From the NCBI GenBank assembly GCA_016209105.1, contig JACQWR010000004.1, positions 124,001-188,000 on the forward strand: a stretch of DNA of 64,000 nucleotides. The letters are read 5' to 3'. How positions within the stretch are numbered: the stretch's first letter is position 1; every line of letters starts with the position of its first letter. The translations under genes and the position numbers were made by a program. The DNA is from Deltaproteobacteria bacterium (lineage in GTDB: Bacteria; Desulfobacterota; Syntrophia; Syntrophales; JACQWR01). Positions 1 through 64,000 of this stretch are shown in pieces. Under the pieces are notes generated by a model. It saw only the letters and a program-made list of their open reading frames with translations. It made no database searches and had not been told where the DNA came from.

Positions 1-73
1 TAAAGGGGGTTTGTGACGTTCCTTTGCGCTATAGGGAACAGAATGGGGTGCATTAAAATTAGGGGAGGTTGCT

Positions 74-1567
74 ATGAATAAAGAGAATAATAACAGAAAA
101 ACCTTCATTATGTTTTTGTTGGCTTTTCTGATTGCTTTTTTCATTGTATCTTTTGTGGAGGTACTGCGTTCTTCGTTTGCCCCACTGGGAACCGGGCCGG
201 ACGTACAGATGGCGTCGGCGGTTTCACCCGGGGATTCCTCCACGCGGGCGCCCGGGTCATTTGCGGATCTTGCGGAGAGGCTCAAGCCTGCGGTCGTGAA
301 CATCAGTACCACAAAGACGGTCAAAACGGGCGGTAGACAATTTCGTACGCCGTTTGGCGATGGCGCGCCTTTCGATCGCTTCTTCGGAGGCGATGATTTC
401 TTCGAACGGTTTTTCGGTGATATGCCCCAGCGGGAATTCAAGCAAAGAAGCCTGGGGTCCGGTTTTATCATCAGTCCCGACGGCTATATCTTTACCAATA
501 ACCATGTGGTGGAGCAGGCGGATAAGATCGTGGTGAAACTCTCCGACGGGAAGGAATATAGCGCCAAGGTCATTGGGAGGGATGCAAAAACGGATATTGC
601 ACTCATAAAAATAAAGCCGAGCGGCAACCTACCGGTGGCGGAAATCGGCGATTCAGATAAGTTGCGAGTGGGAGACTGGGTGATGGCGATTGGGAATCCC
701 TTCGGTCTGGAACAAACCGTTACCGCCGGTATAGTGAGTGCCAAGGGGCGCGTGATCGGCGCCGGGCCCTATGATAATTTTATCCAGACGGATGCATCCA
801 TCAATCCGGGCAACAGTGGCGGACCTCTTTTCAATATGGAGGGCAAGGTAATCGGAATCAATACCGCGATTGTCGCCCAGGGACAGGGTATCGGGTTTGC
901 CATACCCGTCAGCATGGCCAAGGATATACTGCCGGACCTCAAGACCAAGGGGAAGGTCACCCGCGGCTGGCTCGGTGTCTCCATTCAGGACATTTCCGAG
1001 AATATTGCCAGAGGGCTTAAATACAAGGATAAAAACGGCGCGTTGATATCCGAGGTGTTCCCGGGAGATCCGGCGGACAAGGCAGGGATAAAAGCGGGTG
1101 ATATCATTATCGAGGTGAATGGAAAGGCGATACGCAATACCCATGAGTTGCTCATGATCGTTGCTTCCTTCCATGTGGGGGATAAGGTTACTGTCAAGGT
1201 TGTCCGCGAAGGCAAGGAAATGACTTTCCGGGTGGAGGTTGCAGAAAGAAAAGAACAGCCTGATATGGCCTCGGCAAAAGATACCCAGGAGAATTTGGGG
1301 ATGACTGTTCAGGAAATTACACCGGACATCGCCAGGCACCTGGGTATGTCTAAAAAGATCGGGGTGATCGTAGTTGACGTAAAAGAAGGCGGCATTGCCG
1401 ATGAGGCCGGAATCCAACCCCAGGACATTATTCTCCAGGTCAACAAGGTACCAATTGCTTCGATGAAGGATTACTTGCGTGAAATTGCGAAGAAGAACGG
1501 CAAGGACATTATTATGCTCCTCAAACGGGGGAAGGACACCTATTTTGTAGGCCTCCATCATGAGTAG
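74..1567 (+). CDS. degP: Periplasmic serine protease, Do/DegP (HtrA) family
   Basis: Envelope quality-control protease that degrades or chaperones misfolded periplasmic proteins. An N-terminal hydrophobic segment (residues about 10-30) acts as signal peptide or anchor. The trypsin-like domain carries the full triad: His in TNNHVV (about 144), Asp in KTDIAL (about 174) and Ser in GNSGGPL (about 248). Two PDZ domains follow (about 290-380 and 405-490), so the length of 497 aa and the architecture are normal for DegP/MucD. The ATG is preceded by a good AGGGGAGG ribosome site. The next gene starts a few tens of bases downstream on the same strand. The family call is secure; whether it is the DegP, DegQ or MucD type cannot be decided here. 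Confidence 0.95.
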   Translation: MNKENNNRKTFIMFLLAFLIAFFIVSFVEVLRSSFAPLGTGPDVQMASAVSPGDSSTRAPGSFADLAERLKPAVVNISTTKTVKTGGRQFRTPFGDGAPFDRFFGGDDFFERFFGDMPQREFKQRSLGSGFIISPDGYIFTNNHVVEQADKIVVKLSDGKEYSAKVIGRDAKTDIALIKIKPSGNLPVAEIGDSDKLRVGDWVMAIGNPFGLEQTVTAGIVSAKGRVIGAGPYDNFIQTDASINPGNSGGPLFNMEGKVIGINTAIVAQGQGIGFAIPVSMAKDILPDLKTKGKVTRGWLGVSIQDISENIARGLKYKDKNGALISEVFPGDPADKAGIKAGDIIIEVNGKAIRNTHELLMIVASFHVGDKVTVKVVREGKEMTFRVEVAERKEQPDMASAKDTQENLGMTVQEITPDIARHLGMSKKIGVIVVDVKEGGIADEAGIQPQDIILQVNKVPIASMKDYLREIAKKNGKDIIMLLKRGKDTYFVGLHHE

Positions 1568-1594
1568 AGGGAGGTGTGCAAGCACTGTGGTCTA

Positions 1595-2290
1595 ATGCGC
1601 CGACAGCTGTTGCGGATTTATGATTTACTGAGCGATTATTTTGGCGATCTTCACTGGTGGCCGGGCGAAACCCCCTTCGAGGTGATTGTGGGGGCCATTC
1701 TGACGCAGAACACGGCCTGGCGTAATGTGGAAATAGCGATCGCGAACCTTCAGGCGGCAGGAATGCTTTCGCCGGAAGGCATACTGCAGACGGACGATAA
1801 TACCCTGGCAGGTCTAATCAGGCCGTCAGGGTATTATAATATAAAGACACAGAGACTCAAGGCGTTCATCCGTTTTCTGCATGAAGAATTCGGGGGAAAT
1901 CTGGGAAAGATGTTTGCGGAGGATGCCCCCGTCCTTAGAAAAAAATTGCTGCAGATAAAGGGTATCGGTGAGGAAACAGCGGACAGCATTCTTCTCTACG
2001 CGGGAAACATACCGGTATTTGTCGTTGATGCCTATACGCGAAGGATTCTGTGCCGGCACGGCATTATTGATGAGGATGCGACGTATGGGCAAATACAGGC
2101 GCTCTTCCTGAAGCACTTGCCTTCCAGCGTTCCCCTCTATAACCAATACCATGCCCTGCTGGTAAACACCGGGAAAGATTTCTGCCTCAAGGCGCCGCGT
2201 TGTGAGAGATGTCCGCTTCACCAGCTTCTTACCGGGAAGAAGCCCCGGGGAAAACACCTGGAACGCCGCACGGGAAGACAACAACAATAG
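1595..2290 (+). CDS. Endonuclease III-related HhH-GPD DNA glycosylase
   Basis: Base-excision repair glycosylase of the group related to endonuclease III and MagIII. Visible features are a helix-hairpin-helix (IKGIGEETADSI), the catalytic Asp in FVVDAYTRR, and a C-terminal cysteine cluster (C-x6-C-x2-C plus an upstream Cys) for a 4Fe-4S cluster. Where Nth has the Lys of GVGRKTA this protein has Glu-Thr, as in the Nth-related family that behaves as a monofunctional glycosylase rather than an AP lyase; that is inference. The ORF track opens at a GTG (1574) that sits directly on the AGGGAGG motif, so I prefer ATG 1595, which matches the family N-terminus although its ribosome site is poorly placed. 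Confidence 0.85.
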   Translation: MRRQLLRIYDLLSDYFGDLHWWPGETPFEVIVGAILTQNTAWRNVEIAIANLQAAGMLSPEGILQTDDNTLAGLIRPSGYYNIKTQRLKAFIRFLHEEFGGNLGKMFAEDAPVLRKKLLQIKGIGEETADSILLYAGNIPVFVVDAYTRRILCRHGIIDEDATYGQIQALFLKHLPSSVPLYNQYHALLVNTGKDFCLKAPRCERCPLHQLLTGKKPRGKHLERRTGRQQQ

Positions 2291-2313
2291 TCAGTCCGCA
2301 TGATCCGGGGGAA

Positions 2314-2329
2314 TGTTTCACGTGAAACA
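2314..2329. promoter_or_regulatory. parS: parS centromere site (ParB-binding)
   Basis: The 16-mer TGTTTCACGTGAAACA is an exact match to the bacterial chromosomal parS consensus. It is the core of a 28-bp perfect palindrome (2308-2335, GGGGAATGTTTCAC and its complement). It lies in the 57-bp gap between two convergent genes, where it disturbs no promoter. ParB binds such sites to load the partition complex and SMC. The palindrome could also form a transcript hairpin, but there is no clean T-run on either side, so terminator function is secondary. Confidence 0.9.
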
Positions 2330-2347
2330 TTCCCCTGTTAACTTTTT

Positions 2348-3718
<1,371 letters not shown>

Positions 3719-3742
3719 AATCCTATGATATTATGATTCGAG

Positions 3743-5287
3743 TTAAGTGTCAATGCCGCTTCCCGACGGGGCCACCGCAAGCCTGATAATAAAGATGCTC
3801 CCCTGACCGGGCATGGATTTGACCCTGATGCGTCCCCCGTGATTCTTGATAATTCTGTGGCAAATGGCGAGTCCAAGTCCTACCCCTCGCTCTTTTGTCG
3901 TGAAGAACGGCTTGAAGATATTTTTCTTATCCTCTTTCAGTATACCCTTGCCCGTATCCATGATGGAGATGTCAACCGCCTCCCTTTCGCCGCTTTCCGC
4001 CTTGGTCGTTCGGAAGGAGAGGGTTCCCCCTTCGGACATGGCATCAATGGCATTGAAGGCGATGTTGAGCAGGACCTGTATTATCTGTTCCCCGTCGGCA
4101 TTGACGGGGGGCAGATCAGGTTGCAGCTCCTTTTCGATGGTAATCCGTTCCGAGATATTATTGGCTTTGATAATGGACAGGGTCTTTTCGATGATGTTGT
4201 TGATATTTTCCTTTTTCAGATTGATCTGGTACGGTTTCGCGTAGTTCAGGAACTGGAAGACCACATTGTTCATGCGGTCCGCTTCCTCGATAATCACATC
4301 GAGAAGCTTCTGGTTTTCCTGGCGGTCCGCCTCCGATCGCAGATATTGGGCTGCCCCTTTGATAGAGCCCAGGGGGTTTCGGATCTCATGGGCTAAGACG
4401 GGAGCCATTTCCTCCAGAAGCAGGGACTTCTCCCTTTCCAGTTTTGCATCGAAGGCATAGAGCGAGGTAAAGACGTTTCTGCTGTCCGGGTAGATAGCGC
4501 TGAATATTTTTTCTAGGATTATTTTGAAAGGCGTGATGGAGATCACTATTATGAAGGATACCATGAGCACATGGGTAAAGGGCATGTTATGCCCCGTTCC
4601 GAACAGTCCGGTTACCAGATAGAAGATAATAGTTGCCAGAAGCGTGATGATGAAAATGACGAGCGCTCTGGCCATGAGCTCATGGAGCTCCGTGAGATGG
4701 GGATAGGCAATAATGAGCAGCACAAAATAGAGCAGGGCGGCGATCACGATATCGAACAGGAGAGGAATTCCGTAGCCGAAATAGTTCCACAAATCAAACG
4801 CACAGAGGAGCGCCGCCAGCGGACAAGCGATGCCCAGATAGGAGAGCCTCTTTTTTTTCACGCCAGCGGCTTTTTTCTTGATGTAGTTCAGCAGGGAAAG
4901 ATAACAGACAACAAGCGTGCCACCCGTATAGAGGAAGAGGACAGTGGGGAAATAGGTCTGCTGAAAAAATGGGGTGAAAAATATGCAGGCAAGGAAAACA
5001 CTGAATAATGCCAAGTTGATAGCGTCTCTTTTCGACAATAAGCTCCGTGGCCGGAGGAAGTCGTAGCTGAATCTCACGATAAGGGGAGGTATGGCAAGCA
5101 AGCCTGCATAGTTTACCATTTTCCAGAATTCAGCGCTGAATATTCCCTGGAAGAAACTTGCCCCTTTTTGGACAAAAATGGCCAGACACAGGGCGGCAAA
5201 GGACAGTTGGACAGGGTCATTCTTTTTTTTGATAAAGAGAGAAACGGCAATGATCAGGCTGACCGTTGCCAGCGTAAAGGTTTCCAT
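3743..5287 (-). CDS. Multi-TM sensor histidine kinase
   Basis: Membrane sensor kinase of the downstream NtrC-type regulator. The N-terminal half (about 1-260) is a run of hydrophobic helices of the seven-or-more-TM type without an obvious periplasmic loop domain, suggesting that it senses a membrane or quinone-linked signal. The HisKA box LAHEIRNPLGSIKG has its phospho-His near residue 300. N, G1 (DTGKGI) and G2 (GVGLGLAI) ATP-binding boxes follow. The gene is first in a two-gene operon and is divergent from the lipid operon at 5666. Confidence 0.9.
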   Translation of the reverse strand: METFTLATVSLIIAVSLFIKKKNDPVQLSFAALCLAIFVQKGASFFQGIFSAEFWKMVNYAGLLAIPPLIVRFSYDFLRPRSLLSKRDAINLALFSVFLACIFFTPFFQQTYFPTVLFLYTGGTLVVCYLSLLNYIKKKAAGVKKKRLSYLGIACPLAALLCAFDLWNYFGYGIPLLFDIVIAALLYFVLLIIAYPHLTELHELMARALVIFIITLLATIIFYLVTGLFGTGHNMPFTHVLMVSFIIVISITPFKIILEKIFSAIYPDSRNVFTSLYAFDAKLEREKSLLLEEMAPVLAHEIRNPLGSIKGAAQYLRSEADRQENQKLLDVIIEEADRMNNVVFQFLNYAKPYQINLKKENINNIIEKTLSIIKANNISERITIEKELQPDLPPVNADGEQIIQVLLNIAFNAIDAMSEGGTLSFRTTKAESGEREAVDISIMDTGKGILKEDKKNIFKPFFTTKERGVGLGLAICHRIIKNHGGRIRVKSMPGQGSIFIIRLAVAPSGSGIDT

Positions 5288-5665
5288 GGGATTGGATATC
5301 TCCGTTTTAAGAGCGCATTTCGTGCTGCGCTGCGATGATATCCGTAAAAAACAGGTAAGTCAAGGAAGAGACACCCGTTCCTGACAAAGAGCGACCGCAC
5401 TGATCGGGAAAAAACTCTGTGGACAAACAGGATCTTGATGCGTAAGATATTTCACACTGCAAATCCAGTTACGCACTTTTTCCCGGGGAAAATACTGCAA
5501 CAGCAGGATATCCGTTGTAATACTCCTTGCAGTTTTTCCATAATTATAATACGTTACTTAATTATAATCCCTACATCCGCATTTTTGGTATAAATCGTGC
5601 CTGTCATAACTAATTGCCCATGATTCGGTAATGATGCCGGAGATGCAGGCAGGAGGTAGTCTCTC
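5288..5665. other. Divergent intergenic region with nested inverted repeats
   Basis: This 378-bp gap separates the histidine kinase (leftward) from fabD (rightward) and must hold both promoters. It contains two nested inverted repeats: CGGGAAAAA at 5405 with TTTTTCCCG ending at 5485, and inside it TGCGTAA (5439-5445) with TTACGCA (5469-5475). An AT-rich stretch with TATAAT-like sequences lies near 5540-5560, upstream of fabD, without a convincing -35. I found no gene here. Confidence 0.5.
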
Positions 5666-6622
5666 ATGAATACAAATAATATTGCGGTGGTTTTTCCTGG
5701 CCAAGGTTCCCAGCGGAGCGGGATGGGCAAGGACTTTTATGATTCGCTCAAGGTCAGCCGCGAAACGTACGAAGAAGCCTCGACCACCCTCGGATGGGAC
5801 GTGGCCGGCATGTGTTTCGGGGAGGACGAGAGGCTCAACCTCACCGCATATACGCAACCGTGCATCCTGACCACGGAAATCGCCATGCTGCGCGGATTGC
5901 AGGCCTTGTACGGCTTTTTTCCGAGTTTTTTTGGCGGTCACAGTCTCGGCGAATTTACGGCACTGGTTGCAGCCGGTGTCTTGCCGCTTGCGGAAACCCT
6001 GCGCATCGTGGAAAAACGCGGACAGTTGATGCAGGAGGCGGTTCCTGTGGGTGTCGGGGGAATGGCGGCCGTCATTTCCGACAACATCGATATGGAGGTG
6101 GTCCGCGAAACGATTGCCGGGCTGCCCTTGGACGTGGCAAATGCAAATTCCGCGAATCAGGTGGTGATCAGCGGCAAGCTGGATGCCATACCCAGTGCGG
6201 AAACGCGCCTCCGGGAAAAATTGGCAGCGAATAATAATTTTCGTTTTGTACCGCTCAAGGTCAGTGCGCCCTTCCACAGCCATTTTATGAAACCCATCGA
6301 AGCGCCCTTCACAGCAACCTTGCTCTCCATCGGTAAGGGGCTGACGCCGGAAAACGCCGCAACAGTAACGTCAAACTTTACCGGGGGATACCATGCCCCT
6401 GATGCCGGGGAGATAATAAAAAATCTGGTCTCCCAGCTCAGCAATACCGTCAAGTGGAAAGAGAACATGAGCAATCTCGCGTCACGGGCAGACAGTATTT
6501 ACGAAATAGGTCCGGGCCGACCCCTCAGAGATTTTTTCAAAACTATCGGAGTAACCTGCGTGTCGGTGACGACCCTGTCCGCGGCACAGCGGACGTTTCA
6601 ACCAGAAACCAGCCAATCATAA
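5666..6622 (+). CDS. fabD: Malonyl-CoA:ACP transacylase
   Basis: Transfers malonyl groups from CoA to the ACP. It has the N-terminal GQGSQ motif, the nucleophile in GHSLGE (Ser about 93) and the histidine of SAPFHSHFM. The length of 318 aa is typical. The AGGAGG ribosome site upstream of ATG 5666 is strong. It opens a ten-gene co-directional operon (5.7-13.6 kb) that also encodes its own ACP at 11925, which is presumably its acceptor. Confidence 0.93.
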   Translation: MNTNNIAVVFPGQGSQRSGMGKDFYDSLKVSRETYEEASTTLGWDVAGMCFGEDERLNLTAYTQPCILTTEIAMLRGLQALYGFFPSFFGGHSLGEFTALVAAGVLPLAETLRIVEKRGQLMQEAVPVGVGGMAAVISDNIDMEVVRETIAGLPLDVANANSANQVVISGKLDAIPSAETRLREKLAANNNFRFVPLKVSAPFHSHFMKPIEAPFTATLLSIGKGLTPENAATVTSNFTGGYHAPDAGEIIKNLVSQLSNTVKWKENMSNLASRADSIYEIGPGRPLRDFFKTIGVTCVSVTTLSAAQRTFQPETSQS

Positions 6623-6649
6623 ACAGAATTGATTTTAGGAGAGTGATCA

Positions 6650-7849
6650 ATGGATTTCAGCCTCACGGAAAATCAGGGCATGTACGTTGATACAGTCAGA
6701 AAGTTTGTTAAAAACGAGATATTGCCCCAGGTTCTGCATCTGGATAAGGGACACGGATTTCCCTGGACAATCATTAGCAAGGCCTGGGAGCTGGGAATAC
6801 TGAACCTGTGCATACCGGAATCCGTCAAAGGGTATGAGGTGGATGTGATCTCTGCCGCCTTGATTATTGAGGAGATGTCGTACGGTGACACGGGTATCTC
6901 CACGTCCGCCATGTGCAATGACCTGGCAAATACCGTTATTGCCCAGCACGGCACGGACGAGCAGAAGGAGATGTTCCTGAAGCCGTTTGTAGATTCACCG
7001 CTGCTCGCGTCATTCTGTCTTACGGAGCCCGGCGCCGGTTCAGACAACTCGTCCATGACGACGTTTATCCAGAAGGGGGACGATGGGAGATATGTTTTAA
7101 ACGGAGCGAAGAGTTTCATTACCAATGCCTCCTTCGCTTCCCAGTTTACCGTGTTCTGCAAGGTGGGCAAACCCACCAGCCAGCTTTTGGCCTGTGTCAT
7201 CGTTCCTGCCCCGCCCGTGTTGCCCGAAGGCTCCAATTCGTGCGTACCGCCGCCCAAGGAAATCACGCTTCCCGGCGGGGGGAGAATCCTGATCGGCAAG
7301 CCCGAAGACAAGCTCGGCCAGCATTTATCCAATACCGCCAGCGTGACCTTCGAAGACGTGGTGATCGGGGGCCATCAGATAATTGGTGACAGAAGACTCG
7401 GTTTCCGGTATATCGTGGACGCCCTTGATTTTGCCCGTCCCATGGTGGCCGCCATCGGCGTGGGACTTGCCAGGAGGGCTTTGGATGTTACCCTGGCCTA
7501 CACGAAGGAGCGCAAGCAGTTCGGTCAGCGGCTTTGCGATCTGCCTGTGGTGCGTGATACGCTGGTGGCGATGTGGAAAAAAGTTGAGCTGTCGGAGATG
7601 GCATTGATGAAGGCGGCGGTCAAAGTTCAGGAAAAGGCCCCGGACCAGGGGATCTATGCCTCTCTTGCCAAGAACGTAGCCGCAGAGGCGGCCCTTTTCT
7701 GTGCCAACGAGGGACTGCATCTGCACGGCGGCTACGGGTTCATGTCGGAATACGAGATATCAAAACTGGTGCGAGACGCCCATATCATTGATATCTATGA
7801 AGGCGTTCGGGAAGTTCAGAATATGATTATAGGACGGGAATTAGTTTAA
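6650..7849 (+). CDS. Acyl-CoA dehydrogenase family flavoprotein
   Basis: FAD-dependent acyl-CoA/acyl-ACP dehydrogenase fold of normal length (399 aa). Family signatures are visible: the flavin-contact region (CLTEPGAGSDNSSM), the RKQFGQRL motif and the C-terminal YEGVREVQ segment holding the likely catalytic Glu. Its place between fabD and a KAS III gene is unusual, because the operon has no FabI, FabK or FabL. It may therefore reduce the enoyl intermediate or introduce a double bond into an ACP-bound chain; this role is inference. ATG follows a GGAGAG site. Confidence 0.85.
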   Translation: MDFSLTENQGMYVDTVRKFVKNEILPQVLHLDKGHGFPWTIISKAWELGILNLCIPESVKGYEVDVISAALIIEEMSYGDTGISTSAMCNDLANTVIAQHGTDEQKEMFLKPFVDSPLLASFCLTEPGAGSDNSSMTTFIQKGDDGRYVLNGAKSFITNASFASQFTVFCKVGKPTSQLLACVIVPAPPVLPEGSNSCVPPPKEITLPGGGRILIGKPEDKLGQHLSNTASVTFEDVVIGGHQIIGDRRLGFRYIVDALDFARPMVAAIGVGLARRALDVTLAYTKERKQFGQRLCDLPVVRDTLVAMWKKVELSEMALMKAAVKVQEKAPDQGIYASLAKNVAAEAALFCANEGLHLHGGYGFMSEYEISKLVRDAHIIDIYEGVREVQNMIIGRELV

Positions 7850-7851
7850 TT

Positions 7852-8844
7852 ATGCTTTATCTGCATGGACTGGGGCACTTTTACCCTGAAAATGTCATTA
7901 CCAACCGATTTTTGGAAGACCTCGATATCGGGACCAACGAGCAGTGGATTCTCGAACGGGTTGGTATCCGCACCCGCCGCACGGTCCTGCCGCTGGATTA
8001 CATAAAGACCACAAAAAACCTGGATCAGCGGATGGCCTTTGAGGCGGCCCTGTACAACAATGCCCAGACGGGCGCCGCTGCCGCCAGGATGGCCATTGCC
8101 CGGGCAGGGATAAAACCCAAAGACATCGGGCTTGTGGTTTCCGGCGGATGCACGCCCGATAATCTCACGCCCGCGGAAGCGGCGACCATTGCAGCGGAGC
8201 TGGGCATTGACGCCCCCTGCTTCGATTTGAATTCCGCCTGTACGAGCTTCGGCATGCAAATTAATTTTCTTTCCCGGTTTAGGTTGGAGGAGTTGCCGCC
8301 TTTTACCCTGGTAGTTAACCCCGAAAATCTTACACGCAGCGTCAACTACTCCGATCGGAGCATTGCCGTGCTATTCGGAGACGGGAGTTCCGCGGCCGTT
8401 ATTTCCGCAACCGTGCCTTCACCGGTATCGTTTGCAGATTTTTACTGTGATTCAAAGCCGTCGGCCTGGGAAAAGGTGAGCATTCCCCGGATGGGCTATT
8501 TCCAGCAGGACGGAAGCGCGGTGCAGCGTTTTGCCATTCATAAAACGACAGATTCCCTCCGGATGCTGAAAACGTCCCTGAATGCGGATGGTAACAATCT
8601 TAAATTTGTCGGACATCAGGCAAACAGCGGCATGCTTGCCACCGTGTGTGAACGATGCGGGATCGCCGAGCATAATCACTGGCATAACGTGGAAACCTTC
8701 GGCAATACGGGGTGTTCCGGAGCCCCCGCCGTGATCAGTCAGCATTGGGATGAACTGAGTCCGGGGGACAATATCGCCGTCATTCTGGTTGGGGCCGGAC
8801 TTACCTGGACCCACATGCTGTTGACAGTTGAGGAGAAGTCATGA
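7852..8844 (+). CDS. 3-oxoacyl-ACP synthase III (KAS III, FabH-like)
   Basis: Decarboxylating condensing enzyme of the thiolase fold. The Cys-His-Asn triad is intact: Cys in NSACTSFG (about 130), His in VGHQANSGM and Asn in ETFGNTGCS. It starts two bases after the acyl-CoA dehydrogenase stop and overlaps the next gene by four bases, so it is translationally coupled. It probably starts chains for the dedicated ACP. The N-terminal region differs from housekeeping FabH, so the primer specificity may differ; the sequence alone does not show which acyl-CoA is used. Confidence 0.88.
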   Translation: MLYLHGLGHFYPENVITNRFLEDLDIGTNEQWILERVGIRTRRTVLPLDYIKTTKNLDQRMAFEAALYNNAQTGAAAARMAIARAGIKPKDIGLVVSGGCTPDNLTPAEAATIAAELGIDAPCFDLNSACTSFGMQINFLSRFRLEELPPFTLVVNPENLTRSVNYSDRSIAVLFGDGSSAAVISATVPSPVSFADFYCDSKPSAWEKVSIPRMGYFQQDGSAVQRFAIHKTTDSLRMLKTSLNADGNNLKFVGHQANSGMLATVCERCGIAEHNHWHNVETFGNTGCSGAPAVISQHWDELSPGDNIAVILVGAGLTWTHMLLTVEEKS

Positions 8845-9437
8845 AATATTCAGAATTCAAGGCCTGCGATCATTTCGGCCTGGAAGACCTGATTGCTTTT
8901 TCCTATGGGAATCTCGTAGATGACCGGCCGGAACATTTCGAAGCCCGCCTGCCTGCTCCGCCTTTCCTGATGGTGGACCGCATCCTGTCCATCAAGGGCG
9001 AGGGGAGGCAGGGATCCATTATTGCCGAACAGGACGTGCGGTTCGATGCCTGGTATTTCCAGTGCCATATGCCCGGAGACCCGGTCCATCCAGGGTGCCT
9101 CTGCGTTGATGCCGTGTGGCAACTGCTGGGCTTTTATTGCACCTGGCGGGGCGCGCTGGGAGCCGGCAGGGCCTTGGGCTGCGGCGAGGTTTTCTTTAAC
9201 GGTCAGGTTCGCCCGTTCAATAACTGCGTGCGGTACGAGGTGGACGTGAAACGCTTCGCGCAGCTCAAGCAGTCGGGCGCGAGTTTGGTCATCGGGGATG
9301 CGCGGGTATTTGTGGACGATGAGTTGATCATAGAGGTCAAGCAGGCCCGCACCGGCGTTTTTCGCGGGATCGTCTATTCCGATTATCCGAGGAGATCGAT
9401 CCGTTCGCGCGGGGGCATCATGAGGGAGGAGTCATGA
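8841..9437 (+). CDS. FabA-like 3-hydroxyacyl-ACP dehydratase
   Basis: Hot-dog dehydratase with the FabA signature: His in FQCHMPGDPVHPGC and Asp in LCVDAVWQLLGFY. FabA enzymes dehydrate 3-hydroxyacyl-ACP and can isomerise trans-2 to cis-3, which is how anaerobes make unsaturated chains. At 198 aa it is somewhat longer than FabA of enterobacteria (about 170), with an N-terminal extension. It overlaps the KAS III stop (ATGA) and overlaps fabG by four bases. The operon also has a FabZ-like dehydratase, so two dehydratases serve this pathway. Confidence 0.88.
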   Translation: MKYSEFKACDHFGLEDLIAFSYGNLVDDRPEHFEARLPAPPFLMVDRILSIKGEGRQGSIIAEQDVRFDAWYFQCHMPGDPVHPGCLCVDAVWQLLGFYCTWRGALGAGRALGCGEVFFNGQVRPFNNCVRYEVDVKRFAQLKQSGASLVIGDARVFVDDELIIEVKQARTGVFRGIVYSDYPRRSIRSRGGIMREES

Positions 9438-10162
9438 CGGGAAAACCGGTGGCCATTGTTACCGGCGGCGGGAAGGGAATCGGCGCCGCATGCTGCCGCG
9501 CTCTTGCGGGCGAAGGCTTTCGGGTGGGGATACACTACCGCGGCAGCGAGGAAGCAGCACAACGGCTCCTTGCCGACATCGGGGACGGATTTCTGTTGAA
9601 GGCCGACCTGGCGGACATCGGACAGGTGGAAGCCATGGTTTCCGGCTTAAAGGAGACGGCGGGCGACGTACAGGTTTTGGTAAACAACGCCGGGATGACC
9701 GTAAACAGCGACATCATCTCCATGAAGATGGAACAGTTTGATGAACAGCGGGCGCTGATGCGGGGTACCTGGTACCTTACCAAGAGAATCGTGCGCCTGT
9801 TTATGCTGCGCAAGAACAACGGACGCATCATTAATATCTCCAGCGTCGTGGGACACATGGGGAATCCCGGCCAAATCCCCTATACGATGGAAAAAGCGGC
9901 CCTCGATGCCTTTACAAAGTCTTTGGCCAGGGAGCTGAAGGGGAGAAACATCCTGGTAAACTCCGTCGCACCGGGCTTCATTGATACGGATATGACGGAA
10001 CACCTGCCTGAAGAAGTGCAGCAGCAGATTCTTGCCAATATTCCTCTGGGGCGCGTAGGGACTCCTGATGAAGTTGCCGAGGTAGTCGCTTTTCTGGCCA
10101 CGCGGGGTACGTATATAAACGGCACTGTCATCCATGTAAACGGAGGCCTCTATGGCGGCTGA
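9434..10162 (+). CDS. fabG: 3-oxoacyl-ACP reductase
   Basis: NADPH-dependent short-chain dehydrogenase reducing the 3-keto intermediate. It shows the N-terminal nucleotide-binding TGGGKGIGAA, the NNAG motif (VNNAGMT), the Ser of INISSV and the YTMEK (YxxxK) catalytic pair. 242 aa is typical for FabG. It overlaps the previous gene by four bases and the following one by eleven, in keeping with tight coupling in the lipid operon. Confidence 0.9.
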   Translation: MTGKPVAIVTGGGKGIGAACCRALAGEGFRVGIHYRGSEEAAQRLLADIGDGFLLKADLADIGQVEAMVSGLKETAGDVQVLVNNAGMTVNSDIISMKMEQFDEQRALMRGTWYLTKRIVRLFMLRKNNGRIINISSVVGHMGNPGQIPYTMEKAALDAFTKSLARELKGRNILVNSVAPGFIDTDMTEHLPEEVQQQILANIPLGRVGTPDEVAEVVAFLATRGTYINGTVIHVNGGLYGG

Positions 10163-10631
10163 TCGAGAGACGAGGGAAATAATTCTTCGCAGTGTTCCCC
10201 AGCAAAAGCCCTTTCGTTTCATTGATGAGATACTCGAGCTGGATGACAACCATATCATGGGCGCCTACCGTTTTCGCGAAGATGAATATTTTTATCAAGG
10301 ACATTTTCCCGATATGCCCATTACGCCCGGCGTCATTCTCGTAGAAACCATGGCGCAGACCGGCGTGGTTGCGCTCGGCCTTTATCTTACCATGAAGCAG
10401 AATGGCACTATTACGGAAGGTGCTCCAAAACTTACCACCCTGTTTACCTTTGCGGACGGGGTGGAGTTCAGTGGTATCGTTATTCCCGGTGAGCGCGTCA
10501 TCATCCGTGGAGAGAAAATATATTTTCGAAAAGGAAGTCTAAAAACAAAGGTCAGTATGGAACGGGAAAGCGGCGAAATGGTCTGCTTCGGGTTACTGGC
10601 CGGTACGGGGGTTACGTTACATGACAAGTAG
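10152..10631 (+). CDS. FabZ-like 3-hydroxyacyl-ACP dehydratase
   Basis: Hot-dog dehydratase of FabZ type. The catalytic His (QGHFPDMP) and Glu (VILVETMAQTG) are in the expected spacing. 159 aa is normal. It starts inside the end of fabG and overlaps the following ketosynthase by eleven bases. With the FabA-like protein upstream it gives the operon two dehydratases, which suggests that one forms saturated-route enoyl groups and the other an isomerised or retained double bond (inference). Confidence 0.87.
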   Translation: MAADRETREIILRSVPQQKPFRFIDEILELDDNHIMGAYRFREDEYFYQGHFPDMPITPGVILVETMAQTGVVALGLYLTMKQNGTITEGAPKLTTLFTFADGVEFSGIVIPGERVIIRGEKIYFRKGSLKTKVSMERESGEMVCFGLLAGTGVTLHDK

Positions 10632-11898
10632 AGTCGTAGTCACGGGAATGGGGGTGGTCGCGCCGAATGCTCATGGGCTTCAAAAGTATGAGGCAGCCCT
10701 GCGCGAGGGGCGATCAGGGATCAGATTTTTACCGGAGCTCGAGAAGCTGAGTTTCGGATGCCAGGTGGGGGGGATTCCAACTGATTTTAACGGCATTCGG
10801 GAACAGTATTTTGATCACGAAAAACTCATGTCCATCAATGACAATATAGGGTATGCCTCTGTTTCCGCGATCGATGCCTGGAGGGATGCCGGATTCGAGG
10901 TGCCCGATGCGGCCGACGACCGGGTTGACTGGGATACGGGGATCATTGTTGGTTCCGGTATCGGCGGCATGGATACGATCGCCACGACGGTTGTTCCCAT
11001 GGTTAACGATGGGAAGGTCCGTCGCATGGGAAGCAGGATCGTCGAGCAGGTCATGAACAGCGGTACCAGTGCCCGCGTTGCCGGCATCTTGGCAACGGGG
11101 AATCAGGTTACCTCCAATTCCTCCGCTTGCAGCACGGGGAACGAGGCTATTATAGAAGCCGCCTTCCGCATCCGGTCGGGGCTGGCCAAACGTATTCTGG
11201 CCGGGGGGAGCGAGGGCTCGTCGCCTTACATCTGGGCGGGTTTTGATGCCATGCGCGTTATTGCCCGCAAATACAATGACAATCCGGCGGCGGCTTCCCG
11301 TCCCATGAGCGCCTCGGCAAACGGTTTTGTGCCGGGAGCGGGAGGGGCCATTCTCGTCATCGAGGATTTGCAGACTGCCTTGGATCGTGGGGCGCGCATC
11401 TATGCGGAAATATTAGGCGGCTATGTGAATTGCGGCGGTCAGCGGCAAGGGGGGTCTATGACGGCCCCGAACCCGGAAGGGGTGAAACGCTGCATCAGAG
11501 GCGCCATCGCTCAGGCCGGCATTGATCCCGGAATGATTAATGCCATTAACGGTCATCTCACGGCCACCTTTGCCGATCCCTATGAGTTAAAGAACTGGTC
11601 GGAGGCGCTGGGACGGGGTCCGGAGGATTTCCCGTACATCAATTCCACCAAATCCATGGTTGGCCACTGTCTCGGTGCGGCGGGGGCTATAGAGTGCGTT
11701 GCCGTTGTTTTACAGCTTTACCGGGGATTCATTCACCCATCCATCAACTGCGAGGATCTCCATCCCGACATCGAGGCGTTTGCGGGCAAGATACCCCATA
11801 AGCTGATTGAGAGTCCCGATATTAACATCATTGCCAAGGCCGGATTCGGTTTCGGCGATGTGAATAGCTGTTTGATATTCAAAAAATGGGAATCCTAA
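10621..11898 (+). CDS. Beta-ketoacyl-ACP synthase (KAS I/II, FabF-like)
   Basis: Elongating condensing enzyme. The Cys-His-His triad is present: Cys in SSACSTGNEA (about 170), His in NGHLTATFADP and His in MVGHCLGAAGA. At 425 aa it fits FabF. The first-histidine context (GHLTAT rather than the usual HGTGT or HATST) departs from housekeeping FabF. It precedes the ACP gene by 26 bases. It probably elongates chains on that ACP. Confidence 0.88.
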   Translation: MTSRVVVTGMGVVAPNAHGLQKYEAALREGRSGIRFLPELEKLSFGCQVGGIPTDFNGIREQYFDHEKLMSINDNIGYASVSAIDAWRDAGFEVPDAADDRVDWDTGIIVGSGIGGMDTIATTVVPMVNDGKVRRMGSRIVEQVMNSGTSARVAGILATGNQVTSNSSACSTGNEAIIEAAFRIRSGLAKRILAGGSEGSSPYIWAGFDAMRVIARKYNDNPAAASRPMSASANGFVPGAGGAILVIEDLQTALDRGARIYAEILGGYVNCGGQRQGGSMTAPNPEGVKRCIRGAIAQAGIDPGMINAINGHLTATFADPYELKNWSEALGRGPEDFPYINSTKSMVGHCLGAAGAIECVAVVLQLYRGFIHPSINCEDLHPDIEAFAGKIPHKLIESPDINIIAKAGFGFGDVNSCLIFKKWES

Positions 11899-11924
11899 TA
11901 CATTAATTCGAAAAGGAGCAGGAC

Positions 11925-12173
11925 ATGGACGAGAAAAAAATTTATGACGAGTTTATGAACATTATTAAGATTTATGCGAAGGATGCGAGTCTCTTGGAAA
12001 AGGCAACGAAAGACACGCATATCCTGAACGACCTGAAGGTAAATTCGGCCCGCCTTGTTGATATCATTATAAAATGTGAGGATGTGTTTGGCATTGAGAT
12101 AGATGATGAGGACGCGGATAAGATCAGGACTATCGGAGATGCCGTAGGAGTCATAAAGGGGAAGCTTGGTTAG
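11925..12173 (+). CDS. Acyl carrier protein
   Basis: 82-residue acidic helical carrier protein. The likely phosphopantetheine attachment Ser is about residue 41 in LKVNSARLVD, where most ACPs have a DSL motif; the Asp is replaced by Asn and the Leu by Ala. The helix-III region DVFGIEIDDEDADKI is typical of ACP. AGGAG lies seven bases before the ATG. With an own ACP, ketosynthases, acyltransferase and phosphopantetheinyl transferase, the operon looks self-sufficient and separate from housekeeping fatty-acid synthesis. Confidence 0.85.
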   Translation: MDEKKIYDEFMNIIKIYAKDASLLEKATKDTHILNDLKVNSARLVDIIIKCEDVFGIEIDDEDADKIRTIGDAVGVIKGKLG

Positions 12174-12181
12174 GGGCATAC

Positions 12182-13006
12182 ATGGACAGTAAAGAAAAGA
12201 TTCTTTTGTCCTGTCAGTACATTCTGGGCCAGATCGCGATTTTTGTTCTGGCCCCGCTCGTTTATCTTACCGTACGACTGTTCGGCTACAGGGTAAGGAA
12301 TCTGAGAGCAATACGGAAAGAATGCGGTCGGCATTTTAAGGCTCATGACGGCCCGTGGATCGTGTGCGCGAATCACCTCACCAACATAGATTCGGTGATC
12401 TTGGCCTATGCCATCGCTCCGATGCAGCGCTACATGTTCAAGTTTAAACTTTTACCGTGGAATCTGCCGGAGCGCGCAAATTTCCAGCGCAACATTCTCT
12501 CCAGCATTATGTGCTACTTGGTGAAGTGCATTCCCGTGAGTCGCGGCGGTGACCGGGAAGAGATGAAGATGGTGCTGGAAAAATGCATCTACGTTCTGGA
12601 GCGCGGGCAGGTACTGCTCATTTTCCCTGAGGGAGGGCGTTCCCGCACCGGTCGGATCAATCCCGACAACGTATCGTACGGGGTGGGACGTTTTGTTCAG
12701 AATTTTGAAAACTGCAAGGTGATGTGCATCTACATGCGCGGAGACGGCCAGGACCACTACAGTACCATTCCTCGTCTGGGCGAGCGTTTTTCTGTTCACG
12801 TTGACGTGCTGAACCCGGAAAGAATAGCGTTAAACGGCTTGAGGGCCCAGCGGTACTACGCAGAAATGATCATCAAGCATCTGGCGCTCATGGAGGAAAC
12901 CTACTTTGCCTCTCGTCGGCAACGACATAGTGGACTTACTGCATCCCGATGCGAGGGGGATGAGCCGGAATATCCGCTTCATCAGACGCGTTTTCGTTCC
13001 GGATGA
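12182..13006 (+). CDS. PlsC-like 1-acylglycerol-phosphate acyltransferase
   Basis: Membrane-associated acyltransferase. One or two hydrophobic helices occupy residues 10-35. The catalytic HX4D motif is NHLTNID (about 65-70), followed by the FPEGGRSRTG acceptor-binding block. It probably transfers chains from the operon ACP to a glycerol- or glycan-phosphate acceptor. Its last 34 codons are read in a different frame over the start of the phosphopantetheinyl transferase gene. That tail (rich in Arg, Ser and Gln) does not look like a family C-terminus, so the stop may have been lost by an old frameshift. Confidence 0.85.
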   Translation: MDSKEKILLSCQYILGQIAIFVLAPLVYLTVRLFGYRVRNLRAIRKECGRHFKAHDGPWIVCANHLTNIDSVILAYAIAPMQRYMFKFKLLPWNLPERANFQRNILSSIMCYLVKCIPVSRGGDREEMKMVLEKCIYVLERGQVLLIFPEGGRSRTGRINPDNVSYGVGRFVQNFENCKVMCIYMRGDGQDHYSTIPRLGERFSVHVDVLNPERIALNGLRAQRYYAEMIIKHLALMEETYFASRRQRHSGLTASRCEGDEPEYPLHQTRFRSG

Positions 13007-13595
13007 GCAGGAGCGGATAATCCGTGCCCGCTGTCCCGATTCCTTGTTGTGGAGCATGTGGGCCGCCAAGGAGGCGGCATATAAAATTACCAGCAAAATC
13101 CACCCCGGCGTTTCATCTGCTCCAAATCTTTACAGGGTCAGTTATGACGGCGAAACGGAAGAGACGATGACCGGTCAGGACGGGTATGCTTTCGGCAGTG
13201 TCGGTACTCCTTGCGGCACCGTCGTCATAAAATCACTGGTAAACCGTGACTATGTCCACTGCATCGGTGTTGACGGCACCCCCGCGGACATACAGGCGGT
13301 TGTCTGGGATGTTGACCAGATCATAAGGGACGGGAAACCCGCTGCGGACAACGAATCCTTTTTCATACGCGAAAAAGCGGGAAAACGTCTCTCGGCATAC
13401 CTGAATGCCGATCCCGCGGAAATTGACATACGGCGCCGGAGAAGGGGGGCTTCCGGGTTGGGGCCGCCCCGTGTGTTTTGCAGGGGAAGGCGCGCGGAAA
13501 TTGATATTAGCTTAAGTCATGACGGCAGATTTGCCGCCTATGCGTTCGCGCGCAGCGATTTGACCGGGGGCGCGCCTGCATGTCCCGCCTTGTAG
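12906..13595 (+). CDS. 4'-phosphopantetheinyl transferase
   Basis: Activates carrier proteins by attaching phosphopantetheine. The start motif GNDIVDL holds the metal-binding Asp, and WAAKEAAYKI is the conserved WxxKEAxxK block. The start is a TTG at 12906, fixed by the family N-terminus; it lies 101 bases inside the PlsC-like gene. The downstream part (about 130-229) is variable. A GC-rich hairpin (TCCCGCC/GGCGGGGA, 13583-13601) straddles the stop. As last gene of the lipid operon it presumably charges the ACP at 11925. Confidence 0.85.
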   Translation: MPLVGNDIVDLLHPDARGMSRNIRFIRRVFVPDEQERIIRARCPDSLLWSMWAAKEAAYKITSKIHPGVSSAPNLYRVSYDGETEETMTGQDGYAFGSVGTPCGTVVIKSLVNRDYVHCIGVDGTPADIQAVVWDVDQIIRDGKPAADNESFFIREKAGKRLSAYLNADPAEIDIRRRRRGASGLGPPRVFCRGRRAEIDISLSHDGRFAAYAFARSDLTGGAPACPAL

Positions 13596-13609
13596 GCGGG
13601 GAGTTTAAC

Positions 13610-13638
13610 TTGACATCCACGATTGCACTACCTTATAG
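13610..13638 (+). promoter_or_regulatory. Sigma-70-type promoter for the carboxyltransferase gene
   Basis: TTGACA at 13610 is a perfect -35 box, followed by 17 bp and TTATAG (13633-13638) as -10 box. It lies right after the lipid operon hairpin and about 100 bases before the preferred GTG start of the next gene. Confidence 0.6.
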
Positions 13639-13740
13639 AGCGCGCCCCTTCAGGGGATGAATTATTTTAAAGAAGCGCCCGGCGGCTATTCTTCGCCGGG
13701 TGCGGAGAGGTTGGGATTGAACGACGTGAGGAGTGATACG

Positions 13741-15144
13741 GTGAAAAACCCTTTGAAAATTCAGGATAATACTTTGCGTGATGGACATCAGTCTCTCTTT
13801 GCCACGAGGATGCGGACGGAGGATATGCTCCCCATTGCCGAGAAAATGGACGAGGTCGGTTTCTGGGCTGTGGAAGTTTGGGGTGGAGCGACCTTTGATA
13901 CGATGCATCGTTTTCTCGATGAGGACCCCTGGGAACGGCCGAAGACGCTGAAACGCTATATTAAAAAAACTCCCTTCTCCATGCTGCTCAGGGGACAGAA
14001 CCTCGTAGGCTACCGAAACTATCCCGATGACGTGGCCAAGGCGTTCGTGGACAAGGCCTGCGAAGTCGGCATTGATGTCTTCAGGATATTCGATGCCTTG
14101 AATGATCTGAGGAATTTCCAGCCCTGCATGGAGAGGATCAAGGCCAACGGGAAGCACGTTGAGGCCTCCGTGTGCTATTCTCTGACGGAGCGGCGTCTCG
14201 GCGGGGATGTGTATAACCTGGCCTATTTCATATCCAAGTGCAAAGACCTTGAGGCGATGGGCGCTGATACCATCTGCGTCAAGGACATGGCGGGAATTTT
14301 ATCTCCCTATGATGCCTATCAACTAATCGCGGCCCTCAAGAAGGTTATCAAGGTTCCCCTGCATCTGCACACGCACTCTACGAGCGGCATGGCCGCCATG
14401 ACCTATCTCAAGGCAATAGAGGCGGGAGTGGATATCGTGGATACCTGCCTGGCCCCCTTTGCCCTAAGGACCTCCATGCCAGCCGTGGAGCCGCTGGTGG
14501 TAACCCTGCAGGGTACTGCGCGGGACACGGGTTTGGACCTGTACAAGCTCCTGCAAATGGGTAATCACCTTGAAGAGATTGCCCCCAAGTACAGCGGTTT
14601 CCTGGCCACCAACACCCTGTCCGTGATTGATACAGGGGTGCTGGCGCATCAAATACCGGGAGGCATGATCTCCAATCTTGTCAGTCAACTCAAGGAAATG
14701 AACGCCCTCGACCGTCTTCCCGATGTCTATGAAGAAATACCCCGTACCCGCAGGGAATCGGGGACTCCGCCTTTAGTCACGCCCACCTCGCAAATTGTGG
14801 GAGTGCAGGCGGTCATGAATGTCCTGTACGGAAGATATAAAATGGTCACCAATCAGTTCAAGGACCTGATGTATGGACTCTATGGGAAAACCCCTATGCC
14901 GATAGATCCGGAGGTACGGAAAAAAATACTGAAAACATCCAAGAAAGGGCAAACACCCGTTACAGGGAGACCCGCAGACTATCTCAAGCCGGAAATGGCT
15001 GAAGCGAAAGAAAAGCTGGGCGGACTGGCGAAAAATGAGGAAGACGTACTCACCTATGCCCTCTATCCGACAACGGGCGAGCAGTTCCTGCGGCGCAAAT
15101 ACGGATTGGAGGGAAAACCGGGAGATTCTCCGAAAGGCAATTAG
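13741..15144 (+). CDS. Carboxyltransferase subunit (OadA/PycB/5S type)
   Basis: HMGL-like TIM-barrel carboxyltransferase that moves a carboxyl group between carboxybiotin and pyruvate/oxaloacetate. The start of the barrel is QDNTLRDGHQSLFATRM, and the PYC/OADA conserved domain follows. The protein ends at the lysine-rich tail without a biotinyl (AMKM) domain, so a separate biotin carrier must exist elsewhere. I moved the start from ATG 13657 to GTG 13741, which has a well-placed GAGGAG site and removes 28 residues not seen in the family. Pyruvate carboxylase subunit B, oxaloacetate decarboxylase alpha and transcarboxylase 5S cannot be told apart here. Confidence 0.87.
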   Translation: MKNPLKIQDNTLRDGHQSLFATRMRTEDMLPIAEKMDEVGFWAVEVWGGATFDTMHRFLDEDPWERPKTLKRYIKKTPFSMLLRGQNLVGYRNYPDDVAKAFVDKACEVGIDVFRIFDALNDLRNFQPCMERIKANGKHVEASVCYSLTERRLGGDVYNLAYFISKCKDLEAMGADTICVKDMAGILSPYDAYQLIAALKKVIKVPLHLHTHSTSGMAAMTYLKAIEAGVDIVDTCLAPFALRTSMPAVEPLVVTLQGTARDTGLDLYKLLQMGNHLEEIAPKYSGFLATNTLSVIDTGVLAHQIPGGMISNLVSQLKEMNALDRLPDVYEEIPRTRRESGTPPLVTPTSQIVGVQAVMNVLYGRYKMVTNQFKDLMYGLYGKTPMPIDPEVRKKILKTSKKGQTPVTGRPADYLKPEMAEAKEKLGGLAKNEEDVLTYALYPTTGEQFLRRKYGLEGKPGDSPKGN

Positions 15145-15269
15145 CGGTTTGTTGCCAATCTTTCCCCGCAGAGTTGAGCTTGACGACTTCGCAAAAATTA
15201 ACGCTTTCCGCTTACGCGGCGGGACTTCCCGGTCGGAAAAGAATATATTCTCTTGGGCGGGAGCGGATA
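15145..15269. repeat. Intergenic gap with a dispersed-repeat motif
   Basis: The 125-bp convergent gap contains GACGACTTCGCAAAAATT near 15181. Closely related strings occur at about 31664 and, reverse-complemented, at 36236-36255. It looks like a degenerate end of a short intergenic repeat family. No gene is visible. Confidence 0.4.
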
Positions 15270-16295
15270 TCAGAAAATGTTCTGTTTCTCCCTCGGGTGC
15301 TCCTCGTATCCCTGTGTCGTGTAAAAGGATGCCTTGTCGAAGAAGATGATGATTCTCCTGTCAAGTTCAAGCGCCATGTAGATATCAATGGTTTTCTGCC
15401 ACATGCCCCTGGTAAGGGCGAACTCCCAGATGTGCTTCCTGGTGAGGCTCAGGGCGCTCAATACCTCGCTCAATTTGAATCCTTCCTTTCTCCGTTCTCT
15501 GCCCAGCTGCATATAAAAATCCCTGATGTCGTTGTCCGAATAATAGCCGCCGAGCCATTTATCGAACTGGGAAAGGATGCTGTGCACCCTTCGGTAAAGC
15601 CTGGCTTTATCAAACGAGTGATAGGTGGGCGTGGAACGGTTTGACGAGACGTCCTGGATCCACAGTCGGGCAATCTGTTCAGCGTTCTTTTCCACTGTGT
15701 CTGTGAGTCGGCTGGAAAGAAGATTCTTTTTCCCCGCATCTGATTGGTCCGGAGCCATGGCATGTCTGAAAGAATCAACGATCGCCCAGTATTCACTTTT
15801 GCTTTTCATATAGGCCTTAACAGCCTTATTGTTGGCGCTGAAAGCGAGGGATGGTAGGTTTTCAAGTGATGCGTATTTTACCTCCACGGAATCATCACCG
15901 GGTTTAAGAACGCCTCCCACTTGCTCCACCTCGAAGGTGAGAAAGATAAGATCGCCGTAATAGTAGTCCATGACCGAATCCACATGAACAAGGCCGATGA
16001 TATTGGCCTTCACGCCCGTTTCCTCTTCCAGTTCCCTGAGCAGCGCATCTTCTATGCTTTCCCCGGTTTCGGCAAAACCCGTCGGCAGGCACCACTCTCC
16101 CTTGTAGGGATCATTTCCCCTTTTCACGAGCAGGATGCTTCGTCCGTACGCGAGGATGGAGGAAACAACGGGGAGGGGGTTTTCATAGAAGAAGGTCGCA
16201 CAATAGGGACAGTAAGCGCGGGTAACGTCGTTTTCCGTTCTCGTTACCGTGCTGACCCCGCAATAGGGACAGAATGCTTTTTCTTTTTTTTTCAT
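15270..16295 (-). CDS. Zinc-ribbon NUDIX hydrolase with RsbRD-like C-terminal domain
   Basis: Three parts are visible. Residues 8-32 form a four-cysteine zinc ribbon (CPYCG...CPYC). Residues about 40-165 are a NUDIX fold with a perfect box (GFAETGESIEDALLRELEEETGV), as in NADH/ADP-ribose pyrophosphatases. Residues about 180-330 are helical (QIARLWIQDV, SQFDKWLGGYYSD, ALSLTRKHIWEF) and resemble the N-terminal sensory domain of RsbR/RsbRD proteins. The combination suggests a nucleotide-responsive regulator rather than a plain housekeeping hydrolase. It overlaps the downstream methyltransferase gene by four bases (same operon). The NUDIX call is certain; the tail assignment is by eye. Confidence 0.8.
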   Translation of the reverse strand: MKKKEKAFCPYCGVSTVTRTENDVTRAYCPYCATFFYENPLPVVSSILAYGRSILLVKRGNDPYKGEWCLPTGFAETGESIEDALLRELEEETGVKANIIGLVHVDSVMDYYYGDLIFLTFEVEQVGGVLKPGDDSVEVKYASLENLPSLAFSANNKAVKAYMKSKSEYWAIVDSFRHAMAPDQSDAGKKNLLSSRLTDTVEKNAEQIARLWIQDVSSNRSTPTYHSFDKARLYRRVHSILSQFDKWLGGYYSDNDIRDFYMQLGRERRKEGFKLSEVLSALSLTRKHIWEFALTRGMWQKTIDIYMALELDRRIIIFFDKASFYTTQGYEEHPREKQNIF

Positions 16296-17137
16296 GATGC
16301 CTTTCTCTCGAATTGGGGATCGGTGCAGATAAAGATGCCGTCGTCCTTCAACAGGACAAAGCGGTTCTGTGCGACAGCGATCCGCTGCAGTTGTCCGGCC
16401 AGCAGGGCCGTTACCGTTTGCACATCACACGGTGTTTCAGACAGGAAGAACAGAGTCTTAAAACGGAAATATTCCAGCAGTTCCCGTATATCATCGGGAC
16501 TGAAGATGAGGGAATTATGGTAGCCGATTGCCTGCACCCGGCTGAACCAGGGGGACAACAAGGCAGCGCCGTTCTCCGATGAAAATCCCGCGATGAGCTT
16601 TTCCACGGGAAGGGAGCGTTTATTACCCGCTCCGGCTTCAGGAAGAACCCTCTTCACCGCTTCGATCAGTTCCCGCATGTTGTCCCTGTTGTGGGTAATG
16701 GTAATGAAGATTCCCTTCTCCCGGGTGATTCGGGCAAGATACGGGATGATGCGGGGGAAAAAATAGAGGGCATAGCTGCACAGCACGAGATCAAAGGTTG
16801 CCGCTGCAAATTCCCCGATCAGGGAGGCGCGGGCAGGAAGGAAGCGTCCTTTGACACCGGCATGGCGGCATGCATCAAGAAAAGGCTCTTCATAGTCCCC
16901 GATCACATCCACGCCCGTCACGATCGCATCCGGATGGACTTTCCCCTTCAGCCCTTCGGTAAAAAACCCGAAGCCGCACCCCAGGTCGAGGATTTGACGG
17001 CAGGAACTTAAATCAAGCCCCGCCAAAGCCACCTCTCTAATGTCCTGCGTGTTTGTCGAATGATTTTTTATAATGGTTGCCGCTCTTCTGTGCCCGGTTA
17101 CGTCATCAAAAACCTTTACCATCCCTAAAGTAGCCAT
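16292..17137 (-). CDS. Class I SAM-dependent methyltransferase
   Basis: Rossmann-fold methyltransferase. Motif I is ILDLGCGFGFFTEGL, and a later acidic motif (VTGVDVIGDYEEPFL) fits SAM binding. The ORF-track start at 17368 adds about 77 residues without similarity to the family and crosses the pckG promoter. ATG 17137, which begins MATLGMVKVFDD, is preferred and sits behind a G-rich stretch. Substrate unknown. It is first in a two-gene operon with the NUDIX protein and divergent from pckG. Confidence 0.75.
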   Translation of the reverse strand: MATLGMVKVFDDVTGHRRAATIIKNHSTNTQDIREVALAGLDLSSCRQILDLGCGFGFFTEGLKGKVHPDAIVTGVDVIGDYEEPFLDACRHAGVKGRFLPARASLIGEFAAATFDLVLCSYALYFFPRIIPYLARITREKGIFITITHNRDNMRELIEAVKRVLPEAGAGNKRSLPVEKLIAGFSSENGAALLSPWFSRVQAIGYHNSLIFSPDDIRELLEYFRFKTLFFLSETPCDVQTVTALLAGQLQRIAVAQNRFVLLKDDGIFICTDPQFERKAS

Positions 17138-17168
17138 GCGCTGTGTCCCCCCCCCTTGAGGTTTTTTC

Positions 17169-17197
17169 TTGACACCCAGGCATCTTGTCTTTATGGT
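17169..17197 (+). promoter_or_regulatory. Sigma-70-type promoter of pckG
   Basis: TTGACA (17169-17174), a 17-bp spacer and TATGGT (17192-17197) lie about 70 bases before the pckG start, in the divergent gap with the methyltransferase gene. Confidence 0.55.
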
Positions 17198-17269
17198 TGC
17201 ACCGGTCAAATAATGTGAACGCAGTATAACATTATTCGCCGGATAATTAAACAGGATAGGGAGTAGATA

Positions 17270-19063
17270 ATGGCCGTACATGAAAAGTTGCGGGACTGGG
17301 TGGAAGAGATGGCGGCGATGTGCCGCCCGGACAAGGTTTGCTGGTGTGATGGATCGTTGGAAGAACATGACCGGCTCGCCGCAGAGGCAGTGGAAAAAAA
17401 TAACTTAAAAAAGCTGAATGAGAAAAAGAGACCGGGATGCTACTACGCAACATCAACGCCCGATGATGTTGCCCGTGTGGAAGACAGGACGTTCATCTGC
17501 TCGAAGCGCAGAGAAGACGCCGGTCCCACAAACAACTGGCGCGATCCTGAAGAGATGAAACGCATCTTGAAAGGCTTGTATGACGGCTGTATGCGGGGAA
17601 GGACCATGTACGTCATTCCCTTCAGCATGGGACCAATCGGCTCCGACAAATCACATATCGGCGTGGAGTTGACCGACTCCATTTATGTTGTGCTCAACAT
17701 GAGGATCATGACCAGGATCGGGGACCAGGTCAGAGAAGCCCTGGGCGCAGAGGGCGCGTTCATCCCCTGTCTCCATTCCGTGGGAAAGCCGCTCTCCCCG
17801 GATGAAAGAGACGTGCCTTGGCCTTCCAATCCGGAGCACAAGTACATCGTACACTTTCCCGAAGAGAAGATGATCTGGTCCTACGGCAGCGGCTATGGCG
17901 GCAACGCCCTTTTGGGCAAAAAATGCTTTGCCCTCCGCATTGCCTCGGTAATGGCGCGGGAGGCTGGCTGGCTGGCCGAACATATGCTCATTCTCGGCAT
18001 CACGCCGCCCCAGGGTGAAAAAAAATATGTCGCCGGCGCCTTTCCCAGCGCCTGCGGCAAGACGAACCTGGCCATGCTCATCCCCACGATTCCCGGGTGG
18101 AAGGTGGAATGTGTCGGGGACGATATCGCCTGGATGAAGTTCGGCAAAGACGGCAGGCTCTATGCCATCAACCCGGAGGCGGGATTCTTCGGCGTTGCAC
18201 CCGGCACCTCCCTGAAGACGAACTACAACGCCATGCTGACGGTCGCCAGAAATTCCATTTTTACCAACGTCGCCCTGACGCCGGACGGGGACGTCTGGTG
18301 GGAGGAGATGACGGAAGAAAAACCGGCACGGCTCACCAGCTGGCTCGGGGAAGATTGGACGCCGGCAAGCGGAAAGGCGGCGGCGCACCCGAATGCGCGC
18401 TTCACCGCGCCCGCGGCGCAGTGCCCCGCCATTGATCCGACATGGGAGGATCCCGCCGGTGTTCCCCTATCCGCCATCCTGTTCGGGGGAAGGCGTTCTT
18501 CGTTGGTACCGTTGGTTCACGAGGCCTTTAGCTGGAACCATGGGGTTCTTCTCGGCTCCATCATGGCGAGTGAAACAACGGCCGCCGTAATGGGCGCCCT
18601 GGGCAACCTGCGTCGTGACCCCTTTGCCATGCTTCCGTTTTGCGGCTATCACATGGGAGATTATTTCGCCCACTGGCTGAAGATAGGCGGCATGACAGCG
18701 CCGGAAAAACTGCCCAAGATATTTTACGTGAACTGGTTTCGGAAAACAACGGACGGAAAATGGCTCTGGCCCGGATACGGCGAGAACAGCCGGGTACTGA
18801 AATGGATTGTGGAGCGGAGCGGCGGAGGGGGCAAGGCGGACAAGACCCCCATCGGCTATGTACCGTCAGCCGGCGCCCTTGATCTTTCCGGCATGACGAT
18901 TTCCCCGGAGACGTTGCGAGAGGTCCTGCGCGTCGATCCCGGAGAATGGAGGGATGAACTTCCTTCCATCAAGAAACACCTCGAAACCTTTGGCGACAGA
19001 TTGCCCGGTGAATTGCTTGCGGAGTACAAAGCGCTGGAGGAAAGGCTTAACCGTTCCTCTTGA
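17270..19063 (+). CDS. pckG: Phosphoenolpyruvate carboxykinase (GTP)
   Basis: Interconverts oxaloacetate plus GTP and PEP plus CO2. The GTP-type signature is clear: the kinase P-loop with its hyper-reactive Cys ([15 protein letters not shown]), the metal-binding DDIAWMKF, and 597 aa, the usual length for the GTP class. GGGAG precedes the ATG at the right distance. Together with the carboxyltransferase subunit upstream it connects pyruvate, oxaloacetate and PEP. Confidence 0.95.
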
Positions 19064-19097
19064 GCGGGGCGTCTTCCGGCACGAAGGGAAGCAGGTC

Positions 19098-20225
19098 GTG
19101 AAGATAGGTTCCTTTGAGTTCAACATGCGGGAACTAGCCGGTTCCATGGGTGACTTCGGTACCCTCTTTCCCCTGGCCATCGGGTATATCGCGGTCTGCG
19201 GTCTTGACCCGGCCGGGTTCCTTGTAATGATGGGACTGGCGAACATCGTCACCGGGCTTGTGTACCGGCTTCCCCTGCCCATCGAGCCAATGAAGGTTCT
19301 GGCCGTGGTGGCCATCGCCCAGCGCTGGTCGCCGTCCATGATTTACGCATCGGGTTTCGGCATGGGTATCGTCTGGCTTCTTTTTGGTATCACGGGCATC
19401 ATGGGCTGGCTCGCCCGGGTGACCCCCGTTCCCGTCATCCGCGGCATCCAGGCCGCTCTCGGGGCGCTCCTCGCCGTGGAGGCCTACAAGATGATTTCCT
19501 CCGCTTTGCTTCTGGGGGCGCTCTCCATCCTGATCGTCCTTACCCTGCGGCAGAGCCGCTATGCTCCGGCCGCCGTCGTCCTGATCGTTCTCGGCCTCGT
19601 CATCATGTTTTTCAAGGGAGAGCTCAGCGGGCTCGATCCACCGGGCTTCCGCCTTCTCCCCCTCACGAGCTTTCGTCCCCGAGAAGTATGGGATACGATG
19701 GTGCTTGCCGGCTTTGCCCAGATCCCCCTGACCGCTACCAACGCCGTCATTGCGACGGCGGCGCTTATTAAGAGCTACTGGCCCGACCGGCCGGTGAGCG
19801 AAAAACATCTTTCCCTAAACCAGGGGATCATGAATTTCATCCTTCCCTTTTTCGGCGGCATGCCGATGTGCCATGGGGCAGGCGGCCTGGCGGGCCAGTA
19901 TTATTTCGGCGCGCGCACCGGGGGGACGAATATAATTGAAGGTTGTATCGAAATCGCGCTCGGACTGTTCATGGCCGCCACGATCGCGGAGTTGTTCGGA
20001 TCGTTCCCCAGGGCCATCATCGGCGCCATGATGTTCATGGTGGGGCTTGAGCTGATAAAATTCGCCGGCTCCGTCCGGCTGGGCTCGGATATCGCGCCCC
20101 TTGCGACAACGCTCATCGTGGCGCTTGCCACCAACATGGCTTTCGGTTTTCTGGCGGGGATGGGGACGCACTATCTCCTGCAGAGATTTCTTGCGCGGAA
20201 GAATGGGGAAGGCGAACGGTCGTAA
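19098..20225 (+). CDS. MOT1-like sulfate/molybdate transporter
   Basis: Polytopic inner-membrane protein with about ten to twelve hydrophobic helices. The two conserved blocks of the MOT1 branch of the SulP superfamily are visible: ELAGSMGDFGTLFPLAIG near the N-terminus and FGGMPMCHGAGGLAGQY in the second half. GTG 19098 is chosen because the longer ORF from 18954 runs inside pckG. A molybdate or tungstate role would fit the aldehyde:ferredoxin oxidoreductase at the right edge, but the ion is not proven by sequence. A GC-rich inverted repeat (CCTGCC/GGCAGG) follows the stop. Confidence 0.8.
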   Translation: MKIGSFEFNMRELAGSMGDFGTLFPLAIGYIAVCGLDPAGFLVMMGLANIVTGLVYRLPLPIEPMKVLAVVAIAQRWSPSMIYASGFGMGIVWLLFGITGIMGWLARVTPVPVIRGIQAALGALLAVEAYKMISSALLLGALSILIVLTLRQSRYAPAAVVLIVLGLVIMFFKGELSGLDPPGFRLLPLTSFRPREVWDTMVLAGFAQIPLTATNAVIATAALIKSYWPDRPVSEKHLSLNQGIMNFILPFFGGMPMCHGAGGLAGQYYFGARTGGTNIIEGCIEIALGLFMAATIAELFGSFPRAIIGAMMFMVGLELIKFAGSVRLGSDIAPLATTLIVALATNMAFGFLAGMGTHYLLQRFLARKNGEGERS

Positions 20226-20417
20226 CTTCTTCTTGCCTGCCCCGGCGGTGCCGGCAGGTCCGAAACCAAACCGCACGGCGATGGTGGATTCGGGAACGAG
20301 AGGGGCGGCCCCGTTGGCGAAAAGCTTCACATTCTCGGCGAAATATGATAATCGCTCTACGTAACTGAAAAATTCTTTCCGGGGGCATGCCCGGGAAGAG
20401 CACATAAGGAGTTCCCG

Positions 20418-21446
20418 ATGACGTTCCAATATCTTCACAAAATGCCAACGGTGGAAGAAATCCTGCACGATCTTCCGCTTTCCGCAGACCTTAAAAAAAT
20501 AAAGAAAAAAAGGGATGAAGAAATCAGGAAGGTCTTCACCGGCAACAGCAATAAGATGATCATGATTATTGGTCCCTGTTCGGCCGACAACGAGGACGCC
20601 GTCTGTGATTATATCTCGCGACTGGCCGCTGTGCAACAGTTGGTCAAGGACACCCTGCTGCTGATTCCCCGCATCTATACCAATAAACCGCGGACGACGG
20701 GCGAAGGGTACAAAGGCATGGCGCATCAGCCGATCCCGGGGAAGGATCCGGACGTGATAGAGGGCCTGAAGGCCATTCGCCGCATGCATCTCCGCGCCCT
20801 ACAGGAATCCCATCTGCCGGCAGCTGACGAGATGCTCTACCCCATGAATTACGGCTACCTGGCAGATGTTCTCAGTTATGTGGCGGTCGGGGCGCGTTCG
20901 GTGGAGAATCAGCAGCACCGTTTGGTTTGCAGCGGATTGGATATTCCCGTCGGCATGAAAAATCCCACCTCCGGCGATCTGGATGTCATGCTCAATTCCG
21001 TCAAGGCGAGTCAGTTGCCGCATGTATTCGTCTATACCGACTGGGCGGTGGAGACACCCGGGAATCCCCTAACGCACGCCGTCTTGCGCGGCTCGTACAA
21101 CCGTTATTCCCGGCATGATCCCAATTATCATTATGAAGACCTCATGGGACTCGTAGACATGTATCTGAAACGGGGGCTCGAAAATCCCGCTATTATTGTC
21201 GACACCAATCATTCTAACTCCGCCAAGAACTACAAGGAGCAACCACGCATCGCGTGGGAGGTAATGAAAAGCCGAGGGTATTCTCCCCTGCTCAAAAAGC
21301 TTATCAAGGGATTGATGGTGGAGAGCTATATTGAAGAAGACGCGCAGAGTGTGACCGATTCCGTGTACGGCAAGTCTATCACTGATCCCTGCCTGGGCTG
21401 GAAGGATTCGGAGAGGCTGGTGATGGACATCGCCGGAATGGTTTAG
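20418..21446 (+). CDS. aroG: 3-deoxy-7-phosphoheptulonate synthase, type I
   Basis: First enzyme of the shikimate pathway, condensing PEP and erythrose 4-phosphate. Family blocks visible are MIIGPCSADN, KPRTTGEGYKGM, KNPTSGD and VDTNHSNSAK. 342 aa matches AroF/G/H. AAGGAG lies seven bases before ATG. The 192-bp upstream gap holds a GC-rich hairpin and no leader peptide that I can see. Which aromatic amino acid inhibits it cannot be read here, so the symbol is the generic one. Confidence 0.92.
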   Translation: MTFQYLHKMPTVEEILHDLPLSADLKKIKKKRDEEIRKVFTGNSNKMIMIIGPCSADNEDAVCDYISRLAAVQQLVKDTLLLIPRIYTNKPRTTGEGYKGMAHQPIPGKDPDVIEGLKAIRRMHLRALQESHLPAADEMLYPMNYGYLADVLSYVAVGARSVENQQHRLVCSGLDIPVGMKNPTSGDLDVMLNSVKASQLPHVFVYTDWAVETPGNPLTHAVLRGSYNRYSRHDPNYHYEDLMGLVDMYLKRGLENPAIIVDTNHSNSAKNYKEQPRIAWEVMKSRGYSPLLKKLIKGLMVESYIEEDAQSVTDSVYGKSITDPCLGWKDSERLVMDIAGMV

Positions 21447-21641
21447 CTCACAGCAGAAATATTTTAAGTTTAACGTAAATTTGCCGATAACAACCTTGTT
21501 TAGCGTAAGCAGGCACATTGTGAACGTGCGAGTCCGATACGATACTGATATATGATCGGTGTGGGATGAAATGAAGGAAATAAATTGCTCAGGGCACAAA
21601 AAATACCGGCGTGAAACCGGGAGTGCAAAAGAGAAGGAGCA

Positions 21642-21704
21642 ATGAAAAAGCCTCACGCTCAAAAAAGCGGAGGTTTTTTATTTGGAGTGCAGGTTACTAA
21701 ATAA
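21642..21704 (+). CDS. Possible 20-codon small ORF
   Basis: A 20-codon reading frame (MKKPHAQKSGGFLFGVQVTK) starts behind a strong AGAAGGAGC site and ends 15 bases before the histone-like gene. It overlaps a terminator-like hairpin (21644-21680). It may be a small peptide, a coupled leader or chance. No similarity is known to me. Confidence 0.25.
   Translation: MKKPHAQKSGGFLFGVQVTK
21644..21680 (+). terminator. Rho-independent terminator-like hairpin
   Basis: AAAAAGCCTC-A-CGCT, loop CAAAAA, AGCG-GAGG-TTTTTT form a stem of about 13 pairs (one bulge) with a T-run, between aroG and the histone-like gene. It could end the aroG transcript. Confidence 0.55.
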
Positions 21705-21719
21705 CGAGGGGAGGTAAAA

Positions 21720-21917
21720 ATGAATACCAAGAAAGCCACAGCAAAAAAATCAGTTGCCAAGAAAACAGCAAAGGCGAAGGTAAAGAAAGTCGCGGCAAAA
21801 AAGCCGGTTGCGAAGAAGAAGGCAGCGGTAAAGAAAGCCGCGGTCAAAAAACCGGTTGCGAAGAAGAAGGCAGCGGTAAAGAAAGCCGCGGCAAAAAAGC
21901 CGGCCAAGAAAGCCTGA
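21720..21917 (+). CDS. Histone H1-like Lys/Ala/Pro-rich protein
   Basis: A 65-residue protein made almost only of Lys, Ala, Val and Pro, with tandem AKKPVAKKKAAVKKAA units like the C-terminal tail of histone H1 and bacterial H1-like proteins. It presumably binds DNA as a nucleoid protein. GAGGGGAGG precedes the ATG. The repeat units (GTTGCGAAGAAGAAGGCAGCGGTAAAG, seen twice) are near-identical in DNA, so the copy number is likely to vary among strains. There is no folded domain. Confidence 0.8.
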   Translation: MNTKKATAKKSVAKKTAKAKVKKVAAKKPVAKKKAAVKKAAVKKPVAKKKAAVKKAAAKKPAKKA

Positions 21918-22171
21918 TTTAAAAGTCATGTTGGAAAACCCACAAGCGTACTTGTGGAATGGCTTCGGCGTGGGAATGATTTATCCAGACGCCAAAAAGC
22001 TTGCTTGGTAGTAGTTCACGTAAACTCAGATTAGTGACCTGCCCCCCATCCGGATCAGGTTAGGGGGGCAGGGTTGTATTGGTGTGCCTGCGCTGAAAGG
22101 CTTTCGTACTCGATAAGCAAGACAGGGCTTCTTGATACTGTCGGTGGGTACGTACGTCTTCCCTCGTCCGG
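21918..22171. other. Intergenic gap with two hairpins
   Basis: The 254-bp convergent gap between the histone-like gene and the zraR-like gene holds CCACAAG-cgta-CTTGTGG (21940-21957) and a 10-bp perfect inverted repeat CCTGCCCCCC (22038-22047) / GGGGGGCAGG (22063-22072) with a 15-nt loop. The second may act as a terminator, although it lacks a T-run. No gene is seen. Confidence 0.5.
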
Positions 22172-23526
<1,355 letters not shown>

Positions 23527-23530
<4 letters not shown>

Positions 23531-25317
23531 GATTCAGCGCCTCTCTTTTCATCAAGCGGGAGTACGATCGTCATGCGTGTCTCCGTGCCCGGGATACTAA
23601 CCACGCTGATCTCGCCGTCGTGGGCTTCGATGATTTTCTGAACGATGGCGAGTCCCAGGCCCGTCCCCGAAGGTTTCGTCGTAAAGTACGGATCGAATAT
23701 ATGGGGCAGGTCTTTCTGATTGATTCCCGGGCCGGTATCGGAGATGGTCAATCGAATGGTGCGGGAGTCGTTCCGGGCCAGGGTGACGGACAACGTTCCG
23801 CCCTGCTGCATGGCCTCCAGAGCGTTCAGAAAAAGATTCAACAGAACCTGTTTGATTTTGTCGGCGTCCATCATCACTTCAGGGAGATCCGCGGGCAGTT
23901 CCGAACGGATCGTGACGTTCTTTCCGCGGGCATCGTTCTCTATCACTTTCAGGGCGTGCTGGATTACCGTTTGCAACGCTGAGGGTTTCCTGTCCATGGC
24001 AACGGGGCGGGCGAATTCAAGCAGTTGACCGATAACCCGGTTCAAGCGTTCCACCTCCTGAACCATAATGTCGGCCGTTTTCCCGTCATCGAGATTGTCG
24101 CGGTAGCGTTCCTTGAAGTAGGTTGCGAAGCCCTTGATGGAACTCAAGGGGTTTCTTATCTCATGCGCGACGCCGGCCGCCAGGCTTCCCAGAGAGGCCA
24201 GGTGCCGGCTCCGGGCGATTTCCTTTTTCAGGCGTTGGACCTCCGTCATGTCCCGGAAAAGGAGTATATATCCGAGAGAGGCGCCGCCTTCTTCCTTAAG
24301 GTGCGTGGCAATTACTTCAAGGGGGATGATTTTTCCTTCTGCGCCGGTGCAGTCTATTTCCCGTTCGATAACTCCCCGTCCTGCTTTTAGCATACCGACC
24401 ACTTCCCTCAACTCCGGCGGCAGGGTATCTGCGCCTCTTTTTCCCACAACCTCCAGGGCAGTGCGCTGGAGCACCGTTTCGGCAGCCTGATTGAGGGACA
24501 TGACGGTCCCTTCGCTGTCAATGGCTACAAGACCTATGGGCATGTTCTCCACCAGGTTGTCGGAGAAGGCCTTGATTCGGGAAAGAGAATGCCTTGCGGA
24601 GCGGTATCCCTGGGCAAAGAAAAGAGAAATCATGCCGGAAAAGCCGATAAAGAGCAGCAAGAGCGCCATCAGGATGGTATGCTTTGAGGCTTCCTTCCGT
24701 GCGGCCTCAATGGGCCCCATGTTCAAGCCGATAAAGACAACCCGACGGGATGCCAGGCGTTCATCCGTTCTTATTTTTTTTCCGGAGGAGCGCTCGCCGC
24801 CGCCGGACGGCATACCGGACAATTCCTGAAGCGGTCGCTCTTCCGGTGCAAAACGGCGGAAGACCTCAAAGGTGTCTACGCCATCCGGATTTGGTACCCG
24901 GCGCCACTCGATCGTTCTTGATTGGGAAATACGGGCGAGGTCAAGCTCCTCCCCATACGTTTCGCCGATCAGGGAGGGGTCGCTGTCGGCGAGGATTGTC
25001 CCCTTGCCGTCCGTGACGATCAGGTAGTCCACGTCCGGCTGTTGAGCCGTTTCCATAAGGAGTTTCTGGAGCCGGAAAAAATCCCCGTGTCCGGTCGTAA
25101 GTTCCGTTCTGGCGCCGGCTTCAAACGATCTGATGAGGGCGTCCCCCTTTTCCAGGAAGACCTGGATGGTGTGTTCCCGCTGTTTGAGGATATTGTCCAG
25201 GATCATAAAAATAAAGATCGGCGCAAGGACGATAATAGACCCGATAATAAGCCAGGGGGGGATGCTCATCCATGCCTTTGCGGTTGCAAGATTTTTCCTG
25301 TTTTTCATCGGTTTCAC
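23527..25317 (-). CDS. ZraS-like sensor histidine kinase with PAS domain
   Basis: Two membrane helices (about 17-38 and 210-235) bracket a periplasmic sensor region of about 170 residues. A PAS domain follows (SFDN to about residue 370). The HisKA box SLAAGVAHEIRNPLSSIKG closely resembles that of ZraS. ATP-binding boxes (DTGPGI, GTGLGLAI) are complete. It is first in the operon and overlaps the regulator gene. The signal may be zinc or envelope stress by analogy with ZraS; no obvious His/Cys-rich zinc site is visible in the sensor region. Confidence 0.88.
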
Positions 25318-25565
25318 ATCACTGCAAAATAAGGACCATGACGACGGCCTTCTCCCGGAGAGACTTGGCGAACCTTAGCTGGTACTCGCTACGGCATTGC
25401 CCGGCCCCGCAGCGGCCCACCGCAACCGAACTGCGCTTGCCACCCGTTCAATTCGGCAGCGAACGCATTCCCCGCACAGCGCGTACGGAGGGCTTCAATC
25501 CCGGTCATCCTGTATATTTACTATCCAGCAGTATACACCTTCCGGATACTTGGTATCCACTTTTT

Positions 25566-25605
25566 CTCTCATTATAAAGAGCGGCTTGAGACTGCTAAAT
25601 GAGAG
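25566..25605 (+). promoter_or_regulatory. Candidate upstream activator site (inverted repeat)
   Basis: CTCTCATT (25566-25573) and AATGAGAG (25598-25605) form a perfect 8-bp inverted repeat, 32 bp centre to centre (three helical turns). It ends about 50 bp before the -24 element, a normal place for an NtrC-type dimer site. Binding by the adjacent regulator is inference. Confidence 0.45.
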
Positions 25606-25656
25606 TTGTAGGGAAATAATTAGTTATGCTCATGTGTTACACAACAGCAGAAGGTT

Positions 25657-25673
25657 TTGGCATGACAGTTGCT
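25657..25673 (+). promoter_or_regulatory. Sigma-54 (-24/-12) promoter of the zraP-like gene
   Basis: TTGGCATG-ACAG-TTGCT matches the sigma-54 consensus TTGGCACG-N4-TTGCW at all but one position, with the GG and GC exactly 12 bp apart. It predicts a transcript start near 25684 and a 5' leader of about 46 nt with AAAGGAG before the ATG. Confidence 0.8.
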
Positions 25674-25729
25674 CTTGCTGCTTACCGTCAAGGAAAAACA
25701 AAAATACATTTCCAAAGGAGAACAGAATC

Positions 25730-26293
25730 ATGAAAAAGATAACCTTAACACTGGCACTGGCGGGAGTTCTTCTCCTGGCCGTCACTACGTCCGACCTTTT
25801 TGCCATGGGCTATGGCTGGGGCGGATGGACGTGGGGCGGCCGAGGCGGGGGGCCCTGCGCCGACGGAACCGGACCGGGTACGTTAGGCCTCGGCCTTACC
25901 ACCGAACAGACGAATAAAATGAAAGAGCTTCGCGACGCCCACCTGAAGGAGGTGACGCCCATCCGGGACAAGATGTTCAACAAGAGCAGCGAACTGAAAT
26001 TGCTCTGGTTGCAGGCGAATCCCGATCGCGACAAGATCAATGCCGTTCAAAAGGAGATGCGGACGCTGCGGGATAAAATGCAGGACGAGATGACCGCTTA
26101 TCGGTTGGGAACGCTCAAGGTTCTTACCCCGGAACAGCAGGCAAAATACCAGGCGACAGGGGCGCGGCAGGGTTATGGTCCCGGCCTCGGCTTTGGTGAC
26201 GGATGCGAAGACGTCGGCCGTGGCGGTATGAGAAGAGGCATGGGCCATCCCGGCTGGTACGGCGGCGCGCACATGGGCAGGGGCGGCTATTAA
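25730..26293 (+). CDS. ZraP-like periplasmic Spy/CpxP-family protein
   Basis: Secreted protein: signal peptide MKKITLTLALAGVLLLAVTT with cleavage near the Phe-Ala of DLFAMG. The mature part has a Gly/Trp-rich start, then a helical LTxxQ-type region (LTTEQTNKMKELRDAH and LTPEQQAKYQ), the hallmark of ZraP/Spy/CpxP chaperones, and a Gly/His/Met-rich tail that may bind metal. The ORF track starts 111 codons too early; ATG 25730 has AAAGGAG. The sigma-54 promoter upstream and the divergent NtrC-type pair make it the likely target of that pair. Confidence 0.85.
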   Translation: MKKITLTLALAGVLLLAVTTSDLFAMGYGWGGWTWGGRGGGPCADGTGPGTLGLGLTTEQTNKMKELRDAHLKEVTPIRDKMFNKSSELKLLWLQANPDRDKINAVQKEMRTLRDKMQDEMTAYRLGTLKVLTPEQQAKYQATGARQGYGPGLGFGDGCEDVGRGGMRRGMGHPGWYGGAHMGRGGY

Positions 26294-26431
26294 GGTCCCG
26301 TGGATACATGGGGACGGGTAACGTTCTGTCCCCGGGAAGGATTGAAGAGGGGACGCCCTCCTCGTCACCGGAAAATAACGACTCCTCCGGTGACGGTCCC
26401 CTTTCCTTCCCTCTGACGGAGCGAAAAAAAC
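26294..26431. other. Intergenic stretch before the leu leader
   Basis: Short GC-rich stretch between the ZraP-like gene and the leader promoter. It contains ACGACTCCTCCGGTGACGG and similar partial inverted repeats but no T-run, and I see no gene in it. Confidence 0.3.
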
Positions 26432-26459
26432 TTGACAGCAACACTGTTTTATTGATAGA
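26432..26459 (+). promoter_or_regulatory. Probable promoter of the leu leader transcript
   Basis: TTGACA at 26432-26437 is a perfect -35. A weaker -10 (GATAGA) starts after 16 bp, at 26454. It lies about 65 bases before the leader peptide start. The -10 box is imperfect, so the exact start is open. Confidence 0.45.
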
Positions 26460-26528
26460 AAACGGGCAAATTTACCTAAAAGAGGTTTCCTGAAAATGAC
26501 CGTTGGCGTGGGAAGAGAGTCGGCTGCG

Positions 26529-26597
26529 ATGAAAAAAATATTGACCCTGCTGGGCCTCGCCCTCCTTTGTTACCCACCGCCTGTCTTTTTTAGGTAA
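26529..26597 (+). CDS. leuL: Leucine-rich leader peptide of the leu operon
   Basis: A 22-codon frame, MKKILTLLGLALLCYPPPVFFR, with six Leu codons among residues 5-13 (ttg, ctg, ctg, ctc, ctc, ctt). A purine-rich site (GGGAAGAGAG) precedes it. Its last codons (CCCACCGCCTGTCTTTTTTAGGT) can pair with the 5' arm of the terminator that follows (ACCTAAAAGGCCGCGGGTGGG). Ribosome stalling at Leu codons would leave this segment free to form the antiterminator; a ribosome reaching the stop would cover it and let the terminator form. That is classical attenuation, just upstream of leuA. The short frame also resembles a signal peptide, but its context argues for a leader. Confidence 0.7.
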   Translation: MKKILTLLGLALLCYPPPVFFR

Positions 26598-26624
26598 CCG
26601 GCAAACATACAAGAAAGATCGGAC

Positions 26625-26668
26625 CTAAAAGGCCGCGGGTGGGAAAAACCGCGGCCTTTTAGTTTTTT
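26625..26668 (+). terminator. leu operon attenuator terminator
   Basis: Perfect 14-bp stem CTAAAAGGCCGCGG / CCGCGGCCTTTTAG with loop GTGGGAAAAA, then TTTTTT. It ends 97 bp before leuA. The 5' arm is complementary to the 3' end of the leader peptide frame, so an alternative antiterminator structure exists. Confidence 0.85.
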
Positions 26669-26676
26669 AGTAAGTT

Positions 26677-26717
26677 CGAAATTATGTTCCGCGTTTTTCT
26701 GGCGGAAAATAATTTCG
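26677..26717 (+). promoter_or_regulatory. Second hairpin between attenuator and leuA
   Basis: CGAAATTAT-g-TTCCGC and GCGGAA-a-ATAATTTCG form a long stem with a 9-nt loop, interrupted by one mismatch. There is no T-run, so it is not a terminator. It may stabilise the read-through mRNA or bind a regulator. Confidence 0.5.
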
Positions 26718-26765
26718 TTAACGCACGTATCCTGTGTATCGGGGTTAGGCGATAAGGAGGGAGCT

Positions 26766-28322
26766 ATGGATTCAGCGCGGGACAGGGTATTTATCTTTGA
26801 TACGACGCTTCGGGACGGCGAACAGTCGCCGGGGGCAAGCATGAACCAGGATGAAAAGCTCCGGCTTGCCCGTCAGCTGGAAAAAATGGGGGTGGATATT
26901 ATCGAAGCGGGATTTCCTGTTGCCTCGGAGGGGGACTTTGCCTCTGTCCGGCAGATTGCCCGGGAAATCAGAAAGCCGCAGATCGCCGCTCTGGCCAGGG
27001 CCAATCCGGGCGATATTGACCGGGCATGGGAGGCCGTTGCCGAGGCAGCGCATCCCCGGATTCATACCTTTATCTCTTCCTCCGACATTCACCTCAAGTA
27101 TCAGCTCAAAAAAACGAGGGAGCAGGTGCTGAACGAGGCCCGCGCCGCCGTTGCGTACGCCTGCTCGCTTTCCGTGCCCGCGGGCGGGAATGTGGAATTC
27201 TCGCCCATGGATGCGACGAGAACGGATCGGACATACCTCTGCGATATCGTGGAGGCGGTGATTGAGGCAGGCGCCGCGACGGTAAACATACCCGATACGG
27301 TAGGTTACGCGATCCCCGAAGAATTCGGCGCTCTGATAGCTTATCTCTTTGAGAAGGTAAAGAACATACGGCAGGCTGTCATTTCCGTCCACTGCCATAA
27401 CGACTTGGGGCTTGCCGTGGCGAACTCCCTGGCGGCGGTAAAAAACGGCGCCCGCCAAGTCGAATGCACGATCAACGGCATCGGAGAGCGCGCGGGAAAC
27501 GCGGCCATGGAAGAAGTGGTGATGACCCTTCAGACGCGGAAGGACATATTCGGCCTCTACACAGGGATTAAGACGGAGCGAATCCACCAGTCGTCCAGGC
27601 TCCTGACCCAGATCACCGGCGTTGCCGTACAGCCGAACAAGGCGATCGTGGGGGCCAATGCTTTTGCCCATGAGTCGGGCATTCACCAGGACGGCCTCAT
27701 CAAGGAAAAGATCACCTACGAGATCATGACGCCCCAATCGGTAGGCATCTCGGACAGCCATCTCGTTCTCGGGAAGCATTCGGGCCGTCACGCTATCGCG
27801 GAGCATCTCAAAAAGATGGGATATAACTTGACGAGAGACGAGGTGAATCGGGTCTTCGTCCGCTTCAAAGAGCTGGCCGATGTCAAGAAGGACCTTTTTG
27901 ACGAGGATATCGAAGCCATCATTTCTGAGGAGGTGTTCCGCCTGGAGGATAAGTACCGGCTTGTTTACCTGAATGTTGTGAGCGGCAACGTGGCCATTCC
28001 CACGGCGACCATGCAGATGGAGGTGGAAAAGGAGGTCATTCAGGATGCCGGTTTCGGCATCGGGCCGGTGGATGCCACATTTGACGCCATCCGGAAGATC
28101 ACGCAAACCAATTATTCCCTCCTGAAGTATGCCGTAAACGCGGTGACGGGTGGAACGGATGCCCAAGGCGAGGTCATGGTGCAGCTGAAGTACGACGGCC
28201 ACACCGTGACGGGACGGGGAGCGCACCCCGACATCATCGTGGCATCGGCGAGGGCTTACATCAATGCGCTGAACCGTCTGGATCGTCTCCGGACGGACAG
28301 GAAGAAAGTTCCGGTTGAATAA
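26766..28322 (+). CDS. leuA: 2-isopropylmalate synthase
   Basis: First committed step of leucine synthesis, condensing acetyl-CoA with 2-oxoisovalerate. The HMGL barrel starts with [15 protein letters not shown]; the metal-site HCHNDLG and the NGIGERAGN block are present. Residues about 390-510 form the LeuA regulatory domain for leucine feedback. 518 aa is the normal long form. AAGGAGGGAG precedes ATG. It is the first structural gene after the attenuator and is followed by leuC. Confidence 0.94.
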
Positions 28323-28377
28323 AGGGCGATTCTGGTATAAAAAGCGGACACAAAAACGACCAGCGGAGAAGAAGATC

Positions 28378-29640
28378 ATGGGAATGACCATAACGGAAAA
28401 AATACTTGCAGCACATGCGGATACGAAAGAGGTGCACCCCGGCATGTTGATTAATGCCCGGGTGGATATCGCCCTGGGCAACGATATAACGGCGCCGCTC
28501 GCCATCGGCGAGTTTAAGAAGGCCGGTGCCGCCACGGTGTTTGACCGGGATAAGGTGGTGCTTACCCCCGATCACTTTACGCCCAACAAGGACATCAACT
28601 CCGCCCAGCAGAGTAAGGTAATCAGGGAGTTTGCCCGGGAACAGCGGCTTACCCATTACTACGAGGTGGGGGAGGTCGGCGTGGAGCATGCCCTCTTGCC
28701 TGAACAGGGGGTCGTTCTGCCGGGTGACCTGGTCATCGGCGCCGACAGCCATACCTGCACCTACGGTGCCCTGGGGGCCTTTGCCACCGGCGTGGGGAGC
28801 ACCGATCTGGCCGCGGCCATGCTCACCGGCGAGGCATGGTTCAAGGTTCCCGAGACGATGAAAATTGTTTTCTCCGGGAAACTCAATAGATGGGTTTCCG
28901 GCAAGGACCTGATCCTGTATCTCATAGGCCGGATCGGGGTGGACGGCGCCCTCTACAAGGCGATTGAGTTTACCGGTGACACGGTGAAGAAACTCACGAT
29001 GTCCGACCGGCTCACGATCGCCAACATGGTCATCGAGGCGGGTGGAAAAAATGGGATATTTATTCCCGACGCCGTCACGAAGCAGTATGTGCGGAAGCGC
29101 GCAAAGAGGGATTTCACTTTTTATGCATCCGATCCCGATGCGACCTATGCCCAGGTTATTGAGATTGACGTGGGCGCCATTGAACCCCAAGTGGCATTTC
29201 CACACCTCCCTTCCAATACCCGGGGCATCAGCAACGTGGGGGATGTCAAGATAGATCAGGTGGTTATCGGATCTTGCACCAACGGCAGGATAGAAGATCT
29301 CCGGGTGGCCGCATCGCTTCTGAAGGGGCGGAGAGTGGCCCCCTATGTCCGTCTGATTGTCATCCCCGCCACGCAGGAGATATACCGGAAGGCCATGAGG
29401 GAAGGCCTGTTGGAGATTTTTGTTGATGCGAAGGCGGCAGTGAGCACGCCGACATGCGGGCCTTGTCTCGGCGGCTATATGGGGATACTGGCGGACGGCG
29501 AGAGGGCGGTCGCCACCACGAACCGGAACTTCGTGGGACGGATGGGGCATACGGGCAGCGAGATATACCTGGCAAATCCCGCTGTTGCCGCCGCTTCGGC
29601 GGTTATGGGAAGGATAGCCGGTCCCGATGAACTGAAATAG
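28378..29640 (+). CDS. leuC: 3-isopropylmalate dehydratase, large subunit
   Basis: Aconitase-family subunit carrying the 4Fe-4S cluster. Cluster cysteines are seen in VIGSCTNGR and in TCGPCLGG. At 420 aa from ATG 28378 it belongs to the shorter bacterial/archaeal type also used for homoaconitase-like enzymes. The ORF-track start (28315) lies inside leuA; ATG 28378 has GGAGAAGAAG before it. It acts with the small subunit at 29940. Confidence 0.92.
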
Positions 29641-29645
29641 CAGGC

Positions 29646-29867
29646 TGCTGAAAAACGCCCATCCCCGCCTTCGCGGGGACGGCGTCTGCGGCTCTGTTCC
29701 TTCGCCATTCAGCGTACGAAACAGTACGCCTCATAGCGAAGAAACCGGGGGCGCAACAGGAACCATATTTTCCTTACCGGGAATCCCCGCCTGGCTGGCG
29801 GGGATTCAATTCGGGGGCCTTGCATCCGGCCATTTTTGAGCAGCCTGTACAAGAAACTTTTTCAGCA
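29646..29867. repeat. MITE-like intergenic element
   Basis: A 222-bp non-coding block between leuC and leuD bounded by perfect 10-bp inverted repeats, TGCTGAAAAA (29646-29655) and TTTTTCAGCA (29858-29867). Inside are further small hairpins: CCCCGC-cttc-GCGGGG, GCGTAC-gaaaca-GTACGC and TCCCCGC-ctggctg-GCGGGGA. It has no ORF for a transposase. It splits an operon that is otherwise tightly packed. Confidence 0.6.
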
Positions 29868-29939
29868 ACCCGTAAAGACGCACCGCGGAATCTCGCGGCC
29901 TGCCGTTGCGGTTTGAGACAGAGGAGGAAAAAACATAGT

Positions 29940-30434
29940 ATGAAATTTTCAGGGAGGGTATGGAAATTCGGGGATAACATTGATACCGATGTGATTATCC
30001 CGGCGCGGTATCTGAATACGTCGGACCATCAGGTTCTTGCCGCTCACTGCATGGAGGATGCGGACCCCGAATTCGTGAAAAAGATACAGCCCGGCGACAT
30101 TATCGTGGGGGGTGTTAATTTCGGCTGCGGGTCGTCGCGGGAGCATGCGCCCATTGCCATCAAGGTGGCGGGTATTGCCTGTGTGGTTGCCAGGAGCTTC
30201 GCGCGGATATTCTACCGGAATGCCTTTAACATGGGACTGCCGATTTTTGAGTCGGATGCGCTGTGGGGCATGGTTTCCGAAGGCCAGCAGATTGATGTGG
30301 ATGGGGACAGCGGAAAAATTACCGTTGCGGGAAGCGGCAGGGAGCCGCTTGCCGTGAATCCCATCCCCCCATTCATGCAGGAACTCATTCATGACGGCGG
30401 CCTGATGAGGCACCTGTCGCTGAAGAAGAAATAG
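29940..30434 (+). CDS. leuD: 3-isopropylmalate dehydratase, small subunit
   Basis: Swivel domain of isopropylmalate isomerase: [15 protein letters not shown] near the N-terminus and the substrate loop [12 protein letters not shown]. 164 aa fits the short LeuD paired with the short LeuC. I chose ATG 29940, behind GAGGAGG; the longer ORF from 29820 reads through the repeat element. No intact leuB follows, only the scar at 30452. Confidence 0.92.
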
Positions 30435-30451
30435 AGCTGTTCATTCAGGAG

Positions 30452-30629
30452 CCCCCGGCCATCGAGGACGCCGTCAAGGCGGTGCTCAAGCAGAGGTTCG
30501 GGTCGCGGGACACTTGCGGGGAGGGGGCGACCCCGGTACGGCACCGACGAGATGGGCAGCGAAGTCGTCGAGAAGCTGACTGAGAGAATGAAGGCGATGA
30601 GGTATGCGTTGTTATCAGCGGGTCTTTGA
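30452..30629 (+). pseudogene. 3'-terminal scar of a leuB-like dehydrogenase
   Basis: Translation of this stretch gives the C-terminal pattern of isopropylmalate/isocitrate dehydrogenases split over two frames: PAIEDAVKAVLKQRFGSRDT in one, then after a shift near 30510-30540 RYGTDEMGSEVVEKLTERM in another, ending at TGA 30629. The catalytic body of about 300 residues is absent. The position directly after leuD is where leuB usually lies. I read it as a deletion remnant; the match is by family pattern, not by database search. Confidence 0.6.
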
Positions 30630-30648
30630 TAATAAAAAGGGGGGGAAT

Positions 30649-31662
30649 ATGAAAAGAAAGGCCATGCTATATGTCATCGGTTTTTTGTTTTTTACCTTCT
30701 TTGCGTTACCGGGCGATATTTCTGCGGCCCCCTATTATGAGGGGAAGGTATTAAGGATAATCGTTGGTTATAAACCCGGGGGGGGCTATGACCGCATGGC
30801 AAGGCTCGTAGCAAAATATCTTCCTCGGTACATCCCCGGGAAACCCACCGTCATCATTGAAAACATGGAAGGCGCGGACAGCATCATTGCCGCCAATTAT
30901 CTTTACAACATAGCCAAACCGGACGGCCTCACTATCGGCACCTTTAATCGCACCCTTCTTTTTGCCCCGATGATGACCCTCGAGGGGAGCAAGTTCGATA
31001 TTGCCAAGTACCGTTGGATAGGCTCAACCGCCGTGGAGGGTACCGTCCTTACCGTTCGCCAGGATCTCCCCTACCGGACGATAACAGACCTCTTGAAAAC
31101 GAAGACTCCCCTCGTGCTGGGGAGTACCGGTCCCATGGATCCAGGCAGTCAATTTCCCAACCTGTTGAAGGAGTTTGCCGGGCTCAACGCCACGCTGATT
31201 ACCTATCCCTCAAGCGCCGATGTCATGCTGGCTGTTGAACGAAGAGAAGTAGACGGCAGGGCCGGCGCCTATAGCTCGCTTAAACCGTTCATTGACCGGG
31301 GGTTGGTGCGGCCGCTGGTAAGAGGCCAGGTGGCGGAGAAGGGGATGGAGAATCTTCCCGTCAACACGGATTTTACCACCGATAAAAAGGGGAAAGCGAT
31401 TATGGGCGTATTTTCCATTGCCGATCTGATCGGCAGGCCCTATGTAGCGCCGCCGAAAACCCCGGTGGAGATTATGAATATCTTGATGAAGGCCTTTACC
31501 GCGATGGGAGATTCTCCCGAACTTCAGGCAGAGGCAGAAAAGGTGGGCATGGGTATTAAATATACCTCCGGCAAGGAGGTATTGAAGGCAATCACGTCCA
31601 CTCTTAATCAACCACCGGAAATCATCAGTGAGTTTTCCAAATATATGAAATACCAAAAATGA
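30649..31662 (+). CDS. TctC-like periplasmic solute-binding protein
   Basis: Secreted binding protein of the tripartite tricarboxylate transporter (Bug) family. A signal peptide (FLFFTFFALPGDISA) is followed by LRIIVGYKPGGGYDRMAR, the typical first strand and ligand loop, and VIIENMEGADSIIAANYLY. 337 aa from ATG 30649, which follows AAGGGGGGG. No TctA or TctB membrane gene is next to it, so it is an orphan whose ligand is unknown. Confidence 0.82.
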   Translation: MKRKAMLYVIGFLFFTFFALPGDISAAPYYEGKVLRIIVGYKPGGGYDRMARLVAKYLPRYIPGKPTVIIENMEGADSIIAANYLYNIAKPDGLTIGTFNRTLLFAPMMTLEGSKFDIAKYRWIGSTAVEGTVLTVRQDLPYRTITDLLKTKTPLVLGSTGPMDPGSQFPNLLKEFAGLNATLITYPSSADVMLAVERREVDGRAGAYSSLKPFIDRGLVRPLVRGQVAEKGMENLPVNTDFTTDKKGKAIMGVFSIADLIGRPYVAPPKTPVEIMNILMKAFTAMGDSPELQAEAEKVGMGIKYTSGKEVLKAITSTLNQPPEIISEFSKYMKYQK

Positions 31663-31723
31663 CAACTTCGTAAAAATTGGAGTGCCGCCCCAGGGGAGGG
31701 GATTCAATTGCGCGCCTTGCCGG

Positions 31724-31757
31724 AGCCTGACCCGGCAAAGGCCGGGGGGCTTTTTTT
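31724..31757 (+). terminator. Rho-independent terminator
   Basis: CCCGGC-AAAG-GCCGGG with flanking GCC/GGC and a run of seven T. It ends one base before the ATG chosen for the next gene, so it both closes the TctC transcript and lies in the translation start region of the next gene. Confidence 0.65.
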
Positions 31758-31758
31758 G

Positions 31759-32391
31759 ATGCATCCCGTTACTGTTTTTGACAATATACGGATCGAAGCG
31801 CCGCGTGAGCGCATATACCGGCGTCTGGGATATCGGCGGGGCATCACCCGGATGTCGGCCTTGCAGGACGCGGAGGTGGATACCTCCATCGTCCAGGCTT
31901 TGGCGCTCATAAGGCTGCAAGGGGCGGCACGACGTCTTCCTATCCGGAAACGGGACGAAGCGCAGGTTATCCTTGCCGCAGACGGCGGCGAGACGGCGCT
32001 GGTGAGTCGTACGCTGGCCGGGTTTCTCGGAGGCGGCAACGAGGTTCTCCTGATGGGCGCCACGGCGGGCAGTGCGATTGTGGACGCAATCCGGGAAGAT
32101 GTGGGAGGAAGCCATGTGACGCGCGGTGTTATTTTCGACGCCGTGGCCAGCGAGACCGTGGATGCCTCCCTGGACTGGATCATGGCGTATTTCCGGCAGG
32201 AACTGCGCCGGGAGAATAAATTCCTCACCGACAAACGGTATTCTGCCGGCTACGGAGATTTTCTCCTGGAAAACCAGCGCTCTTTCGTAAGATTTCTGGA
32301 TTTGCAACGTATCGGCGTGGAGCTCACGGCGAGTTGTGTGCTCGTGCCGGAAAAATCCGTGACGGCTGTGGCGGGAATCGGGGGGAGGTAA
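31759..32391 (+). CDS. Methionine synthase reactivation-domain protein
   Basis: Stand-alone version of the C-terminal activation domain of cobalamin-dependent methionine synthase. The SAM-binding block appears as RYSAGYGDF (family pattern RxSxGYxxxP-like) and the ending SCVLVPEKSVTAVAGI matches the domain end. The function would be reductive methylation of inactive cob(II)alamin using SAM. It ends just before metH, whose product lacks this domain, so the pair equals one split MetH. The start (ATG 31759) has only a G-rich site; an upstream TTG at 31708 is possible. Confidence 0.75.
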   Translation: MHPVTVFDNIRIEAPRERIYRRLGYRRGITRMSALQDAEVDTSIVQALALIRLQGAARRLPIRKRDEAQVILAADGGETALVSRTLAGFLGGGNEVLLMGATAGSAIVDAIREDVGGSHVTRGVIFDAVASETVDASLDWIMAYFRQELRRENKFLTDKRYSAGYGDFLLENQRSFVRFLDLQRIGVELTASCVLVPEKSVTAVAGIGGR

Positions 32392-32394
32392 ACA

Positions 32395-34845
32395 GTGGAC
32401 GGGAAAAAACGGATACGGGGACTCCTCAAAAAACGGATCGTAATCCTCGACGGGGCCACGGGCACCGAGCTGCAGAAGCGCGGTATGCCGCCGGGGGTAT
32501 GCCCGGAGGCTTGGTGCCGGGAAAATCCGGCGGCAATCGGCGAAATCCACCGCGCCTATCGCGAGGCAGGCGCCGACGTTGTCTATACCTGCACCTTCGG
32601 GGGCAACCGTCCCAAGCTCTCTCAGTACGGCATTGAAGGCGTTTCGGAAGTGAACCGGGACCTTGCGGTGATTGCGCGCCGCGCTGTGGGAAACCGTGCC
32701 CTTGTCGCGGGCAGCATCGGCCCCATGGGGCATTTCGTGGAACCCTTCGGGGAGATCCCCTTCGAGGATGCCGTAGGCATTTTTCGGGAACAGGCCCAGG
32801 GTCTCCTTGACGGCGGCGTTGATTGCTTCGTGATCGAGACGATGATGGATATCCAGGAAGCGCGGGCCGCTCTGATTGCCGTCCGGGAACTCGGTTCGTT
32901 CTTTACCCTGGTTACCATGACCTTCGAGAAGGAAGGGCGCACCTTGAACGGCACCGACCCGGTGGCGGCCCTCGTTACCCTGCAGAGCCTCGGCGCGGAT
33001 GCCGTAGGCTGCAACTGTTCCACGGGGCCGGAGGCGATGCTGAAAATCATCGGGGCCATGAAACCCTATGCCACGGTGCCGATCATTGCCAAGCCGAATG
33101 CGGGTATGCCGCGGCTCTCCGGCGACAAAACCATCTTTGATATGGATGCCCCGTCCTTTGCCGCCTCCGGTATGCGGTTTGCCGCAGCCGGCGTCAATCT
33201 TATGGGAGGATGCTGCGGCACCACGCCGGATCATATCCGGGAACTGAAAAACGCCCTTGTAGACAAAACACCCATTCCCCCGCTCCGAAAGTCCATCAGC
33301 GCGGTAAGTTCCGCCAGGGATTTCCGGCTGTTTGAAATGGATCGGCCGCTGGTGATTGTGGGTGAACGCCTGAATCCCACGGGGAAAAAAGCGCTCCAGC
33401 AGGAACTGTTGGAGGGGAAAACCGCCGTCATCCGGCAGATGGCTCGGGAACAGGAACAACAGGGAGCCGACCTGCTGGACGTGAACGTGGGGGTTCCCGG
33501 CATTGACGAAGTGAAAACCGTCTGCACCGTTGTCAACCTGTTGGCGACAACCACGGGAATCCCGCTGGTGATAGATTCCTCGCGGGTCGAAACCATGGAG
33601 GCCGCTCTCCGGCGCTACCCGGGGCGTGCGCTTATCAATTCCATTTCCGGGGAGAAGGAGAAGATTGCCCGCCTCCTGCCGCTGGCGGCCAGGTACGGCG
33701 CCATGTTCATTCTCCTGCCGCTCACGGACGGTGAGGTGCCGGAGACGGCGGCGCGGCGCACGGTGATTATCGGAGATATCTTTCGGGCGGCGAAACGCCA
33801 CGGCTTTACCAAGGAGGATATCGTTGTTGACGGCCTCGTGATGACGGTTGCTTCCAACCCCGGCGCGGCGCTTGAGACTATCCGGACCGTGGACTGGTGC
33901 GCGAACCGGTTCGGCTGCCGCACACTGCTCGGTCTTTCCAACGTCTCGTTCGGCATGCCCGAACGGCAGTGGATCAACGCCGCTTTTCTGGCCATGGCCC
34001 AGGCCCACGGACTTACGATGGTCATTGCCAATCCGGGAAGCGCCGAGATCATGAACGTAAAGCGGGCGAGCGACGTGCTGATGTTCAAGGACAAGGATGC
34101 CGCCGCCTACCTCGCCCATTTTTCGAACCGCCCCGGCGCGGCCGTTAAAGAACAACAACCCGCGGCGAGGCAATCTCCCGGAGAGATGGTTGCCGCGGCA
34201 GTCATTGACGGCAACCGGGAGGATATCGTCCCGCTGGTTGAGCAAGCGCTCGCCTCCGGCATGGAGGCCGTGAGGCTCATGGATGACTTCCTGATACCCG
34301 CGATCGTGCGGGTGGGAGATTTGTTTGATAAAAAGACCTATTTCCTGCCGCAACTGATCGCCAGCGCCGAGGCGATGAAAAAAGCCGTGGACTGTCTCGA
34401 ACCCAGGCTCCTCAACGGAAAAACCGGACGGACGGAGAAGGGGGTCGTCATGCTGGCGACGGTAAAGGGAGACATCCACGATATCGGCAAGAACATCGTC
34501 GCGCTCATGATTCGGAATCACGGGTACCGGGTCATTGATCTTGGCAAGGACGTGGCGGCGGAAACGATCGTGGCGGCCATTAAACGGGAAAAGCCCCAGG
34601 TGGTCGGGCTTTCCGCCCTCATGACCACCACGATGGTCAACATGAAGGAGGTGGTTTCCCGTGCGGCGCAAGAAGGTCTTTCCTGCCGCTTCCTTATCGG
34701 CGGCGCGGTGGTGACCCCCTCCTATGCGGCATCGCTCGGAACGGAATACGCGAAGGACGGCGTGGAGGCGGTGCGCGCTGTGGAGCGTTTGATCGCCTCA
34801 CCGGACGACAATTGGACGGGAAGTCAGGGAGATGATCATGGATGA
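32395..34845 (+). CDS. metH: Cobalamin-dependent methionine synthase (no activation domain)
   Basis: Methylates homocysteine from methyltetrahydrofolate through cobalamin. Order of domains: homocysteine-binding (1-290) with zinc cysteines in VGCNCSTGP and MGGCCGTTPDH; pterin-binding (about 315-570, LLDVNVGVPGIDE); cap and B12-binding domain (about 590-816) with the DIHDIGKN cobalamin His. 816 aa, against about 1,200 in E. coli, because the activation domain is encoded by the gene before it. The start is GTG 32395. It overlaps pyrE. Confidence 0.93.
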   Translation: MDGKKRIRGLLKKRIVILDGATGTELQKRGMPPGVCPEAWCRENPAAIGEIHRAYREAGADVVYTCTFGGNRPKLSQYGIEGVSEVNRDLAVIARRAVGNRALVAGSIGPMGHFVEPFGEIPFEDAVGIFREQAQGLLDGGVDCFVIETMMDIQEARAALIAVRELGSFFTLVTMTFEKEGRTLNGTDPVAALVTLQSLGADAVGCNCSTGPEAMLKIIGAMKPYATVPIIAKPNAGMPRLSGDKTIFDMDAPSFAASGMRFAAAGVNLMGGCCGTTPDHIRELKNALVDKTPIPPLRKSISAVSSARDFRLFEMDRPLVIVGERLNPTGKKALQQELLEGKTAVIRQMAREQEQQGADLLDVNVGVPGIDEVKTVCTVVNLLATTTGIPLVIDSSRVETMEAALRRYPGRALINSISGEKEKIARLLPLAARYGAMFILLPLTDGEVPETAARRTVIIGDIFRAAKRHGFTKEDIVVDGLVMTVASNPGAALETIRTVDWCANRFGCRTLLGLSNVSFGMPERQWINAAFLAMAQAHGLTMVIANPGSAEIMNVKRASDVLMFKDKDAAAYLAHFSNRPGAAVKEQQPAARQSPGEMVAAAVIDGNREDIVPLVEQALASGMEAVRLMDDFLIPAIVRVGDLFDKKTYFLPQLIASAEAMKKAVDCLEPRLLNGKTGRTEKGVVMLATVKGDIHDIGKNIVALMIRNHGYRVIDLGKDVAAETIVAAIKREKPQVVGLSALMTTTMVNMKEVVSRAAQEGLSCRFLIGGAVVTPSYAASLGTEYAKDGVEAVRAVERLIASPDDNWTGSQGDDHG

Positions 34846-35419
34846 CATGAGGAAGAAGCTGGCCGGGATCATTCTCCGGAAATCGTTCAAATACAACGCC
34901 GATAAGCCCTTCACGCTGGCTTCAGGGCGAACGAGCCCCTATTATTTCAACTGCAAGCCCACCACTCTTAACCCTGAAGGGATGAATCTCATCGGCAATA
35001 TCCTTTTCGACATGCTGGCCGGATCTACCGTGACGGCAGCCGGCGGACTGACCCTGGGCGCCGATCCCATCGCCAATGCCCTCTCCGTGATCTCCTACCA
35101 GCGGGGAACGCCCATCAAATCCTTTATCGTGCGGAAGGAGGTCAAGGGGCACGGAACGAAAAGCGCCGTCGAGGGAGAGGTATCTCCCGGCGAGCGGGTT
35201 GCGATTCTGGACGACGTGATTACCACGGGCGGCTCCACCATCACGGCGATGGAACGGGCGCGGGAGGCGGGCTTCTTCATAGAACGGGTGATTGCCCTTA
35301 TTGACCGGGAGGAAGGGGGCAGGGAAAATATCCTCAAAAGCGGACTTGTCGACAAGGTGGAAGCCGTGCTGACGAGGGGAGAGATCATGGCATTGTACGA
35401 GGGACCCCATGTCGGTTAA
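34838..35419 (+). CDS. pyrE: Orotate phosphoribosyltransferase
   Basis: Pyrimidine synthesis: joins orotate with PRPP. The PRPP motif is VAILDDVITTGGSTI, and the N-terminal FTLASGRTSPYYFNCK is typical. Of three in-frame ATG codons I chose 34838, which lies six bases after GGGAG. It overlaps the end of metH by eight bases and the DUF3047 gene by eleven. Confidence 0.93.
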   Translation: MDDMRKKLAGIILRKSFKYNADKPFTLASGRTSPYYFNCKPTTLNPEGMNLIGNILFDMLAGSTVTAAGGLTLGADPIANALSVISYQRGTPIKSFIVRKEVKGHGTKSAVEGEVSPGERVAILDDVITTGGSTITAMERAREAGFFIERVIALIDREEGGRENILKSGLVDKVEAVLTRGEIMALYEGPHVG

Positions 35420-36122
35420 AAAAAGCATCCTTGTTTTATTTCTGGCGCCGCTGTTCCTGGCCGGCACGGCGGCAGTTGCGCTGCCGGAGAAGGGCGATAC
35501 GGTTGACGTGGCCCGGTTTCTTTCCGGCGATATGAAGAATGGCGTTCCCGCGGGATGGAAGCTGGAAAAAAAATCGGGCACACCCGTGATCGGTCTGGAA
35601 AAGGAAGGCAACGCCTTCCATCTCAACATGAAGAGCGATCCCCAGTCCTCCTTCGGCATTAAGAAGGCGATCAGTGTGAACGTAAAAGAATACCCGTTCT
35701 TGAACTGGAAGTGGATGGTAAGCCGGCTTCCCCGGGGGGGGGATGTGCGAAAAGCCGAAACGGACGATCAGGCGATACAGATCTACATCGCCTTTTACGC
35801 CACGGGTTTCCCGGCTAAGTTCCATACGCCCGTCATAGGGTATGTCTGGGACAACGAAGCCCCACGGGACTGGACGGGTCGGTCCCGGCAGTTCGGCGGA
35901 AGCAATCTGAGATACATCGTACTGAAGAACAAAACCGACAAGATCGGCGAATGGTACAACGAGAAGCGCGACATCTACCAGGATTACCGAAAACTCTTCA
36001 AAGATATGAAAAACGGAGAACCCGCAGGTCCGGCAGAAGGGATATCGCTCTACATCAATTCCCAACATACCCGGAGCACGGCGGAGAGCAACATCGCCGA
36101 TGTTTATTTCAGCCGGCAGTGA
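35409..36122 (+). CDS. DUF3047 exported protein
   Basis: Exported protein with signal peptide (SILVLFLAPLFLAGTAAVA). The remainder matches the DUF3047 pattern: FLNWKWMVSRLPRGGDVRKAETDDQAI, then YVWDNEAP and the end SNIADVYFS. The fold is probably a beta-sandwich; the function is unknown. It overlaps pyrE by eleven bases and closes the metH-pyrE operon. Confidence 0.8.
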   Translation: MSVKKSILVLFLAPLFLAGTAAVALPEKGDTVDVARFLSGDMKNGVPAGWKLEKKSGTPVIGLEKEGNAFHLNMKSDPQSSFGIKKAISVNVKEYPFLNWKWMVSRLPRGGDVRKAETDDQAIQIYIAFYATGFPAKFHTPVIGYVWDNEAPRDWTGRSRQFGGSNLRYIVLKNKTDKIGEWYNEKRDIYQDYRKLFKDMKNGEPAGPAEGISLYINSQHTRSTAESNIADVYFSRQ

Positions 36123-36129
36123 ACCCGGA

Positions 36130-36252
36130 CGGCTTCGGAAAAAGGCCAGATGCGGTGTTGCGCTTCATCACGAGTCATTGCGACGTACGTCACTGTACGC
36201 CTTCATTCCTCATGACTTGCGCACCTTGCCTCTGATCCTTTTTGCGAAGTCG
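36130..36252. repeat. Short intergenic repeat element with terminal inverted repeats
   Basis: About 123 bp between converging genes. The ends CGGCTTCGGAAAAAGGCCAGA and CGACTTCGCAAAAAGGATCAGA (reverse complement of the right end) pair with few mismatches. The inside has GACGTACGTC and a GTACGCC motif also seen in the 29.6-kb element. No coding capacity. Confidence 0.55.
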
Positions 36253-36270
36253 TCTTGCAGCAGTAACTTT

Positions 36271-36966
36271 TTACGAGTCAATCAAGCTCTGCTCCCTGCG
36301 AAACCGGTTGACGGCGAGGTGGGCCTGCCGGATCGGTTCGGGCAGTTTGTAGCCGGCGCAGCAGGAAAGCGCCATATCCACGGCGCGCTTAAGTCCGATC
36401 TTGTGGCCCGGCGAAACAAAGACCGGTTTTACCCGTTCCTTCGTGCGCACAACAGCCCCGATCACCAGATCATCGCCGACCAGATCTGCATAGCTTCCCA
36501 CCCGCTCCCCCACCGGATTATAACTTCCGCACAGACGCGTCTTTGCGCACCCGATACTCGGGATATCGAGAAAGAGCCCCATGTGGGACGCGAGTCCGAT
36601 GCCGCGGGGATGGGCGATCCCCTGACCGTCAAAGATCGCGATATCGGGAACACGCCGGAGCTTTGCAAAGGCCTTGAGCAGCGGGGGTCCCTCCCGGAAT
36701 GAGAGGAGACCCGGGATATAGGGGAAGGATGATCGTTCCCCTGCGTACGCCTCTTCAATCACCTCCAGGGATGGATAGGACAACAAGACCACGGCGGCAA
36801 AGAACAGATCGCTTTCTTTCCCATAGGAAATATCCGCCCCGGCGATGATCGCCGGCCGGCGCGGAATATGGCGATCGCAAATGATAAGCTTATCCCGCAG
36901 GTTCTCCTGTATTTGCACGGCCTCCCGGTAATTGACGTCGAAGCGATGCAGGTGGTGTATTTTCAT
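36271..36966 (-). CDS. nfi: Endonuclease V
   Basis: Repair nuclease cutting near deoxyinosine. Family blocks are IIAGADISY (metal-binding Asp), IPGLLSFREGP, AIFDGQGIAHPRGIGLASH and the SIGCAKTRLCG block. 232 aa is normal. ATG 36966 (MKIHHLHRF) is used instead of the longer ORF. It converges with the DUF3047 gene and lies downstream of ribF on the same strand. Confidence 0.92.
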   Translation of the reverse strand: MKIHHLHRFDVNYREAVQIQENLRDKLIICDRHIPRRPAIIAGADISYGKESDLFFAAVVLLSYPSLEVIEEAYAGERSSFPYIPGLLSFREGPPLLKAFAKLRRVPDIAIFDGQGIAHPRGIGLASHMGLFLDIPSIGCAKTRLCGSYNPVGERVGSYADLVGDDLVIGAVVRTKERVKPVFVSPGHKIGLKRAVDMALSCCAGYKLPEPIRQAHLAVNRFRREQSLIDS

Positions 36967-37009
36967 AGTGTGCTGAGAAAAAAAGGGGGTGGAACCCGGA
37001 GTCAATTCT

Positions 37010-37942
37010 TCAGAAATGGAGTTTCAATATCTCCCGGGCCTGTTCGATATCCTGTGCAATCTGTAAGGCCAGTTCTGACGGACCGGGAAACTTGATTTCA
37101 TCCCGTATCCGGTCAATAAATAGTATGTCCAACTTTTCCCCGTAGATGTTTTCCCGGAAATCCAGGAGGTGAACCTCGACGGAGAGCGCGCCGTTGTCAA
37201 AGGTGGGGTTGATGCCGATATTGGCGACGCCGGGGTATCGTTTGCCCCTCACGCAGGCAATGACGGCATAAATGCCGCCGGCGGGGATGAGCACTTTTTC
37301 CGGCCGTATGTTTGCCGTGGGGAACCCGAGACCGGTGCCGCGATGTTTTCCGTGAACAACGGGACCGCTGATATTATAAGGCCTTCCCAGGAGGGCCGCC
37401 GCCTTCTTTACGTTACCGCCCAGGATGGCCTCCCGGATAGCGGTGCTGCTGATAACCGTATCACCGACTCCCACGGCGTTGATGACGTCCACCCCGAACC
37501 CCAGCTTTTTCCCGAAGGACGCCAGAAAAGCCTCGTTTCCCTCCTTGTCCTTGCCGAAGGTGTAATCATGGCCGATCACGATCTTGTGTATGTGGAGTCC
37601 GTCCCAGAGCGCCTGCCGGACGAACTCCTCGGCGGTCTTCTGCGCATATTCCCGGGTAAAAGAGATGATGATCACCGCGTCAATGCCCGTATCACTGAGG
37701 AGCGCGATTTTCTCTTCGAGGGTGGCGATGAGGTAAAAGGGCCGTACCTCCGGGCGGAGAATCATCTTGGGGTGGGGATCGAAGGTAATGACCACCGTCT
37801 TGAGATTCTCTTGACGGGCGTCTTCCCGCAGCCTTTTGAGAAGGCGCTGGTGTCCCAGGTGAACCCCGTCAAAATTGCCTATCGTTACCACCGCATTTCG
37901 TAATCCTGCGGGTATATCTTGAATGCCTCTGATAACATCCAT
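37010..37942 (-). CDS. ribF: Bifunctional riboflavin kinase / FAD synthetase
   Basis: Makes FMN and FAD. The N-terminal nucleotidylyltransferase domain has GNFDGVHLGHQ and the ISFTREYAQ block. The C-terminal kinase domain has GRPYNISGPVVHGKHRGTGLGFPTANI. From ATG 37942 the length is 311 aa, normal for the family. The upstream 39 residues of the ORF-track entry are not family sequence. Confidence 0.94.
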   Translation of the reverse strand: MDVIRGIQDIPAGLRNAVVTIGNFDGVHLGHQRLLKRLREDARQENLKTVVITFDPHPKMILRPEVRPFYLIATLEEKIALLSDTGIDAVIIISFTREYAQKTAEEFVRQALWDGLHIHKIVIGHDYTFGKDKEGNEAFLASFGKKLGFGVDVINAVGVGDTVISSTAIREAILGGNVKKAAALLGRPYNISGPVVHGKHRGTGLGFPTANIRPEKVLIPAGGIYAVIACVRGKRYPGVANIGINPTFDNGALSVEVHLLDFRENIYGEKLDILFIDRIRDEIKFPGPSELALQIAQDIEQAREILKLHF

Positions 37943-38014
37943 ACCGTAAGCAGCTTTCGTTCTTATAGGCGCAGACAGTAACACGAACGGCGCTAATATC
38001 AAACTCAAATTTTC

Positions 38015-38044
38015 TTGACAAGGCGCGCTATATCTGTGTAGAAA
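38015..38044 (+). promoter_or_regulatory. Promoter of tRNA-Leu
   Basis: TTGACA (38015-38020), an 18-bp spacer and TAGAAA (38039-38044), 27 bases before the tRNA. Confidence 0.55.
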
Positions 38045-38070
38045 ACAGTCCCGCTTCACCGTAAGACATT

Positions 38071-38158
38071 GCCGAAGTGGCGGAATTTGGTAGACGCGCT
38101 AGGTTCAGGGTCTAGTGGGCGTACGCCTGTCCGGGTTCAAGTCCCGGCTTCGGCACCA
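38071..38158 (+). tRNA. leuT: tRNA-Leu (anticodon CAG)
   Basis: 88 nt with encoded CCA. The acceptor stem is GCCGAAG/CTTCGGC, discriminator A. The anticodon arm CTAGG-TTCAGGG-TCTAG gives CAG, reading CUG. There is a long variable arm (GGGCGTACGCCT) and the T-loop GTTCAAGTC. Close to E. coli leucine CAG tRNA. An accessory region starts right after it. Confidence 0.95.
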
Positions 38159-38169
38159 TCCTAAAGACA

Positions 38170-38212
38170 GGGAGTTAGGCATTAACGACAATCGCTTGAC
38201 TCCCTTCTTTTT
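38170..38212 (+). terminator. Terminator after tRNA-Leu
   Basis: GGGAGT (38170-38175) pairs with ACTCCC (38199-38204), followed by TTCTTTTTTT. The loop is long (23 nt), so it is weak but well placed. Confidence 0.5.
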
Positions 38213-38254
38213 TTCGTTTCTAACGGACGTAATAGGCGTCTCTAAAGATTGAAG

Positions 38255-38286
38255 ATTCTCCGCAGCTTGCTGCGGAGAGCTTCAAT
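38255..38286. repeat. Left flanking repeat of the defence region
   Basis: ATTCTCCGCAGCTTGCTGCGGAGAGCTTCAAT is partly palindromic (CTCCGCAGC/GCTGCGGAG) and recurs imperfectly at 51030-51062. It lies about 100 bp after the tRNA. Confidence 0.5.
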
Positions 38287-38308
38287 ATACATTAGGCATT
38301 ATCTTCCC

Positions 38309-38337
38309 TTGACACACCAATGCCGTTCTCCTATACT
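38309..38337 (+). promoter_or_regulatory. Strong sigma-70-type promoter of the defence operon
   Basis: TTGACA (38309-38314), a 17-bp spacer, TATACT (38332-38337). It predicts a leader of about 115 nt before the methyltransferase ATG at 38462, which has GGGAGGG in front. Confidence 0.7.
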
Positions 38338-38461
38338 CCCGCTGTCCAAAAACCCTATCCATTCAATAAGTAACATCGGGTGATTTCTGCATCGGATTGT
38401 CTGCACGTACGACGCTTCCAACATGCGAGCGCCGAAAACCTGCCCGCCTCGGGAGGGATGA

Positions 38462-41400
38462 ATGGCCCGGATTGAAAGACAACAGTCGGTTCTCACCATC
38501 CTCCAAAGCCTGCGGGATCTGGACGGCCTGAAAAAGCTTTTCTGGGAAGAACTGAATTACGAGCGCGAAAACAAGCCGCTCAGCATGCGCGGCTGGCCGG
38601 ATTCCGCCCGGAGTGCCCTGGCCGATGATCCCGTCCTGTTTGCGAGCGGCGGCGATGATCAGGCGTTTCATGTGGTCTATTGCCGTCTGGCCTCCACCGG
38701 CCTTCAGCGAAACCTCGAACGGCCGGTCGTCAGCCGGTTGGTCCGCGAGCATCCTTACTGCCTGTTCGTTTTCTCCGACACAGCGCAATCCGCCTGGCAT
38801 TTCCTGAACGTCAAGTATGACGAGACGGCGGAGAAGCGCCGGCTCATCCGCCGGATTACCGTGCGGGCTGACGGCGGTTTGCGCACGGCCGCCGAGCGGT
38901 TGCAGATGATGGACCTCGCATTGATGGGGAAAGACCTGCTCGGCATCCCCGCGCTCGTGATTCAAAAACGCCTCGATGACGCCTTCGATGTCGAGTCGGT
39001 CACCAAGGATTTCTACCGGGAACTTGCCAACTGGTATTTCTGGGCGCTCAGGCATGTTCGTTTTCCCAAGGACTCGCCCAAGGAAGCCGACGGGCACGAC
39101 CATGTCGGCGTGATCCGGATGATCACACGGTTAATCTTCTGCTGGTTTGTGAAGGAGAAGGGCCTGATTCCCGGGGAGCTGTTCGATCAACGTCGCCTCG
39201 ATGAATTGCTCAGCGGGTTCGCGCCGGACAAGGACACAAAAAAAGACTCCGTCTTCTACAAGGCAATCCTCCAGAATCTGTTCTTCGCCACGCTGAACAC
39301 CGAGATGGACAAGCGCGGCTGGACGAAGGACGAGCAGAACTTCATGGCGCACAGCCTGTATCGCTACCGGGATTTGTTCCGCAAACCCGGCGAGGCCCTG
39401 GCCCTGTTCAAGGACATCCCCTTCCTCAACGGCGGCCTGTTCGAATGTCTGGACAAAGACCTGGGTGAAGGTGTCAAGCCGCGCTACGTGCGCATTGATG
39501 GATTTTCCCGGCGGCCGGACAGCCAGCCGATCGTGCCGGATTTCCTGTTCTTCGGTTCCGAGCGCGAAGAGGACTTGAGCGTGGACTACGGCGACAAGAA
39601 GTTCAGGAAGGTCCGGGTGCGCGGACTGATCCAGACGCTCCGGCAGTATCACTTCACGATCGAGGAAAACACGCCCATCGAGCAGGAAGTCGCCCTCGAT
39701 CCGGAGCTGGCCGGCAAGGTGTTTGAGAACCTGCTTGCCGCCTACAATCCCGAGACCGGGGCCACCGCCCGCAAGCAGACCGGTTCGTTCTACACCCCGC
39801 GCGAGATCGTGGATTACATGGTGGACGAGGCCTTGATTGCCTACCTGAAGGGACGCCTGCCCGCAGAGGATGAAAAGGGCGCGGAAGAGAAGCTCCGGCG
39901 GCTTGTCTCCTGGGAGGAGAGCGCCCACGATTTCGACGACGGGGAGACCGAGATACTGATTGCCGCGATTGACGGGCTCAAGGCGTTGGACCCGGCCGTC
40001 GGCTCCGGCGCCTTCCCGATGGGCATTCTGCACAAGCTGGTCTTTACCCTCGGCAAGCTCGATCCGGATAACGAACGGTGGAAGGCCAAGCAGATCGCCA
40101 AGCTGGACGCCCCCGTCATGCGGGAGGAGGCGGAGCGGTTGTTCCGACAGAACTACGACGACTATGGCCGCAAGCTCTACCTGATCGAGAATTGCCTTTA
40201 CGGCGTGGATATCCAGACCATCGCCGTCCAGATCGCCAAGATGCGCTTCTTCATCTCGCTGATCGTGGACCAGCGGGTGGACCTGGCCGCAACCAACCTC
40301 GGCGTGCGCCCGCTGCCCAATCTGGAAACCAAGTTCGTCGCCGCCAATACCTTGATTGGCATCGAAAAACCCAAACAGGGGGCGTTCCGCAACCCGGATA
40401 TCGATGCCAAGGAGGCGGAACTGCGCAAGGTGCGGGAGAAACACTTCAACGCCAAAACTCCGGCCAGTAAAGCCAAGTACCGGGAGTTGGACAAAAAACT
40501 CCGCGCCCAGATTGCGGAACTTCTCAAACGCGACGGCTGGGGCGACACCACGGCAAAGCAGCTCGCCGCCTGGGACCCTTACGATCAGAACGCCTCCGCG
40601 CCGTTCTTCGACCCCGAGTGGATGTTCGGCATACGGGAGGGGTTTGATGTGGTTATCGGCAATCCACCATACGTCCGCGTCCAGACGTTGAACCAGACGG
40701 ATAAAGATCAGGCTGTCTGGCTCAAAAATAACTATGCCAGCGCCGCAAAGGGCAACTACGATCTGTATGTGGTCTTTGTCGAACGCGGTCTGCAACTCCT
40801 TGCATCGCAGGGACAGCTTGCCTACATTCTGCCGCACAAATTCTTCAATGCCCAATACGGCCAGCCCTTGCGCAAACTGGTTGCCGCTGGCAAACAGCTT
40901 CGCCATGTCGTCCACTTTGGCGACCAGCAGATTTTCCCCGGAGCTACCAACTATGTCTGTTTACTTTTCCTCGCCAGGGGCGGAACCGATGCCTGTAGGT
41001 GGGTGTGTGCCAATGACCTGCCCGCATGGCTGCAGAGCCGGGACGGTACTGAAGGCATTCTTCCGGCGCAAAGCATAACCGCCGCCGAATGGAATTTTGT
41101 TGTCGGTAAAGGCTCCAGCCTCTTTGACCGGCTCAAGGCCATGCCAGTGAAACTGGAGGATGTGGCAGACATCTTTGTTGGGTTGCAAACCAGCGCGGAC
41201 GATGTCTTTATCCTACGATTTGTTTCTGAGACGGCGAAGACGATCACGCTCGCATCGAAGGCGTTGGAGCGGGAATGGACGTTTGAGAAGGAACTGATGC
41301 ATCCCTTGGTTAGTGGAACTGATATCCGAACTTACGCACCTCTCCCCGTCAGGCAATTCATTTTGTTTCCATACGAGATCGTGGACGATTCAGCGGAACT

Positions 41401-42007
41401 CATCCCCTTGGAATCAATCATGAGGCGATGGCCGAAAACGGCGGACTACTTGGCTGCCAACAAGAGGCTACTTGAAGAGCGAGAAAGTGGCCGTCTGCGT
41501 GGAACGGCAAAATGGCATGGCTTTATCTACCTCAAAAACATGATGCGGCAGGCCTTGCCGAAGCTGTGCGTTCCGCGCTTGGTGGAAACATTATCATGTA
41601 CACTTGACGGGCATGGATCGCACTTCCTTGACAATGTTGACGTTGGAGGAGTCGTATTCTCAGAACAGCATGCTCAGCACAACTCGGCTTACCTGCTGGG
41701 CCTTTTGAACTCCTCGCTACTACGCTGGTTCTTCCCACATATCAGTGCACCATTCCGGGGCGGCTTTCGCTCTGCAAACAAACAGTTTCTCTCGCAACTC
41801 CCCATCCGTCTGTTGGACCTGTCGGACGCAGCGGAGCGAACACAGCATGACGCCATTGTGAAGTTAGTGGAGCGCATCCTCACCGCCAAGGCGGCTGACT
41901 CCGCAGCCGACACCTCGGCGCTGGAGCAGGAGATCGACCATATCGTGTATGAACTCTATGAGCTGACGGAAGAGGAGATTGCGATTGTGGAGGGAAAAGT
42001 TGAATAG
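38462..42007 (+). CDS. Eco57I-type N6-adenine DNA methyltransferase, large
   Basis: 1,181-residue DNA methyltransferase. SAM motif I is LKALDPAVGSGAFPMGIL (about 510) and the catalytic motif IV is DVVIGNPPYVRVQ (about 735), as in N6-adenine enzymes. GSFYTPREIVDYM precedes motif I, as in Eco57I/PglX-like proteins. The N-terminal 250 residues are helical and resemble the extension of type IIG-like enzymes, but I see no clear catalytic nuclease motif there. The C-terminal third (after about 41100) should be the target-recognition part and is visibly more AT-rich than the front. It is first gene of a four-gene operon after a consensus promoter. DISARM DrmMI and BREX PglX are related, but their partner genes are missing. 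Confidence 0.88.
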   Translation: MARIERQQSVLTILQSLRDLDGLKKLFWEELNYERENKPLSMRGWPDSARSALADDPVLFASGGDDQAFHVVYCRLASTGLQRNLERPVVSRLVREHPYCLFVFSDTAQSAWHFLNVKYDETAEKRRLIRRITVRADGGLRTAAERLQMMDLALMGKDLLGIPALVIQKRLDDAFDVESVTKDFYRELANWYFWALRHVRFPKDSPKEADGHDHVGVIRMITRLIFCWFVKEKGLIPGELFDQRRLDELLSGFAPDKDTKKDSVFYKAILQNLFFATLNTEMDKRGWTKDEQNFMAHSLYRYRDLFRKPGEALALFKDIPFLNGGLFECLDKDLGEGVKPRYVRIDGFSRRPDSQPIVPDFLFFGSEREEDLSVDYGDKKFRKVRVRGLIQTLRQYHFTIEENTPIEQEVALDPELAGKVFENLLAAYNPETGATARKQTGSFYTPREIVDYMVDEALIAYLKGRLPAEDEKGAEEKLRRLVSWEESAHDFDDGETEILIAAIDGLKALDPAVGSGAFPMGILHKLVFTLGKLDPDNERWKAKQIAKLDAPVMREEAERLFRQNYDDYGRKLYLIENCLYGVDIQTIAVQIAKMRFFISLIVDQRVDLAATNLGVRPLPNLETKFVAANTLIGIEKPKQGAFRNPDIDAKEAELRKVREKHFNAKTPASKAKYRELDKKLRAQIAELLKRDGWGDTTAKQLAAWDPYDQNASAPFFDPEWMFGIREGFDVVIGNPPYVRVQTLNQTDKDQAVWLKNNYASAAKGNYDLYVVFVERGLQLLASQGQLAYILPHKFFNAQYGQPLRKLVAAGKQLRHVVHFGDQQIFPGATNYVCLLFLARGGTDACRWVCANDLPAWLQSRDGTEGILPAQSITAAEWNFVVGKGSSLFDRLKAMPVKLEDVADIFVGLQTSADDVFILRFVSETAKTITLASKALEREWTFEKELMHPLVSGTDIRTYAPLPVRQFILFPYEIVDDSAELIPLESIMRRWPKTADYLAANKRLLEERESGRLRGTAKWHGFIYLKNMMRQALPKLCVPRLVETLSCTLDGHGSHFLDNVDVGGVVFSEQHAQHNSAYLLGLLNSSLLRWFFPHISAPFRGGFRSANKQFLSQLPIRLLDLSDAAERTQHDAIVKLVERILTAKAADSAADTSALEQEIDHIVYELYELTEEEIAIVEGKVE

Positions 42008-42011
42008 CGGA

Positions 42012-43838
42012 ATGACATCAAGCCTCAATCCGGTAGGTGTTTTCCTTCCCTATGACGCCGTCTTCAGTGATGGCCCGATGTCTTTCGATCACTTCAAGCA
42101 GATTGTGAAATCACTGAGCCGGACGGATACACTCTTTTGGTGTGCAAGACTGAATCTGATTCTTGCCGATCCGCACGTGGATGAGAAATCCAAACAGCAG
42201 TGTTGCCTTGATTACTTCTTTACGCCGCAACAAATCCAAGTGTTGAACAGTTATATCAAGGGACGTGAGAGTTCTGCGAAGGTCAGTGTGGTGCTTCGTG
42301 GTACGCTCTTGGAGCTCATTAGATGGGTTTGCCTTTTATCTTCTGACCATCCTGACGACGGTGAAACATTCAAAAAATCCAAAGTCCGTAACGCTTTTGC
42401 TCAAGTGTTACTGATGGCAAGCGAGTTTTGGGGGCAACGCATTTACTCTGGCGATGTTTTCGGCAAGGGCGACACAATTGAAGAAAAACGGCGTAATGCA
42501 CTTCCGATAACTCGACGAGTCATGATGGAAACATCCATTCACCCTCGGCCATTTGAGGCACTTGTCAGGGGAAGAACCTTGTTCAAGGATTTCATGCCGT
42601 TGCATTACAGTGGCTTTGATTCTGCTTTTCACGATACTACGGGAATATCTATTGACAGCTATTACGATTGTGCGAGCATGTTTCTGAGCCATTGTATAAA
42701 TACCGAGGCAAAATCTGGAGTCGGGAGTAAGACAGAAAGCGGGATTTTCACCTTTGCTGCTTGTGTAAAAGCTGCGCCGCATATGGAAAGGCAATTTAGG
42801 GCCTATTTCAACCTTCAATCATGTACCACCGATGAAGTGAGAGACGGTATCTGGGAAAAAGCCACTGAGCCGGACAGATTCATGAATGAATACAATCTGA
42901 AACCACTTCGGGAGCGCCCCATACTTGCTGCCTCAGGTGATCGTTGGATTATTGTCGACCCGTTGCTTTATGTCGAACAACAAAGCATCGGTCCCCTTTT
43001 CCAGTTGATGAAAAATAGATCCAAGAAGGACGCAAATGCGCTCACTGAGGCCTTTGGGCATTCTTTTGAAGACTACGTTGGGAGTATTCTGCAGCGCATA
43101 TATCCATACAGCGGTAGCCAACTCGCGAAAAGGTTGTGCTGCAATGTTCGAGATGAGGCAGATAGCAGTGTACAGATTGCGGACTTTGCACTGGATGATA
43201 TCTCCGATATTGTACTGATCGAAACGAAGACGGCTTTCATTCCGGATGACAAGGTGGACCCATGTTACGTGGAATCTTACTTGAACTGTCTTCAGCAGCG
43301 CTATTGCGAAGACGCGGGCAGGAAGAAAGGGTATGGTCAGCTTGCACGATCGGTTCAGATGTTGAGCTCGGGGAAATGGAAGCCAGCGGATATGGATATT
43401 TCACAAGCCAAACGCATCTTCCCTGTTCTGTTGGTTCATGACGATCTCCTCGATGCACCTCCCCATTGTTGGTATTTTGCAAATGAGTTCCGGACCGCAC
43501 TTGATCCAGACACTATTGAATTTGGAGAATGGATGGTCAAGGGCCGCTTCCGAGTAGCACCACTGGTTGTGATGACCATCAGTGACCTGGAATGCCTGGA
43601 GTCTTCGCTGAGTAAGTTCACGTTGGTTGACCTGCTGAAGGCCTATTCGACGACCACGCCTGATCGACTGGTTTCATTGAATAATTTTTTGGCAGCGAGT
43701 TCTGCACAGTTCCCACTCTATCGCAACAGAAGCTTGGCCGCAGACTGCGATAGGATACTGGCTGATGGCTTGCGGCGGGTCTTTCCAACAAGAGCGAACA
43801 TTTCGATTGTGGAGGATGCGGAAGCCAAGGGGGAGTGA
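42012..43838 (+). CDS. Putative PD-(D/E)XK nuclease protein of the defence operon
   Basis: About 608 residues from ATG 42012 (or 619 from TTG 41979, inside the methyltransferase end). I do not recognise the family. The C-terminal third has FGHSFEDYVGSIL, then ADFALDDISDIVLIETKTAF at about 400-416 of the ORF-track protein. A Glu in a helix, an Asp and a hydrophobic strand ending in ExK is the layout of a PD-(D/E)XK nuclease core. The N-terminal two thirds are helical without a known motif. The gene is more AT-rich than the methyltransferase front. Position directly behind a solitary methyltransferase makes a restriction nuclease subunit plausible; this is inference. Confidence 0.55.
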   Translation: MTSSLNPVGVFLPYDAVFSDGPMSFDHFKQIVKSLSRTDTLFWCARLNLILADPHVDEKSKQQCCLDYFFTPQQIQVLNSYIKGRESSAKVSVVLRGTLLELIRWVCLLSSDHPDDGETFKKSKVRNAFAQVLLMASEFWGQRIYSGDVFGKGDTIEEKRRNALPITRRVMMETSIHPRPFEALVRGRTLFKDFMPLHYSGFDSAFHDTTGISIDSYYDCASMFLSHCINTEAKSGVGSKTESGIFTFAACVKAAPHMERQFRAYFNLQSCTTDEVRDGIWEKATEPDRFMNEYNLKPLRERPILAASGDRWIIVDPLLYVEQQSIGPLFQLMKNRSKKDANALTEAFGHSFEDYVGSILQRIYPYSGSQLAKRLCCNVRDEADSSVQIADFALDDISDIVLIETKTAFIPDDKVDPCYVESYLNCLQQRYCEDAGRKKGYGQLARSVQMLSSGKWKPADMDISQAKRIFPVLLVHDDLLDAPPHCWYFANEFRTALDPDTIEFGEWMVKGRFRVAPLVVMTISDLECLESSLSKFTLVDLLKAYSTTTPDRLVSLNNFLAASSAQFPLYRNRSLAADCDRILADGLRRVFPTRANISIVEDAEAKGE

Positions 43839-43843
43839 AAGAA

Positions 43844-44971
43844 ATGAGTCCGGACTTCTTTCAAAGCAAGAAACCATGGTCTCGCTATAAGGACATGATT
43901 CTGTCCCACTACCTGACGCCATACTTGTTCAAGGTCTGTAGCTTGGGAAAACCGGTCCTGGTAGTGGATTGTTTCGCCGGTCCGGGACACTTTGAAGATG
44001 GAACAGACGGTTCACCACTACTCATTTCCAAAGCGGTTCGTCAGATTGCGGAAAAAGGGAAAGCCGTCTCGGCTTTGTTTATCGAAGAGAGGAGAAAGTA
44101 CTTTCAAAAGTTGCAGGAATCAGTGAAGGACTACCAAGATATCTGTAATACAAAACATCAAAGCTTTGAAGTTGTCGCCAAGGAAATTGTCGGCATGGGA
44201 CGCGACAACACGGTGTTTGTCTACATCGACCCTTATGGAATAAAGCCTTTACGCTTTGATGCGTTGGCGGAAATCTACGCGAACATAACGCGTGGTTCAA
44301 GCATAGAGGTGTTGCTGAATTTCAATGCTCCTTCTTTGGTTCGCAATGGTCTGGCGGCGTTGAAATGTGCACAACAGGACGACTCGGAGGAAGAACTGGA
44401 CAGGACAATGACACCGTCTGACATCGATGCGATAGCCGGCGGCACCTATTGGCGGGAAATCGTAACAAGTGATATTCCCTTCTCTGACAAGGAAGAAAAG
44501 TGTGTATCCGAGTATATAGGGATGATGAAAAGGTACTTTGCAGAAGTGTGCAGTTACGGGATAAAAGAACGGTATGAACACACGATTCCGAAATATCGTC
44601 TGCTTTTCGGCTCACGGCACGAGGATGCATTTCTCCTTATGAACGATGCCGTCTGTAAAGCGAGAGATGAATTTTTAGGAAAACAGTGCGTGGACGGTTT
44701 CCTGTTTGACATGCGGGCGGATGACGAAATTCACGATCCCGAACGACTGCGTAGGGCCATTATGGATAGTCTTTCAACCTCCATGACGCGCAAGAAACTG
44801 ATTGTGCATGCAATGCATAAAGTCTTTGCCGAGTATAAGGAGTCGGAATATAAGCGCATGATCGGAAGTCTTATCAAGGACGGGAGCTTTTCCTCCAGGT
44901 CTGGAAAGACCCGGATCAATGACCACGAAGAATTGTTTCGAAAAACATCTTCCGATGGTGGACGTCCATGA
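43844..44971 (+). CDS. tcmP: TcmP-like three-Cys-motif partner protein
   Basis: About 375 residues matching the TcmP family pattern: WSRYKDMILSHYLTPYL near the N-terminus, VDCFAGPGHFEDG (a glycine-rich loop like SAM motif I) and VFVYIDPYGIKPL (like motif IV DPxG/DPPY). It therefore looks like a divergent methyltransferase. The family is named for occurring next to three-cysteine (radical SAM-type) proteins, and the following gene is exactly that, overlapping by four bases (ATGA). ATG 43844 has AGGGGGAG seven bases before it. Molecular function is not known. Confidence 0.72.
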   Translation: MSPDFFQSKKPWSRYKDMILSHYLTPYLFKVCSLGKPVLVVDCFAGPGHFEDGTDGSPLLISKAVRQIAEKGKAVSALFIEERRKYFQKLQESVKDYQDICNTKHQSFEVVAKEIVGMGRDNTVFVYIDPYGIKPLRFDALAEIYANITRGSSIEVLLNFNAPSLVRNGLAALKCAQQDDSEEELDRTMTPSDIDAIAGGTYWREIVTSDIPFSDKEEKCVSEYIGMMKRYFAEVCSYGIKERYEHTIPKYRLLFGSRHEDAFLLMNDAVCKARDEFLGKQCVDGFLFDMRADDEIHDPERLRRAIMDSLSTSMTRKKLIVHAMHKVFAEYKESEYKRMIGSLIKDGSFSSRSGKTRINDHEELFRKTSSDGGRP

Positions 44972-46101
44972 TGATAGAATATAAGAATAACGCTCTCCGG
45001 GAACAGCAGGCTGTATACACGGCGGCGGGCGCAAAGCAGGATCATGCCTTGGTGCGGGAACTATGGGCCATCAAAGGACAGTCGGATCGTTTCCATGTTC
45101 AGCGGATAGCTGAGCGGTCGGGACTTCCAGTTAAATGGCTTTCCGCACCGCCGAGGATCAATGGGGAGCGGGGCATGGATAAGCTCATGGAGGAGCGGAA
45201 TGTCCTGCTGCTTCGCGACCGCAAAAGCCCGTTCATCGAACAGTTTCAGCATCCGCTGGGACGGTGCGCGAAGTTTTATAAGCTGACGGCCTACAACAAC
45301 TGCAATTTCTGGTGCGAGTACTGTTACCTGTACCTGACTTTTCGGACTTGCCCGGTCTCAACGCACTTCGTGAACTACGAAAGGATGTTCAAGGACATAG
45401 AGAAGTTTGACAGGCAGATTATTCCCGATGCCCTGCGAGTTTTGAATCTTGGCGAACTTGGCGATCCGTTGGCCGTGGATGATGTCACGGGACTGTCGGA
45501 GCAGCTTGTTCCGTTCATGCCGGCACATGCGCCCCGCACGAAGCTGCTGTTCCTGACCAAGAGCGACTGTGTCCAAAATCTTTTGGAGATGCAGCATGGC
45601 GGGCAGACGATCGTTTCGTTCAGCGTCAATACGGACAAGGTATGGCAGTATCTGGAGCACCGGACGCCATCGCCGACGGATCGGCTGAAGGCGGCGCGCA
45701 AGGTTCAGGATGCCGGGTATGAGGTGCGTTTGCGAATAGACCCGGTGGTCCGATATTCAACGTGGGAAAAAGATTATCGCAGGCTTACAGAGATGATTTT
45801 CGATCACGTCAAGCCTTCGAGGATCACGATTGGCGAGTACCGCCCCGCAGAAGGGCTTTCAAGTCACATCAGGACGCGTTTCCCGGAATCGTCCCTCCTG
45901 AAGGTGAATGGTTCGTTGATTGTTGAGGCAGGAAAGCTGCGATATCCGAGGGAATGCAGGATCGAGATGTTCCGCGCGATTGCGGATGGGATTCTGCGCT
46001 GCAACAAGAAGGTTCAGATTGCACTTTGCAAAGAGACTCCGCAGGTTTGGAAAGCGGCAGGTTTGGAGGGGAAAGGATTATGTTGCAACTGCACGGGTTG
46101 A
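44968..46101 (+). CDS. SPL-like radical SAM protein
   Basis: 377-residue radical SAM enzyme: the cluster motif CNFWCEYCYLY (CX3CX2C) lies at about 111-118, followed by the GELGDPLAVDD and LLFLTKSD blocks seen in spore photoproduct lyase-like proteins, and SVNTDKVWQYLEHRTPSPTDRL. A cysteine pair (CCNC) ends the protein. A DNA-lesion or nucleic-acid substrate is possible by analogy to SPL but unproven. Last gene of the four-gene operon, coupled to tcmP. Confidence 0.75.
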   Translation: MMIEYKNNALREQQAVYTAAGAKQDHALVRELWAIKGQSDRFHVQRIAERSGLPVKWLSAPPRINGERGMDKLMEERNVLLLRDRKSPFIEQFQHPLGRCAKFYKLTAYNNCNFWCEYCYLYLTFRTCPVSTHFVNYERMFKDIEKFDRQIIPDALRVLNLGELGDPLAVDDVTGLSEQLVPFMPAHAPRTKLLFLTKSDCVQNLLEMQHGGQTIVSFSVNTDKVWQYLEHRTPSPTDRLKAARKVQDAGYEVRLRIDPVVRYSTWEKDYRRLTEMIFDHVKPSRITIGEYRPAEGLSSHIRTRFPESSLLKVNGSLIVEAGKLRYPRECRIEMFRAIADGILRCNKKVQIALCKETPQVWKAAGLEGKGLCCNCTG

Positions 46102-46114
46102 AAGAAAATAAACC

Positions 46115-46152
46115 TTGACAAAAACGTACGTAAAAGGATACTTCTAAAAGTA
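46115..46152 (+). promoter_or_regulatory. Promoter and candidate operator of the toxin-antitoxin pair
   Basis: TTGACA (46115-46120), 17-18 bp, then a weak -10 (ATACTT). The -10 overlaps a perfect inverted repeat TACTT-ctaa-AAGTA (46139-46152), and ACGTACGT lies in the spacer. This suits autorepression by the antitoxin. Confidence 0.45.
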
Positions 46153-46169
46153 CACGTGAAGGAGGAGGT

Positions 46170-46445
46170 ATGCCGAAAAGTATATCCATCATTGAAGCAA
46201 GAAAAAAACTGACGAATATTCCGGAACTTTTTGAGCAGGAGGCGGACCTGGACGTGGTTGCCGTCACCAGGCGGGGCAGGCCGGTCATGGCCATTATGCC
46301 CTGGGAGCTTTATGAAGCCCTTGAGGAAACCCTGGAGATTTTGGGGGACGAGGCGCTGATGATGCAACTCAGGGAAAGCATAGAGGAGTTGAAAGCAGGA
46401 CAGCTTATCCCGTGGGAAGAAACCGGCGCCGGGGCAAGGCGGTGA
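46170..46445 (+). CDS. Phd/YefM-type antitoxin
   Basis: 91 residues. The N-terminus SIIEARKKLTNIPELFEQ and VVAVTRRGRPVMAIMPWELYEAL are the Phd/YefM DNA-binding fold. The acidic, helical C-terminus should bind the toxin. AAGGAGGAGG precedes ATG. The stop overlaps the toxin start (TGATG). Confidence 0.88.
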   Translation: MPKSISIIEARKKLTNIPELFEQEADLDVVAVTRRGRPVMAIMPWELYEALEETLEILGDEALMMQLRESIEELKAGQLIPWEETGAGARR

Positions 46446-46759
46446 TGTGGCCTGTTTTCATCACGCCGACAGCACAGCGGATGCTCCAGGCTATTGCGGA
46501 CAGGCGGATCAGGGAAAAGATCGGGGATATCATCGACCGCCTTCGGCAGGATCCGGAAAAGCAGGGGAAAGCTCTGTTGGGCGAGCTTGCGGGATACCGG
46601 AGCATTCGGGCCGTCGGGCAGCGGTGTCGCATTATCTACAAGGTCGAAAAATCGAGGGTGATCGTCATCGTTATGGCTGTCGGCCTTCGTAAAGAAGGGG
46701 CAAAAAAAGACATCTACGCCCTGGCCAGGAAACTTCTCCGTCTTCGGCTGACAGAGTGA
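46445..46759 (+). CDS. RelE/ParE-superfamily toxin
   Basis: About 104 residues from ATG 46445, overlapping the antitoxin stop by one base. WPVFITPTAQRML, DIIDRLRQDPEKQGKALLGELAGYRSIRAVGQRCRIIYKV and the basic C-terminus fit the RelE fold. RelE proteins cut ribosome-bound mRNA, while ParE proteins inhibit gyrase; which applies is open. The ORF-track start at 46412 lies inside the antitoxin. Confidence 0.85.
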   Translation: MWPVFITPTAQRMLQAIADRRIREKIGDIIDRLRQDPEKQGKALLGELAGYRSIRAVGQRCRIIYKVEKSRVIVIVMAVGLRKEGAKKDIYALARKLLRLRLTE

Positions 46760-46774
46760 CCTTGAGGGATAATC

Positions 46775-46803
46775 ATGCCCGCCCATGACATAATCGACAA
46801 TCG
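46775..46803 (+). repeat. Duplicate of the helicase gene start (copy 1)
   Basis: ATGCCCGCCCATGACATAATCGACAATCG differs at one base from 47666-47694, the first 29 bases of the helicase gene. Here the frame ends after about 15 codons. It follows the toxin stop by 15 bases with a GAGGG site, the likely original place of the helicase start. Confidence 0.85.
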
Positions 46804-46836
46804 CCGGGGAAAAAGTCTTCCTGATCGGAGATGAAC

Positions 46837-46914
46837 ATGACCTTGCAAAACTGGCTTCTTAACGACTGGCTGCAACCGCTTACCACAAGCCGGAACGGCT
46901 GCCCGGATGCCTGA
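46837..46914 (+). pseudogene. N-terminal fragment of a HEPN-type gene
   Basis: A 25-codon frame MTLQNWLLNDWLQPLTTS... looks like the start of HEPN-domain proteins (family-like MTLxxWLxNGWLxxH), then stops at TGA. Its start overlaps the end of another short frame (46800-46862), the usual coupling of a toxin-antitoxin pair. Interpretation is by memory of family pattern only. Confidence 0.35.
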
Positions 46915-46918
46915 TTCT

Positions 46919-46947
46919 TTGAATTTGTTGACAAAATATTCCATAAT
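46919..46947 (+). promoter_or_regulatory. Possible promoter of the HEPN/MNT pair
   Basis: TTGAAT (46919-46924), 17 bp, CATAAT (46942-46947), 20 bases before the HEPN start. Plausible but not strong. Confidence 0.4.
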
Positions 46948-46967
46948 TTCGCCCAAGGACAATAAGG

Positions 46968-47348
46968 ATGGTTGACATCGGCAAACAGGTCTCCTATTGG
47001 AAGGAAAACGCCGAGGAAGATTGGGCGGTCGCTCAGCAGCTCCTTGAAAACGGTCGAATCCGCCATGGACTGTTTTTCGCCCATCTGGCACTGGAAAAGA
47101 TGCTCAAGGCGCTTGTTTGCAAAAATACCGGTGATCTGGCGCCCCGAATCCACAACCTGAACCGCCTGATCGATTTGGCGGGTGTTGTATCGAGTTCGGT
47201 GCAGACGGACATACTTGCTGAAATGAATGCTTTTCATATTGAGGGACGCTACCCCGAAACGTTGACAAAGCCGCCAACGGGAGAGGAAGCCATCCGGTAT
47301 ATGAAACGTGCAGAGGAGGCGTTCCGGTGGTTGACAAATCTGTTGTAA
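46968..47348 (+). CDS. HEPN-domain protein (toxin-type partner)
   Basis: 126 residues, all helical, of the COG2250-like HEPN group: YWKENAEEDWAVAQQLLENGRIRHGLFFAHLALEKMLKALVCK. HEPN proteins of MNT/HEPN pairs are usually RNases or are controlled by AMPylation. A clear RX4-6H RNase motif is not obvious, so catalytic activity is uncertain. It overlaps the nucleotidyltransferase gene by 22 bases. Confidence 0.82.
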   Translation: MVDIGKQVSYWKENAEEDWAVAQQLLENGRIRHGLFFAHLALEKMLKALVCKNTGDLAPRIHNLNRLIDLAGVVSSSVQTDILAEMNAFHIEGRYPETLTKPPTGEEAIRYMKRAEEAFRWLTNLL

Positions 47349-47662
47349 AAGGAGTCAGAAACTACCTGAGGGCCTTGCAGGATCAGGGACTGATCATCAA
47401 CTTCGGCGTGGTGTTCGGATCACAGGTTAGAGAAATGCCGGATTCATGGAGCGATATTGATTTATTGGTTGTTTCTCCCCGGTTTGATGACCTGCGGGAC
47501 CGCGCTGATATTGATCTTCTTTGGCGTGTTGCGGCAAGGACGGATAATCGCATCGAACCGATCCCCTGCGGAGAGCGGCAGTGGCGCGAGGATGAATCCA
47601 GCGCAATCATTGAAATTGCCCGGCGCGAGGGACAGCCGATCACCATTGCGGAAAACCCATAA
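47327..47662 (+). CDS. Minimal nucleotidyltransferase (MNT, antitoxin-type)
   Basis: 111 residues with the pol-beta-type motif VVFGSQVREMPDSWSDIDLLVV (GSX9DxD). MNT proteins pair with HEPN partners and can AMPylate them. The start is GTG 47327 inside the HEPN gene. It ends three bases before the helicase ATG. Confidence 0.85.
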   Translation: MVDKSVVKGVRNYLRALQDQGLIINFGVVFGSQVREMPDSWSDIDLLVVSPRFDDLRDRADIDLLWRVAARTDNRIEPIPCGERQWREDESSAIIEIARREGQPITIAENP

Positions 47663-47665
47663 CCG

Positions 47666-50600
47666 ATGCCCGCCCATGACATCATCGACAATCGGACGGA
47701 GAAGCTGGTTGACCATCTCAGCGAGATGCTCGGCACCAGCGAGCGGGCGCGGTTCGCCGTCGGCTATCTCTTCCTTTCCGGACTGACCGGCGTTGCCGAA
47801 CGCCTTTTGAGCCTGAAGGAGCTCCGCCTGCTCATCGGCAACACGACCAACCGCGAGACGGTCGAGATGCTGGCGGAGGGCTACCGGCGCCTTGACCTCG
47901 CGGCGGAAGAGGTCGAGAGACAGATTTATCCCAAGCGCACGGAAGCCGGTAAGATGGCCGAGGCGACGGCCGGGAATCTGCGGAATTCCGTGGAGCTGAT
48001 GGATCAGATTGATGAGGCGCAGGCGCTGATTGCCGGGCTGATTCGGATGATCCAGGAGAAGCGCCTCAAGGTCCGCGTCTACACGAAGGGGCGGCTCCAT
48101 GCGAAGGCGTACATCTGCGACTACGGCAAGGTGTTCGACCCGGCCGGTAAGGAGGTCGCCCGGCACGAAAAGGGCATCGCGGTTGTGGGATCCTCGAATC
48201 TGACCCTGGCCGGGCTCACCCACAACACCGAGTTGAACGTGGTCGTGCAGGGGAATCAGAACCACCAGGAACTCGCCCGCTGGTTCGACGACCTCTGGAA
48301 AGAGGCGCAGGAATTCGACGAAACGCTGATGGTGGAGCTCCGGGAGTCCTGGGCGGCGGCGCAGGTCAGACCGTACGACATCTACATGAAGACGCTCTTT
48401 GCGCTCGTGAAGGACCGGCTGGAGGGTGAAGAAGAGCAGGAACTCTTCTGGGACGACGACGTCTTCCGCAAGCTGGCGAAATTCCAGAAGGTTGCCTTCA
48501 AGCAAGCGATCACCATGATCAAAGACTATGGCGGCGCGTTTGTATCGGACGTGGTCGGCCTGGGCAAGAGCTACATCGGCGCGGCCATCGTGAAGCATTT
48601 CGAGCGCACGGACCATGCCCGCCCGCTGGTCATCTGTCCCGCCCCGCTCAAGGAAATGTGGGAACGGTACAACGAGGTTTACCAACTCAATGCCCGCGTC
48701 CTCTCGATGGGCCATCTCCGGGAAAACGACAATGACGGCGTGACCAGGCTTCTGAAGGATTTTCAGTACAAGGACCGCGACTTTGTCCTCGTGGATGAAA
48801 GCCACAACATCCGGCACCCCGACACCCAGCGCTACAAAGTGCTCCAGACGTTTCTTTCCACCGGCCGACGTTGCTGTTTCCTGACCGCCACGCCCCGGAA
48901 CAAAAGCGCCTGGGACGTTTACCACCAGATCAAGCTTTTCCACCAGGATGACCGGACGGACCTGCCCGTTGATCCGCCGAACCTGAAGGAATTCTTCAAG
49001 CTGATCGAACGCGGGGAAAAGAAATTGCCCGACCTGCTGGCGAATATCCTGATCCGGCGGACCCGCAATCACATCCTGCGGTGGTACGGCTTCGACGCGG
49101 AAACGCACCAGCCCGTCGATCCCTGCCGTTTTCAGGACTATCTCGACGGCAGGCGGAAGGCCTATGTGCTCGTCGGCGGAAAACACCAGTTTTTCCCGAA
49201 GCGGCACCTTGAAACCATCGAGTACAGCATCGAAGACACCTACCAGGGTCTCTACCAGCAGTTGCGCGGCTATCTCGGCAAGGCCCGGAAGGGCAAGCCC
49301 GCCAAGGCCGCAGCAGGGGAACTTACCTATGCGCGTTACGGCCTGTGGCACTACGTGCGCGCGGAGAAACAGAAGAAGGAACCGTACGTCAGTCTGCAGC
49401 GGGCCGGAGCGAATCTGCGCGGACTGATGCGGGTTCTCTTATTCAAGCGGTTTGAGTCGAGTGTTTACGCCTTTCAGGAGACCATCCGCCGGCTGCTTGC
49501 GATTCACGAGTCCTTTCTGAGATCCATTGACCAGGGCTTCGTCCCGGCGGGAGAAGACGCGCAGGCCATCCTCTACGGAAGCGACTCGCTCGAAGAGGTT
49601 GACGTCATGGATGCCTTGCGCGCGGTGTCGCAGCGTTATCATGCCGAGGACTTCGACACGGATTCCCTGCGCAAACACATCGCGCACGACATCGAGCGTT
49701 TGAAGACTATTCAGCAACTTGTTGAGCCGATCAGCCCGGAGAAAGACGCCAAACTGCAAACGCTCAAGACGCGCCTGGCCGACAAACCGTTGCGGGGTGC
49801 AAAACGGTTGATCTTCACCCAGTATGCCGATACGGCAAAGTATCTCTACGACAATCTGAATCCCGGTGACAAGCTTGCCGACGTGGAGGTCATCTACAGC
49901 GGGGACAAGAGCAAGGAGCGCATCGTCGGACGGTTCGCGCCGAAAGCGAATCCGGAGTATCGCTTTGCCAAAGGCGAGGCGGAACTCATGACCGTTGTCG
50001 CCACCGACGTGCTGGCGGAAGGCCTGAACCTTCAGGACTGCGACAACATCATCAATTACGATCTGCACTGGAATCCGGTGCGGCTGATTCAACGCTTCGG
50101 ACGCATTGACCGGATCGGATCGGAACACGAAGTCATCTTTGCTTTCAATTTCCTGCCGGAGGTGGGAATCGAGAAGAACCTGAAGCTGTACGACAAGCTG
50201 CACAATCGGATTCAGGAGATTCACGACACCATCGGGGAGGACGCCAACATCCTCGACGAGACCGAACGCGTGAACCCCGAGGCGATGTACGCCATTTATG
50301 AAACGCGAGGTAGCGGCCTGGCAGTGCAGTTGGACCTCTGGGGCAAGCCGGAAGAGGAGTTTCTGGACCTGAACGAAGCCGAGGAAATCCTGCGGCAGTT
50401 GCGGAAAGAAAACCCGGCGGAGTTCGAACGCATCGCCGCTCTGCGCGACGGCATCCGGACGGCACGACCCTCTCTGCAAAAGGGTATGTTCGTTTTCTGC
50501 CAGGCAGGCCGCTTTCAGCAGCTCTTCCTGCTCGACGAGAAGGGTGCAGTCGTCTCCCGCGATGTCCCGAGGGTAGTCGGCTCAGTGAAGTGCGCCCCCG

Positions 50601-51013
50601 ATGCGCGGGCCGCCGATCTGCCGGATGGATACAACAAGGCGGTCATGACCGTGCAACGGGCATTCGCCGAAGAAGTCAAACATCGGGAGGCCGAACGCAG
50701 GCATACCTTCAACCTCACGCACGGCCAAATTTACGTGCTCCGGGAACTCAGGATCCTCTTTGAAGCCGCAACCGACGAGGAAATCAAGGGCAATGTCAAC
50801 ATCCTGGAGAAAGCGTTTCGAGGCGCACTGACCGGTGCGGTCAAGCGTGAACTAAACCAGTTGCGCCGCAACGCTGTCGCCGGCGAGGCACTCTACAAAC
50901 ATCTGATCCGCATCTACGACCAGCACAACCTGAAAGACGCGACGGCCCGACGAAGCCTGGAACTTGAGGACAAAGCCATTCCCCGCATCATTTGCAGCGA
51001 GGCATTCGTCTGA
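47666..51013 (+). CDS. PLD-nuclease/SNF2-like helicase
   Basis: 1,115 residues. The N-terminus (about 1-200) is a phospholipase D-type nuclease with one HKD-like motif (LHAKAYICD, about 144-152) and GSSNLTLAG (about 175). The SF2 helicase follows: Walker A-like VVGLGKSYIGA (about 290), DESHNIRHP, FLTATPRNKSAWD, then a C-terminal RecA domain with VLAEGLNLQDCDNIINYDLHWNPVRLIQRFGRIDRIG. It probably couples ATP-driven DNA translocation to cleavage. Its base composition matches the front of the methyltransferase gene, the natural partner. The start is duplicated upstream at 46775. DISARM DrmD has a similar helicase but not this PLD fusion with these neighbours. Confidence 0.85.
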   Translation: MPAHDIIDNRTEKLVDHLSEMLGTSERARFAVGYLFLSGLTGVAERLLSLKELRLLIGNTTNRETVEMLAEGYRRLDLAAEEVERQIYPKRTEAGKMAEATAGNLRNSVELMDQIDEAQALIAGLIRMIQEKRLKVRVYTKGRLHAKAYICDYGKVFDPAGKEVARHEKGIAVVGSSNLTLAGLTHNTELNVVVQGNQNHQELARWFDDLWKEAQEFDETLMVELRESWAAAQVRPYDIYMKTLFALVKDRLEGEEEQELFWDDDVFRKLAKFQKVAFKQAITMIKDYGGAFVSDVVGLGKSYIGAAIVKHFERTDHARPLVICPAPLKEMWERYNEVYQLNARVLSMGHLRENDNDGVTRLLKDFQYKDRDFVLVDESHNIRHPDTQRYKVLQTFLSTGRRCCFLTATPRNKSAWDVYHQIKLFHQDDRTDLPVDPPNLKEFFKLIERGEKKLPDLLANILIRRTRNHILRWYGFDAETHQPVDPCRFQDYLDGRRKAYVLVGGKHQFFPKRHLETIEYSIEDTYQGLYQQLRGYLGKARKGKPAKAAAGELTYARYGLWHYVRAEKQKKEPYVSLQRAGANLRGLMRVLLFKRFESSVYAFQETIRRLLAIHESFLRSIDQGFVPAGEDAQAILYGSDSLEEVDVMDALRAVSQRYHAEDFDTDSLRKHIAHDIERLKTIQQLVEPISPEKDAKLQTLKTRLADKPLRGAKRLIFTQYADTAKYLYDNLNPGDKLADVEVIYSGDKSKERIVGRFAPKANPEYRFAKGEAELMTVVATDVLAEGLNLQDCDNIINYDLHWNPVRLIQRFGRIDRIGSEHEVIFAFNFLPEVGIEKNLKLYDKLHNRIQEIHDTIGEDANILDETERVNPEAMYAIYETRGSGLAVQLDLWGKPEEEFLDLNEAEEILRQLRKENPAEFERIAALRDGIRTARPSLQKGMFVFCQAGRFQQLFLLDEKGAVVSRDVPRVVGSVKCAPDARAADLPDGYNKAVMTVQRAFAEEVKHREAERRHTFNLTHGQIYVLRELRILFEAATDEEIKGNVNILEKAFRGALTGAVKRELNQLRRNAVAGEALYKHLIRIYDQHNLKDATARRSLELEDKAIPRIICSEAFV

Positions 51014-51029
51014 ATTCGGTGGCAACCGT

Positions 51030-51062
51030 ATTCCCCGCTGCTTGCTCAAGGAGAGCTTCAAT
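51030..51062. repeat. Right flanking repeat of the defence region
   Basis: ATTCCCCGCTGCTTGCTCAAGGAGAGCTTCAAT matches the repeat at 38255-38286 in most positions and the same orientation, including a shared GGAGAGCTTCAAT. It begins 17 bases after the helicase stop. Confidence 0.5.
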
Positions 51063-51189
51063 CTTGCCCCTATCGAGAATCCCCGCTTGAAGAACAGGAA
51101 AATTCGTGCTAAGAGCACCATCCATCTCATGGATGGACCGGGAAACTCCGCCCGGCGGTGGAGCTTCAACGCTGAATGCAGGAGGGCTC

Positions 51190-52185
51190 ATGCGCGCTCG
51201 TTGTTCTCTTATGGTTTTAGCTCTTGTTCTTATTTCTGTGACGGATGCGTCCGCCGCAATCAAAAAGAATCATTCCGCCGGCATCGCCGGGAAACATGCC
51301 GCCCGCCGTCTCGTTTCTTCGAGCATATCGCGCACCCCTTACATTGGCGCCATTGTCGTTGATGCGGTCAATGGCCGGGTGCTGTTTAACGATAATGCGG
51401 ACAGCAGCGGATATCCGGCGAGCGTCACCAAGTTGATGGACCTGCTTATCATCCTGGAAAAAGTCCGGGAGGGGACTCTGGCGGTTACCGATAAGGTCAC
51501 CGTTACCGCCGAGGCCGTTAAAGTTGGCGGATCCCAGGCGTATCTGAGGGAGCACGAAACATTCTCCCTGGAGGAGTTGCTGTATGCCCTGATGGTGAAA
51601 TCGGCCAATGACGTGGCTGTGGCGCTGGCCGTTCATGTTGCCGGTTCCCCGGAAGCCTTTGTGCAACTGATGAACCGCAAAGCACAGCAGCTGGGCATGG
51701 CCGCGACCCATTTCCATTCTGTCCACGGACTGTCGCCCGGCAGGGGGCTGCCCCGCGATGTAAGCACGGCGCGCGATCTCTCCCTTCTTGCCGCTGCGGT
51801 GCTCAAGTATCCCGATGCCCTGCGCTATACGTCAACGAAACGCCATGCATTCCGCAACGGCACGGTCACCATGCGCAACCATAACCGCCTGCTCGGCGTC
51901 GTGGAAGGATGTGATGGATTGAAAACGGGATACTTTGCGGAAGCGGGTTATTCGATTGCCGCCACGGCCCAGCGCCAAGACGAACGGATCATTGTCGTCG
52001 TTCTGGGAAGCCGGTCCCTGCAGATGCGCGACATCAAGACCAGGGAACTCCTGGCGAAAGGTTTCCGGGAGGCAGAGCGACAGCCGGTGATGATTTCCAC
52101 CAAGGGGATACCCCCTTTTTCCCTTCTCGTTTCGAAGCAGGTGATTACCGGGCCGCTTGCGGCTCACCGGGGAAGCGTAAATTGA
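51190..52185 (+). CDS. D-alanyl-D-alanine carboxypeptidase (PBP5/6, S11)
   Basis: Periplasmic peptidoglycan-trimming enzyme. From ATG 51190 (after AGGAGGG) it has a signal peptide (SLMVLALVLISVTDASA). The three penicillin-binding motifs are SVTKL (SxxK), SAND (SxN) and LKTGY (KTG). The C-terminal PBP5 domain is short or absent (331 aa). Its end overlaps the opposite M14 peptidase gene by 41 bases. Confidence 0.92.
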   Translation: MRARCSLMVLALVLISVTDASAAIKKNHSAGIAGKHAARRLVSSSISRTPYIGAIVVDAVNGRVLFNDNADSSGYPASVTKLMDLLIILEKVREGTLAVTDKVTVTAEAVKVGGSQAYLREHETFSLEELLYALMVKSANDVAVALAVHVAGSPEAFVQLMNRKAQQLGMAATHFHSVHGLSPGRGLPRDVSTARDLSLLAAAVLKYPDALRYTSTKRHAFRNGTVTMRNHNRLLGVVEGCDGLKTGYFAEAGYSIAATAQRQDERIIVVVLGSRSLQMRDIKTRELLAKGFREAERQPVMISTKGIPPFSLLVSKQVITGPLAAHRGSVN

Positions 52186-53038
52186 TGAATTTCACAATGG
52201 CCGTCTGGAACTGCTGAAAGTAGGCATTTCCTCTGCTTGGCTCGGAAGAGGCGAGCTCAAGGGTCAGCGTGAAAATCTTCCGTTCGTGTCCCGCATAATT
52301 TCCGAGCGATCCGGGGAAATAGCCATTTCTCTTTAACGGGAAATTCGTTTCTTTGCTTATCTTTTCCAGCCACTGTTCAAACGAATCCAGATCGGCGGAT
52401 GGTCCGTCAAAATCATAAAACCCGAGCGGGGAATGCACGCTCAGTATTTTTTGAGGCTTGAATCGTTTAATCAGCGCCATCTGAAACAGGGTTTCCTGTT
52501 CAGAGCCGGGCTTTTTGCCCGGATAGTAGCGTCTGTTTCCGCGCGTTTTTTTCTGCCACAGGCGCACCGCGTCGGCATGCCAGTCCCTCGTAGGGAAATT
52601 CCTGTTTATATCAACACCGTTTGTGTTGACCCGTTGGGGAGGCTTTGAAAAAAAACCGTCCGGATTTACCAGGGGAGCGATGATGATGCAGGTATCCTGG
52701 TAAATCGTCGGATGTTCTTTAATGTAGTGGGCAAATTTCAAGAGAACGCATACGGTCGTTAGCTCATCGCCATGGACATTTCCAAGGAACAGGACACAGT
52801 CGTTTTTCGGACTGCCAAACTGGGCAAATAACAGCGGGGATTTTCGTTGAGTCGTCCGATAATACTCCCACGGGATATCCTGGGGTTTGATATCCGTCCA
52901 GCCGTATTCTGTACAGCGGTTTTCAAGCGCGTCGAGAAATTTCTGTATGCCCTTTTGGGACGCTTCCCGTGCAGATGCCTGTGTCGGAATGACCACGACC
53001 AGGGCGATAATCAACCATAACGCGACACCTTTTTTCAA
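52145..53038 (-). CDS. M14-family zinc peptidase (murein-peptide amidase-like)
   Basis: Exported carboxypeptidase-fold protein. Signal peptide WLIIALVVVIPTQASA; zinc ligands in NVHGDE (HxxE) and later SVHSP; substrate-binding DINRNFPTRDW; catalytic Glu in LTLELAS. It resembles MpaA, which trims murein tripeptides. It lies 29 bases after ald on the same strand; a cell-wall peptide role would supply alanine to that enzyme (inference). Confidence 0.82.
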   Translation of the reverse strand: MKKGVALWLIIALVVVIPTQASAREASQKGIQKFLDALENRCTEYGWTDIKPQDIPWEYYRTTQRKSPLLFAQFGSPKNDCVLFLGNVHGDELTTVCVLLKFAHYIKEHPTIYQDTCIIIAPLVNPDGFFSKPPQRVNTNGVDINRNFPTRDWHADAVRLWQKKTRGNRRYYPGKKPGSEQETLFQMALIKRFKPQKILSVHSPLGFYDFDGPSADLDSFEQWLEKISKETNFPLKRNGYFPGSLGNYAGHERKIFTLTLELASSEPSRGNAYFQQFQTAIVKFINLRFPGEPQAAR

Positions 53039-53067
53039 ATCCGCTATTCTCCTGTGAAGATATTCCG

Positions 53068-54183
53068 CTATTCCAAAAGATCACGCAGCGGTGTTACGGG
53101 GATGCCCCAGGCTTCGGCAACGCCGGGATGGGTTACCGTTCCCTCAACCATGTTGACGCCGGCCGCAATCTCCGGGTTGGTCCGCGCCGCTTCCCGCCAG
53201 CCCTTGTTCGCGATCTCCAGCGCGTAGCGGAACGTGGCGTTCGTCAGCGCGAAGGTGGATGTCCGGGGAACGGCGCCGGGCATGTTCGTCACACAGTAGT
53301 GGATGACGCCGTTTACAACATAGGTCGGGTCCCGGTGGGTGGTCGGGCGGCAGGTTTCCGAGCATCCTCCCTGATCCACGGCGACGTCCACGAGGACAGC
53401 CCCTTCCTTCATTGTCCGAATCATCTCCCGGGTTACCAGCTTGGGGGCCTTTGCGCCGGGAATGAGTACGGCGGCGATCAAGAGGTCCGCCGAGGCGACC
53501 AGTTTTTTCAGGTTGTAGGGGTTCGACATCAGGGTCGTTACGTTCGGAGGCATGACGTCCGCCAGGTAGCGCAAACGCTTGAGGTCCACGTCCAGAATGA
53601 ACACGTTTGCACCGATTCCCGCGGCAATCCGCGCCGCGCTGCTTCCCACGACCCCTCCTCCGATCACCACGACGTCCGCCGGCGCGACGCCCGGCACCCC
53701 GGACAGGAGGATTCCCCGGCCTCCGCGCGGCTTCTCCAGGTGCTTGGCCCCTTCCTGTACCGCCATCCGGCCAGCCACTTCGCTCATGGGGATTAAGAGA
53801 GGCAGGCTGCCGTCGGCGCTTTTCACGGTTTCATAGGCGATGGCTACGCTCCGACTCGTCTGCATCGCCTCGGTGAGGCCCCGGTCGGCGGCAAAATGGA
53901 AGTAGCAGAAGACCACCTGTCCCGAACGCACCAAACCATATTCCCGGGGAAGCGGTTCCTTGACCTTGATAACCAAATCCGCTTGGCGATAAATCTCTGC
54001 CGGATCGTACACAATGCTGGCGCCGCTGCCGAGATAATCCTCATCCCGTGCCCCGCTTGCCAGGCCCGCGCCCGTTTCCACCAGCACGTAGTGGCCGGCA
54101 GCAGCCATCTGCTCCGCCCCGGCGGGCAAAAGACCCACCCGGTTCTCATCAATCTTGATCTCTTTCGGAATGCCGATAATCAT
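53068..54183 (-). CDS. ald: Alanine dehydrogenase
   Basis: NAD-dependent oxidation of L-alanine to pyruvate and ammonia. Signatures are MIIGIPKEIKIDENRVG, VKVKEPLP-like KVKEPLPREY, the Rossmann VVIGGGVVGSSAARIAAGIGA and the DVAVDQGGC block. 371 aa is normal. It is upstream of the M14 peptidase. Confidence 0.94.
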   Translation of the reverse strand: MIIGIPKEIKIDENRVGLLPAGAEQMAAAGHYVLVETGAGLASGARDEDYLGSGASIVYDPAEIYRQADLVIKVKEPLPREYGLVRSGQVVFCYFHFAADRGLTEAMQTSRSVAIAYETVKSADGSLPLLIPMSEVAGRMAVQEGAKHLEKPRGGRGILLSGVPGVAPADVVVIGGGVVGSSAARIAAGIGANVFILDVDLKRLRYLADVMPPNVTTLMSNPYNLKKLVASADLLIAAVLIPGAKAPKLVTREMIRTMKEGAVLVDVAVDQGGCSETCRPTTHRDPTYVVNGVIHYCVTNMPGAVPRTSTFALTNATFRYALEIANKGWREAARTNPEIAAGVNMVEGTVTHPGVAEAWGIPVTPLRDLLE

Positions 54184-54277
54184 TGGTTCCTTGATCTCCC
54201 CCAGCCGTTTTCTGCGCTTGCAGGCGCTTCAGCGCTCAGGCCGCGCCACGGGCCTTCCCCTTGTCGCCTTGCTGCCG

Positions 54278-54760
54278 TTATTGCGGATCGTCGTCCGACA
54301 GGCATACTTCCTCCTTGCTGGTCCGTATTGAGTGTCGCAGGTACCGCACGCCGGAGAGAAATAATGCCGTTCCTATGGCGGTATAGAGAACGGCGAGATA
54401 CAATTTCGGCACCGGGGAATGACGAAGCATGATCCCCAAGAAGATCATGATGATGATAAGCAGATAGCTCTTCCAGGGCATGAAGGAAAAAACGCACCCT
54501 GTTCCCTCCATGGCGTGGATTCTCCCCAAGTTTCTGTCCACAATGCGAAGAAAGCCGAAATGATGAATCAGAGGGGCGCACACAATCCCGCCCACCGCTG
54601 CGAAAAGGGCGTCATGGTGATTTTCGGTCTTAAGCCAGAAATAGGAAATGACATTGAGCATAATTGCCGTTCCAATCCATGATATCCCGGCCACACTCAT
54701 AAGAACGCTTTTCGAGACACCCGGCTTCCACGTTTCAAGTTTCGAATTTTTAAACGTCAT
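54278..54760 (-). CDS. Four-TM membrane protein of unknown function
   Basis: 160 residues with about four hydrophobic helices (SVLMSVAGISWIGTAIML, ALFAAVGGIVCAPLIHHFGF, SYLLIIIMIFLGIML, LYLAVLYTAIGTALFLSGV). No motif I recognise. It has the same strand as ald, 94 bases upstream of it. Confidence 0.55.
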   Translation of the reverse strand: MTFKNSKLETWKPGVSKSVLMSVAGISWIGTAIMLNVISYFWLKTENHHDALFAAVGGIVCAPLIHHFGFLRIVDRNLGRIHAMEGTGCVFSFMPWKSYLLIIIMIFLGIMLRHSPVPKLYLAVLYTAIGTALFLSGVRYLRHSIRTSKEEVCLSDDDPQ

Positions 54761-54882
54761 ATGTTTCCCGAAGAACCGGCGGGGCGCATGGTTTTAGGCA
54801 TGCGGCGCCGTGGCCTTGATTTTAGGAACATATCAGGGTCCTGTCAAGCGCTATCGCGTTATCGTGATCGGGTCATTTGTTC

Positions 54883-54911
54883 TTGACAAAGAAACGCCAT
54901 TTTCATACACT
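54883..54911 (+). promoter_or_regulatory. Promoter of the FecR-OmpA-CHASE2 operon
   Basis: TTGACA (54883-54888), 17-bp spacer, TACACT (54906-54911), about 77 bases before the FecR-like start. It lies in the divergent gap with the four-TM gene. Confidence 0.65.
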
Positions 54912-54987
54912 TAGCCGCACCAAAAGCGACTTCTTATCAAACAAACTCACCGACAGCAGTATTTGCCACACTTATCAGGAGGATCTT

Positions 54988-55434
54988 ATGAAGGCGATCA
55001 CCATACTGGTTACTGTCACGATCCTTATCCTGGGAGGTTCTGTTGCCTGCCTGGCGGCGTTGGATTATGTCGGCATCGTCAAGACGATCGCCGGGGAGGT
55101 TGTGATCGTGAGAAACGCTCAAACCATTAAGGCGGAGGCAAACACGAAACTTCTGAAAGGTGATCTGGTAAGGACAGGGCCGAACGGGAAGGTGGGACTG
55201 ATCTTTGAAGACGACACCGTCGTTTCCATGGGCTCTAACAGTAAAATCATGATAGAGCAATTTTTGTTTCAACCGGCGGAAAAGAAACTCTCTTTCATTG
55301 CCAGGATATTTCAAGGCACGGCATCTTTTTTGTCGGGTCAATTAGCCAAACTGGCGCCGAATCTGGTATATATCGAAACACCCCAAGCGACCATAGGGAT
55401 GAGAGGAACGCATCTTCTGGTCAAAGTGGATTGA
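54988..55434 (+). CDS. FecR-domain exported protein
   Basis: 148 residues. Signal peptide ITILVTVTILILGGSVACLAA, then a FecR-type beta domain: GEVVIVRNAQTIKAEANTKLLKGDLVRTGPNGKVGLIFEDDTVVSMGSNSKIMI and IETPQATIGMRGT. Such proteins sit at the inner face of the periplasm. ATG 54988 (CAGGAGG) replaces the longer ORF. It is followed by an OmpA-type lipoprotein and a CHASE2 kinase, a recurring trio in proteobacteria. Confidence 0.82.
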   Translation: MKAITILVTVTILILGGSVACLAALDYVGIVKTIAGEVVIVRNAQTIKAEANTKLLKGDLVRTGPNGKVGLIFEDDTVVSMGSNSKIMIEQFLFQPAEKKLSFIARIFQGTASFLSGQLAKLAPNLVYIETPQATIGMRGTHLLVKVD

Positions 55435-55515
55435 TGGAAAAACCTGTCATCCGAAATTCTGACCACCCTGAAGATAGATAGACGCGAACAGCATCATCAC
55501 GGGAGATATGATCGT

Positions 55516-56112
55516 ATGAATTACGGATTGCGACGTGTTCTGCCATTTTTCGCACTCATTCTTATTTGCGGCTGCGCCGCGAAAACGATGGTTGTGCTGG
55601 TGCCTGATCCCGACGGAAAGACGGGCCGTATCTCCGTCTCAAATCAGGCCGGAAGCGTCGCCATTGAATCTCCAAACCAGGCGACGACCGTCAGCAGCGG
55701 GAAACCGCCGACTCCTCCGGTCGCTATGGAAAAAGAAACGATCGCCGCGCTCTTTTCAGAAGCCCTCTCCATCCAGCCGAAACGCCCGGTCCATTTCATT
55801 CTCTATTTTGAAAAAGATACGGCGCTCACACCTGATTCGCTCAAACAGATAGCCGATATCATTGCGGCCATACGGGAACGGGCATCAACCGATATCAGTG
55901 TTGTCGGACACACCGATTCCGTCGGCAGCAGGGAATACAATATGAACCTTTCAAGAAACAGGGCCGCTTCCGTAAGAGATATTCTGGTCAAGCAGGGAGT
56001 GGATGCGAACAGCATCACGACAACTTCCCATGGAAAGGAAAACCCGCTGGTTCCAACCGAAGACAATGTGAGCGAACCAAGAAATCGCAGAGTTGAGGTT
56101 GTTGTCAGATAG
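55516..56112 (+). CDS. OmpA-family lipoprotein
   Basis: 198 residues. A lipobox-like end of the signal sequence (LICGC) suggests lipidation. The C-terminal OmpA domain (about 90-198) has FILYFEKDTALTPDS, VVGHTDSVGSREYNMNLSRNRA and EPRNRRVEVVV for peptidoglycan binding. It lies between a FecR-domain protein and a CHASE2 kinase. Confidence 0.87.
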   Translation: MNYGLRRVLPFFALILICGCAAKTMVVLVPDPDGKTGRISVSNQAGSVAIESPNQATTVSSGKPPTPPVAMEKETIAALFSEALSIQPKRPVHFILYFEKDTALTPDSLKQIADIIAAIRERASTDISVVGHTDSVGSREYNMNLSRNRAASVRDILVKQGVDANSITTTSHGKENPLVPTEDNVSEPRNRRVEVVVR

Positions 56113-56122
56113 TGGTCTTACT

Positions 56123-59059
56123 GTGAAAAAACCGGCGACGCTCAATCGTGCACGCACCTTAACCGGGAGAATCCTTCTTTCCGGACTTGCATTAAGTTTC
56201 GTTATCGCTGCGGCCTACCTGCTTCATCCCGGCTTTATCAGATCTCTGAACAACAAGACGACCGATGTCGTCATGGCCTTTTCGAAAACGCGGCATGTGT
56301 CGGCTTCCATCGCGATTGTGGATATTGACGAGAAAAGCCTGACCCGGTATGGTCAATGGCCATGGCCCAGATACCGGCTGTCGCATCTGCTGCAAAAAAT
56401 CAATGAGCTGGGCGCCGCCAGCATTGCATTGAACCTGATCCTGGCAGAACCGGACCGGACCTCGCCAAAGAACTGGCAATTCTCAATCGAACGTGAACTC
56501 GGGTATCGAATTGACACCTCAAAAATACCGACCGGTGTCCTTGACCATGACCGGTATCTCGCCGATACCCTGGCAACGGGGCCGTTTGTCCTCGGCAATC
56601 AGTTCCTCTTTAAACGTGCCGCAAGCCCGCACCCATCGTGCAGGCTGCATCCGCTCAATGTCGTCTGGATAAACAGCCCGCACGCACATCCGACACGGAC
56701 CCGCTTTTTCATGGCCGACAGTGTCGTATGCAATCAGCGGCCGTTTGCCGATGCCGTATCCTATTCGGGCTTTTTGAACGCGACCCCCGATGCGGACGGC
56801 ATCTTGAGAAGGATGCCTCTGCTGATTCAATTCGAGGGCAAGCTGTATCCTTCCCTGGCCCTTGCGACGTTGATGCAGACAAAACGGGTCACCCAGATCG
56901 GTATCATACGGAGGGGAAGCGGCCTCCTGAATCTTGTGGTGAATAATGCGATCATTCCGATCGACCGACAGGGAAATATCCGGGTCAATTTCAGCAATAG
57001 CCCCGGCGAATTTCAGCGGGTTTCTGCCCGTGATCTTCTCGATGGTCTCGTTGCACCGGAACGTCTCAAGGATAAAATCGTCCTGGTCGGTTCATCTGCC
57101 TCCGGCTGGGGGCATACGTATCAAACCCCCCAAAAGCCGGTCCATGCCCACGTTGATATCCACGCCCAGTTACTGGACAACCTCATTACCGGTAACACGG
57201 TTATCCGGGCGCAGGTATTCCTGTTGTGGGAAACCCTGTTGGGATTGCTGGTGGCTGCGCTGGTATGCCTGTCCATCGCCAGAATGGAAATAATGGGAAG
57301 CGCGGTAGTTGGCGGCGTAACTCTCGTGGGCGTCTGGCTGGGAATGGGGATGGTCTTCCAGGCAAGTGGATTTTTGTTTTCTCCTTTTTTGCCGACCGTG
57401 TTGATCATATTCAATTACACCGTCCTGACAATTTTGAAAACAGGGGAAAATCAGCATCTTGCCAAAGCGAGAGCCGATGATACCTTGATCCTGCTGAAAA
57501 GCAGCGAAAAAAATCTGAATTCCATCATCAAGACCGTCCCCGATATCATCTTTCGGTTGGACCCTGCCGGCCGGATAACCTTCATAAGCCCGGCGATTTC
57601 GAAATATACGGACCGTCCTGATCAGTTGCTCGGGCAACCGATTTTTGATCTGGTCGCGCCGGAGGATCGGCAAAAAGCCCAGTACCGGCTGAATGAAAAG
57701 CGAACGGGAGAACGGGCGACCCGCGCTCTGGAACTTCGCTTGCTTTTGCCGCGCAAACAGGAGGGGGAGGCCGAAAAAATTGGATATTTCAGCGTGTCTG
57801 CGGAGGGCATCTATCGAAATGATACCCCGCGCTCGACGGAATTCATCGGAACACAGGGGATCATGCGGGACATTACCGACCATAAAAAACTCGAAGACAG
57901 GTTGTTGCATGCCCAGAAAATGGAAGCCGTCGGCAACCTTGCCGCCGGCATCGCCCATGATTTAAACAATATTCTCACCGGTCTGGTTACCTATCCCGAC
58001 CTGCTGTTGCTGGAGCTGCCGCATGGCGACCCCCTGCACAAAAAAATACGCGAGATCCAGCGGTCCGGTAAGAAGGCGGCGGCAATTGTCCAGGATCTTC
58101 TGACCTTTTCTCGTCGCGGTGTAAAGATCAGCGAAGTAGTTAATGTGAATACGATCATTTCAGAATATCTTGCGTCACCCGAATATGGCGAGACGCGCAA
58201 CGCCCATCCGGACATTGCCATTGAGACCGATCTCGCATCTGACCTCATGAATATAAAGGGATCTCCGGTGCACCTGTCCAAGGCCCTCATGAACATCGTG
58301 AATAACGCCGCCGAGGCAATGCCGGCGGGAGGGCGCATTCGCCTTTCCACATTCAACAAATACCTGGATGCGCCGCTGCCGGTCTATGAGGTGATTCCGG
58401 AAGGAGAATATGCCTGTATCAGCGTTGCCGACGAGGGAGTCGGCATTGCCGTCGAAGATCTTCACAAAATCTTCGAGCCGTTCTTCACCAAGAAATCAAT
58501 GAAGCGGAGCGGTTCGGGACTGGGCATGACCGTGATCTGGGCCACCATTAAAGACCATGGCGGCTATATTGATCTTCAAAGCAAAGAGGGGGAAGGGACG
58601 CAGCTCGTCCTGTATCTGCCGGCTACCCGCGAGATGGCGGACAGTGACTCCCACAGGATGGTGCTGGAAGACTACCTGGGGATGGAAAAGATCCTGGTGG
58701 TGGATGATGTGCCGGAACAGGTTGAAATTGCCTCAAAAATGCTTACAAAACTCGGGTATGCCGTTTCATCGGTGGCCAGTGGAGAGGCGGCCGTGCAGTT
58801 TGTTCAAAAGCAGGAGGTTGACCTGCTTGTTCTTGACATGATCATGCCCGGCGGCATAGACGGCCTGGAAACCTATAAGCGCATCATTGCGATCCGTCCC
58901 GATCAACAGGTCATTATCGCGAGTGGCTTTTCCGCATCCGAGCGGGTTAAAACGGCTCAGGAACTGGGCGCCGGCGCCTATATTCACAAACCATATACCC
59001 TGGAAACAATCGGTATTGCGGTCAGAAAAGAGTTGGATCGTGCCCGAAAAAAAGGGTGA
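56123..59059 (+). CDS. CHASE2 hybrid sensor histidine kinase
   Basis: About 978 residues. N-terminal TM, then an extracytoplasmic CHASE2 domain (VDIDEKSLTRYGQWPWPR to about residue 360), three TM helices (about 375-460), PAS (about 480-610), HisKA with His in AAGIAHDLNNILTG, HATPase (DEGVGI, GSGLGMTV) and a C-terminal receiver with Asp in LLVLDMIMPGG. It is a complete phosphorelay core that may sense the FecR/OmpA neighbours. The start is unclear: GTG 56123 or TTG 56093 inside the OmpA-like gene. Confidence 0.87.
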   Translation: MKKPATLNRARTLTGRILLSGLALSFVIAAAYLLHPGFIRSLNNKTTDVVMAFSKTRHVSASIAIVDIDEKSLTRYGQWPWPRYRLSHLLQKINELGAASIALNLILAEPDRTSPKNWQFSIERELGYRIDTSKIPTGVLDHDRYLADTLATGPFVLGNQFLFKRAASPHPSCRLHPLNVVWINSPHAHPTRTRFFMADSVVCNQRPFADAVSYSGFLNATPDADGILRRMPLLIQFEGKLYPSLALATLMQTKRVTQIGIIRRGSGLLNLVVNNAIIPIDRQGNIRVNFSNSPGEFQRVSARDLLDGLVAPERLKDKIVLVGSSASGWGHTYQTPQKPVHAHVDIHAQLLDNLITGNTVIRAQVFLLWETLLGLLVAALVCLSIARMEIMGSAVVGGVTLVGVWLGMGMVFQASGFLFSPFLPTVLIIFNYTVLTILKTGENQHLAKARADDTLILLKSSEKNLNSIIKTVPDIIFRLDPAGRITFISPAISKYTDRPDQLLGQPIFDLVAPEDRQKAQYRLNEKRTGERATRALELRLLLPRKQEGEAEKIGYFSVSAEGIYRNDTPRSTEFIGTQGIMRDITDHKKLEDRLLHAQKMEAVGNLAAGIAHDLNNILTGLVTYPDLLLLELPHGDPLHKKIREIQRSGKKAAAIVQDLLTFSRRGVKISEVVNVNTIISEYLASPEYGETRNAHPDIAIETDLASDLMNIKGSPVHLSKALMNIVNNAAEAMPAGGRIRLSTFNKYLDAPLPVYEVIPEGEYACISVADEGVGIAVEDLHKIFEPFFTKKSMKRSGSGLGMTVIWATIKDHGGYIDLQSKEGEGTQLVLYLPATREMADSDSHRMVLEDYLGMEKILVVDDVPEQVEIASKMLTKLGYAVSSVASGEAAVQFVQKQEVDLLVLDMIMPGGIDGLETYKRIIAIRPDQQVIIASGFSASERVKTAQELGAGAYIHKPYTLETIGIAVRKELDRARKKG

Positions 59060-59133
59060 GAGCGTACCGGCCTTGGGAAGTTTTTCCCGGATGGCCGTGG
59101 GAAAATGCTTTTCAGAAAGGAATCGGCAACTGC

Positions 59134-60819
59134 ATGGGCAATGAAGGAAACAAGGTAATCTATACCATGATCCGGGTAAGCAAGGTTTACGATAAGAAAC
59201 CGGTGCTCAAGGACATATCCCTTTCCTATTTCTACGGCGCCAAGATCGGCGTACTGGGGAACAACGGTTCGGGGAAAAGCTCCCTGCTCCGCATCCTGGC
59301 GGGAGGAGATAAGGACTTCGACGGCAAAACGATCCTTTCCGCCAGCTACACCGTGGGATTTCTCGAGCAGGAACCGCGGCTCGACGGGACAAAAACGGTG
59401 CGCGATATCGTTGAGGAGGGGGTGCGGGAGACGGCGGCGATTTTGAATGAATTCAACGCAATCAGCGAACGGTTTGCCGAGCCCCTGTCGGATGATGAGA
59501 TGAATAAACTTCTCGAACGCCAGGGGAAACTGCAGGAAAAACTGGATGCCCTCGACGCGTGGGATCTGGAATCACGGCTGGAGATGGCAATGGACGCCCT
59601 GCGCTGTCCACCCGGAGACACGCTGGTGGAAGTGCTGTCGGGGGGGGAAAAGAGACGCGTCGCCTTATGCAGGCTCCTGCTCAAGAAACCGGACATCCTT
59701 CTCCTGGACGAGCCCACCAATCACCTCGATGCCGAATCGGTCGCCTGGCTGGAGCAGCACTTGAAGCGGTATCCGGGCACCGTGATCGCGGTAACCCACG
59801 ACCGCTACTTCCTGGACAATGTGGCGGGATGGATACTGGAACTTGATCGCGGCCAGGGCATCCCGTGGCAGGGGAACTATTCCTCCTGGCTGGAACAGAA
59901 ACAGAACCGCCTCCGGCTGGAGGAAAAAAGCGAAAGCGAGCGCCAGCGAACCCTGCAGCGGGAATTGGAGTGGATACGGATGTCGCCGAAGGGGCGCCAT
60001 GCGAAATCAAAGGCGCGCATCAACGCCTATGACGCCCTGCTGGTAAAGCAGAGCGAACGGCGCATCGGCGATCTGGAGATATTTATTGCTCCTGGTCCGC
60101 GGCTGGGCAAACTGGTCGTTGAGGCGGAAAACGTGACCAAGGCCTATGGCGACCGTCTCCTCGTGGAGGGAATGACCTTTTTCCTGCCGCCCGGAGGGAT
60201 CGTAGGCATCATCGGCCCGAACGGAGCAGGCAAAACCACGCTCTTTAAGATGATTACGGGCCAGGAAGAACCGGACGGGGGAACGATCAAGATCGGGGAG
60301 ACGGTGAAGATGGCCTATGTTGACCAGACCAGGGACGTCCTTGACCCGAACAAGACCATCTGGGAGGCGATTTCCGAAGGGCAGGACGTGCTCCAGATTG
60401 GCGCCCGCCAGGTCAATTCACGGGCTTACGTGGCGCGGTTCAATTTCTCCGGAACCGATCAGCAGAAAAAGGTCGGCGCCCTCTCCGGCGGCGAGCGGGG
60501 CAGGGTGCATCTGGCGCGCATGCTGAAGGAGGGCGCCAACGTGCTTCTTCTCGACGAGCCCACCAATGACCTGGACGTGAATGCCATGCGGGCGCTGGAG
60601 AACGCGTTGGAGGATTTTGCGGGTTGCGCCGCGATCATCAGTCATGACCGCTGGTTTCTGGACAGGGTTGCCACCCACATCCTCGCTTTCGAAGGCGACA
60701 GCAAGGTTGTCTGGTTCGAGGGAAATTATTCCGAGTATGAAGCGGACAGGAAGGCCCGTCTGGGGGCGGCGGCAGATCAGCCGCACCGGATCAAGTATCG
60801 CCACTTGACGCGCGCGTAA
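59134..60819 (+). CDS. ettA: Energy-dependent translational throttle ABC-F ATPase
   Basis: Twin ABC ATPase without membrane segments that acts at the ribosomal E site. Two Walker A motifs (GNNGSGKSS, GPNGAGKTT) and two signatures (LSGGEKRR, LSGGERGR) are seen. Family-specific blocks match EttA: VAGWILELDRGQGIPWQGNYSSWLEQK (start of the arm/linker) and the ending HRIKYRHL. 561 aa from ATG 59134 fits E. coli EttA. Confidence 0.93.
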   Translation: MGNEGNKVIYTMIRVSKVYDKKPVLKDISLSYFYGAKIGVLGNNGSGKSSLLRILAGGDKDFDGKTILSASYTVGFLEQEPRLDGTKTVRDIVEEGVRETAAILNEFNAISERFAEPLSDDEMNKLLERQGKLQEKLDALDAWDLESRLEMAMDALRCPPGDTLVEVLSGGEKRRVALCRLLLKKPDILLLDEPTNHLDAESVAWLEQHLKRYPGTVIAVTHDRYFLDNVAGWILELDRGQGIPWQGNYSSWLEQKQNRLRLEEKSESERQRTLQRELEWIRMSPKGRHAKSKARINAYDALLVKQSERRIGDLEIFIAPGPRLGKLVVEAENVTKAYGDRLLVEGMTFFLPPGGIVGIIGPNGAGKTTLFKMITGQEEPDGGTIKIGETVKMAYVDQTRDVLDPNKTIWEAISEGQDVLQIGARQVNSRAYVARFNFSGTDQQKKVGALSGGERGRVHLARMLKEGANVLLLDEPTNDLDVNAMRALENALEDFAGCAAIISHDRWFLDRVATHILAFEGDSKVVWFEGNYSEYEADRKARLGAAADQPHRIKYRHLTRA

Positions 60820-60835
60820 GCCGGTCAACCCGTGC

Positions 60836-61777
60836 ATGGCGAACAAGACATTTCCGGTTTCGAGGAGGGGCGATATAGAACGATCGGACAGAAGACACAG
60901 GGGATCATGGCCGGTCCACGGCTGGATAGGGCTGGGTCTGGTGGGGATATTCTGGACCTTGAACTGGTCGCTCTCCGGTCTCCGCACCCATTGGGGATTC
61001 TTCCCTCTCTGGCTGGGATATGGCCTTGCTGTGGACGCGCTGGTATTCTGCCGCAGAGGCGACTCGCTGTTTACCCGCGACCGGCGCTCATTCGCGGAAC
61101 TCTTTCTCTGCTCCGTGCCGGCCTGGTGGCTTTTTGAGCTGATAAACCTGCGGACGGAAAACTGGCTATACGAGGGCAAAGAGTATTTTTCCGCTGTCCG
61201 GTATTTTCTCTTTTCCTCCTTAAGTTTTTCCACTGTCATGCCGGCGATGTTCGGTACGGCGGAATTGGCTGGCACGTTCCGGTGGATTGACGTTAGGAAG
61301 CGCGTCATGCCGTTCCCCGTGAGGCCGGCTTTTCTGAGGGGCATGTTTGCCGCCGGCGGTCTTATGCTGGCGCTGCTCCTTGTTTGGCCTCGCTATTTTT
61401 TCCCCTTTGTCTGGCTGGCGCTGTATTTTCTGCTGGAGCCGATTAATTTCCGGTTGGGGAACCGCACCCTCGTTGGCTATCTGGCGGGCGGCGATTGGCG
61501 CCCCGTGTTGGCGCTTGCTGCGAGCGGGCCGATCTGCGGATTCTTTTGGGAGATGTGGAATTTCTACTCCTTCCCGCGCTGGGTATATCGCATCCCCTTT
61601 GTGGATGTTGTGCACGTTTTTGAGATGCCGCTTGCCGGCTATGCCGGGTACCTGACATTTCCGCTGGAGCTGTTTGCCCTGTATCACCTGCTTCAGGGCA
61701 TCCTCCGGCCGCGGACGGCGCAGAATTTTATCAGGCTCACGCCCGTGGACAGCCTGCAGGGAGCGGGAGGAAGATAG
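60836..61777 (+). CDS. Multi-TM protein of unknown function
   Basis: 313 residues, about eight hydrophobic helices rich in Trp and Phe (WIGLGLVGIFWTLNWSLSG, FAELFLCSVPAWWLFELINL, GFFWEMWNFYSFPRWVYRIP). I do not recognise the family. It lies 16 bases after ettA and overlaps the acyltransferase gene by one base, so it may act in envelope lipid biology. Confidence 0.6.
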   Translation: MANKTFPVSRRGDIERSDRRHRGSWPVHGWIGLGLVGIFWTLNWSLSGLRTHWGFFPLWLGYGLAVDALVFCRRGDSLFTRDRRSFAELFLCSVPAWWLFELINLRTENWLYEGKEYFSAVRYFLFSSLSFSTVMPAMFGTAELAGTFRWIDVRKRVMPFPVRPAFLRGMFAAGGLMLALLLVWPRYFFPFVWLALYFLLEPINFRLGNRTLVGYLAGGDWRPVLALAASGPICGFFWEMWNFYSFPRWVYRIPFVDVVHVFEMPLAGYAGYLTFPLELFALYHLLQGILRPRTAQNFIRLTPVDSLQGAGGR

Positions 61778-62457
61778 TGCGCATATTCACCGGAATAAAA
61801 GATTTCGTGACCCTGCGGCCGGGGGGTTTCCTGCTCTACCATCTGGTGCAGTTTTATTGCCGCACCTTCCGGTTACGGGTCGAGAATGAGCGGGACTGGC
61901 TGGATCACGTGCAGCGGGGGGGGGCAGTGCTCCTCTGCACGTGGCATCAGCAGTTTTTCCCCGCCATTCGTCATTTTCAGAACTACCATCGCTACCGTCC
62001 CGCCATCATGATCAGCCAGAGCAGGGATGGTGAGATAATAGCCGACGTGGCAACACGGAGCGGCTGGCAACCGGTGCGCGGTTCCTCGTCCAAGGACGGT
62101 CCCAAGGCGATGCGCAGGGTCATTGAAGGACTGCACACATCCCGGCTTGCGGCCCACATTGTGGACGGACCGCGGGGACCGGCAGGGAAGGTAAAGGCCG
62201 GGGTCATCCGCATTGCCCAGGCGACGGGCGCGGTAATCGTGCCGTTTTATACCTCTGCCGACCGGGCCTGGTATTTCAACAGTTGGGACCGGTTCATGCT
62301 TCCCAAACCATTTTCTCACGTGACGCTCCGTTTCGGGGAAATGATACGGCTTGAGGCGTCTGATGATGAGGCGGCCTTTGAAATGCAGCGGCTCCGCCTG
62401 GAAAGCATCATGGTGCCGGAGATGAAACTGCCGCCCATCCCCGACCAACGCCCGTAA
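61777..62457 (+). CDS. DUF374 lysophospholipid acyltransferase-like protein
   Basis: 226 residues of the DUF374/LPLAT group: CTWHQQFFPAI (acyltransferase His block), RDGEIIADVATRSGWQPVRGSSSKDG and AHIVDGPRGPAGKVKAG, IVPFYTSADRAW. Members acylate lipid precursors or resemble the KDO-lipid acyltransferase fold. GTG 61777 has GGGAGGAAG before it and overlaps the upstream stop. Confidence 0.82.
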   Translation: MRIFTGIKDFVTLRPGGFLLYHLVQFYCRTFRLRVENERDWLDHVQRGGAVLLCTWHQQFFPAIRHFQNYHRYRPAIMISQSRDGEIIADVATRSGWQPVRGSSSKDGPKAMRRVIEGLHTSRLAAHIVDGPRGPAGKVKAGVIRIAQATGAVIVPFYTSADRAWYFNSWDRFMLPKPFSHVTLRFGEMIRLEASDDEAAFEMQRLRLESIMVPEMKLPPIPDQRP

Positions 62458-62553
62458 TTGGGAGGGCGTTGCATATCACCTCCATCGTTGCCAACGATGC
62501 GATCGGGCTATCCGTAAAATTCATACCGCAAGAAATATTTGCCCTGACAGGAC

Positions 62554-64000
62554 TTAGGTCGTTATGCCGAGTCTTTCCAAGAGGCCGTCTTCGGGGATAC
62601 CCGTTTCCCGGTTCCACCCCAGCACGGCGTAGGCCTCATCCTTCAATGTTTCCAGCGGCACGATGCTTCCCCTGTTGGGGCCATCGGGCAGCGGTTCGTG
62701 GAGCAGTCTTTCCGGGAGGGTGTCGTCCTTCCTCCTCATCCCTTCGCGGGTGTTAAACAAGCGCTCTTGGGTGAGGATGCGCAGGCCGATCTCCTCGATG
62801 TCGGTCCGGCTTACGCTCATGCCGGCGATCGCCTCGATCAGCTCGCCGAAGAGCGGGGCGGTCACCTTGCGCGGAAAGGTACAGAGCACCAGCGAATCGG
62901 CGACGATGCGCCCGATGGCTTCCCTTTTCAGCAGGGCGCCTTTGCCGTTGATCCGGAGATTGGAACCGTCTGCTGCCTCCAGGCGGGCGGGAAGCCCCAG
63001 GCCATGATGATCTCCCCCCTTGGGGTTGAGAGCGAATTCCAGCGCCTGTCCGAAGACGCCGCGGCATTCGTATCCCCCCATTTCCAGTCCTTTGCAGTGC
63101 ATGGCGAAGGCCTCGGAACCCGGTATTTCCGCGGCAAGCCGCCGCGTGCCCTCGCCCCAGAGATAACCCGCGCCTTCACGGGAGGCGATCTTGTTCAGCG
63201 CGGCCAACAGGGCACCGCTGTCGCCGAACTTCAAGCGGATGCCGTCCGTGCGGGAGGCATCAATGAGCCCCTTTTCAAAACACTCCATGAGAAAGCTGAC
63301 GGTAAGTCCGGCGGAGATCGTATCCATGCCGTATTCGTCGCACAGTTCTCCCGCGGCCACGACGGCGTCGAATCCGCCGATCCCGCAGTTGGGGCCGAAC
63401 GCGTACATGGTTTCGTATTCGGGGCCGTCGCAGAAAGCGCCGGCGTATGGACCGTCGCCGATCGTAATATGATGGGAACAGGGATTGGGGCAGAAGGGGC
63501 CGCAGGCGATATTCTTCCGCGGCCATTTCTCCGCGTTCAGGGTGGGGGCGATCCCGGCGAGCAAGTTCTCTTCCAGTACGCCCGTCTGCCAATTCCGGGT
63601 GGGGAGCATGCCCTGCCGGTTCATCTCCGGCATATCATCGCCCGTTCCGTATTTCCGGCGCGCCTCTGCCCAGACGTGATTTTCCTTGAGACCGCTCAGG
63701 ATCCGGCGTTTTATCTCCTTGAATTTCTCCGGATAGGCCGGCTCGATGGTGTCGCTGCCGGCGACGACGATCCCCTTTAAGTTTTTCGCGCCCATGATAC
63801 AGCCGGCCCCGCCGCGGCCGAAGGCGCGGAAAAGTTTGCCCTCGGTCATAATTGCGGCAAACCGGACCAGCTTTTCCCCCGCCGGGCCGATGGCCATCGC
63901 GGACGCACCTTTGCTTCCCGACTCCGCCAGCATGGCTTCCTGTGTTGCCAATGTCTTCATGCCCCAGAGAGTGCCGGCGTCGTGGAATTGCACGCGGCCG
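62554..64000 (-). CDS. Aldehyde:ferredoxin oxidoreductase, tungsten type (partial)
   Basis: The 5' end lies beyond the right window edge; about 480 C-terminal residues are present. Visible are FGRGGAGCIMGAKNLKGIVVAG (tungstopterin/domain 2 region), CGPFCPNPCSHH (cluster cysteines, here C-x3-C-x3-C where many AORs have C-x2-C-x3-C), and SLVLCTFP with the fourth Cys. The frame stays open to the edge. It oxidises aldehydes to acids with ferredoxin, typical for anaerobes. A MOT1-like transporter at 19098 may supply metal. Confidence 0.88.
   Translation of the reverse strand, partial: GRVQFHDAGTLWGMKTLATQEAMLAESGSKGASAMAIGPAGEKLVRFAAIMTEGKLFRAFGRGGAGCIMGAKNLKGIVVAGSDTIEPAYPEKFKEIKRRILSGLKENHVWAEARRKYGTGDDMPEMNRQGMLPTRNWQTGVLEENLLAGIAPTLNAEKWPRKNIACGPFCPNPCSHHITIGDGPYAGAFCDGPEYETMYAFGPNCGIGGFDAVVAAGELCDEYGMDTISAGLTVSFLMECFEKGLIDASRTDGIRLKFGDSGALLAALNKIASREGAGYLWGEGTRRLAAEIPGSEAFAMHCKGLEMGGYECRGVFGQALEFALNPKGGDHHGLGLPARLEAADGSNLRINGKGALLKREAIGRIVADSLVLCTFPRKVTAPLFGELIEAIAGMSVSRTDIEEIGLRILTQERLFNTREGMRRKDDTLPERLLHEPLPDGPNRGSIVPLETLKDEAYAVLGWNRETGIPEDGLLERLGITT

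Follow-up and report, generated by a model that had tools for sequence, protein, structure and literature searches.

The 64,000-nucleotide stretch of DNA analysed here (the window) derives from a relative of Syntrophus and very likely carries a ZraPSR-type envelope-stress circuit of the Syntrophales, built from an NtrC-type regulator, a double palindrome, sigma-54 and a zraP-like chaperone. The system as such is known, and the circuit represents a variant of it in this lineage, one whose operator is newly defined. Its genes, their domains, the predicted fold, the promoter and the candidate operator, along with their conservation, can be read from the sequence; for the steps that would join them, we infer that a membrane kinase responds to disturbance of the envelope by phosphorylating the NtrC-type regulator. 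The regulator would bind two GGATA-N5-TATCC palindromes, three helical turns apart, that precede the -24 element by about 85-140 bp. Once bound, it would enable sigma-54 RNA polymerase to form an open complex at the -24/-12 promoter of the zraP-like gene, whose product would act as a secreted Spy/CpxP-fold chaperone that shields proteins of the periplasm and possibly exerts feedback on the kinase. An earlier sequence-only reading of this DNA had proposed a divergent circuit of the ZraSR/ZraP kind, served by a sigma-54 promoter, and the domains, the fold and order-wide conservation all support it.

The divergent kinase and regulator genes

The ZraS-like histidine kinase is encoded on the minus strand (23527-25317), with either a GTG at 25317 or an ATG at 25308 as its candidate start codon, and bears PAS, HisKA and HATPase domains (Pfam) along with two predicted membrane segments that flank a periplasmic sensor. 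The start of the ZraR-like regulator gene, on the same strand (22172-23530), overlaps the kinase stop. Its product displays the receiver, sigma-54 AAA+ and Fis-type HTH domains (Pfam) of an NtrC-type enhancer-binding response regulator, with GAFTGA readable in the translated AAA+ domain, and shares 58% identity with E. coli ZraR. The best NCBIfam models are ZraS for the kinase (416 bits, below the cut-off of 479) and ZraR for the regulator (596 bits, below the cut-off of 760). The NtrC-type pair expected to diverge from the ZraP-like ORF is thus present, with fitting Pfam domains. On the divergent side of 51 related loci a kinase is found in 44, accompanied by a regulator in 41, and several of the loci lacking them are contig ends or paralogues.

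The zraP-like gene and its product

The zraP-like ORF (25730-26293, plus strand) encodes a 187-aa protein predicted to be secreted and to adopt the ZraP/CpxP/Spy fold, followed by a Gly-rich C-terminal tail. The Pfam families Metal_resist (5.6e-15, 56 bits) and LTXXQ (2.1e-10, 41.7 bits) both match above their cut-offs. Among NCBIfam models, the CpxP-family model ranks first and ZraP second, each far below its cut-off (29.7 bits against 200 for the ZraP equivalog). The AF2 model is confident in the helical core only (85 residues above 90), and the leading PDB matches of this core are ZraP (3lay; TM by target 0.89), followed by CpxP, Spy and CnrX. No match in this PDB fold search passed an E-value of 0.001, the best reaching 1.1e-3; the ranking is nevertheless consistent, as the search of the PDB by sequence likewise places 3lay first. 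The sequence-only reading had described a Gly/His/Met-rich tail unlike that of E. coli ZraP, a distinction that does not hold, as E. coli ZraP ends in PRGAGMGMGYGGCGGGGHMGMGHW and is equally Gly/Met/His-rich.

The helical hairpin fold, the LTxxQ motifs and the envelope-stress setting are shared with CpxP and Spy, and with the CnrX metal sensors. CpxP and Spy themselves are expressed from sigma-70 promoters under OmpR-type regulators, whereas the gene described here is paired with an NtrC-type regulator and sigma-54.

The sigma-54 promoter

The predicted -24/-12 promoter upstream of the zraP-like gene, TTGGCATGACAGTTGCT (25657-25673, plus strand), bears GG and GC elements 10 bp apart in a TGGCA-N6-TTGC context with a candidate enhancer upstream, and would place the transcript start near 25684. 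Conservation was assessed across 52 loci, namely the window and 51 orthologous loci from related Syntrophales genomes; the counts come from kindred loci and hence are not independent. In 42 of the 52 loci TGGC-N7-TTGC lies in the 250 bp preceding the gene, where shuffling would give 0.18, so that the promoter noted earlier is borne out in both spacing and conservation.

A sigma-54 promoter for the kinase operon was considered and rejected: TGGC-N7-TTGC in the direction of the kinase is absent from the window and found at only 2 of the 52 loci. Sigma-70-like matches on the kinase strand stand at chance level (2, against 1.3 expected).

The orthologue promoters also display an A/T tract at -45 to -41 and TT at -21/-20 relative to the -24 GG, in fixed spacing. 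These conserved columns are reminiscent of an IHF site, and the best score of the IHF consensus in the gap between enhancer and promoter (7.19) barely exceeds that of shuffled sequences (6.86).

The candidate enhancer palindromes

The most strongly conserved candidate enhancer is the proximal palindrome CGGATACTTGGTATCCA (TGGATA-N5-TATCCA; 25543-25559), supported by column conservation, whose GGATA-N5-TATCC core spans 25544-25558 and whose centre lies 108 bp upstream of the -24 GG. The core is exact in 30 of the 52 loci (0.0 in shuffles) and present with at most one mismatch in 50 (0.75 in shuffles). A second palindrome, GTATATTTACTATCC (25512-25526), lies 32 bp farther upstream in the window, and a palindrome at exactly this distance, with up to 2 mismatches in 10 positions, is found at 38 of the 52 loci. 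Between the two, column conservation reveals a half-site at -13 to -7 relative to the proximal palindrome, with the consensus GGATAC in relatives and GTATAC in the window (25531-25536); both the distal palindrome and the half-site are degenerate in the window. Across the loci, the proximal centres mostly fall 84-108 bp upstream of the -24 GG and cluster near 85, 95 and 105, with a helical phase resultant of about 0.62 at 10.5 bp. Such clustering fits a requirement for a particular face of the helix, although it is only suggestive as the loci are related. The arrangement recalls E. coli glnAp2, where two palindromic NtrC enhancers, 32 bp apart, precede a sigma-54 promoter by about 100-140 bp; the spacing of the pair is alike, and the recognition sequence, signal and target differ.

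These palindromes lie just upstream of the element to which the sequence-only reading had assigned the role of regulator site, and were overlooked there. That element, the inverted repeat CTCTCATT-N24-AATGAGAG (25566-25605), is indeed present and three helical turns wide, its perfect 8-bp arms (25566-25573 and 25598-25605) having centres 32 bp apart. Its proposed role as an enhancer was rejected for want of conservation, since matches with up to 4 mismatches in 16 positions occur at 2 of the 52 loci, where shuffles give 1.4. By simple arithmetic, the chance that a perfect 8-bp repeat with a 0-30 loop turns up somewhere in an intergenic region of about 400 bp is roughly 0.2, and the 25566-25605 repeat is probably fortuitous.

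Linkage points to the ZraR-like regulator as the protein that would bind the palindrome, an assignment against which stand the 17 strong sigma-54 activator domains encoded in the same genome. With so many activators available, the palindrome might serve another repressor or activator while the divergent pair has its targets elsewhere or uses the 25566-25605 repeat, which likewise spans three turns, and the frequent proximity of the palindromes to the kinase start in relatives (60 bp or less) would allow them to serve the kinase operon too. This is nonetheless quite improbable, as the double palindrome stays linked to the adjacent pair and keeps its distance from the -24/-12 element, whereas the repeat is not conserved. 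Under the favoured assignment to the ZraR-like regulator, the same proximity suggests a further role: because the palindromes of relatives are often separated from the kinase start codon by about 60 bp or less (about 195-227 bp in the window), the regulator may possibly repress its own operon, unlike the activation known from E. coli.

Comparison with ZraPSR and the nature of the signal

In E. coli, ZraR is the sigma-54 regulator of zraP and zraSR, and the system has an envelope-stress role beyond zinc (PMC7657598). The locus described here shares with ZraPSR of E. coli and Salmonella the divergent zraP and zraSR order, the sigma-54 promoter of zraP, an NtrC-type regulator, a kinase of the same family, the ZraP fold and a Gly/Met/His-rich tail. 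It differs in its candidate operator, which is GGATA-N5-TATCC rather than the GAGTAAAAATGACTCGC inverted repeat (ZraR box) of E. coli; indeed, GGATA does not occur in the E. coli zra region and no GAGTAAAAATGACTCGC-type repeat occurs here. The E. coli region also has -24/-12 candidates in both directions, whereas the zraSR-side sigma-54 promoter that would confer positive autoregulation is absent here, and the kinase here has a PAS domain.

A strict equivalent of ZraPSR, in which zinc or copper would be sensed and the ZraP-like protein would buffer the metal, is an unlikely reading of these features. The gene arrangement, the fold and the top kinase and regulator models are all of Zra type, the metal-binding CnrX has the same fold, and most orthologues of the zraP-like protein retain two Cys residues, the first close to the N-terminus and the other in the tail. 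However, the candidate zinc ligands of E. coli, namely the N-terminal HGGHGMW of ZraP and the His/Met/Cys-rich stretches of the ZraS periplasmic loop, are absent here; relatives have on average 1.8 His and 0.07 Cys in this kinase loop, where E. coli has 5 and 1; and the His residues of the tail show no conservation in alignments. Zinc as the signal is therefore unsupported, since the His-rich candidate ligands of E. coli are not shared. Moreover, in Desulfovibrio alaskensis a gene annotated as zraP went down under copper (PMC8836040). Envelope stress fits better than zinc, because the operator of relatives also precedes DegP- and TolC-like genes. The comparison suggests a broader envelope-stress design that keeps the chaperone, the arrangement and the promoter while the operator, the autoregulation and the candidate metal ligands vary, and of which the enterobacterial 'zinc' circuit would be one branch.

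Distribution of the operator and a possible regulon

The named relatives in an alignment-based scan were Syntrophus, Smithella and other Syntrophaceae or deltaproteobacterial MAGs. In a partly independent named set, both elements occur at 53 of 79 loci and at none of the most distant ones. The sequence TGGATA-N5-TATCCA occurs 0-2 times per genome in 12 related genomes, mostly adjoining zraP genes, and its reversed control has zero occurrences in these genomes. Further operator sites precede ZraP paralogues (genomes G019 and G013); in G028 the operator is followed by a TolC-like gene that has a -24/-12 element of its own, and in G035 it stands near a TolC-like gene. Across the phylum, palindrome and promoter are found together in 21 of 395 genomes, with one match for the control. 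Outside the Syntrophales, ZraP homologues follow the combination in four genomes belonging to other families, in one of which it also precedes a DegP-like protease, and in one Syntrophales genome it precedes a DUF3300-like gene; several of the remaining matches look like chance. In the source genome, only the zraP site is convincing; a looser pattern of half-site and promoter was tried there for defining a regulon and rejected as too loose.

Two other arrangements were seen beside these. In G016 (L125, C26, about 1502-2836) an operator lies upstream of an ECF-sigma-like gene adjoined by an anti-sigma-like gene, the operator being without a clear -24/-12 element; the product names given for these genes, the TolC-like genes and the ZraP paralogues were read from translations rather than from HMM results. 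In G150 (L248, L265, C117), outside the order, a double GGATAC operator and a -24/-12 element precede a DegP-like protease, and the same elements precede a tandem-domain ZraP-like protein about 4.6 kb from the DegP-like gene.

The GGATA-N5-TATCC double enhancer may mark an undescribed sigma-54 envelope-stress regulon of the Desulfobacterota, with a ZraP-type core to which DegP-, TolC- and DUF3300-like genes and possibly an ECF sigma factor have been recruited, and with possible autorepression; this proposal is tentative, its chances being somewhat short of even. The sigma-54 regulons described in Desulfovibrio (PMC4641369; PMC3333781) are similar in their large NtrC-type two-component sets and palindromic sites within the same phylum, and the main text of these two papers, as distinct from their figures, mentions neither ZraR, zraP nor the GGATA motif. 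The Desulfobacterota have many orphan sigma-54 activators, and for one of these a candidate operator and promoter are now proposed.

The missing rpoN gene

The sequence-only reading had called the circuit complete. A conserved circuit is indeed present, and its completeness was overstated, as no RpoN match is found in the source assembly (2.71 Mb in 29 contigs, 92.3% complete). It is extremely improbable that the species has lost rpoN and that the promoter is a relic, a reading for which this missing match speaks. Of 41 genomes searched, 36 have rpoN; the source genome is among the misses, yet the only other genome of the same family retains the gene, within a kdsA-kdsC-lptC-lptA-lptB-rpoN-hpf-ptsN-hprK-rapZ block. 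No convincing orthologues of this kdsA-to-rapZ block occur in the source assembly, where the matches look like paralogues (23-40% identity). The absence of rpoN is probably an assembly gap: a missing contig is preferred because the whole block is absent, yet a Kdo transferase, which needs that pathway, and the 17 sigma-54 activators remain.

Neighbouring features of the window

Downstream of the zraP-like gene, the region 26496-26664 looks like a leucine attenuator. A short Leu-rich ORF, MKKILTLLGLALLCYPPPVFFR, begins at 26529, upstream of a leuA-like ORF at 26766, and is followed by a near-perfect G+C-rich hairpin of 14 bp with a T run, and then by leuA-, leuC- and leuD-like ORFs. Rfam gave no match for 26496-26664; the hairpin folds, and the stretch as a whole is no more stable than shuffled sequences (z -0.98). 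On the other side of the kinase and regulator genes, at about 21720-21916 (plus strand), lies a short Lys/Ala-rich protein of AAKKP repeats that reads as histone H1-like.
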